From: Patescibacteria group bacterium
GTDB taxonomy: Bacteria; Patescibacteriota; Minisyncoccia; Phycocordibacterales; UBA1006
Direction of reading: 5' to 3'
NCBI GenBank assembly: GCA_020428645.1
Contig: JAGQMN010000001.1
Location: forward strand, 64,532-98,238
Length of the DNA: 33,707 nucleotides
The translations under genes were made by a program, and so were the position numbers. Shown piece by piece: positions 1 through 33,707 of the stretch. The notes under the pieces are model-generated. The model saw only the letters and a program-made list of their open reading frames with translations, was not told where the DNA came from and made no database searches. Every line of letters starts with the position of its first letter. The first letter of the stretch is position 1.

Positions 1-1
1 A

Positions 2-367
2 AAGACTTATTTAGAGAAATCTAATATACATGGCATTGGACTATTTGCTGGAGAAAATATTCAAAAAGGAGAAATTATTTGGATACCTTCTGATCTATTC
101 ACATTACATATCCCAGAGGATAAATTCAAAGGGTTAGATATTTCTGACCAAGATATAATTCGTCATTATGGGTATTTCCATAAAGAAATGAATGTGTGGC
201 ACTTTGCTTCAGATAATAGTAGATTTATTAACCATTCCGTAAATCCAACAATTGTGAGAACGAAAACAGGTGATGGTGTTCAGGCGTTGGTAGATATTGT
301 AAGAGGAGATGAACTTACTCAAAATTATAGTGATTTTGAAGATTTACGAGATGTTCTTGGTGGTTAA
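2..367 (+). CDS. SET-domain protein, 5' end outside window
   Basis: Open from the left edge in frame 2 to a TAA at 365-367, giving about 121 residues. The SET-domain signature is clear: an N-terminal SNIHGIGLFAGENIQKGE stretch (the GxGxFA strand that binds SAM), then RFINHSVNPT (the NHS motif of the SET pseudoknot), then DELTQNYSDF (the ELT-x-NY strand). SET proteins transfer methyl groups from SAM to lysines; the bacterial targets are mostly unknown. No CxCxxxxC post-SET tail is present, unlike the second SET gene at 28715. A terminator hairpin follows, so it is probably transcribed separately from the swivel cluster. The start lies outside the window. Confidence 0.85.
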   Translation, partial: KTYLEKSNIHGIGLFAGENIQKGEIIWIPSDLFTLHIPEDKFKGLDISDQDIIRHYGYFHKEMNVWHFASDNSRFINHSVNPTIVRTKTGDGVQALVDIVRGDELTQNYSDFEDLRDVLGG

Positions 368-398
368 TATCAGCAAGGTAATAGTGAAAATTTTACAG

Positions 399-430
399 AA
401 AAACCAAGGTATTTCTTAGGTTTTTATTTT
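399..430 (+). terminator. Rho-independent terminator after SET gene
   Basis: AAAAACC-AAG (399-408) pairs with CTT-(A)-GGTTTTT (415-425) with one bulged base, followed by a T-rich tail. It separates the SET gene from the swivel cluster. Confidence 0.6.
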
Positions 431-437
431 TGTAGAG

Positions 438-446
438 TGGTATAGT
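438..446 (+). promoter_or_regulatory. Extended -10 promoter (TGG TATAGT)
   Basis: TG at 438-439, one spacer base, then TATAGT at 441-446. Only 6 nt lie between the hexamer and the ATG at 453, so transcription should start at or next to the start codon. No clear -35 box. Confidence 0.6.
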
Positions 447-452
447 AAAGGT

Positions 453-1547
453 ATGTCTGAGCATTTTTTCGACAAGCAAATTTCTCTCACCGAATGGTTT
501 CAGGGTATTAAGCATGACGATGTCCTGAAACATCGAGACGAGGATAATGAAAAAAGAGAACGTCTGCGCGCCCTCAACAAAATTATTGATCTGCCGTTTG
601 ATAAACCTGTGCAGTTTAGTGCTGTTGATATTGCTGAAAAAACTCCTGAATTCCAAAAATATTTTAATGAACATGGATCAGAAAAATGTGCCTTGAGATT
701 GATTCCCTATGATAGCAGTTTAGAAAAATTACGTATGCGTGGTTTAACTGTGCATGATGTTGTAACTGATTGGTTTCCAAAACAAAATATTGATCCTGAA
801 AAGTACCGAGCCGATTTCATGGGGCATTCTGATGTTAATTATTGGTCAACCATTTTTGTTGTTACGGACAAGGGCATTACAGGAGAAATTATCGCTGATT
901 CACACGAAAAACTGACACAAGGATTCTATGACGAACATAAACCGATTATGTTCTCGTACGATTTCAAAACATGGACATTGTCCAGACAAGACGAAGAAGC
1001 GCAAAAACACCTTGAACATTTGATTTCTTTTTTGTATGTAAATGATTCAGATAAACAGTTATTACTCATAAACAAATTGAACGCGAAATTTGTTTCCAGA
1101 TACTTGAAAGGATATTTTGAAAGCGTTGATACCGACCAAGGTGTTTGGTTTATTGATTACAATCGATTGCTTGTGGATGATATACCTCAATTTTTAACAG
1201 ACGAGAAAATAAGCGCCCACACAGTATCTGGAAATTGTGCGTCTGGCGGAGTTGCAAAAGGTAGGGTGCGTATTATTTCTGACCCGGAAGATGACAGTTA
1301 TTTTTCAGATGGAGACATTCTCGTCTGCGATATGACATCTCCCCAGTATGTCCCTTTCATGGTGAAAGCTGGTGGGATTGTTACAGATCGTGGCGGGATT
1401 ACCTCGCACGCTGCCATTGTGGCGCGTGAATTGAAAAAACCCTGCATTGTTGGAACTGACACAGCGACCGAAGTTTTAAAAAACGGTGATTTTGTCGAGG
1501 TTGATGCTGATAATAAGGTAGTGAAAGTGTTAGAAAAAGTTTCGTAA
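453..1547 (+). CDS. Phosphohistidine swivel-domain protein 1 (PEP-utilising enzyme mobile domain)
   Basis: 364 residues. The C-terminal 107 residues (about 258-364) are a PEP-utilisers mobile (swivel) domain with the phosphorylatable histidine H319 in GGITSHAAIVARE, followed by KKPCIVGT and a VEVDADN strand near the end. In PEP synthase, PPDK and rifampin phosphotransferase this domain carries phosphate on His between two active sites. The usual ATP-grasp domain is not recognisable. The N-terminal 250 residues differ from those of the other swivel proteins here: they are mixed alpha/beta, with segments such as WSTIFVVTDKGITGEII that might be a remnant of an ATP-grasp fold (weak inference). 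It is a single-gene unit with its own promoter; the next gene has its own -10 box. The start at 453 is supported by the -10 spacing. Confidence 0.85.
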   Translation: MSEHFFDKQISLTEWFQGIKHDDVLKHRDEDNEKRERLRALNKIIDLPFDKPVQFSAVDIAEKTPEFQKYFNEHGSEKCALRLIPYDSSLEKLRMRGLTVHDVVTDWFPKQNIDPEKYRADFMGHSDVNYWSTIFVVTDKGITGEIIADSHEKLTQGFYDEHKPIMFSYDFKTWTLSRQDEEAQKHLEHLISFLYVNDSDKQLLLINKLNAKFVSRYLKGYFESVDTDQGVWFIDYNRLLVDDIPQFLTDEKISAHTVSGNCASGGVAKGRVRIISDPEDDSYFSDGDILVCDMTSPQYVPFMVKAGGIVTDRGGITSHAAIVARELKKPCIVGTDTATEVLKNGDFVEVDADNKVVKVLEKVS

Positions 1548-1563
1548 AATGATACTTTGAATA

Positions 1564-1572
1564 TGTTATAAT
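1564..1572 (+). promoter_or_regulatory. Extended -10 promoter (TGT TATAAT)
   Basis: A consensus TATAAT at 1567-1572 with TG at 1564-1565, ending 6 nt before the ATG at 1579. It should drive the six-gene unit 1579-9529 as a leaderless transcript. Confidence 0.75.
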
Positions 1573-1578
1573 TCAAAG

Positions 1579-2355
1579 ATGGAACATCCTCGCAGTTATA
1601 ATATTATGCGCCATGGCCATAAATTGGAATTAGGTGAAACCAGACCATCTTTAGAAAATTCTCATTTAACATCAGAACAACAAACTATGTGGGATGAATC
1701 TATAGAGGCCTTAGGTATTAAAGATCCAGAAATTACTTATGAAACATTGCTACTCATAGAACAATTAGCAGATAAAATTTTTCAAGAATTACCGCCAAAT
1801 GCTATCGTAGTTTTCAATTCTACCAAAACACCTCGTACTCAAATGACACTAGATTTACTCTCTCGTTCAATAACACGTTTGTCGCTTGATTCTGATAAAA
1901 ATATTCGCACAAGTTGTCTGTGGGAACCTGATTATACTGCTCAAAAATCGAATAGTTTAACTAATATCTCATCAAGTCTTGAAAATGATGGTTTGCTAAA
2001 GATAATGCAAAACATAAATATGAATTCGGAGAGTAATTCTTTACGTGCATATTTAGAGAAAGAAGGAACCGTTTCGCATCAAGATGAAGATGCGCTTGTA
2101 TTAGAAGCGGTAAATGCAGATCTTAGTCGTGGAAAACAATCTCTTTTTAGACAACGAGCCGAGATACTTAAAAAACAAATTCAAGATTTACAGAAAAGTA
2201 CCCATGCTATAGATGCACCAGTATATTTTTATGGTGTTGGTCATCATGGTAGTCTCATTGCTTGGGATATTGCTTTTAATGGGAGAGATTCTTATTCAAA
2301 TGTAGATGAAATTCCAAAACCCTTGAGTTTAATCAGTATCAACCCAGAACCATGA
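1579..2355 (+). CDS. Histidine phosphatase superfamily protein
   Basis: 258 residues. The phosphatase signature is present: MRHGHK near the N-terminus (R11, H12 as nucleophile), NSTKTPRTQMT in place of the usual SPxxRxxxTA (R86), and YGVGHHGSLI with the second catalytic His (H222 or H223). The superfamily includes phosphoglycerate mutases, phytases and SixA, which dephosphorylates phosphohistidine. It leads a unit of five swivel-domain genes, and its TGA stop overlaps the next ATG by 4 nt. This supports a functional link, with phosphohistidine or a phosphorylated product as the likely target (inference). It is more divergent from the other two phosphatases here than they are from each other. 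The start is fixed by the adjacent -10 box. Confidence 0.75.
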   Translation: MEHPRSYNIMRHGHKLELGETRPSLENSHLTSEQQTMWDESIEALGIKDPEITYETLLLIEQLADKIFQELPPNAIVVFNSTKTPRTQMTLDLLSRSITRLSLDSDKNIRTSCLWEPDYTAQKSNSLTNISSSLENDGLLKIMQNINMNSESNSLRAYLEKEGTVSHQDEDALVLEAVNADLSRGKQSLFRQRAEILKKQIQDLQKSTHAIDAPVYFYGVGHHGSLIAWDIAFNGRDSYSNVDEIPKPLSLISINPEP

Positions 2356-4466
2356 AGTTAGTTAAATCATTTACTAGGTCTTTTCCCTTGGTACTCGTTC
2401 AAATGTGGGGAAGACGTTATGCACACAGTTTTCTAGGTGAAGATATATCACCGATACCGATATACATATTCAGGTATAAAGATGGACTCGTTACAGCTTA
2501 CCGTAACTTGGATACGCCCAATATACTCAACCCTATTATCAAAAAACGACTCGAAAAAGACGATAATTTTATACTTAATTTTTTTATGGAAAAGTCAGGT
2601 GTGTTTGGTGAACTGATGCGCTTTAAAGATGCTACCAATTTTTCTATTGATGACTTTAAAACTTTTCTGAACAATCTCTACGATTACTGGCAGGTACACT
2701 ACATTTCACAGTTCGTTCCGCTTGATGATAGTTTTGAAGAAAAACATCGAGAAGAAGCTTTACAAATAAGAGCAAAAATCGACAAGTTAGTTCACAGTTT
2801 CTGGGTATTGATTGTTCCATCAATTCAAAAATTGTTTCCAAAGATTCAAGAGTTTGCAGAGTATGTAACTTGGGACGAAATAAAAAATGATGATATTCCA
2901 ATTATTCAAGAACTCAAAAATAGAGCTCAACAAGAAATCATTTTGTTTAATGATCAACTTATAACCCCTCAGGAATTAAATAAACTGCTCCAACAGTTTT
3001 CTTGCGAAATTTCTGATTTGGCTGTGAACGATAATGACAAGATAACTGGTCAAGTCGCTTTTCCAGGCAAGGTATCTGGCAGGGTATCCAAAATCTTTAA
3101 AGAGGAAGATATGAACAAGTTACAAGAAGGTGATATTCTCGTTTCGTATATGACCATGCCGGTTTTTATAACAGCTATTAAAAAAGCTGGAGCTTTGGTT
3201 ACCGATGAGGGCGGGATTACCTGTCATGCTGCAATTCTTGCTCGTGAACTCAAAAAACCTTGTATCATTGGTACAAAATTTGCAACACAAATTTTAAAGG
3301 ATGGAGATGTAGTTGAGGTTGATGCTGATAATGGGGTAGTGAGGATTATTGAAAGTAATAATAAAGTTATCCTTCCTGATTATTCGAATGAAAAAATATT
3401 TTTTCAGTTCCAAGCGAAGAACCTCTACTTACTATTCGCCGATATTTTGCACCAATCGTATGGTGAGCGAGGTACATTGATTTTTTACACTAATGATGTG
3501 TACCAAGAGTGCATGTCCGAGAAACACTACACCACATCACAACAGCTTGGACTCGATTTCTACAATTCAAAGGAACAATTTGAAAAATTTAAAGTTGATA
3601 TCAAGAAAGTTTTCAATAAAGCCAAAATAACTTTTCCAAAGATTCTTGATAATACATTAACTCAAAAAATATTAAAAAATTTTTTTAAAGTAGCTAAATC
3701 TATTTTTGATTACTATTCTTGGATGGATCCACTCTTCACTGACGAAGCTTTCAAACGATCTAGCACATCACCTATTCTGAAGAAACATCTTGATGAGGTG
3801 TCAGTTATCAAAGATGAATATCGAGAGCAACTAAACTCCTTCTTTTTGGAAGATGATAACTTTCTGGAAAAGTTAATCCACAAGCTTTCTCGTGATTTTG
3901 ATGTTGCTGTCGAAGATCTTAAATTTTACAGAATTCATGAACTCTATGGACTTTTTGAAGATAAAAAAGTATTGAGTCAAGAGTTACGAGAGAGAAAGAA
4001 CGCGTACTTATTAATTGGATTATCCAAAAACATTGAAAGTTTGTATGGAGAAAATGCGCAATCAGTTATTGCAAGTATTGTTAAACACCGGGAATACCAA
4101 GGTGGGAATATTCAAGGTACGGTTGCAAATGTTTCAAGTACTCCAAAAATTGAAGGGCGAGTGAAAAAAATTCCACTCGATTATTCTGATTTCGTTACAA
4201 TGAAAGCAGTTATGTCGGAGATGAAACAAGGTGAAATTCTCGTTGCGCAGTCAACTGCTCCTGAGCTACTCCCGGCTTGTAAAAAAGCTGCAGCGATTAT
4301 CACAAACGTTGGCGGACTCCTATCGCATGCAGCGATTGTTTCCAGGGAGTTTAATATTCCTTGTATTGTTGGAACTGTTCATGCTACAGAGGTACTAAAA
4401 GATGGAGATTTGGTAGAGGTGGATGCGGATAATGGGACGGTGAAGATTTTAGAAACATATGAATAA
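2352..4466 (+). CDS. Double swivel-domain protein (two PEP-mobile domains)
   Basis: 704 residues in two homologous units. Unit A is a helical region (1-230) plus a swivel domain (about 233-338) with H292 in GGITCHAAILARE. Unit B is a helical region (about 345-595) plus a swivel domain (about 598-704) with H659 in GGLLSHAAIVSRE. Both swivel domains end in the VEVDADNG strand. Before the second domain, DLKFYRIHELYGLF and a following ERKNAY resemble the helical linker that precedes the swivel domain in PEP-synthase and rifampin-phosphotransferase relatives. No ATP-grasp or PEP-binding barrel is seen. It overlaps the upstream phosphatase by 4 nt and the next gene by 8 nt, so translation is probably coupled. 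It looks like an in-frame fusion or tandem duplication of a one-swivel gene. Confidence 0.85.
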   Translation: MKLVKSFTRSFPLVLVQMWGRRYAHSFLGEDISPIPIYIFRYKDGLVTAYRNLDTPNILNPIIKKRLEKDDNFILNFFMEKSGVFGELMRFKDATNFSIDDFKTFLNNLYDYWQVHYISQFVPLDDSFEEKHREEALQIRAKIDKLVHSFWVLIVPSIQKLFPKIQEFAEYVTWDEIKNDDIPIIQELKNRAQQEIILFNDQLITPQELNKLLQQFSCEISDLAVNDNDKITGQVAFPGKVSGRVSKIFKEEDMNKLQEGDILVSYMTMPVFITAIKKAGALVTDEGGITCHAAILARELKKPCIIGTKFATQILKDGDVVEVDADNGVVRIIESNNKVILPDYSNEKIFFQFQAKNLYLLFADILHQSYGERGTLIFYTNDVYQECMSEKHYTTSQQLGLDFYNSKEQFEKFKVDIKKVFNKAKITFPKILDNTLTQKILKNFFKVAKSIFDYYSWMDPLFTDEAFKRSSTSPILKKHLDEVSVIKDEYREQLNSFFLEDDNFLEKLIHKLSRDFDVAVEDLKFYRIHELYGLFEDKKVLSQELRERKNAYLLIGLSKNIESLYGENAQSVIASIVKHREYQGGNIQGTVANVSSTPKIEGRVKKIPLDYSDFVTMKAVMSEMKQGEILVAQSTAPELLPACKKAAAIITNVGGLLSHAAIVSREFNIPCIVGTVHATEVLKDGDLVEVDADNGTVKILETYE

Positions 4467-5928
4467 TATAGAGAATAATGTTTTAAATAACTTTAGCGAA
4501 CTGAAAGATTATAATGTTATTCAAGAGGCTGCTCGATCAAGTTACTATTTGTACTGTAATCTTATTGTTGAAGCATTCTCTGAGAATATGAGCAAATGGT
4601 CGGTTTTCGGGCAAGATCTTTGTGCTGATTTTATAGACAATAAGGTCCGTTACTACTTCTTTTTCAAGAACTATCAACTATGTGAGAATTTTCTCAATAG
4701 TGCTTTAAAAGATTCTGCGTATTTTCAAAAATTAGAAGAAGACATTCAACGTCTTAAAGAAAAAAGTATTAAAAAATTTCTAGACGTTGCTCATCTTAAT
4801 CGTGATGAGCTTATACTTCTTGTGAGAGAATTCGTGGATGATTTTAAACGTTTTATTGATATTTCGGGTATTCTAAGAGAACACGATCACGGAGTTCGTA
4901 ATTATTTTTCAAGTCGCTATTCAGGTAATAAACTTGATCACATATTTATGACTGTATCAAATGGAGAAGAGAAACATATGAGTTTTAATCGCCAAGAGGA
5001 AGTACAAGTGTTGAGGTATGCAATACACATTCAGCAGGAAAATATAAAGCATGATACTTCAAAATGGAATACATTAATTGATCATTTATTTGATTCATTT
5101 CGTTGGTCGGTGTGTGGTTACTACAACGAATTACCAAGGACAAGAGATAATTACCGAGCGTTATTATTAGACGCACTATCTAGAAATCCGTACGAAGAAC
5201 TAACGTCTATTGAACAAAAAATTCAAAAAGATATTTCTTTGCGTAATGAACTACTTTCAGCATTAACAGAGGAAGAACAGAAAGTTGCGGATATTGTCCA
5301 ACAAATTGTGTACTTGAAAGACTATTATAAATCACAATGTAATGAATTTTTGTGTAAAGCAGAACCATTCTTTGAACGGTTATCAGAAGTCCTGGGTTGG
5401 AAGATTCACGATTTGAAAAACTTGAATGAAGACGAAATGGTTACGTTGCTCCAAGATAAGCCTATTGATTTAGCATTGGTTGCTCAAAGAAATAAACAGA
5501 GTATACCAATAACATGGAATGGTCATTTTAATGTGTTAGTTAACGAGCAAGCATTACTATTCAAGGAAACGTTTCTGAATACTACTTCTAATGTACCACT
5601 ACAGTATAAGGGTCGAACAGCATGTCGTGGTTTGGTTGAGGGAATCGCGCGAGTAGTCTTGAGAAAAGAAGAATTTGCTGAATTTAATGAAAGAGAAATA
5701 TTAGTTGCCTTTAATACGTCTCCTGATTATGTACCTATAATGAAGCGCGCCTCTGCCATTATTGCCGAAGAAGGTGGTCTCACAAGTCATACTGCCATTG
5801 TTGCACGTGAGCTCAATATCCCATGTATTGTTGGAATCGATCATATCACTGATTTTGTGTATACTGGTGATAGGTTACGAGTTGACGCTAGTAATGGAGT
5901 GATTGAGATTGTAGAAAAACATGAATAG
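4459..5928 (+). CDS. Phosphohistidine swivel-domain protein 3
   Basis: 489 residues. A long, mostly helical N-terminal part (1-380) is followed by a swivel domain (about 384-489) with H444 in GGLTSHTAIVARE and a terminal VDASNG strand. The stretch LGWKIHDLKNLNEDEM matches the linker seen before the swivel domain in the other family members. The swivel sequence is slightly divergent (SHTA for SHAA, IVGI for IVGT) but keeps the histidine. It overlaps the genes on both sides by 8 nt. No ATP-grasp is recognisable. The N-terminal region may bind a substrate or partner; nothing in the sequence shows which. Confidence 0.82.
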   Translation: MNNIENNVLNNFSELKDYNVIQEAARSSYYLYCNLIVEAFSENMSKWSVFGQDLCADFIDNKVRYYFFFKNYQLCENFLNSALKDSAYFQKLEEDIQRLKEKSIKKFLDVAHLNRDELILLVREFVDDFKRFIDISGILREHDHGVRNYFSSRYSGNKLDHIFMTVSNGEEKHMSFNRQEEVQVLRYAIHIQQENIKHDTSKWNTLIDHLFDSFRWSVCGYYNELPRTRDNYRALLLDALSRNPYEELTSIEQKIQKDISLRNELLSALTEEEQKVADIVQQIVYLKDYYKSQCNEFLCKAEPFFERLSEVLGWKIHDLKNLNEDEMVTLLQDKPIDLALVAQRNKQSIPITWNGHFNVLVNEQALLFKETFLNTTSNVPLQYKGRTACRGLVEGIARVVLRKEEFAEFNEREILVAFNTSPDYVPIMKRASAIIAEEGGLTSHTAIVARELNIPCIVGIDHITDFVYTGDRLRVDASNGVIEIVEKHE

Positions 5929-6967
5929 TAACAAGACAATCCTTTCAAAAATATTTGCTCGAGAGAAAACACTCTTTTACTTTTCTATGTGGAATGATTC
6001 CGATCGTTTGGGTTGGGAGGATTTTCTCGGTTATACGATTCAGAACAATCTTTTTATCATTAAGCCAAAAGGAAAAAAAAGCTCTGTTTGGTATTCTTTG
6101 GATGAGTTAGCATATATGGAACAACAAGCTGAAATGGCACTAGCAGAACCAGACTTTATGACAAAGATTCAGAGGCGTTTTGAATACGAATGGCCTTTTT
6201 TAGTAGCTTATTTAAATGGAAATCAAAAAATTGAAACGTGTGATGATTTATTGGATTATTACCAACATTTAACGACCTGGTGGTCTGCTATGGTTCCTAT
6301 TTTTGAGTTACCAAATAAGGAGAATATTAATGATGATGTGAGAAAATTAATTATTCAATACCGCCAACAGTCTGAAAAATATACCGAGAGAATGAATGAA
6401 TTATTTATTGAGTTTTGGGAGAAAAAATTCCCTCAGTACCAAGATATCCTATTTTTTGTACAACCTCATGAAGCGGCGCACATAGCGAAAGGAGAAGTGA
6501 ACGAGTCATATATTGCAGAAATACGAAAACGAGTGAACGGTTGTTATTTGTTTAATGGAAATATCATTTTGGAAGATACTATTGATGATGTTTTGCAACA
6601 GCATAACCTCGTGTTGGAACAACAAGAGGTTAAAGAAACTCATCAGCTTTTGGGAACAGCTACCTACCATACCCACGAAACAGTTACCGGTATAGTAAGG
6701 GTTATTAAGAATCTCACCCAAATCTCCCAATTTAAATCTGGTGAAATTTTAGTAACAGAAATGACGAATCCGAATTGCGTGCCTATTATGAAAAAAGCCA
6801 CTGCGATCATCACCGACGAGGGCGGACTCATGTGTCATGCGGCAATTGTTAGTCGTGAAATTAAAGTTCCTTGTATCATTGGTACAAGAAATGCCACTCA
6901 AGTTTTACGTGATGGGGACTTGGTTGAGATTGATGCTGATAATGGTGTTGTGAGAAAAGTCCAATGA
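5921..6967 (+). CDS. Phosphohistidine swivel-domain protein 4
   Basis: 348 residues, one of the shorter members. The N-terminal 240 residues are Trp/Tyr-rich and helical, followed by a swivel domain (about 243-348) with H306 in GGLMCHAAIVSRE and a terminal VEIDADNG strand. DILFFVQPHEAAHIAKG followed by IRKRVNG corresponds to the E-x(n)-R linker found in its neighbours. The start overlaps the previous gene by 8 nt and the stop overlaps the next start in an ATGA arrangement. The likely role is a phosphate-carrying swivel subunit acting with partners in trans (inference). Confidence 0.82.
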   Translation: MNSNKTILSKIFAREKTLFYFSMWNDSDRLGWEDFLGYTIQNNLFIIKPKGKKSSVWYSLDELAYMEQQAEMALAEPDFMTKIQRRFEYEWPFLVAYLNGNQKIETCDDLLDYYQHLTTWWSAMVPIFELPNKENINDDVRKLIIQYRQQSEKYTERMNELFIEFWEKKFPQYQDILFFVQPHEAAHIAKGEVNESYIAEIRKRVNGCYLFNGNIILEDTIDDVLQQHNLVLEQQEVKETHQLLGTATYHTHETVTGIVRVIKNLTQISQFKSGEILVTEMTNPNCVPIMKKATAIITDEGGLMCHAAIVSREIKVPCIIGTRNATQVLRDGDLVEIDADNGVVRKVQ

Positions 6968-8454
6968 ATACCAAAGAACAAATAATAAATATCATTAACG
7001 ACAATTCGTTTTACAAAATTTACTCACGAAATTCTTCTGTATACGTTTCGGAATGTTTTGGTTTTTATGCTAAGGAATATTTGAAAAATTCGTATGGTGT
7101 TCATTGGGATGAAATAGCAGTGAATGAAAATGAATTTGTTGATGTCTATGGAATTAAAGATCAAAAAGATATCGTTAGTGCCACTATACGTAAACGACTT
7201 ATATCGTCGGTGGGTATACAAGATTTTTATGAAGATTTCGCATTACCATACTTTCATGCTTATAGAGAAATTACAAAAAAAATGGCAGAAAAGTATCGCG
7301 ATCAAAGTTTGAACTTTGACGAGATTCTTGCTGATTTTAAAGAGTTTAGCGTTGTATATGCTCAGTTCATTGCTCAGAATTATTTTATTTTCTTTACTGA
7401 TGAGCCCCTCAATGATTTTCTAGCAGAAGAATTGAAAAATACTTTCCCTAATAAGTCTGCAGCAGAGATTAGTGATATTATACAAATCATCTCAACACCC
7501 CTAGAAAAAACAGCAGTTGTTTTGGAACGAATTTCTTTTCTAAAATTAAAACTGGCGGAATTTAAAGGTAAACCTGATTTTGAAAAGCAATTATTAGAGC
7601 ATACAAAAAATTACAATTGGTTTCCTATTTATAATCCATCAGACAGTGCACATAGTGTTGACTACTATCGTACATACCTACGTGACTTTGATGTGGATGA
7701 TGCGAAGCATGAACTTAATCACATTCTAGAAGAACAAGAGGTGCATAAAAATTTGTACACTAATTTTATTTCTTCTCTTTCAAATCAATCGCTTAAAAAA
7801 CTCATTGAAATTACAAACAAGGTGAGTTTCTATCGTGAGTATCGAAATGATATACGACGAGAGGGTCTACGTGATATTCAGGGTCTATTTCGATCAATAG
7901 CTAACATATTGGGGATTTCAGTAAAGGAACTGTGTCATATGCAACGTGAAGAAATTATTCATTCACTAACACATCATTCATTAATTCTAGATAAAAAATT
8001 ACTTAATGATAGAATTCTTTCTTTTCTTGTCTTGTTTACTCAGAGTGCATCTAGGATTATTGATGATAAGGATATAATCGCGGATTGCAAACAATTGATT
8101 AAAAATAAAAATAGCACCAGTACATCACTTACAGGTGCAATTGGATCAAAAGGGTTTGCTACAGGTACAGCAGTTGTTATTGATAATATTAATAGACTAT
8201 CTGAGGTTAAGGAGGGGGATATTTTAGTGGCAAGTATGACTGCTCCGGACTACGTTCCAGCAATGAGAATGGCGGCTGCAGTGGTAACCGATGAGGGTGG
8301 AATCACCTGCCACGCAGCGGTTATTGCTCGTGAATTAAACAAACCATGTATCATTGGAACTAAATCTGCGACACAGATTATAAAAACTGGCGATGTGGTT
8401 GAGGTTGATGCAGATAATGGAATCGTGACTATTTTAGAAAAATATGAATCATAA
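6964..8454 (+). CDS. Phosphohistidine swivel-domain protein 5
   Basis: 496 residues. A helical region (1-385) is followed by a swivel domain (388-496) with H450 in GGITCHAAVIARE. Within the helical region, FYREYRNDIRREGL and LGISVKELCHMQREEI closely resemble the linker helices of rifampin-phosphotransferase and PEP-synthase-like enzymes just before the swivel. This is the best indication that the family descends from such an enzyme that lost its ATP-grasp half. HTKNYNWFPIYN has a counterpart in the 10468 gene (HTEKYEWVNTEY). ATGA overlap upstream and 11-nt overlap downstream. Confidence 0.85.
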   Translation: MNTKEQIINIINDNSFYKIYSRNSSVYVSECFGFYAKEYLKNSYGVHWDEIAVNENEFVDVYGIKDQKDIVSATIRKRLISSVGIQDFYEDFALPYFHAYREITKKMAEKYRDQSLNFDEILADFKEFSVVYAQFIAQNYFIFFTDEPLNDFLAEELKNTFPNKSAAEISDIIQIISTPLEKTAVVLERISFLKLKLAEFKGKPDFEKQLLEHTKNYNWFPIYNPSDSAHSVDYYRTYLRDFDVDDAKHELNHILEEQEVHKNLYTNFISSLSNQSLKKLIEITNKVSFYREYRNDIRREGLRDIQGLFRSIANILGISVKELCHMQREEIIHSLTHHSLILDKKLLNDRILSFLVLFTQSASRIIDDKDIIADCKQLIKNKNSTSTSLTGAIGSKGFATGTAVVIDNINRLSEVKEGDILVASMTAPDYVPAMRMAAAVVTDEGGITCHAAVIARELNKPCIIGTKSATQIIKTGDVVEVDADNGIVTILEKYES

Positions 8455-9529
8455 TTCTATTAACGCTGTGTATACATACGATTGGGTACATTACCTCACT
8501 CGACCATTTAATCTATTTACCTCTTCGTTATGGTATGAGTGGTACGTTGCACCTGAACGACAGGAACTCTTTGGAGTTGAAATTGACACAGTCATGTTTA
8601 TTGAAGAAACACCCAATGTCGTACGAAACTATCGTATTCGTGAACAACACGATGCGTATCTTAGTGCACTTGAAGCGTTAGTTTTGGATGAACCTGAGCG
8701 TTGTGTTTCACTACTGAGAAAAGGTATCGAACTGAACAATTACGCAACACGCTATATGTCGGGGACTTCATCATTTGATACTCTTGAATCAGCGGTACAA
8801 TTTTTAATTCCACTCGCACTCCATGCGACAGTATTACCATACTTTGTACTCAGGACATTAGAACTAAAAAATATTAACAATACTGAACTCAGAGAGCTTG
8901 CAACATCGCTTCGTATTGATTCATACTATCCTAAAGTTATGCAGGATATCATTGTGCCGATGGCTGTGAAGCAACTCTCTGAACTAGGTATTAACGAACC
9001 TGAACATGCTCTTGAATGTATCACCTACCAAGAGTTACGAGCCCGTACTACATCGGTTCTAAACCAGAGATTACAAGATCGATTAGCGGGGAAATTATTT
9101 GTATTTCATGTCATACGAGGTGAACATAGTGTTCAATACGTAGATGATACACAGAAACTCATCGTTACTATAGAAGGTTTTGATGCTAACCAAAATCAAA
9201 AAACATTGCATGGTACTGTCGCGCACCCTGGTAAGGTAACTGGTACTGCACGAATTGTACGTACCATTGATGGTAGCGATGTAACCTTTAATCCTGGTGA
9301 TATTCTTGTATCTATTAATTCAAATCCTCACCTTATGCCACTTATTACCAAAGCAGCGGCAATTGTTACCGATGAAGGTGGTGTAGGGTGCCACGCGGCA
9401 ATCGTTTCACGAGAACTACAGATACCGTGCATCATTGGTACGCACGTTGCCACCACTACTTTGCATGACGGGGATTTGGTCGAAGTAGATGCTGATAATG
9501 GAGCAGTAACCATTTTAGAAAGAGCCTGA
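8444..9529 (+). CDS. Phosphohistidine swivel-domain protein 6
   Basis: 361 residues. A helical region (1-250) is followed by a swivel domain (about 255-361) with H317 in GGVGCHAAIVSRE and VEVDADNG close to the end. It is the last gene of the 1579-9529 unit: it overlaps the preceding gene by 11 nt and its TGA stop lies at the edge of a terminator loop. Its sequence has fewer A/T runs than its neighbours, hinting at a slightly different history (impression only, not measured). No catalytic nucleotide-binding domain is visible. Confidence 0.83.
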   Translation: MNHNSINAVYTYDWVHYLTRPFNLFTSSLWYEWYVAPERQELFGVEIDTVMFIEETPNVVRNYRIREQHDAYLSALEALVLDEPERCVSLLRKGIELNNYATRYMSGTSSFDTLESAVQFLIPLALHATVLPYFVLRTLELKNINNTELRELATSLRIDSYYPKVMQDIIVPMAVKQLSELGINEPEHALECITYQELRARTTSVLNQRLQDRLAGKLFVFHVIRGEHSVQYVDDTQKLIVTIEGFDANQNQKTLHGTVAHPGKVTGTARIVRTIDGSDVTFNPGDILVSINSNPHLMPLITKAAAIVTDEGGVGCHAAIVSRELQIPCIIGTHVATTTLHDGDLVEVDADNGAVTILERA

Positions 9530-9543
9530 AAAAACAGGCTTTT
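9523..9543 (+). terminator. Terminator of the six-gene unit
   Basis: AGCCTG (9523-9528), a six-A loop, CAGGCT (9535-9540), then TTT. The hairpin includes the TGA stop of the last swivel gene, and the next promoter begins 2 nt later. Confidence 0.65.
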
Positions 9544-9544
9544 A

Positions 9545-9553
9545 TGTTATAAT
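9545..9553 (+). promoter_or_regulatory. Extended -10 promoter (TGT TATAAT)
   Basis: Perfect TATAAT at 9548-9553 with TG at 9545-9546, ending 7 nt before the ATG at 9561. The 31-nt gap between genes therefore holds most of a terminator and a complete promoter. Confidence 0.75.
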
Positions 9554-9560
9554 TAAAAGC

Positions 9561-10463
9561 ATGAGTATTGAATCTAGCAATTATGGACAGCAACTCGAAA
9601 AACCTCGACCTGTTGAGATACTTTTGCATTTTTTTAGGCATGATAAAAAAGAGAAAGAATACCTTCTTGGCGAAAAAGGCGAAAACAAAGATTATCCCGT
9701 TCGGTTAACCATAGAAGGGAAAGAAAATGCCCGTTCATACCACAATCCTGGTCGAGCATCTCAATCCGTTGCTTTCGGTAGTCCCCGCGCACGATCAAAA
9801 GAAACAGCAGCACTTCACATGCATGGAGAGAAAGCAATGTTAAGTGGAAATGAGACGCAAGAAGAATTCAAAGAATTAATGAAAGAACTTAATGTTGCTA
9901 CTGACGATAAGTTAAACTTTCACCTCGAAGCTGATAATGCGTATGTGACAAGAGCTTTTGAAGAACATGCGAAAGGTCGGCTCTTTGAATATTGGGTGAC
10001 TGAGAGTGATACAGATATTGTTGCAGCGAACGATCACGAATCGACGAGCTACTCAATCACGGCAGCAAATGTTGCAAAGATTGTTAAAAAATACCTCACG
10101 GTATCTGAACGTTTTTACGATTTAGCGAATAATCCTGAAAAAGACTATGAGCATACCATGGAGCGATTTCTGGGATCTCACGGCAACACTGTTGAATGTT
10201 TTCTCGCGAAGGTAATTGAAAAAACAGAAGGTCAGGATCGTTTGTGGGAGTTCATCAATGCTGGGAACAATCAGTCCATTGATTTCTCAGAAGGTTTTGA
10301 TCTTGCTATTATTCAAGACGGAAATACTACTAGTCTGTCCGTTCACTACGAAAAACCTGCTGGTGATGGGTACGATGCGTTTAACTTTGATGCGAAGATA
10401 CCCATCAGTATGATTGAAGAGATCATTAATGAGGGAAATTTGTTTACTAAAACTAACGCATAA
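9561..10463 (+). CDS. Histidine phosphatase-like protein (RHD variant)
   Basis: 300 residues. ILLHFFRHDKK carries the phosphatase R26-H27 pair, with RHG changed to RHD. GSPRARSKETA (R76/R78) replaces the usual SPxxRxxxTA, and ERFLGSHGNTVE carries the second His, H207. All four usual catalytic positions (R, H, R, H) thus appear to be kept. It is a clear paralogue of the 13141 gene: both share the FRH, LERF/LERLMGSH and ESFLAKVIEKT or ECFLAKVIEKT segments, and both have similar C-terminal 80 residues. It stands 5'-most in a two-gene unit with a swivel gene 4 nt downstream, repeating the order seen at 1579-4466. Substrate unknown; phosphohistidine on the swivel protein is one candidate. Confidence 0.72.
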   Translation: MSIESSNYGQQLEKPRPVEILLHFFRHDKKEKEYLLGEKGENKDYPVRLTIEGKENARSYHNPGRASQSVAFGSPRARSKETAALHMHGEKAMLSGNETQEEFKELMKELNVATDDKLNFHLEADNAYVTRAFEEHAKGRLFEYWVTESDTDIVAANDHESTSYSITAANVAKIVKKYLTVSERFYDLANNPEKDYEHTMERFLGSHGNTVECFLAKVIEKTEGQDRLWEFINAGNNQSIDFSEGFDLAIIQDGNTTSLSVHYEKPAGDGYDAFNFDAKIPISMIEEIINEGNLFTKTNA

Positions 10464-10467
10464 TTAT

Positions 10468-12036
10468 ATGAATTCATCACAAACAATAGAATGGTTTTGG
10501 TCACACCGCAGGAACACGAGTCTACACCATATGAGTATTTTTATACCAGCACTTGCCAAAAAAGGTTGGTTACCAGCGGTAAATTTTTGGTTTGATAATC
10601 AGATTGTCATTGGTGTTCCTGGAAAGGGTTGTTACATTTTCTACGATAAAAACCAATTGACCTCAAAAAATAAATATAAGGATGTTCAAGATAGTATAGA
10701 TACCAATGAAAATTTTGTTGTTGATTTCAAGCGAAGAACTGATGAATTGTTCGGGGCAATTTTCTTTAAGTGTTTAAACATCAACCTCGAAAATCTTTCG
10801 TTAATGCGTCACGAGGATTTACTGGCTATGTACCAGGATTTTATCCGTACCATGATGGTAGGTCCTATTATTACGGTTCAGTTATGGGGTATTGAGGCTT
10901 GTTTTGATGAGAACTACAAAATTATCTCATTTTTGCGGAAACGTCTCAAAGAGCTTGGTAAAGAGGATCAATTTGATGAGTATAAAAACATACTTGCAAC
11001 GAATATTGGTGAAACGGTTGCTTTCACTGAACAGAAAAACTTTTATCAAGTTGCTCTCAAGATGTCTGAAAATCAAAAGGTACAAGCACTCTTTGACACA
11101 AAGGATATTGAAAAAATCAGTAACGAACTACATTCTTTTGAGGAAGAAAATACTATTTTTGAGCAACATACAGAGAAGTATGAATGGGTTAATACCGAGT
11201 ACGTGAGTGGGGCATGGTCTCGTGAACAGTGGATTGAATTATTTATGAAATCAATCGTTGAAGAAGATATGTCAGCAAAAGCCCGCCAACTTCAAAAGAA
11301 CTTTGATGAATTAAACCAACACAGACAAGAAATTATTGAAGAACTCGATCCACCAAAAAACGTTCTTCATGCACTCGACGCACTATCGGAGTTTATTGCT
11401 CAACGTGATTGGACAAAGGGGTACTTTACCCGCATTTTGTTAATGTACAACAAGCTCCTCAAGGAAATTGCACGACGTCTCAATGTAGAGTCGACCGAAC
11501 TCTTTGAGTATTCACAGTTGGAACTCGAACAAGCTCTCAAAACCAAAATTCCTCTTTCACCAGAAGAAATTATAAATCGAAAGCAAAATGGTTTTGCACT
11601 TATTGTAAAGGGTGGAAATATGCAGGTTACTACTAACAAAGATGAAATTGCATCTGTTATCGAACAGGAAGGTATCTCAAGTCCATTTGATAACACAGGT
11701 GAAGTCGACGAGTTTAAGGGTCTCAGTGCATCCTTGGGTAAGATTACCGCTAAAGCTCGTGTACTTGAAGATGCAACACGAATCAATGAACTCGAAGAAG
11801 GGGAGGTGCTCGTTACTTACATGACAACCATTGAATTTATTCCAGGATTTAGAAAGGCGAGTGCCGTTATCACTGATGAAGGAGGAATGTCATGTCATGC
11901 GGCTATTGTTAGTCGTGAGTTCAAGCTACCCTGTATTGTAGGGACCAAGGTTGCAACACGGGCATTAAAAACTGGTGATTTAATTGAAGTTGATGCGGAT
12001 AATGGAGTTGTGCGAGTTTTGGAAAAGACCGAATAG
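10468..12036 (+). CDS. Phosphohistidine swivel-domain protein 7
   Basis: 522 residues from the ATG at 10468, chosen because earlier in-frame starts lie inside the phosphatase gene. A helical N-terminal region (1-410) is followed by a swivel domain (about 415-522) with H477 in GGMSCHAAIVSRE and a terminal VDADNGVV strand. HTEKYEWVNTEY and the linker LNVESTELFEYSQLELEQAL match the 6964 protein, so the helical regions are homologous despite low identity. It follows the phosphatase stop by 4 nt and is almost certainly co-transcribed with it. Confidence 0.84.
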   Translation: MNSSQTIEWFWSHRRNTSLHHMSIFIPALAKKGWLPAVNFWFDNQIVIGVPGKGCYIFYDKNQLTSKNKYKDVQDSIDTNENFVVDFKRRTDELFGAIFFKCLNINLENLSLMRHEDLLAMYQDFIRTMMVGPIITVQLWGIEACFDENYKIISFLRKRLKELGKEDQFDEYKNILATNIGETVAFTEQKNFYQVALKMSENQKVQALFDTKDIEKISNELHSFEEENTIFEQHTEKYEWVNTEYVSGAWSREQWIELFMKSIVEEDMSAKARQLQKNFDELNQHRQEIIEELDPPKNVLHALDALSEFIAQRDWTKGYFTRILLMYNKLLKEIARRLNVESTELFEYSQLELEQALKTKIPLSPEEIINRKQNGFALIVKGGNMQVTTNKDEIASVIEQEGISSPFDNTGEVDEFKGLSASLGKITAKARVLEDATRINELEEGEVLVTYMTTIEFIPGFRKASAVITDEGGMSCHAAIVSREFKLPCIVGTKVATRALKTGDLIEVDADNGVVRVLEKTE

Positions 12037-12044
12037 GACCTTTT

Positions 12045-12053
12045 TGGTATACT
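12045..12053 (+). promoter_or_regulatory. Extended -10 promoter (TGG TATACT)
   Basis: TG at 12045-12046 and TATACT at 12048-12053, 12 nt before the ATG at 12066. A leader of about 5 nt is expected. Confidence 0.6.
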
Positions 12054-12065
12054 TAAAATACCAAT

Positions 12066-13076
12066 ATGGAATCACTTAATTTTGAAAAAAATAGTAAAGA
12101 TTCAGAGAAATCAAAAAACTCACAAATTGAACAACCAGAATCTTTATTAACAAAAGAAGATAAGCAGGTTTTAGAGTATTCACTACATTCCTTTCAGGAG
12201 TATTTAATGAATCTTAACAAAGAAGAATTACCTAGTGTCATTATTTTACCAGAAACAGCTTCTCGTCCTATTTATTATGCGATTAAACCAATTCTTGAAA
12301 AAATATATCACGCACAAGGATTAACTACACCTCAAACACACTTTCTTTTAACTGTTAGATCGCCAGAACGTGAAGAATTTAAATACCCTAGTGATAAGCA
12401 AGAAATGTTGCATAAAATTGCTGATGAAATCGATAATCTTGAAGACGTAAATGATCTCAGCAATAAGAAGAGAAAACAACATGAGTTGAAATTGTTAAAT
12501 AAAAAAATGGAATTTCAAAATGAATCAGGTTGGGGTGTTGAACGAAGAGAACGTTTTAAGGAAATACTTGATTCCGCACCCCCTGGCAAGGTACTCGTGG
12601 TTGATGATTACATTAGCTCATATGAATCTATTGATCAAATAGAGAACCTGCGAGATTTATTACCTAAAGAATCAGATATGGAGTACTTTATATTGATTGA
12701 TGGTAGGTCAGAGAATTATAAGGTTAATTATAACGACAAAATACACACAGGTCTCCACTATACAGGTAATGATCTTCATGACACTACCTTATGGGCTTTT
12801 AAGGGTTTTAGTTATGGTGCGCGACCAGGTGTACCATGGGATTCAAATTTTGGGACAGGGGCAACAGTAGAGGAAAAGGAGGCAATGATTGGAGTTAAAA
12901 AGCCAAATTCTCCTAGTGGATATTCTGAAAAATCAGAGATAATTGAATATGATAAGGTACAACAAATTAGAAAAGAAATGTCAGAGTTCGGAAAAAAAAT
13001 CGCAGGAGAGGCAACTTTTAATAAAGATCTTTGGAAAGAGAGTTTAGAAGATGATCTGTTTAGGGGGTTTTGGTAA
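12066..13076 (+). CDS. Phosphoribosyltransferase-like protein
   Basis: 336 residues. GKVLVVDDYISSYES (about 174-188) resembles the type I phosphoribosyltransferase PRPP loop (hydrophobic stretch-DD-x(n)-S/T-x-x-S/T). An earlier SVIILPETASRPIYYAI segment (57-73) could be the first strand and loop of the same fold. A charged, lysine-rich insertion (about 110-160) separates the two. The C-terminal 140 residues are not recognised. Its placement between two phosphatase/swivel units suggests it belongs to the same system, perhaps handling a phosphorylated ribosyl or nucleotide substrate (inference). It has its own promoter. The PRTase assignment rests mainly on one motif. Confidence 0.5.
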   Translation: MESLNFEKNSKDSEKSKNSQIEQPESLLTKEDKQVLEYSLHSFQEYLMNLNKEELPSVIILPETASRPIYYAIKPILEKIYHAQGLTTPQTHFLLTVRSPEREEFKYPSDKQEMLHKIADEIDNLEDVNDLSNKKRKQHELKLLNKKMEFQNESGWGVERRERFKEILDSAPPGKVLVVDDYISSYESIDQIENLRDLLPKESDMEYFILIDGRSENYKVNYNDKIHTGLHYTGNDLHDTTLWAFKGFSYGARPGVPWDSNFGTGATVEEKEAMIGVKKPNSPSGYSEKSEIIEYDKVQQIRKEMSEFGKKIAGEATFNKDLWKESLEDDLFRGFW

Positions 13077-13099
13077 CATTTTATATATTTTTTTATTCA

Positions 13100-13108
13100 T
13101 GCTATAAT
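13100..13108 (+). promoter_or_regulatory. Extended -10 promoter (TGC TATAAT)
   Basis: TG at 13100-13101 and TATAAT at 13103-13108. The nearest ATG (13112) runs into a stop after two codons, so the gene start at 13141 implies a leader of about 25 nt, longer than for most units here. Confidence 0.6.
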
Positions 13109-13140
13109 AAAATGTATTAGAAAGTAATTATTTTTTTGAA

Positions 13141-14070
13141 ATGAATCGATCTATTGAAACTCATAAAAATTTGGAAAAACACGAAAACTTGGAATCGCGT
13201 ATTTTGTTAAAGCTATTTCGTCATAGCATTAAAGGTGAAAAACAACCTGATGATCGTGATGTAATTTTATCCCAAGAAGGTCGTGAGCTCGCAGCAAGTA
13301 AGTATATTGATTTAGAGAATCCAACCCTTGCTAAAATTATTGGAACCGATCGCATTCGAACTATTGAAACTGCTGGGCTTATTAAGGATGGTGATCTAGA
13401 TAAGACAGTAGAAGAAACACTATCAGAAACTGGTATTTTAGGTGCTCCGATGGCTGAAGTTGATCGCTTGGATCGTTTGAACTTTACCGTTGATGCTGAA
13501 TCTGCAACAGGGAAAGCGGGTTATGAAGCATATGGTAAGGGTGAATGGCTAAAATGGGTAGTCAATGAAAGTGATCAGAACGTACTGGAAAATGGTGATA
13601 TGGATAAAAATGTTCCATATTCAAAACAGGCCGCAAATATTGCTTCAATTATTAAAGATTACTTTGAACAAGCTTCTGATCGTTGGCATAAGATTTATGA
13701 AGCTGAACAGGATGGTGATAATCAACGGAAATTCCCAAAAGGATATGGACAAACATTAGAGCGATTAATGGGTTCACATCAAGGTGTTACTGAATCATTC
13801 TTAGCCAAAGTAATTGAGAAGACAAAAGGAATCGAAGAGCGAGATAAATTTGTTGAAGCCCTTAATAATAATGGTTTTTCGGAAACGGAAGGATATGACA
13901 TCGAAATTGTAAATGATGGAGAAGACAAAACGATCAATGTTAACTATACAAAATTTGATGATCAGGGTTATAAAATTTTTGAATTTAATGAGAGTGTTCC
14001 ACAGGAAGTACTCGATGAAATTCTCAAGGAAGGTGAACGTTTCAACGTAAGAGAATCTTCTAAAAGTTAA
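13141..14070 (+). CDS. Histidine phosphatase-like protein (RHS variant)
   Basis: 309 residues. RILLKLFRHSIKGE holds the R27-H28 pair (RHS in place of RHG), GTDRIRTIETA holds R71/R73, and LERLMGSHQGVTE holds H213. These are the same catalytic positions as in its paralogue at 9561. It is the only one of the three phosphatases not followed by a swivel gene, since a strong terminator lies 3 nt after its stop. It closes the cluster and precedes the SAM riboswitch. The family is known for phospho-ester and phosphohistidine hydrolysis; the specificity here is undetermined. Confidence 0.72.
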   Translation: MNRSIETHKNLEKHENLESRILLKLFRHSIKGEKQPDDRDVILSQEGRELAASKYIDLENPTLAKIIGTDRIRTIETAGLIKDGDLDKTVEETLSETGILGAPMAEVDRLDRLNFTVDAESATGKAGYEAYGKGEWLKWVVNESDQNVLENGDMDKNVPYSKQAANIASIIKDYFEQASDRWHKIYEAEQDGDNQRKFPKGYGQTLERLMGSHQGVTESFLAKVIEKTKGIEERDKFVEALNNNGFSETEGYDIEIVNDGEDKTINVNYTKFDDQGYKIFEFNESVPQEVLDEILKEGERFNVRESSKS

Positions 14071-14073
14071 AAG

Positions 14074-14094
14074 ACAGCATTTTGCTGTTTTTTT
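14074..14094 (+). terminator. Rho-independent terminator closing the cluster
   Basis: ACAGCA (14074-14079), loop TTT, TGCTGT (14083-14088), then six T. It marks the end of the swivel/phosphatase region. Confidence 0.8.
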
Positions 14095-14118
14095 ACAAAT
14101 AGTATACAATCACTTTAA

Positions 14119-14270
14119 CTTTCATCGAGAGAACAGCGAGAGATATGACTCTATGACCTGTCGGCAACCCGTACGTTGAACGTAGTTAGGGTGCTCCTAT
14201 CATGACTGATGATTTTACCTCAGATTTTCGATGAAAATATATTAATCAGTTAATATACTTTTATTTTTTT
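14119..14270 (+). ncRNA. SAM riboswitch (SAM-I/SAM-IV superfamily) with terminator platform
   Basis: P1 is a perfect 9-bp helix, TTTCATCGA (14120-14128) with TCGATGAAA (14228-14236). Inside it are P2 (ACAG 14133-14136 with CTGT 14158-14161, continued by AGAG/CTCT at 14139-14142 and 14149-14152) and the conserved CGGCAACCC (14162-14170). A further arm (CCC/GGG enclosing TACG/CGTA) leads into GGGTGCTCC (14189-14197). CGGCAACCC plus GGGTGCTCC followed by ATGAC matches SAM-IV or the SAM-I/IV variant better than SAM-I, whose second motif is GGTGCTAA. Downstream, ATATTAA-TCAG-TTAATAT (14239-14256) and a T-run reaching the metK ATG form a plausible terminator that would switch off metK when SAM is bound. 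A possible -10 box is TACAAT at 14105-14110. Confidence 0.85.
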
Positions 14271-15194
14271 ATGACAGAACAAACATTTACAGCAGAGTAC
14301 GTATCGCCCGGACACCCAGACAAAATGTGTGATCGTATCTCTGATGCAATTTTACAAGCCTTTCAAGATCAGGATTCCACAAGTCGGGTTGCTGTTGAAA
14401 CCATGGGTGGACATGGACGCGTATACATACTTGGCGAAGTGACGAGTATGGTTAGTGTATCAGATAACGAGATTAAACAGATTATTACTGATATTGTGGG
14501 TACTGATACCTATGAGGTTAGTATTCACCTCGTTCAACAATCACCTGAAATTGCCCACGGGGTTGATGATGGTGGTGCAGGTGATCAAGGAATTGTCATT
14601 GGGTACGCGTGTAACCACAACGATGAGATGATTCCTCAAGAGTACTACTTGGCAAAATCACTCTGTGATTATCTCTACAAGGTGTATCCGTATGATGGAA
14701 AGACACAAATTACCATTAACCAAAATCATGAAATTGAAGTTATCGTTGCAAGTTTTCAAAACTCAAAATCATATGAGTTACAAGAACATGTGAATGATTG
14801 GCTCACACAGAACGCTTTTTCCATCACGGATAATCTACGATGCTTACTTAATCCTGCAGGTGAATGGAGTATTGGGGGGTTTGATGCGGATACCGGTCTG
14901 ACCGGACGAAAAATTGTTGTTGATAGCTACGGACCTCGCGTGCCCGTTGGTGGTGGTGCATTTTCGGGAAAAGATTGGACTAAGGTTGATCGAAGTGGTG
15001 CCAACTATGCACAACACATTGCCCAAACACTACTCAAACAGCAGGGTGCTAGTGAAGTTCGTGTTGAACTCGCTTATGCTATTGGTGTTCCAAATGCAGT
15101 GCAATCAATTGCTTATGTGGACGGAGTTCCACAGGATATTAGTGAATTTGATACGAGCATGACTGGGATTCAGAAGTTTATACAAAACACCTAA
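14271..15194 (+). CDS. metK: S-adenosylmethionine synthetase (short form)
   Basis: Makes SAM from methionine and ATP in the cytosol. 307 residues. The hallmark motifs are present: SPGHPDK (12-18, ATP/methionine site), GAGDQGIVIGYA, DTGLTGRKIVVDSYG, and GGGAFSGKDWTKVDRSGA near the end (the phosphate-binding lysine loop). Most bacterial MetK proteins are about 380-400 residues; this one is shortened by loop trimming and a short C-terminus but lacks no catalytic motif that I can check. A SAM riboswitch directly upstream fits feedback control by the product. Its TAA stop lies in the loop of the next terminator. Confidence 0.95.
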   Translation: MTEQTFTAEYVSPGHPDKMCDRISDAILQAFQDQDSTSRVAVETMGGHGRVYILGEVTSMVSVSDNEIKQIITDIVGTDTYEVSIHLVQQSPEIAHGVDDGGAGDQGIVIGYACNHNDEMIPQEYYLAKSLCDYLYKVYPYDGKTQITINQNHEIEVIVASFQNSKSYELQEHVNDWLTQNAFSITDNLRCLLNPAGEWSIGGFDADTGLTGRKIVVDSYGPRVPVGGGAFSGKDWTKVDRSGANYAQHIAQTLLKQQGASEVRVELAYAIGVPNAVQSIAYVDGVPQDISEFDTSMTGIQKFIQNT

Positions 15195-15207
15195 CGAAGG
15201 TGTTTTT
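15185..15207 (+). terminator. Terminator after metK
   Basis: AAACACC (15185-15191), 7-nt loop containing the metK stop codon, GGTGTTT (15199-15205), then TT. Overlaps the next promoter. Confidence 0.75.
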
Positions 15208-15215
15208 GTTATACT
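15207..15215 (+). promoter_or_regulatory. Extended -10 promoter (TGT TATACT)
   Basis: TG at 15207-15208 and TATACT at 15210-15215, ending 6 nt before the ATG at 15222. It begins within the T-tract of the metK terminator. Confidence 0.7.
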
Positions 15216-15221
15216 ACACAC

Positions 15222-15539
15222 ATGGACAAAACATTTTCGGAACGTGTGGTTGAAGCCACGTTGTCAATTCCACCTGGTAGAGTGGTAACCTACGGTGACA
15301 TTGCACGGGTATGTGGCGCAGGACCTATGGCAGCCCAAAGCATTACGACAATATTAGGGCGTGCTTACAACAATGGTATTACCAACATTCCCTGGCATCG
15401 TATTGTGTACAGTGGTGGAAAAATCTGGACAAGTCATGAGCATCACGAACATCGAATGAAATTATATAGAAAAGAGGGAATTAAAGTAAACAAAAAGGGT
15501 TATATTCAAAATTTTAACACTCTTCGATACGAATTTTAA
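15222..15539 (+). CDS. Alkyltransferase-like protein (MGMT family, Trp in place of Cys)
   Basis: 105 residues, equal to the DNA-binding half of O6-alkylguanine-DNA alkyltransferase. IPPGRVVTYGDIARVCG is the helix-turn-helix region. The active-site PCHR motif is PWHR, with W58 replacing the acceptor cysteine. This is the defining change of alkyltransferase-like (ATL) proteins, which bind and flip O6-alkylguanine but do not remove the alkyl group; they hand the lesion to nucleotide excision repair. The protein lacks the N-terminal MGMT domain, as ATLs do. The start is fixed by the promoter 6 nt upstream. Confidence 0.9.
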   Translation: MDKTFSERVVEATLSIPPGRVVTYGDIARVCGAGPMAAQSITTILGRAYNNGITNIPWHRIVYSGGKIWTSHEHHEHRMKLYRKEGIKVNKKGYIQNFNTLRYEF

Positions 15540-15659
15540 TTTTCATGTTAACGAAGAATGTATTGCATGATATGCATGTAATCATAATATAATAAGATAC
15601 CGTGAAAGAGTATATTGTATTCCCTCAAACATAACTCATTCGTAATTCTATCCTTAAAA

Positions 15660-15718
15660 TGGTATACTCATGCTACATCTACTAACATAATCATGTTTTT
15701 GATAGCAGATGTTTTTGT
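15660..15718 (+). promoter_or_regulatory. Promoter followed at once by a hairpin and T-tract
   Basis: TGG TATACT (15660-15668) would start RNA near 15675. That RNA opens with ACATCT (15675-15680), which pairs with AGATGT (15707-15712) ahead of a T-run; an inner ATCA/TGAT stem is also possible. This could be a tiny RNA or attenuator of about 40 nt in front of the acidic protein gene, or just a promoter next to the terminator of the upstream gene. The rest of the 15540-15750 gap is AT-rich with no gene seen. Confidence 0.4.
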
Positions 15719-15750
15719 TATCTAATTTAGTTATTACGTATATATAATTT

Positions 15751-16494
15751 ATGAACACACAGAACACAGAAAGAGGAATTGGTGTTTTCGCAGTTATACT
15801 CATCATCGCCATTATTGGTCTTGGTGGATATGCTGTGTACAACACACAAGTTAAAAAGAAAGCAACACTCGAGGTTGAAATGGAACAGATGGATGCAGAT
15901 GATATGCTCGATACTGTTGATGATATTCAGGCTGACGTCGTTGCAACATTTGCTGAGGTAAAGGCGAACCTCGCACTTAAAACAGAAGCTGGTATTAAAA
16001 CCGCTACATCACTCCTTGCTGCACTTGAAGCACGTATTGATGCACAATCAGCAACGTTAAGTACAGCAGCACAGGATCAAACCCAGGTTTTCAAGCGACG
16101 AATCCAAGGTGCACGTGCTAAGGTATCAGCAGCAACGACAGAAACCCTTGCTGAAGCTGAAGCAGAAATCGACGCGATTGAAGCAGATATTGAAGAATCA
16201 TTTGATGCCATTGAAGCAACTATTGAAGTTGAAGATGATGGTATGATGATGGACGATGATGCATCAGATGATGTTGACGAAGATGACAGTATGATGATGG
16301 ACGATCATGATGATACAATGATGGGGGATGATGACAGTACGATGATGGAAGACACCACTAGTGATGATGGTTTAAATGATGATGGTATGATCGATGGTAG
16401 TGTTGACACGAGTTCTGATACCGATGTCATGGTTGATGATGAATCAGGAGCAGGTGCGACTACTGAGACAGATGTAAATGTTGTGATAGAATAA
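15751..16494 (+). CDS. Membrane-anchored acidic protein with Asp/Met-rich tail
   Basis: 247 residues, family not recognised. One N-terminal membrane segment (about 10-30, GIGVFAVILIIAIIGLGGYA) is followed by a long Ala/Glu-rich, probably coiled-coil region (about 35-165). The C-terminal 80 residues are very acidic and repetitive, with MMMDDD, MMMDDHDD, MMGDDDS and MMEDTT blocks. Orientation is probably Nin-Cout. The D/M blocks could bind metal cations, and the next gene is a VIT-type metal transporter, but they are separated by a terminator and the link is only positional. TATATA or TATAAT boxes at 15739-15748 lie very close to the ATG. Confidence 0.65.
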   Translation: MNTQNTERGIGVFAVILIIAIIGLGGYAVYNTQVKKKATLEVEMEQMDADDMLDTVDDIQADVVATFAEVKANLALKTEAGIKTATSLLAALEARIDAQSATLSTAAQDQTQVFKRRIQGARAKVSAATTETLAEAEAEIDAIEADIEESFDAIEATIEVEDDGMMMDDDASDDVDEDDSMMMDDHDDTMMGDDDSTMMEDTTSDDGLNDDGMIDGSVDTSSDTDVMVDDESGAGATTETDVNVVIE

Positions 16495-16500
16495 CTATAT

Positions 16501-16522
16501 AAAAAAGCGCGTACGCTTTTTT
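16501..16522 (+). terminator. Rho-independent terminator
   Basis: AAAAAAGCG (16501-16509), loop CGTA, CGCTTTTTT (16514-16522). Symmetric, so it could work on both strands. Confidence 0.8.
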
Positions 16523-16530
16523 ACTTTGTT

Positions 16531-17049
16531 ATGAAACGAATTATCTATAAATATTTACCTGAATTTGTATATGGCTCGGTTGATGGAGTGGTTACTACGG
16601 TTGCTATTATTACCGGTGCTGTTGGTGCCGGTTTGTCATCGTCAGTTATTCTCATTTTGGGATTAGCAAATGTATTTGCAGATGCTTGGTCTATGGGTTC
16701 GAGTGAATACCTCTCATCAATTTCTGAAAAGCAGATGGGAGACGATGACTATATTGATGAAGGAAAAACACCAATTGATAAGGCACTCGTAACATTTGGT
16801 TCATTTGTTGCAATTGGTCTTCTCCCGGTTATTCCATTCCTGTTTAGTATTCTCTTTCCTCAGTTTGTGGGTAGTGATGTTGTTGTTTCAATACTTGCAG
16901 CACTGTGTGCGTTTATCCTAATTGGCTACATTGGGGCTCGTGTTACCAAGGCGTCACGAAGAGAAAATATTATTCGTACGGTTCTTGTTGGAACTATTGC
17001 CGCAGGTATTTCATTCGTTATTGGATACCTTCTTCGCGGTATTGCATAA
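16531..17049 (+). CDS. VIT1/CCC1-family metal transporter
   Basis: 172 residues with about five membrane helices. The first half has the family signature: FVYGSVDGVVTTVAIITGA, then LGLANVFADAWSMGSSEYLS, matching the conserved first helices of VIT1/CCC1 iron/manganese transporters (the Asp and Ser/Met residues line the ion path). A short cytosolic loop (EKQMGDDDYIDEGKTP) follows, then the remaining helices. Typical VIT proteins are about 230-250 residues, and the long metal-binding loop is much reduced here. Likely role is divalent metal export or storage. No clear promoter was found between the terminator and the ATG. Confidence 0.82.
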   Translation: MKRIIYKYLPEFVYGSVDGVVTTVAIITGAVGAGLSSSVILILGLANVFADAWSMGSSEYLSSISEKQMGDDDYIDEGKTPIDKALVTFGSFVAIGLLPVIPFLFSILFPQFVGSDVVVSILAALCAFILIGYIGARVTKASRRENIIRTVLVGTIAAGISFVIGYLLRGIA

Positions 17050-17076
17050 ACAACCTTACATTCTCAGGTTGTTTTT
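17049..17076 (+). terminator. Rho-independent terminator
   Basis: AACAACCT (17049-17056), 9-nt loop, AGGTTGTT (17066-17073), then TTT. Confidence 0.75.
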
Positions 17077-17097
17077 ACATGCTCTCCATAGAGTTTT

Positions 17098-17106
17098 TGG
17101 TATACT
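17098..17106 (+). promoter_or_regulatory. Extended -10 promoter (TGG TATACT)
   Basis: TG at 17098-17099 and TATACT at 17101-17106, 9 nt before the photolyase ATG. Confidence 0.65.
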
Positions 17107-17115
17107 TTATCTATT

Positions 17116-18435
17116 ATGAAACAGCAGGTTTCAATTTTCTGGTTCAGACGTGATCTACGGCTCGATGATAATCGGGGTCTTTATGAGGCATTACATGGTG
17201 ATCATTCCGTGGTGCCAATATTTATCTTTGATACCAGTATTCTAGACACATTACCCAACAATGATCATCGCGTGACCTTTATTTACGATACGATACAGAG
17301 TTTGCGAGATGATCTTCAGAATCATTACCATAGTTCGATTGATCTACGGTATGGAACCCCCCTCGAGGTTTTTGAAAAAATGACTACCGACTATGAAGTC
17401 GCTGCGGTGTATACGAACCAGGATTATGAACCCTATGCGAGAGATCGTGACCAATCAATAAAAAATTTTCTCGATACTAAAGGTATTCTATTCCATACGT
17501 TCAAAGATCAGGTGATTTTTGAAAAAGATGAGGTAATCAAAGACGATGGTGATCCTTACGTCGTGTATACACCATATATGAAGAAATGGAGACAACTTTT
17601 TAATAAGGAAAAAGATCTCCCAAACTACGATATTAAACCTCTTGGAAAAAATTTTTATCAGCATACTCGTTTATCTCAGCTTGACTTGGTTGATATGGGA
17701 TTTGAACGGTCTTTAATTTCTGTTCCTGCCTATGATGTGGCTAGTAGTTTGATCGAACGCTATGGTGAAAAGAGAGATTATCCGAGCCTTGATGCGACTT
17801 CACACCTTGGTCCCTACCTACGATTTGGTATCGTGAGCATTCGCCGCATGATGGAAAAGGCACTTACCAGCAATGATCCTACCTTTAGTAATGAATTAAT
17901 CTGGCGTGAATTTTTTATGCAGATTCTGTGGCATTATCCCCATACCGCAGATCATGCCTTTCGGGAAGTATACGATACGATTCCATGGGTGAATAATGAA
18001 GATCAATTTGAAAAATGGAAACAAGGCAAGACAGGTTATCCAATAGTCGATGCTGGCATGCGACAATTAAATCAGACTGGATACATGCACAATCGCGTCA
18101 GGATGGTGGTGGCGAGTTTCCTCTGTAAGCACCTCTTGATTGATTGGCGCTGGGGCGAACGGTACTTTGCCAAGAAGTTATTTGATTACGACCTTGCGGC
18201 GAACGTGGGAAATTGGCAATGGGCCGCAGGATCGGGCGTTGATGCCGCTCCATACTTTCGCGTCTTTAATCCGACAACTCAGATGGAAAAATTTGACCCG
18301 AATGGTGATTACATCAGGACGTGGGTACCTGAATATTTTGGCGTTGGTTATGTTTCTGAAATGGTTGATCACAAAGAGGCCCGCGATCGTGCGATCGAGA
18401 CGTATAAAATAGCTCTTAGATCGTACGAGGATTAA
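17116..18435 (+). CDS. phrB: Cryptochrome/photolyase family protein (class I CPD photolyase-like)
   Basis: 439 residues. Opens with VSIFWFRRDLRLDDNRGLYEA, the photolyase alpha/beta domain that binds an antenna chromophore. The C-terminal FAD domain is complete: LGPYLRFGIVSIR, ELIWREFFMQI, GYPIVDAGMRQL, MHNRVRMVVASFL and NWQWAAGSG with AAPYFRVFNP (helices around FAD and the lesion pocket). These support light-driven repair of UV pyrimidine dimers rather than a cryptochrome, whose C-terminal tail is absent. With the ATL gene nearby, this is the second DNA damage gene in the region, although they are separate units. Confidence 0.93.
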   Translation: MKQQVSIFWFRRDLRLDDNRGLYEALHGDHSVVPIFIFDTSILDTLPNNDHRVTFIYDTIQSLRDDLQNHYHSSIDLRYGTPLEVFEKMTTDYEVAAVYTNQDYEPYARDRDQSIKNFLDTKGILFHTFKDQVIFEKDEVIKDDGDPYVVYTPYMKKWRQLFNKEKDLPNYDIKPLGKNFYQHTRLSQLDLVDMGFERSLISVPAYDVASSLIERYGEKRDYPSLDATSHLGPYLRFGIVSIRRMMEKALTSNDPTFSNELIWREFFMQILWHYPHTADHAFREVYDTIPWVNNEDQFEKWKQGKTGYPIVDAGMRQLNQTGYMHNRVRMVVASFLCKHLLIDWRWGERYFAKKLFDYDLAANVGNWQWAAGSGVDAAPYFRVFNPTTQMEKFDPNGDYIRTWVPEYFGVGYVSEMVDHKEARDRAIETYKIALRSYED

Positions 18436-18439
18436 GCTA

Positions 18440-18448
18440 TGTTACAAT
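18440..18448 (+). promoter_or_regulatory. Extended -10 promoter (TGT TACAAT)
   Basis: TG at 18440-18441 and TACAAT at 18443-18448, ending 6 nt before the ATG at 18455. Confidence 0.7.
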
Positions 18449-18454
18449 GTTTAC

Positions 18455-19369
18455 ATGAAAAAAATCATTATTACCGGCGGATCTGGTTTTCTTGGAACAC
18501 ACATTACTAAACGATTACTTGAAATAGGTGGATACGAAATTGTTGTGATGGATATTGCGCCGCCAAGGATCAAGGACAACAAGGTATCGTTTTTTAAAAA
18601 AAATCTTCTTGAACCTTTTGAGCTGACAGCAGACTATTTACTTTTAAAGAATCCATACGCGATCATTCACCTGTCTGGCAAAAATATTAATGGTAGGTTC
18701 ACAAAAGAACACAAGCAATTAATTTACGATACACGTGTCATCGGTTCACGACACCTAGTCGATCTCATCTCGCAACCCGATTACAAACCTAAACATTACA
18801 TCTGTGCATCAGCGGTTGGGTTCTATGGTGACCAACCTGGTGAGGTATTAGTTGAATCGAGCGAACGAAAAAACTACTACTTTCTCTCTGACGTGGTTGA
18901 AGCGTGGGAAGAGCAAAACCTTCGAGCTCAAGAGTTTGGGATCAACGTCACCTGTATTCGAAACGGACACATCATTGGCCAGGGAGGTATCTTGGCTGAA
19001 GTCGCATCTACCTTTAAGTTTGGTATTGGTAGTGTTCTCGGTAATGGGAAGGATTACATGCCGTGGATTGATATTCGCGATCTCGTTGAATTGTATATTC
19101 TCTGCATGACTAAAGAGACGCCGAGTGTTGTGAACGGTGTTTCAAACACCTTTGAAACTCAATCTGACTTCTCGCGCGCCATTGGACAAGTAAAAGGAAC
19201 GAGATTGTATCTACATATTCCACAGTGGTTACTCACCCTTCGCTACGGTGAGTTTGCCCGCGAGATGTTGGTGGACCAGCAGGTATACTCCGATCTCTAT
19301 CAAGAGATGAACGTTAGTCCAAAGTATAGTACTATGAACGACATTATTCGATTCCATCTCAAGAAATAA
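18455..19369 (+). CDS. TIGR01777-type NAD(P)-dependent epimerase/dehydratase
   Basis: 304 residues. A Rossmann start, IIITGGSGFLGTHITKRLL (GGSGFLG nucleotide loop), is followed by AIIHLSGKNING and SAVGFYGD, the catalytic-site stretches of the YfcH/TIGR01777 branch of extended short-chain dehydrogenases. The classical YxxxK is not obvious, as is usual in this branch. The substrate is unknown for the family. It forms a two-gene unit with a nitroreductase 2 nt downstream, so both may act on the same redox metabolite (inference). Confidence 0.85.
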   Translation: MKKIIITGGSGFLGTHITKRLLEIGGYEIVVMDIAPPRIKDNKVSFFKKNLLEPFELTADYLLLKNPYAIIHLSGKNINGRFTKEHKQLIYDTRVIGSRHLVDLISQPDYKPKHYICASAVGFYGDQPGEVLVESSERKNYYFLSDVVEAWEEQNLRAQEFGINVTCIRNGHIIGQGGILAEVASTFKFGIGSVLGNGKDYMPWIDIRDLVELYILCMTKETPSVVNGVSNTFETQSDFSRAIGQVKGTRLYLHIPQWLLTLRYGEFAREMLVDQQVYSDLYQEMNVSPKYSTMNDIIRFHLKK

Positions 19370-19371
19370 CT

Positions 19372-20007
19372 ATGAGCCTCTTACATAAGCTTGAATGGCG
19401 TTACGCCACCAAAAAATTTGATCCCACAAAAGAAGTTCCTGAAGAACAGGTTACTGAATTACTCAAGGCGATGAATTTATCAGCGTCATCATATGGTTTG
19501 CAACCATATAAGTTTATCGTGGTGAAAGATAAAAACTTACAAGAACAACTCGTAGACGCATCCTATGGTCAAGAGAAGATTGCTAACGCCTCACACGTCA
19601 TTGTGATTGCAGCAAAAACGTCTGTAGGTGAAGATGATATTCGAGCGTACATTAACCAGACTGCGTTCCTTAGGAAACAACAAATAGAAGAGCTTGAAGA
19701 TCAGAAAAGCAGGATCATGAGCAGTGTTTCATCGTGGTCTGAAGAGAAAAAGTTTTCCTGGGCACAAGAACAGTGTTACATCGTACTTGGAACACTACTC
19801 TTGGCTGCAGCAGATGCAAAAATTGATGCGTGTCCTATGGGGGGTTTTGAACCAGAGAAATACAATCATATGCTTGGATTGAAGGAACACGGACTCCATG
19901 CAACGGTTATTGCAGCGATTGGATATCGATCGATTGATGATGACTATCAACATGCAATCAAATCACGTCGCGATCTCGATGATATTGTTGAACTTCGGTA
20001 TTCGTAA
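19372..20007 (+). CDS. Nitroreductase-family NAD(P)H oxidoreductase
   Basis: 211 residues. LEWRYATKKFDPTKEV and SASSYGLQPYKFIVV are the FMN-binding and substrate-binding stretches of nitroreductases (the RYATKKFD basic patch and the SSYGLQPxxF loop). CPMGGFEPEKY in the second half is the typical dimer/FMN region of the NfsB-like subgroup. These homodimeric flavoproteins reduce nitro compounds or quinones; the natural substrate is unknown. It starts 2 nt after the epimerase stop without a visible Shine-Dalgarno sequence, which suggests coupled translation. Confidence 0.92.
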   Translation: MSLLHKLEWRYATKKFDPTKEVPEEQVTELLKAMNLSASSYGLQPYKFIVVKDKNLQEQLVDASYGQEKIANASHVIVIAAKTSVGEDDIRAYINQTAFLRKQQIEELEDQKSRIMSSVSSWSEEKKFSWAQEQCYIVLGTLLLAAADAKIDACPMGGFEPEKYNHMLGLKEHGLHATVIAAIGYRSIDDDYQHAIKSRRDLDDIVELRYS

Positions 20008-20011
20008 ATAA

Positions 20012-20038
20012 AAAACAGTCCCTATCGATAACTGTTTT
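20012..20038. terminator. Bidirectional terminator
   Basis: AAAACAGT (20012-20019) and ACTGTTTT (20031-20038) with an 11-nt loop, between two converging genes. The minus-strand stop codon overlaps its right arm. Confidence 0.7.
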
Positions 20039-20540
20039 AATTCCATGGTGCGTTACATGCTTTGAGCATTTTAAATCCAGCGCTGTATAAAGGTATTCTG
20101 TTCTTTTCTCGTGGACTTATTTTTTTCTTGTTGATAAGTTCACTCATAATTGTTTCAAGGTGTTCTTCAAAATATATATTTCCCACTATTACCTTATTAG
20201 TACGAGTATCGATTATATTAATACCAATACCATAAGCACGTTCTATTCTAATAGGTATGTATGAGGTAGGTCGTATCAGTGTTATATCAACACTTTCGTT
20301 GTCTACTTCAAACACATTGTTTTCGTCAATGAGTCTGTGATATATTTTGTTAATTTCTTCGAACGCACGGTCCAATGAAATTACACTTTGATCTACTAAT
20401 CCCAACATTTCACGCACAATCTCTTGTCGTGTTATTATTTTTCTAACGCTAATTCTTTTTGTTTTTGGTTGGTACACGTCATGGTATATAACCTCAAGAC
20501 GAACCCCATAATGTTTGATGGTTATACGTATATCATGCAT
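20037..20540 (-). CDS. Unrecognised conserved-looking protein
   Basis: 167 residues, family not recognised. The sequence is balanced and soluble, with no signal peptide, membrane segment or Cys cluster. It reads as alternating beta strands (IRITIKHYGVRLEVIYHD, VDITLIRPTSYIPIRIE) and helices, consistent with a small alpha/beta fold. It is believed real because of its length, its normal composition and the shared terminator at its 3' end. The start is uncertain: a TACAAC box lies only 2 nt before the ATG, and a better TACAAT box lies about 20 nt upstream. Confidence 0.6.
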   Translation of the reverse strand: MHDIRITIKHYGVRLEVIYHDVYQPKTKRISVRKIITRQEIVREMLGLVDQSVISLDRAFEEINKIYHRLIDENNVFEVDNESVDITLIRPTSYIPIRIERAYGIGINIIDTRTNKVIVGNIYFEEHLETIMSELINKKKISPREKNRIPLYSAGFKMLKACNAPWN

Positions 20541-20612
20541 AAGTTGTATCTTTTCTATTATTGTATAACGAGTTATATATTTTTCAACATACCTCCTCTT
20601 TTTTTCTATTTA

Positions 20613-20621
20613 TGCTACACT
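20613..20621 (+). promoter_or_regulatory. Extended -10 promoter (TGC TACACT)
   Basis: TG at 20613-20614 and TACACT at 20616-20621. It predicts a transcript start near 20628, exactly where the first helix of the structured leader begins. Confidence 0.6.
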
Positions 20622-20627
20622 CATCTG

Positions 20628-20715
20628 TGATGTAGCGGGCTCCACATATTTGGTGCAGGTCTGGCATCAAATTAATCGTAAGTATCCTCTTGGGAGAGGA
20701 TAAAAGAAAACTATA
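20628..20715 (+). ncRNA. Structured 5' leader, candidate cis-regulatory RNA
   Basis: An 88-nt leader is unusual here, where most units have almost none. TGATG (20628-20632) pairs with CATCA (20665-20669), closing an arm that includes CCAC-ATATTT-GGTG plus a G/U-rich extension. A perfect 8-bp hairpin follows, TATCCTCT-TGGG-AGAGGATA (20683-20702), whose 3' arm contains the only Shine-Dalgarno-like purine run nearby, 14 nt before the GTG. Folding could therefore control translation. It does not match any riboswitch class I can recall. Confidence 0.45.
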
Positions 20716-21093
20716 GTGAACGAACGAGAAATGGTTCAAGGAAATTGGACATGTTGTGAGTGTAACGCGGATATTAAGGAACTTCCTTTTAATCCACGAA
20801 GTACTAACGATTTAAAATGTAATGCGTGTATGTCAAAGGGTCGCCCTCAACGGGAAACCTTTGAAGGTGACTGGTCATGTAGTAAATGTCAATCACCAAT
20901 TACGTTATTACCATTTAAACCAGAAGATGTAGCAAATCTTACCTGTAAGAATTGCTACCTTAAGGAAAAAACAGCAAGCCGTATGGTAGAAGGAAACTGG
21001 ACATGTATGGATTGTGGAAACGCGATTACTTCGCTTCCATTTAATCCACGTGACCCTGAATCTGTAAGCTGCCGGGACTGCTACCAAAAATAA
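20716..21093 (+). CDS. Triple zinc-ribbon protein
   Basis: 125 residues made of three tandem modules of about 42 residues. Each has GxW-(S/T)-CxxC, then LPFxP, then a closing CxxC. Cysteines: C13/C16 with C35/C38, C55/C58 with C77/C80, C97/C100 with C119/C122. Each module should bind one zinc, giving three zinc ribbons. No other domain or signal peptide is present, so it is probably a cytosolic nucleic-acid or ribosome-associated protein (inference). The start is GTG at 20716; an ATG at 20731 is possible but would drop only a short N-terminus. A structured leader precedes it and a strong terminator follows. Confidence 0.78.
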   Translation: MNEREMVQGNWTCCECNADIKELPFNPRSTNDLKCNACMSKGRPQRETFEGDWSCSKCQSPITLLPFKPEDVANLTCKNCYLKEKTASRMVEGNWTCMDCGNAITSLPFNPRDPESVSCRDCYQK

Positions 21094-21115
21094 CCAAGGT
21101 ATCCTTGGTTTTTTT
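21092..21115 (+). terminator. Rho-independent terminator
   Basis: AACCAAGG (21092-21099), loop TAT, CCTTGGTT (21103-21110), then five T. It overlaps the zinc-ribbon gene's stop codon. Confidence 0.85.
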
Positions 21116-21141
21116 GTATATTTTCTTATACTGTGTGATAT

Positions 21142-21687
21142 ATGAAAAAACAACATATACTCATTGCTGTACTCGGGCTTGCACTTATTGTGGTGCTCGT
21201 TATTGTGGTTCGGCGCACACAAAATAATTCTTTTTATCGATACGGTAACGATGTACTCAGTGGATCAACTATGCAACTTTGCTTCTTGTATGAAGCAACC
21301 CCGCAAGATATTCCAAATGTTGAAGAGGGTGCTATGGATCGAGAGTACATTGAACTTTCAGTATCTGAGGAAGGTGGAGTAACCGGTACTCATCGTATTG
21401 TCCCGTATAGAACCGATAGTAATTTTGCCACGTTCGTTGGTGTCACCGACGGTACCTTTGTGAATGTGATTGCAACAGCCAATGCTGAAGGTGAAACGTG
21501 GCGTGAACAACGCGTGTACAAACTTGATGGAGATAACCTGTTTGTTGGTTACCAACCAGTGTACGTACCACGATACAAAAATGAGAACAACATCTACATG
21601 TACGAAGATATTAACAAACTCATATTTGAAACAGATACATTTTTTCTCCCGCGCGTAGCTTGTGACGCAGTGGATCTACCACTCTAA
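21142..21687 (+). CDS. Membrane-anchored extracytoplasmic protein, unknown
   Basis: 181 residues, not recognised. MKKQ followed by a hydrophobic segment (about 5-23) and RR looks like an N-terminal anchor or uncleaved signal. The rest is a beta-rich soluble domain with two cysteines (CFLYE and RVACDAVD) that could form a disulfide. A TATACT box ends 9 nt before the ATG. It is flanked by terminators on both sides, so it is a single-gene unit. Confidence 0.65.
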   Translation: MKKQHILIAVLGLALIVVLVIVVRRTQNNSFYRYGNDVLSGSTMQLCFLYEATPQDIPNVEEGAMDREYIELSVSEEGGVTGTHRIVPYRTDSNFATFVGVTDGTFVNVIATANAEGETWREQRVYKLDGDNLFVGYQPVYVPRYKNENNIYMYEDINKLIFETDTFFLPRVACDAVDLPL

Positions 21688-21714
21688 AACAACAGACCCA
21701 TTGTCTGTTGTTTT
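21686..21714 (+). terminator. Rho-independent terminator
   Basis: A 12-bp perfect stem, AAAACAACAGAC (21686-21697) with GTCTGTTGTTTT (21703-21714), loop CCATT. The left arm overlaps the stop codon of the preceding gene. Confidence 0.85.
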
Positions 21715-21722
21715 GATATACT
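21714..21722 (+). promoter_or_regulatory. Extended -10 promoter (TGA TATACT)
   Basis: TG at 21714-21715 and TATACT at 21717-21722. It ends 7 nt before GTG at 21730 and so supports that GTG as the start. Confidence 0.65.
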
Positions 21723-21729
21723 GTGTCGT

Positions 21730-22236
21730 GTGAAGCAGAGAACACTACTAACAACATTAATACTATCGATATTCATCATTACGAGTGTATACATGGTTAT
21801 TGCGGATAATCAGTACTGGATCATATCAAATGTGAACCTGATTTTCCATGAAGCTGGGCACGTGGTATTTTCATTCTTTGGTTCGTTTATGCATGCTCTT
21901 GGGGGTACTGTTCTTGAACTCACAATACCTACTATTTGTTACCTATACTTTCGCTACCGCGAACACATTCCCGGTCAGGTGTTTAGTCTGTGGTGGTTAA
22001 CCACATCGCTCTATGGAATTTCAATCTATATGGCTGATGCTCGCGCACGTGTACTCCCACTCCTTGGTGGGCAGGAAGGTCACGATTGGGCGTATCTTCT
22101 TGGGAGGTTAGGGTTACTGAAGCAAGATCTGCTGTTATCACGCTTGTTTATCGTGGTAGCTCTCTGTATCGTTGTGTACATGGTGATACTCGTACACCGT
22201 TACTGGGAGTTAGAGAAAGGAAGGATGGTGTCATAA
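21730..22236 (+). CDS. Small M50-like membrane zinc metallopeptidase (HEAGH)
   Basis: 168 residues with about four membrane helices. NLIFHEAGHVVFSFFG holds the HExxH zinc motif inside a hydrophobic segment, as in M50 site-2-type proteases. GGQEGHDWAYLLGRLGLL later in the chain is a plausible place for a third ligand (GHDW). M50 family members cleave membrane proteins within the bilayer; this protein is short and lacks a recognisable NPDG motif, so activity is uncertain. The start is GTG, chosen from the promoter spacing. It converges with the minus-strand gene at 22267 across a shared hairpin. Confidence 0.65.
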   Translation: MKQRTLLTTLILSIFIITSVYMVIADNQYWIISNVNLIFHEAGHVVFSFFGSFMHALGGTVLELTIPTICYLYFRYREHIPGQVFSLWWLTTSLYGISIYMADARARVLPLLGGQEGHDWAYLLGRLGLLKQDLLLSRLFIVVALCIVVYMVILVHRYWELEKGRMVS

Positions 22237-22258
22237 AAAAACCTGCTATAGCAGGTTT
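22234..22258 (-). terminator. Terminator, mainly for the minus-strand gene
   Basis: AAACCTGC-TATA-GCAGGTTT (22239-22258) is palindromic. The A-run to its left gives a T-tract only on the minus strand, so it suits the gene ending at 22267; it may also slow the plus-strand gene. Confidence 0.65.
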
Positions 22259-22266
22259 CTGTGTTC

Positions 22267-22746
22267 TTAGCCTCCGAGACAGTATTCTTGCTCCAGAGAA
22301 GATATCAAATGAAGCTTACCTTCGAGCATTTCTTTAATTTCGAGGAGAATACCACTTCCATCAAAATTGTTTTTGCCAAGTAGAAGTTGGATATTCTCTT
22401 TTTCAGTTTGAATGAGATTGTAATTTTGGTAAAAATATTCAGATTTTTCTTTTTCTCTTCTCTTCTCAAAATTCTCGCATATTTTCTCTATTTTTCGGCT
22501 ACGAAAGTATCTCCAAAATAATCCGTACACAATCCCAGCCATCATAATGACAATACATACAATTATTGGGATAGTCATTTTTTCTAATTTTGATAATTGG
22601 AAACCAATTACCCCGAAGAGTATAAATATACATAATGCTGAAACGTGAGCATTCAATTGCATTTTCCTTACCTGCCAGTATGGACTAGGGATAGTATCTG
22701 ATTTGCCCGTTTTTAGTTTAGACCAGTCAATTGTTTTTGCTTGCAT
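22267..22746 (-). CDS. Two-helix membrane protein with coiled coil, unknown
   Basis: 159 residues, not recognised. A short soluble N-terminus containing PSPYWQVRKMQLNAH is followed by two membrane helices (about 34-50 and 59-80) and then a charged helical region (about 82-130) likely to form a coiled coil on the cytosolic side. A purine-rich AAAGAAAG lies just upstream of the ATG. It is divergent from typA, with about 108 nt between their starts. Confidence 0.6.
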   Translation of the reverse strand: MQAKTIDWSKLKTGKSDTIPSPYWQVRKMQLNAHVSALCIFILFGVIGFQLSKLEKMTIPIIVCIVIMMAGIVYGLFWRYFRSRKIEKICENFEKRREKEKSEYFYQNYNLIQTEKENIQLLLGKNNFDGSGILLEIKEMLEGKLHLISSLEQEYCLGG

Positions 22747-22835
22747 AATCTTTCTTTTTTAGTTTTCTAGTTTAAATTCAATCATAAAAATAGAAATACT
22801 CAAAGTACTTATATTCTTTTTGTTTACAAAAAGTG

Positions 22836-22844
22836 TGCTACGAT
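22836..22844 (+). promoter_or_regulatory. Extended -10 promoter (TGC TACGAT)
   Basis: TG at 22836-22837 and TACGAT at 22839-22844, 10 nt before the typA ATG. Confidence 0.5.
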
Positions 22845-22854
22845 ACACAGCATT

Positions 22855-24639
22855 ATGGAAATGAGAAATATTGCTATTATTGCCCACGTAGACCACGGGA
22901 AAACAACACTCACTGACGCTATCCTCGAACAGACAGGTATGGTGGAGCGGGGTGTTTCAATGGATTCAAACGATCTTGAAAAAGAGCGTGGTATTACCAT
23001 TTATGCAAAAAATACCTCGGTGATGTATAAGGACACCAAGATTAATATTTTGGATACCCCAGGTCACGCAGACTTTGGGTCAGAAGTTGAACGAGTGCTC
23101 CGTTGCATTGATTCTGTGTTGTTAATCGTTGATGCAGCCGAAGGACCGATGCCACAGACGAAATTCGTTTTGAAAAAATCACTTGAACTTGGGTTGAAGC
23201 CAATTTTGGTATTAAACAAAATCGATAAACCTGCAGCCGATGTCGAATGGGCACACGAGGCAGTGTACGAACTCTTCCTTGATCTCGGTGCCACCGATGA
23301 ACAGCTTGATTTTGAAACCGTGTACGCTATTGGTCGCGATGGTGTTGCGACACGTTCTCTCGATAACGAGATGAAGGATTTAACTCCACTCCTTGATTTA
23401 ATCCTAGAAAAGGTGCCTAACGTAGCAGGATCAGAACTCATGAATCAAGAATTGCAAGGTCAGGTGTTTAACCTCGCCTACGATAATTTTCTTGGACGTA
23501 TGGGAATTGCGCGTCTCTACGCAGGAACCATTAAACAAGGACAGACTATTTTTTTGAAAACGACCGATGGGTCTGTTACTGGGAAAATCTCAAAACTTTT
23601 CTCATTTACCGGATTACAACGTGTTGAGGTAGAAGAAGCGGCTGCAGGTGACATTGTTATGATTGCTGGGTTACCTGATATTTACATTGGACAAACGATT
23701 CTCTCGACTGATGGTGATAACCTCCTTCCTGCAATTTCTGTCGATGAACCAACCATTTCGATGAATATGTTCGTCAATGATTCACCGTTTTCTGGGCGGG
23801 TTGGAAAATTCCTCACCTCACGGCAAATTCTCGAACGACTTGAGAAAGAACTTGAGGTAAACGTAGGGTTGAAAGTTGACACATCAAACGGCGCAAAATT
23901 CAAGGTGTACGGACGCGGAGAGTTGCACATTGCGGTGTTGATTGAAAACATGCGACGTGAAGGGTTCGAACTTGCAGTTTCTCAACCAGAAGTAATTATC
24001 AAAGACATCGACGGACAAAAACATGAACCATTTGAAGAAGTTACCGTTCTCGTTCCTGATGAGTTTTCCGGTGCGGTAATTGATAAGCTTGGTAAGCGCA
24101 AGGGAATTATGACTGATATGAAGACTGATCATGGTCAAACACGTATGGTTTTTTCAGTACCGACACGAGGGCTCCTTGGGTATCGTAATGAATTTATCGT
24201 TGATACGAAAGGTGAAGGGATTCTCACTACAACATTTGAAGATTTTAAACCGTATGTAGGAAATATTATGAAAACCGAGTACGGATCAATGATTTCTATG
24301 GCAACAGGGAAAGCACTTGGGTTTTCTTTGGCGAACCTTCAGGAGCGTGGAACATTGTACATTGATGCAGGAACCGAAGTGTACGAAGGTATGGTTGTTG
24401 GAAACACGGTTAAGGGAGCTGATATGGAGGTGAATCCAACCAAAGGGAAACAGCTCACCAACATGCGTGCGTCTGGGTCTGACGAAGCGATTAAACTAAC
24501 TCCACCGCTTGATCTTACACTAGAGATGGCGATGGGACTCATGCGTGAGGATGAATACCTTGAGGTGACTCCTGATGCGATTCGGTTGCGAAAAGAATTT
24601 CTCAAGGAATCAGAACGAGCGCGTAACAAGCGAAAATAA
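22855..24639 (+). CDS. typA: Translational GTPase TypA/BipA
   Basis: 594 residues, close to the usual length of about 605. It has the elongation-factor GTPase motifs: AHVDHGKTTL (P-loop, 10-19), EKERGITI (switch), DTPGHADF (G3) and NKIDKP (G4). The TypA-type C-terminal part (NEFIVDTKGEGILTTTF and MRASGSDEAIKL) sets it apart from LepA and EF-G. TypA binds the ribosome at the EF-G site and helps 50S assembly and growth under stress or cold. Single-gene unit ending in a bidirectional terminator. Confidence 0.96.
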   Translation: MEMRNIAIIAHVDHGKTTLTDAILEQTGMVERGVSMDSNDLEKERGITIYAKNTSVMYKDTKINILDTPGHADFGSEVERVLRCIDSVLLIVDAAEGPMPQTKFVLKKSLELGLKPILVLNKIDKPAADVEWAHEAVYELFLDLGATDEQLDFETVYAIGRDGVATRSLDNEMKDLTPLLDLILEKVPNVAGSELMNQELQGQVFNLAYDNFLGRMGIARLYAGTIKQGQTIFLKTTDGSVTGKISKLFSFTGLQRVEVEEAAAGDIVMIAGLPDIYIGQTILSTDGDNLLPAISVDEPTISMNMFVNDSPFSGRVGKFLTSRQILERLEKELEVNVGLKVDTSNGAKFKVYGRGELHIAVLIENMRREGFELAVSQPEVIIKDIDGQKHEPFEEVTVLVPDEFSGAVIDKLGKRKGIMTDMKTDHGQTRMVFSVPTRGLLGYRNEFIVDTKGEGILTTTFEDFKPYVGNIMKTEYGSMISMATGKALGFSLANLQERGTLYIDAGTEVYEGMVVGNTVKGADMEVNPTKGKQLTNMRASGSDEAIKLTPPLDLTLEMAMGLMREDEYLEVTPDAIRLRKEFLKESERARNKRK

Positions 24640-24660
24640 AAACTGCCAATGGCAGTTTTT
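24638..24660. terminator. Bidirectional terminator
   Basis: AAAAACTGCC (24638-24647), loop AAT, GGCAGTTTTT (24651-24660), between typA and the converging DsbA-like gene. Confidence 0.85.
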
Positions 24661-24661
24661 A

Positions 24662-25420
24662 TTATTGGAGCTGTTCTTGGTTTGCAAAGATGGTATCTGC
24701 AAAATTCCAGAATGCCTCGTTTCCTTCTTCTCGCGCTACACACTCGCTCGCAATTGCTGCAGGCATGGCTTGCGGGTGGAATGAGAGTGGAAGGTGTCGG
24801 TATACCCAGGTAACATCTGTGTGTTCATCAACGATTTGTTTAAAGGTATCGTGTACCCGTGCACAGAATGGACATTCGAGGTCAGAGTATTCGATAATAG
24901 TAATTGATGGACTTCCTGAACCTCGGTAGTGATCAGTTACAGGATCAAATGGTCGGAAGAGTCGCACAACTTCGTAATCAAGTTCGGTGATTTCAAATTG
25001 TGCGAGTGTTTCTTGATCAATTGAACCTTGTTCTTCAATAGTGTTGAGAATGAGTTCAAAGAGTTCGTATGGGTATGCTCCACTAACAGGGATTACTTGT
25101 CGATCAGTCACAATCACGTTGAATGGTGTACCAATACCCGCCATTTCAGCAAAACTTGCAATAGCATTCGTTTCATTCACATCTTCGAGAATGAGCGGTT
25201 CGATGGTGGTATCCTCGATACACTGATCGTAGGTTCGTCCACCAATACCGGCGTCTTTGGCAGTTTGCTTAATGAACCCTTCAGGTCCATCTGGTACTGA
25301 TGGTTTGAGGAGTCCTCCGCCACCAAATAGTGATACCGCAAGAGCAGCAATTGATAACAAGATGGCGATGTTCGCCTTGAGGTCGGTATTCAGACCTGGT
25401 GTTTTTTGTTCTGTTTCCAT
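24662..25420 (-). CDS. DsbA-like thioredoxin-fold protein with circularly permuted halves
   Basis: 252 residues. A membrane anchor lies at about 17-35, so the protein should face the cell exterior. The thioredoxin-type CPFC motif (C183-C186) sits in IIEYSDLECPFCARVH near the C-terminus and runs into WVYRHLPL and AFWNFADTIFANQ, where the protein stops. The part that normally follows is at the N-terminus: AKDAGIGGRTYDQCIED, then GIGTPFNVIV with the cis-proline P99, then VSGAYPYELFELI. In DsbA/Thioredoxin_4 relatives the order is CxxC first and cis-Pro second, so this gene looks circularly permuted. It is expected to form or isomerise disulfides. It is divergent from a CxxC membrane protein at 25482. 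The start is supported by a -10 box 7 nt upstream. Confidence 0.85.
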   Translation of the reverse strand: METEQKTPGLNTDLKANIAILLSIAALAVSLFGGGGLLKPSVPDGPEGFIKQTAKDAGIGGRTYDQCIEDTTIEPLILEDVNETNAIASFAEMAGIGTPFNVIVTDRQVIPVSGAYPYELFELILNTIEEQGSIDQETLAQFEITELDYEVVRLFRPFDPVTDHYRGSGSPSITIIEYSDLECPFCARVHDTFKQIVDEHTDVTWVYRHLPLSFHPQAMPAAIASECVAREEGNEAFWNFADTIFANQEQLQ

Positions 25421-25427
25421 GGTGTCG

Positions 25428-25436
25428 AGTATAGCA
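25428..25436 (-). promoter_or_regulatory. Extended -10 promoter (TGC TATACT), minus strand
   Basis: Read on the minus strand, TG-C-TATACT ends 7 nt before the ATG of the DsbA-like gene. Confidence 0.7.
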
Positions 25437-25468
25437 GAAATGTACCATGACGTATACCGTCAGTTTTG

Positions 25469-25474
25469 TATAAT
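25469..25474 (+). promoter_or_regulatory. -10 box TATAAT that decides the next start
   Basis: TATAAT overlaps an in-frame ATG at 25473 and ends 7 nt before the ATG at 25482. By the spacing rule of this window, 25482 is the real start. Confidence 0.6.
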
Positions 25475-25481
25475 GGTTGAT

Positions 25482-26021
25482 ATGGTGAATACGCTCCTAC
25501 ACATTTTGAAACGAAGGTGGAACACTATTGCACTCGTGTGTGGTAGTTGTGCGATATTTTTAATTCTACGTATTGTTCCTGTATACGGAATTTTGAAAAC
25601 ATCGTACGCACTGCCTGGGCTCTCGTTCGTTCGCAAGATTGATATTTTTCTCGAGTACGTCATATATTCTTTTACGAGGATTTCATTCCATGAACAGTTG
25701 TTGGTTATTGCTCTCTCAATTCTTACTACGTTAAACATTATTCTGTTTATCGTCTTTACACAACGTCAGCAAAAACTATTGTCGAAGCGAAGTTTTATTG
25801 CGAGTGTTTCAGGAATGGTACTCGGACTCTTTGGGGTGGGGTGCGTTTCTTGCGGTGTGTTGGTGTTAGCACCACTCATTACTGCGCTTGGGCTCGGTGC
25901 ATACCTTGGTACGTTTACTCAGTATGCACTACTGATAGCATACATTGGACTTGGATTCGTTATTGTATCTAGTTTATATCTCCTGAGAAAAATTTCACAA
26001 CCGAATATCTGTTTATCATAA
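25482..26021 (+). CDS. Four-helix membrane protein with two CxxC motifs
   Basis: 179 residues from the ATG at 25482; the longer open frame upstream is antisense to the DsbA-like gene and is not used. Four membrane segments: TIALVCGSCAIFLILRI, LLVIALSILTTLNIILFIVF, LGLFGVGCVSCGVLVLAPL and LLIAYIGLGFVIVSSLYLL. Two CxxC pairs lie in or at the edge of helices (C20-C23 and C121-C124). With the divergent DsbA-like gene this suggests a DsbB/VKOR-like electron acceptor, but it matches neither family by recognisable motifs. Function inferred from context only. Confidence 0.65.
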   Translation: MVNTLLHILKRRWNTIALVCGSCAIFLILRIVPVYGILKTSYALPGLSFVRKIDIFLEYVIYSFTRISFHEQLLVIALSILTTLNIILFIVFTQRQQKLLSKRSFIASVSGMVLGLFGVGCVSCGVLVLAPLITALGLGAYLGTFTQYALLIAYIGLGFVIVSSLYLLRKISQPNICLS

Positions 26022-26099
26022 AAATTTGCATTTTTTATAATATATTGTAGATTAAATGAGAAACCAAATTTGATTTTTTTCACCTAAAACTTTTCACAA

Positions 26100-26921
26100 A
26101 TGAATAAATTATTTTTTCTATTACTTTGCACACCTTTCCTAACATTAGCTCAGGTTGGAATAGGAACAACTAGTCCAGCACCTTATTCTAATCTTGAAAT
26201 TTCCTCAGGTACTGATGAAAATCTAGGTGTTGTATTGCCGCAAGTGGCATTAACTTCTACAGACAGTTGTTCACCGCAGGGTGTGCATACACAAGCTATG
26301 TTGGTATACAATACTTCGACATCTAACGGTTTGGAAGAGGGCCCTTATGTTGATGATGGTACTCAATGGATGAGTTTGATAACAAATACCCCTGAGGTAT
26401 ATGCTACCTCATTAGAGGTTAATACCACTATTAATTCAAGTTCATGGGTTACTTTGTGTGAAAAAACCTTTACAGCTGAACATGATAATTTTTTAGTTTT
26501 CGTATCAGCTTCTGGTATTGGAATGACCAGCTCCATGGCGACTATCAATTTCAGAGTTGTTGATTCTAATGATCCTAATACAGCATTGTGTGGAACATGG
26601 ACACATATGCAGGATAATGATTTTTACTACAATAGTATCAGCACCAAACAGAAGGAAACAACCGGTATCAAGCCAATTGCTCCAGCACCTATTGGAGAAT
26701 TGTTTCAAGATACCTTAACAGGCAGAATGACCGGAGGAACAATAGTAACCTGGAACACAGGGATTACTGGGTTTCCTATAGAGTTAGAAAAAGGAACTGA
26801 GTATACCTTGTATTTACAAGCCAGAGTGATGTTATTAACTGGGAGTTCACCAGATGCAAAAGTGTATCCGGTAACCGGAAAGGATTACTCACATACGTCC
26901 TTCTCGGTTCTAGGTTATTAA
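26100..26921 (+). CDS. Secreted Bacteroidota-type surface protein A
   Basis: 273 residues. A signal peptide (MNKLFFLLLCTPFLTLA) is followed by QVGIGTTSPAPYSNLEISSG, then VVLPQVALTSTDS, then AMLVYNT and DDGTQWMSL. This order (QVGIGTxxP, LEV/LEI, L-x-x-P-R/Q-V-x-L-T-x-T, LVYNT, a Trp-containing loop) is what I know from secreted and surface proteins of Flavobacteria and other Bacteroidota. The C-terminal 150 residues are beta-rich and probably a globular domain. It has a tandem paralogue downstream. No sortase, type IX or membrane anchor is visible. The leader is about 50 nt, from a TATAAT at 26036-26041. Confidence 0.75.
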   Translation: MNKLFFLLLCTPFLTLAQVGIGTTSPAPYSNLEISSGTDENLGVVLPQVALTSTDSCSPQGVHTQAMLVYNTSTSNGLEEGPYVDDGTQWMSLITNTPEVYATSLEVNTTINSSSWVTLCEKTFTAEHDNFLVFVSASGIGMTSSMATINFRVVDSNDPNTALCGTWTHMQDNDFYYNSISTKQKETTGIKPIAPAPIGELFQDTLTGRMTGGTIVTWNTGITGFPIELEKGTEYTLYLQARVMLLTGSSPDAKVYPVTGKDYSHTSFSVLGY

Positions 26922-26929
26922 CCTAGAAC
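26907..26929 (+). repeat. Perfect 10-bp inverted repeat across the stop codon
   Basis: GTTCTAGGTT (26907-26916) and AACCTAGAAC (26920-26929) separated by 3 nt that include part of the TAA stop. No T-tract follows, and a proper terminator lies 17 nt further on. Confidence 0.6.
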
Positions 26930-26945
26930 GATTCGATAATAAAAT

Positions 26946-26974
26946 AAAAACCGACCCTAATAGTCGGTTTTTTT
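26946..26974 (+). terminator. Rho-independent terminator
   Basis: AAAAACCGAC (26946-26955), 7-nt loop, GTCGGTTTTT (26963-26972), then more T. Confidence 0.85.
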
Positions 26975-27012
26975 ATTTGCTGTATACTTAGTAAAACTCA
27001 AAACTCAAAATT

Positions 27013-27780
27013 GTGAAAAAATTACTATTATTTATGTGTATATGTATTGGAATAATAGATATACATGCTCAGGTTAGCATCGGAAATACTAACCCACAGG
27101 CTGCCTTTGAGGTTGAAAGCATTTCCAGTGGAATTTTAATTCCGAGAGTAACCTTAACTGCGACCAACGTTCAGGCACCTGTAGTCAATCCTACAGGTGG
27201 AGCGCTTCAAGAAAGCACCCTTGTGTACAATACAAATACGGCTGGAACATCACCAAATAACGTGTACCCTGGGTACTACTATTGGCAGAATAACGAATGG
27301 TATAGACTTACCAACTATAAAAAAAACGACTGGGTATTTCTTGCTTCTGATGAAAGTATTACAAGTACCACATTTGTTGATGTTCCGAATATGTCGATTA
27401 CGTTTACAGCGATCAGTGATGAGGTGACGATTCATTTTGATGGCGGTGGTATTGCTTACACAAATTCTTTGTCGTTGGTAAATTTCAGAGTCATAAATGT
27501 CGGAACAGGAACTGTAATACCTTATAGCTATAAACGTACTAATGTTCAAATGCGAGATATATTTTATATTCCCGCGCCAACGAATGCTTATGAGGTTTTT
27601 TCTGTAACTGTTTGGGATTTATCAAACAGTTTTCCAATGCAAAATCTAGTACCAGGCAATACTTACACCATACAATTACAGGCATCCAATGAACTTGTTG
27701 ATGGCACTGTTGGTATTACGATTAATGCAGGATCCTCGCCCTCTACACAAGGATTAAAAATGTGGGTACAACATAATTAA
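27013..27780 (+). CDS. Secreted Bacteroidota-type surface protein B
   Basis: 255 residues with a GTG start, chosen because it gives a proper signal peptide (MKKLLLFMCICIGIIDIHA) ahead of QVSIGNTNPQAAFEVES. ILIPRVTLTATN, STLVYNT and YPGYYYWQNNEWYRL complete the pattern typical of Bacteroidota secreted proteins. The C-terminal beta-rich part resembles that of the preceding gene (VNFRV, then Y-T-x-x-LQA). The two are therefore tandem paralogues with separate transcription units. The TATACT box at 26983-26988 leaves a leader of about 18 nt. Confidence 0.75.
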   Translation: MKKLLLFMCICIGIIDIHAQVSIGNTNPQAAFEVESISSGILIPRVTLTATNVQAPVVNPTGGALQESTLVYNTNTAGTSPNNVYPGYYYWQNNEWYRLTNYKKNDWVFLASDESITSTTFVDVPNMSITFTAISDEVTIHFDGGGIAYTNSLSLVNFRVINVGTGTVIPYSYKRTNVQMRDIFYIPAPTNAYEVFSVTVWDLSNSFPMQNLVPGNTYTIQLQASNELVDGTVGITINAGSSPSTQGLKMWVQHN

Positions 27781-27792
27781 AACATTATCGAA

Positions 27793-27825
27793 AATTCGCC
27801 ATCCATGAAGGTGGCGGGTTTTTTT
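27793..27825 (+). terminator. Rho-independent terminator
   Basis: AATTCGCCATC (27793-27803) pairs with GGTGGCGGGTT (27810-27820), including G-T pairs, followed by a T-run. Confidence 0.8.
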
Positions 27826-27852
27826 ATTTTCGATTTGTACTAGAGTATTGGT

Positions 27853-28710
27853 ATGGAACAAGAGCACATTGAACAGAAAATACAGAAGCTCGAAGGGGAG
27901 ATGTACTTGCCCGATTTTTGGCAGAATAAAGAACGTGCGCAGGCAGTGTTGGCTGAAATTGAACATCTGAAAACAGCGTTACTCGGTGATAAAAAATATG
28001 ATGCTGGTAATGCAACCGTGAGCATTTTTGCTGGTGCGGGAGGGGACGATGCCGAAGATTTCACGCGAATGCTCTTTGATATGTACCAAGGGTTCGCAAC
28101 GAAACACGGATATACATTACACCTATTAGATATCACACCAAATACTATGAATGGGTATCGAAACGTATCATGTGGAATTATCGGTAAAGGTGCGTTTGGT
28201 AAACTCCGTGGAGAATCTGGTGTACATCGATTGGTTCGTAAATCACCCTTCAATAAACAGAACAAACGACAAACCAGTTTTGCTTTGGTTGAAGTGTTAC
28301 CAGAAATTAAAGCAAACGATTTTAACCTTGATGAATCTGAGCTTGAGATGAGTTTTGCGCGTTCAGGCGGTGCTGGTGGTCAAAATGTTAACAAGCGAGA
28401 AACAGCAGTGCGCATCGTACATCCGAAAACTGGGTTTTCGGTATTCATATCAGAGGAACGCACCCAGGAACGTAATCGCGAGCGTGCAATGGAAATTATG
28501 CGTGCGAAACTCTATCAAAAACATATAAATGATGAAGAGAAACGTGCAAAAGGTCTCTCGATATCTGACAAAGTAAGTATCGAATGGGGAAGCCAGATGC
28601 GATCGTACGTCATGGATCCATATCAGATGGTTAAAGATCACGACAAGGGAATTGAAACAGGAAACGTCGATGCAGTTCTTGGTGGGGATATTGAGATTTT
28701 TTGTAACTAA
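27853..28710 (+). CDS. prfB: Peptide chain release factor 2 (short form)
   Basis: Class I release factor that ends translation at UGA and UAA. 285 residues: the RF2 codon-recognition tripeptide SPF (131-133, in RLVRKSPFNKQNKRQTSF) and the peptidyl-transferase GGQ (175-177, in SGGAGGQNVNK). Typical RF2 proteins have about 365 residues. Here most of the N-terminal coiled-coil domain is missing, while domains 2-4 are complete. There is no in-frame UGA near the start, so the classic prfB programmed frameshift is absent. It is followed 4 nt later by a SET-domain gene. A TAGAGT box ends 6 nt before the ATG. Confidence 0.93.
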   Translation: MEQEHIEQKIQKLEGEMYLPDFWQNKERAQAVLAEIEHLKTALLGDKKYDAGNATVSIFAGAGGDDAEDFTRMLFDMYQGFATKHGYTLHLLDITPNTMNGYRNVSCGIIGKGAFGKLRGESGVHRLVRKSPFNKQNKRQTSFALVEVLPEIKANDFNLDESELEMSFARSGGAGGQNVNKRETAVRIVHPKTGFSVFISEERTQERNRERAMEIMRAKLYQKHINDEEKRAKGLSISDKVSIEWGSQMRSYVMDPYQMVKDHDKGIETGNVDAVLGGDIEIFCN

Positions 28711-28714
28711 AATT

Positions 28715-29089
28715 ATGTTCGTTCTTGTACAAAAATCAAAAATTCATAGTAATGGTGTTTTTGCGAAACAACATTTCAATAAGGGTGACACGGTACTTCG
28801 TTGGGATACTACAAAAACAATATCTGAGTCTACCTATCGTTCCTTAACAGAAAATGAAAAACGTTACGTAGAAAAAGTTGGTGTTGATTATATTGTTATG
28901 CAGGCTCCTGAGAAATTTGTAAATCACTCCTGTGAACCAAATTTAATCTCTCGTAATTATTCTGACATTGCGCTTCGAGATATCGAGGTTGGAGAAGAAT
29001 TAACTATCAATTATCTTGATACCATACCTGAAGGAGTTTCTTTTACCTGTAATTGCCAATCAGAGAATTGCATTGGCAATTTAACTTAA
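28715..29089 (+). CDS. SET-domain protein with post-SET cysteines
   Basis: 124 residues from ATG 28715, chosen because upstream in-frame starts lie inside prfB and SET homology begins at once (VLVQKSKIHSNGVFAKQHF). NHSCEPNL is the SET NHSC motif, EELTINYLD the catalytic Tyr strand, and CNCQSENCIG a post-SET zinc-binding cluster with three cysteines in CxCxxxxC. It is a SAM-dependent lysine methyltransferase by family. It lies 4 nt after prfB and shares its terminator, so it is probably co-transcribed. The target is unknown. Confidence 0.87.
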   Translation: MFVLVQKSKIHSNGVFAKQHFNKGDTVLRWDTTKTISESTYRSLTENEKRYVEKVGVDYIVMQAPEKFVNHSCEPNLISRNYSDIALRDIEVGEELTINYLDTIPEGVSFTCNCQSENCIGNLT

Positions 29090-29112
29090 CACACCTTTGG
29101 TGTGTTTTTTGT
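29088..29112 (+). terminator. Rho-independent terminator
   Basis: AACACACC (29088-29095), loop TTT, GGTGTGTT (29099-29106), then TTTT. Confidence 0.85.
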
Positions 29113-29115
29113 TTA

Positions 29116-29124
29116 TGGTAAAAT
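29116..29124 (+). promoter_or_regulatory. Extended -10 promoter (TGG TAAAAT)
   Basis: TG at 29116-29117 and TAAAAT at 29119-29124, 9 nt before the ftsE ATG. Confidence 0.55.
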
Positions 29125-29133
29125 GTCAGCATA

Positions 29134-29817
29134 ATGATTGAATTTGATAAGGTTTCGAAAACGTACCAAGATAAAAATACGTCGGTACATGACATTGATC
29201 TCACCATTACAAAAGGAGAGTTCGTTACATTAATCGGTCCATCGGGTGCAGGGAAGACAACGCTGTTGAAACTACTCCTCGTTGAAGAGCAACCGACTGC
29301 TGGAACGGTGCACTTTGATGGTGTGAATATTCATAACCTGCGAAAAGCAGATATTCCACACTACCGACAACGTATCGGGGTGGTATTTCAGGATTACAAA
29401 CTTCTGCAGAACAAAACCGTATATGAGAACGTTGCCTTTGCTATGGAAATGGTTGGAAAATCAGACAGCGAAATCAAGGCGGACGTCCCCTACGCGCTCG
29501 AACTCGTTGGGCTCACTGACAAGGGATTCAGTTTCCCAACACAACTCTCAGGTGGAGAACAACAACGACTCGCCATTGCACGTGCTATTATCAACCAACC
29601 TGATGTACTGATTGCTGATGAACCGACTGGGTCACTTGACCCTGACAGCTCTCAAACGGTGCTCAGTATCCTCAAGAAGATTAACGAACTTGGTACTACG
29701 GTCATCCTCGCGACGCACGATCGCGATGTTGTAGACGCACTCCACCGTCGCGTCGTGAAGATTGAGCACGGTCGCATTACCAGAGATCAAGAGCGTGGAT
29801 CATATAACGAACACTAA
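29134..29817 (+). CDS. ftsE: Cell division ABC ATPase FtsE
   Basis: 227 residues. Walker [10 protein letters not shown] (35-43), ABC signature LSGGEQQR (138-145), Walker B VLIADEP (158-164) and the switch histidine in ILATHDRD. With FtsX it forms a membrane complex that activates peptidoglycan hydrolases at the division site rather than moving a substrate. It pairs with ftsX 4 nt downstream, which separates FtsE from generic LolD-like ATPases. Confidence 0.93.
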
Positions 29818-29821
29818 TACT

Positions 29822-30745
29822 ATGTCACTACGATTAGATTTACAACGTATTATCCGTGAAGGAATGATTAATTTTTGGCGCAATAAACTTGTGTCCTTTT
29901 CAACGATTGTCGTGATGACAATGGCACTCCTTGTGATGACATCACTTCTCTTCTTGAACGCAGTACTCGGATTCTCGCTCCAGCAGTTACAAGACCGCGT
30001 GGATGTCAATATTTACTTCTTCCCAGATGTTCCTGAATCAGAAATTCTTGTGCTCCAAGAGCGCCTTGAAATTATTCCCGAAGTACGTGACGTACAATAC
30101 ATATCACGTGAACAGGCGTTCATTGATTTCCAAGAGCGACACAAAGACGATGAATTGATTAATCGATCGCTCGATGAACTTGGTGATAATCCTCTCGGAG
30201 CATCACTCAATATTCGCGCATTTGAATCAACGCAGTACGAGGCAGTTATCACTGCTGTCGAATCAGAACCGGTGGTAGTGAACTCAGAATTCGTTGAACG
30301 TATTAATTACTACGATAACAAGAATTTGATTGAACGATTGAACCAATTTAGTGATGTTGTGCGATTGGTTGCGTACGCAGTGATTATCTTCTTTGGTATT
30401 GTGGCACTGCTTGTCGTGCTCTCAACTATGAGAATTGCGATTTTCTCCGCAAAAAATGAAATTGTCATTAAACGTCTCGTTGGTGCTGAGCACCGCTATA
30501 CCCGTGGGCCGTTTGTAGTCATGGGTGCACTGTATGGAATTGCGTCAGCACTCCTCACGATGATTGCGCTCTATCCAATGACCAGGTGGGTAGGTGTGTA
30601 CACCAAAACATTCTTTGGAGGTATGGATGTCTTCAACTACTACCTCATGAATGCGTTTCAGATTTTCATAGTAACCTTGACGCTTGGTATCATTATTGGC
30701 GTCGTATCGAGTCACATTGCAACACGCAAATATCTGAAGATTTAA
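29822..30745 (+). CDS. ftsX: Cell division membrane protein FtsX
   Basis: 307 residues from ATG 29822, because earlier in-frame starts lie inside ftsE. A cytosolic start with IIREGMINFWRNKLVSFSTI leads to a first membrane helix (VVMTMALLVMTSLLFL), then the extracytoplasmic domain with VNIYFFPDVPESEI and YISREQAFIDFQER, which are typical of FtsX. Three more helices end in SHIATRKYLKI. The extracytoplasmic domain recruits peptidoglycan hydrolases. Ends at a terminator. Confidence 0.93.
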   Translation: MSLRLDLQRIIREGMINFWRNKLVSFSTIVVMTMALLVMTSLLFLNAVLGFSLQQLQDRVDVNIYFFPDVPESEILVLQERLEIIPEVRDVQYISREQAFIDFQERHKDDELINRSLDELGDNPLGASLNIRAFESTQYEAVITAVESEPVVVNSEFVERINYYDNKNLIERLNQFSDVVRLVAYAVIIFFGIVALLVVLSTMRIAIFSAKNEIVIKRLVGAEHRYTRGPFVVMGALYGIASALLTMIALYPMTRWVGVYTKTFFGGMDVFNYYLMNAFQIFIVTLTLGIIIGVVSSHIATRKYLKI

Positions 30746-30768
30746 ATCACCCGTTCTCGGTGGTTTTT
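30744..30768 (+). terminator. Rho-independent terminator
   Basis: AAATCACC (30744-30751), 7-nt loop, GGTGGTTT (30759-30766) with one T-G pair, then TT. Confidence 0.7.
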
Positions 30769-30819
30769 ATGTTGAAACAAAAACATGGTTCGTGCGTAGT
30801 AACGAGGAGAGGGTGATCA

Positions 30820-30828
30820 TGTTAGAAT
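30820..30828 (+). promoter_or_regulatory. Extended -10 promoter (TGT TAGAAT)
   Basis: TG at 30820-30821 and TAGAAT at 30823-30828, ending 6 nt before GTG 30835. It favours GTG over the ATG at 30841. Confidence 0.55.
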
Positions 30829-30834
30829 TATCCC

Positions 30835-31428
30835 GTGACTATGGACAATCAGGCGACAACCCATACCTACACTGATGAAGAACTCATTGTTCGGTCGCGG
30901 ACTGACAATGTTGTTTTTGGTATTCTGATTGAACGCTATGAATCAAAACTCAATCGGTACATACGGCGTATTACGAATGTCACGGATGAAGATAGACAAG
31001 ACATTCTGCAGAACGTGTTCCTGAAAGTCTACACCAACCTCAACGCATTTGATGAAAGTCTATCGTTTAATTCATGGATATATCGTATTACTCGTAATGA
31101 AGTCATTGATTGGTCTCGTCGTTCACAGCACCAACGTGATCGTGGTTACATTGATACTGATGACACACTCTTTGATCAAATTGAATCGTATGAACATTTT
31201 CTGAAAGATTTGGAATTACAGGAAAATAAACATGTACTACTTAAAGGACTCAATGCCTTGAAGCCTATCTCACGAGAAGTCTTAATGCTCCAATACTTTG
31301 AAGAAAAATCGTACCAGGAAATGAGCGATATTTTGAAAAAACCGGTGCCAACCATCAGCACACTATTGAGGCGGGCAAAACAAGAGCTCAAAAGCTGGTA
31401 CAGCAATAATCAACATAACCATGACTAA
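30835..31428 (+). CDS. ECF-type RNA polymerase sigma factor
   Basis: 197 residues. The sigma2 region is FGILIERYESKLNRYIRRIT, DILQNVFLKVYTNL and SWIYRITRNEVIDWSRR. A linker leads to sigma4, ISREVLMLQYFEEKSYQEMSDIL with PVPTISTLLRRAKQEL as the helix-turn-helix. It has no sigma3 domain, as expected for the ECF group. It directs transcription of a limited regulon, usually in response to envelope stress, and is normally held by an anti-sigma factor. The next gene overlaps it by 8 nt and encodes a membrane protein, the usual place for such a regulator. Confidence 0.92.
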   Translation: MTMDNQATTHTYTDEELIVRSRTDNVVFGILIERYESKLNRYIRRITNVTDEDRQDILQNVFLKVYTNLNAFDESLSFNSWIYRITRNEVIDWSRRSQHQRDRGYIDTDDTLFDQIESYEHFLKDLELQENKHVLLKGLNALKPISREVLMLQYFEEKSYQEMSDILKKPVPTISTLLRRAKQELKSWYSNNQHNHD

Positions 31429-32245
31429 GGATACGCAAAAACGAATACTTGATATCATCAATGAACGACAGGTAACCCCGTTACCACGTTGGTATTTCGT
31501 GCTGAAGCAAACATTCATATGGCTTGGTATCGTGACCTCCTGTTTCATTGCGAGTTTCCTCGTTGCCTTACTGGTATTTCAGGTTGGTAACTTCGGTATG
31601 TTGCCACCACACCGTGCACCACTATTTATTCTTGTTACCGGTATCGCCCTGGCTATATTTATTGGTCTTGCGATCTACCAGGTCAAGCAAACAAAAAATG
31701 CGTATCGTAGACAAACGTGGAAGTACATCGCTGGTATACTCGCGCTCAGTTTTATTCTCGGTGTTGTATTTTTCTCAGTTCGATTACACGAACGATTTGA
31801 ACGCACATTCCCAAGAGGTGCTCGATTAATTGGCGGTATTGCAACTATTGAAGAATTTTGGGTTGATCCAGCGAGTGGACTCCTTGCAGGAACAATTACT
31901 GCATACGAGCCTGAAGGTGATACTTTGTCTTTAACCGTCTTTGACGGTGATGAGTACGTTATTAGTCTTGATGAAGTTCTGGTTACTGATCGACGTGCGC
32001 TCGACGTATACAACGAAATTCGTCTCGTTGGCTATGCTACTGGTGATGACATGTTCCATGCGTGTAGTATTGCACCGTGGGTACTCCGCGGTGGGCCAGA
32101 GCGACCACCACTTCGTACAACGTGGCAACCTCCGCGTCGCCCACTTCGTGATGGATCACCTGCGATGCAATTAAATCCTCGCGAAACGTTCATTAAATTT
32201 TTTGAAACAAAATCAGAGATCGTACGTAGTAATGAGTGTCAGTAA
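31421..32245 (+). CDS. Three-helix membrane protein, candidate anti-sigma factor
   Basis: 274 residues. A short cytosolic N-terminus (MTKDTQKRILDIINERQVTPLPRW) is followed by three membrane helices (about 28-55, 65-90 and 98-118) and an extracytoplasmic beta-rich domain of about 150 residues (GARLIGGIATIEEF and DTLSLTVFDGDEYVISL). The anti-sigma role is inferred only from the 8-nt overlap with the ECF sigma gene and the membrane topology. The cytosolic N-terminus is short for a known anti-sigma domain, so other roles are possible. Confidence 0.6.
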   Translation: MTKDTQKRILDIINERQVTPLPRWYFVLKQTFIWLGIVTSCFIASFLVALLVFQVGNFGMLPPHRAPLFILVTGIALAIFIGLAIYQVKQTKNAYRRQTWKYIAGILALSFILGVVFFSVRLHERFERTFPRGARLIGGIATIEEFWVDPASGLLAGTITAYEPEGDTLSLTVFDGDEYVISLDEVLVTDRRALDVYNEIRLVGYATGDDMFHACSIAPWVLRGGPERPPLRTTWQPPRRPLRDGSPAMQLNPRETFIKFFETKSEIVRSNECQ

Positions 32246-32302
32246 GGCTCGCGCACCCTTGGCTGATAGTATTATCCATATAATCATTATCTAATATAAC
32301 GT

Positions 32303-32797
32303 ATGAACATACACGCAAAAAACATTATTGTACCCATTGCACTCGTCGGCATTCTTGGTCTCAGTGCACTTCAGGCGTACGCATTTTCAGGCGACCATTC
32401 ACCGTTGACGGATGCACAGCGAGCAACTATCGCTGAAATGCGCGCTGACGGTGCCACACGAACAGATATCAAAGATCAACTCGACGAATGGGGTATCGAG
32501 ATGCCAATGCACAAACACCCGCGAGCATTTCGACACATCATGAGTCAACTCACCGATGATCAAAAAGATACCTTGAAAGAACTTCGCGAGAGTGGTGCTG
32601 ATCGCGAAGCAATCCAGGCTCAACTCGACGAATGGGGTATTGAACGACCAGAACCACCATTCTTCTCAGAACTCTCTGACGAGCAGAAAGAAACACTGAA
32701 AGGTATGCACGAAGACGGAGCATCTCATGAGGAAATTCATGACCAACTCGAAGAGTGGGGAATTGATCTTCCGGAACGTCCACAACATAATTCATAA
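32303..32797 (+). CDS. Secreted protein with three LTDxQ...EWGIE repeats
   Basis: 164 residues. An N-terminal signal (about 1-29) is followed by three repeats of 34 residues: 35-68, 83-116 and 124-157. Each opens with L(T/S)DxQ, continues with a charged helix ending in xxGA, and closes with QL(D/E)EWGIxxP. The predicted form is a set of helical hairpins outside the membrane. It resembles small extracytoplasmic stress proteins in general design (LTDEQ-type repeats), but I do not recognise the family. It follows the ECF sigma/membrane gene pair and could be one of its targets (inference). Upstream boxes: TATAAT at 32279-32284 or TAATAT at 32292-32297. Confidence 0.7.
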   Translation: MNIHAKNIIVPIALVGILGLSALQAYAFSGDHSPLTDAQRATIAEMRADGATRTDIKDQLDEWGIEMPMHKHPRAFRHIMSQLTDDQKDTLKELRESGADREAIQAQLDEWGIERPEPPFFSELSDEQKETLKGMHEDGASHEEIHDQLEEWGIDLPERPQHNS

Positions 32798-32812
32798 CAT
32801 TTTTCATAGTTT

Positions 32813-32839
32813 AAAAACCACTTGTAATAGGTGGTTTTT
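32813..32839 (+). terminator. Rho-independent terminator
   Basis: AAAAACCAC (32813-32821), 9-nt loop, GTGGTTTTT (32831-32839). Confidence 0.8.
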
Positions 32840-32907
32840 AGTTGAGATATTGATTAATTTGAATAAAAATGAATAATAAATAGTAAATCATTTATTAACA
32901 AAAAAGT

Positions 32908-32949
32908 TTCAGTCTTCAATACTGAACGCTTATTTCTTATAAAAATAAG
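32908..32949 (+). promoter_or_regulatory. Two tandem hairpins upstream of the next gene
   Basis: TTCAGT/ACTGAA (32908-32913 and 32921-32926) and CTTATTT/AAATAAG (32929-32935 and 32943-32949) lie 18 nt before the start at 32968. No convincing -10 box is seen between them and the ATG. They could be a leader structure or an operator; neither is shown. Confidence 0.35.
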
Positions 32950-32967
32950 TCAAATACCGTTTTAATT

Positions 32968-33579
32968 ATGGGTTTAAAAATTTGGAACCGAACAACTATT
33001 GTATGGGAAAATTCCCCCATTACCAAACCGCAAACTAATATACGAGTTAAGGATTGGAAAGATGAAAGTAAGAATTACTTTCATACTATTGATAATTTAC
33101 AAATAACATCTCTTGATGAAAATGGTCAACGAGAAGGGCTCATTACCTTGGATATTTGGAGAGTCTCCATAAGCCCTACTACTGAACGTCAATTTATTGT
33201 TGAAAAACTCATGTGTTTTGATGAAGGGATTATCGGTGTAAAAGCTGAAAAAAATAAAACAAAATTTTCAATTAGGTATCAAATACAGAAAGGAGAGAAT
33301 TTTTCAGATTCTGCAATTAGAATGGCAAAACAACTATTTTCTTGTTTAGGTATTATTGATAAGGATTTTCGTTACTTGTCTAATTTTATTGTGGTAAGAG
33401 AAAGTTTAGTGCGAACAAAAGAAAAAGGTTTAATTCCTTATTCAGATTATTTACGTCACAAACATGAACTTCCACAGTGGTGTTCGTTATGGGGAACAAG
33501 ACTAGAGGTCAATGGTTTATCTATGGTTATTTCTTACAAAAACGCAGAGAGTAATTGGCTCAAAAGAATGCATAATTAA
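32968..33579 (+). CDS. Unrecognised soluble protein
   Basis: 203 residues, family not recognised. No signal peptide or membrane segment. The N-terminal half is beta-rich (NLQITSLDENGQREGLITLD, RQFIVEKLMCFDEG) and the C-terminal half is mixed, with conserved-looking aromatic stretches (IPYSDYLRHKHELPQWCSLWG). The composition is ordinary, there is one clean frame of full length, and a strong terminator follows, so the gene is probably real. Confidence 0.55.
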   Translation: MGLKIWNRTTIVWENSPITKPQTNIRVKDWKDESKNYFHTIDNLQITSLDENGQREGLITLDIWRVSISPTTERQFIVEKLMCFDEGIIGVKAEKNKTKFSIRYQIQKGENFSDSAIRMAKQLFSCLGIIDKDFRYLSNFIVVRESLVRTKEKGLIPYSDYLRHKHELPQWCSLWGTRLEVNGLSMVISYKNAESNWLKRMHN

Positions 33580-33595
33580 TTAAAAAATGAATTTT

Positions 33596-33625
33596 AAAAA
33601 CCACCTTAGAAATAAGGTGGTTTTT
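33596..33625. terminator. Bidirectional terminator
   Basis: A 13-bp perfect stem, AAAAACCACCTTA (33596-33608) with TAAGGTGGTTTTT (33613-33625), loop GAAA. It serves the unknown gene on the plus strand and the tRNA on the minus strand. Confidence 0.88.
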
Positions 33626-33630
33626 ATCTG

Positions 33631-33701
33631 CTGCCAGACTAGGATTCGAACCTAGATAACCGGCGCCAGAAGCCGGGGTCCTACCATTAGACGATCTGGC
33701 A
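33631..33701 (-). tRNA. tRNA-Gln (anticodon CUG)
   Basis: On the minus strand: acceptor TGCCAGA/TCTGGCA, D arm GTCT/GGAC, anticodon stem CCGGC/GCCGG with loop TTCTGGC (anticodon CTG, on the plus strand CAG at 33667-33669), a 4-nt variable loop, and T arm CTAGG-TTCGAAT-CCTAG. The first base pair is U1-A72, typical of bacterial tRNA-Gln. The 71-nt gene ends at the discriminator G; CCA is not encoded. Confidence 0.95.
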
Positions 33702-33707
33702 ATATGA

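Follow-up and report, generated by a model that had tools for sequence, protein, structure and literature searches.

Where enzymes are circularly permuted in nature, the change can usually be traced to one ancient event that separates distant families. For E. coli DsbA, circular permutants have been engineered (Hennecke, Sebbel and Glockshuber 1999, as relayed in PMC12667903 and PMC3281007; PDB 1UN2). The TRXL1 domain of UGGT has an altered topology in which the helical part lies ahead of the thioredoxin part (PMC7687155, PMC8024514), and VKOR and DsbB are related to each other by circular permutation via duplication and deletion (PMC4555120). In this study, we found that the window, by which we mean the whole 33,707-nucleotide stretch of patescibacterial DNA analysed here, contains a gene whose product is very probably a thiol-disulfide oxidoreductase of the DsbA type that has been circularly permuted in nature. 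The modelled protein is membrane-anchored, its two halves would form a full domain, and the order would have arisen by duplication and loss, several times.

Domain order and predicted structure

The minus-strand ORF at 24662-25420 runs for 252 codons without a stop, and its coordinates and strand were confirmed by translation. Together with full-length orthologues, the translation identifies its product as a circularly permuted membrane-anchored DsbA-family protein of 252 aa. The preliminary description of this locus had read the ORF as a DsbA with its two halves swapped, and the translation, a half-match in Pfam and blocks of reversed order in PDB sequences all bear this out. Pfam Thioredoxin_4 matches residues 161-250 (2.2e-12) through profile positions 3-92 of 165 only, that is, the first half of the family. 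When a profile of permuted proteins was searched against all PDB sequences, the matching blocks came in reversed order in 4N30 (query 141-230 to chain 43-131, query 56-118 to chain 149-213), in 3GYK (143-220 to 13-87, 41-120 to 97-171) and in 4PWP (133-207 to 57-135, 42-123 to 163-240). The Thioredoxin_4 model likewise matches twice, in reversed order, within single ORFs of the genomes G262, G217, G063, G002 and G003. The UGGT TRXL1 family (Thioredoxin_12) was rejected as an assignment, as it scored 20.9 bits, below the cut-off of 26.1, and there is no glucosyltransferase context; it is a structural analogue only.

The protein begins with a transmembrane anchor (residues 12-32; 25325-25387, minus strand, as are all features of this gene), which is a helix in the model, and all 75 permuted proteins have a hydrophobic segment ahead of the first half. 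The original C-terminal half (residues 45-131; 25028-25288), delimited by the model and by the reversed-order match to solved DsbAs, holds the rest of the helical domain, the cis-Pro strand, the last strand and the last thioredoxin helix. These residues correspond to the missing second half of Thioredoxin_4, with the helices of the Cys67 motif, the GTP (Gly-Thr-cisPro) loop at residues 97-99 (25124-25132) and the GAYPYELF helix. A linker (residues 132-162; 24935-25027), placed by the model and the alignment, connects what were originally the C and N termini; among the 75 relatives, 13-33 aa separate the profile-matched halves. The original N-terminal half follows (residues 163-252; 24665-24934), as located by the Pfam match, the model and the reversed-order blocks, and comprises the first strands, the CPFC helix, a strand and the first helices of the helical domain, so that the chain end is the new break. 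The boundaries given in the preliminary description, residues 54-123 and 170-252, are slightly tight as compared to the approximate 45-131 and 163-252 of the model, although both halves are present as it had stated.

The CPFC active site occupies residues 183-186 (24863-24874). Its first cysteine, Thr-Pro of the cis-Pro loop, Cys67 (25220-25222) and Cys227 (24740-24742) are each kept in 75/75 permuted proteins, and both catalytic cysteines in 74/75. The one exception (L135; G134 C41:67167-67859) is permuted with CPFS in place of CPFC, although no other Thioredoxin_4 protein was found in its genome, which is 100% complete. Cys67, which is also present in 111/113 ordinary-order proteins, and Cys227 are likely partners in a second, non-catalytic structural disulfide, judging from their conservation; the pair also occurs in ordinary-order relatives.

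An AlphaFold2 model, run on an alignment of 20 permuted relatives only, has a compact fold with a mean pLDDT of 89 (about 97 in the core) and a pTM of 0.80. The membrane helix (12-32) is followed by helices 45-56, 61-68 and 73-90, strands 100-104 and 109-113, helix 118-131 and the linker, after which come strands 164-167 and 173-179, the CPFC helix 184-199, strand 203-209 and helices 218-232 and 234-246. The top PDB match, by both Foldseek (2.5e-5) and VIA-align, is the engineered permutant 1UN2, to which VIA-align aligned 171 of 186 residues (Z 13.7; model 42-252 to chain 1-189), whereas most ordinary DsbA relatives match with Z of 5-8 over about 100 residues, and ordinary DsbAs match one half only. 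Considering the full-length match to 1UN2, the natural cut is predicted to lie at or beside the engineered cut, in the helical-domain loop that joins helices 3 and 4. The model of a distant permuted protein (L089), made from a single sequence, was poor (pLDDT 38) and was left out of the analysis.

Membership in the DsbA family is indicated by the homology of both halves in sequence to DsbA-type proteins and by the features of the model. CPFC lies at the start of the thioredoxin helix 184-199, Thr98-Pro99 forms a putative cis-Pro loop ahead of the third strand (100-104), and a helical insert is made up of helices 218-232, 234-246, 45-56, 61-68 and 73-90, in agreement with the 1UN2 match. The canonical order, with the CxxC half before the cis-Pro half, is absent, and the protein is thus a permuted variant rather than an ordinary member. 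As in 1UN2, the DsbA fold is complete in the model and the termini have moved into the helical domain, so that structure prediction agrees with the permuted DsbA fold first proposed for this ORF.

Distribution of the permuted order

A single-protein query of the genome contigs found no relative, but an alignment query did. With a profile built from 40 permuted proteins, near-full-length matches were counted in 25/397 genomes of the order, across 11 family codes, and in three genomes from elsewhere in the class, outside that order. In one family (f87), 23/79 genomes have a permuted protein, and permuted proteins are also found in other classes of the phylum. When ORFs were sorted with one profile for each half, 75 distinct proteins proved to be permuted and 129 ordinary, and one was a fused A-B-A-B protein (L099). 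The preliminary description had seen one case; with at least 75 distinct proteins of the same order across Patescibacteria, the permuted order is widespread and probably recurrent.

Origin of the permutation

For the trees, the halves were aligned separately and then joined in one order, with no junction column included. Several inner branches of these trees have weak support, and an impression of several origins could also come from gene conversion between the two kinds of paralogue or from occasional reversion; with this reservation, a tree of 188-189 proteins needed 15-23 changes between the two labels, 5-6 of them imposed by branches whose support is 95% or higher. A careful tree of 59 rows needed 10 changes, and a single permuted clade was recovered in 0/200 bootstrap trees. 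The AU test rejected one permuted clade in the 59-row tree (p = 0.0006) and in the larger quick tree (p = 0.0345), and each half alone was non-monophyletic (20 and 15 changes). A Kaiserbacteria-type permuted clade (L036/L037/L117) groups with the ordinary proteins L061 (100/99) and L098 (96/94), and the window's genus is sister to the ordinary L128/L140 (96/87 in the 59-row tree). Several permuted proteins match an ordinary protein best; L122, for example, is 58.8% identical to the ordinary L188 versus 46.7% to its best permuted match. Furthermore, the break points differ by lineage, at profile positions 88-92, about 100, and 111 of 175. In L133 (G046 C14:85193-85849), the break comes about 11 residues later and cuts into the next helix, with no residues lost or duplicated.

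Since monophyly is rejected, supported branches force label changes and break points differ, the permutation probably arose repeatedly in Patescibacteria, as judged from these sequences. As to the number of events, we consider it reasonably likely that DsbA was permuted independently at least 3-5 times, and maybe more often, each time in the same region of the helical domain, which would point to a shared advantage, to a recurrent duplication-deletion route or to both, and that the ordinary enzyme was replaced in many genomes. If true, the advantage could, for example, be that an anchor on the helical cap re-orients the active site.

Two layouts bear on the route. In a Woesearchaeota MAG (L099:2140-3381), two complete DsbA domains lie in tandem (A-B-A-B) in one protein, behind one membrane helix, and in L237 two genes lie head to tail in the same frame with a single stop between them. 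Both layouts fit duplication of the domain with its outer halves lost afterwards and are possible intermediates of permutation, and tandem duplication with deletion is plausibly the route.

One ancient permutation, followed by gene conversion from ordinary paralogues or by reversions, seems unlikely to us, albeit with points in its favour: several permuted lineages are old and widespread, many genomes carry both the permuted and the ordinary form, and deep branches are poorly resolved. Such a single origin is difficult to reconcile with the AU tests on both sets, with the separate non-monophyly of the two halves, with the shifted break points and with permuted proteins that, like L122, are nearer to ordinary ones.

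Function and redox partners

In 14/20 permuted-bearing genomes examined, every match to the Thioredoxin_4 profile, which could miss more divergent DsbA subfamilies, falls in permuted genes. Among these 14 are G007, G029, G046, G063, G134, G163, G203 and G262, at 98-100% completeness. That the permuted gene encodes the sole Thioredoxin_4 protein in these 14 argues that it is a working enzyme, presumably for housekeeping thiol oxidation. A protein that folds as DsbA but has no thiol activity, with a binding or structural role like that of the thioredoxin-like domains of UGGT, is improbable. Its closest natural topological analogue, UGGT TRXL1, does play a structural role (PMC7687155), and a relative in ordinary order is present in the window's genome as well, but CxxC and cis-Pro are kept almost universally and the permuted gene stands as the only Thioredoxin_4 protein in many genomes.

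VKOR was found in 5/5 tested genomes of the window's genus. As a universal partner it was rejected, since outside this genus and one other it was not found in most of the permuted-bearing genomes searched. DsbB, searched in the window's genome only, gave a match on a contig of doubtful membership. By analogy with known pathways, reoxidation by VKOR or DsbB may be proposed. Contig C1 of the window's genome (G000; L002, 1-1388) carries an ordinary DsbA at the contig edge and DsbB. Where compared (versus L023), this contig is 98% identical in DNA to genome G009, whereas the window's contig is about 73% identical to G009; C1 may be a contaminant from binning or have been transferred recently.

Gene neighbourhood

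Permuted full-length orthologues, 48-64% identical, are present in six other genomes of the genus. In 6/6 of these relatives, typA/bipA and a membrane protein flank the permuted gene as in the window, the membrane protein being relocated in L010. Permuted genes are also found in single-contig genomes (G801, G950 and G1037). Chance and assembly error are excluded by the conservation of order and neighbourhood across the genus, and of order across the phylum. Although the genome that holds the window is a draft in 39 contigs, with contamination estimated at 2.8%, the probability of an assembly or binning artefact or of a decaying rearranged gene is negligible, considering that order, open frame and neighbours are kept in six independent relatives, that reversed order recurs in many independent genomes including the single-contig ones, and that the active site is conserved in 74/75 permuted proteins; the original view of a rearrangement rather than decay is upheld.

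The divergently oriented neighbour at 25482-26021 (plus strand), the conserved membrane protein that adjoins the permuted gene in the genus relatives compared, has GC[VL]SCG (Cys-x-Ser-Cys) in a hydrophobic segment and a C-terminal Cys, both invariant, with the motif in 7 sequences. It has no match in Pfam or NCBIfam. One may speculate that it is a redox partner of the permuted protein.

Elsewhere in the window, two secreted proteins, at 26100-26921 and 27013-27780 (both plus strand), start with ...AQVGIGTTSP and ...AQVSIGNTNP, a style which we take to be that of Bacteroidota surface proteins; they have no Pfam match, and weak relatives in L035 and L006. A small protein at 20716-21093 (plus strand) contains three tandem treble-clef zinc-finger repeats (zf_Tbcl_2, three stretches).

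Discussion

In the arrangement we propose, the N-terminal helix would anchor the protein at the outer face of the cytoplasmic membrane. Next would come the half that was originally C-terminal, with helical-domain helices 4-6, the cis-Pro strand, and the last strand and helix. The linker would lead on to the originally N-terminal half, which carries CPFC and stops in the α3-α4 loop of the helical domain. The two halves are predicted to fold together into a complete DsbA domain, in which CPFC beside Thr-cisPro would act on secreted proteins by oxidising their cysteines, and the permuted protein could then be reoxidised by a quinone reductase of the membrane, for example VKOR. The domain would have been duplicated and its outer halves lost, from A-B-A-B to B-A, several times in Patescibacteria and always within the helical insert.

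Here, permuted and ordinary forms coexist in one catalytic family, and there are sister pairs as close as 55-60% identity. These pairs, the possible intermediates and the apparently repeated origins make the duplication-deletion model of permutation directly testable. Because the natural break is predicted to fall where engineers cut E. coli DsbA, what is permitted in the laboratory can be compared with what evolution has used. Domain annotation by linear profiles reports such permuted enzymes as fragments, and Pfam shows half a domain.

The preliminary description knew of no circular permutant in this family. This does not hold for the engineered E. coli DsbA permutants (1UN2) or for the related topology of UGGT TRXL1, but in the open-access literature searched no natural permutant of a catalytic DsbA was found, only engineered ones. 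1UN2 (CPDSBA_Q100T99, E. coli DsbA Q100/T99) has its halves arranged as in the window protein, with the cut in the same helical-domain loop. However, it is a laboratory-made, soluble periplasmic E. coli protein, whereas the window protein is natural, membrane-anchored and 12% identical over the aligned residues. Ordinary DsbA/BdbD/Thioredoxin_4 proteins (P. aeruginosa DsbA2, 4N30; B. subtilis BdbD, 3EU3; patescibacterial paralogues) are homologous in both halves and share CPFC/CPYC, Thr-cisPro, the helical insert and, in the patescibacterial paralogues, the N-terminal anchor; they differ in the order of the halves, and the anchor of the permuted protein joins helix 4 rather than the first strand. 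UGGT TRXL1 (Thioredoxin_12) is also a natural DsbA-like domain of altered topology, with a structural match of Z about 8. It is, however, eukaryotic and part of a large glucosyltransferase, is described as structural or protein-binding rather than catalytic, and has a described topology of helices followed by a whole thioredoxin. VKOR/DsbB provides a precedent for circular permutation in the same pathway, but these are integral membrane four-helix proteins without a thioredoxin fold, and their permutation is an ancient split of two families.
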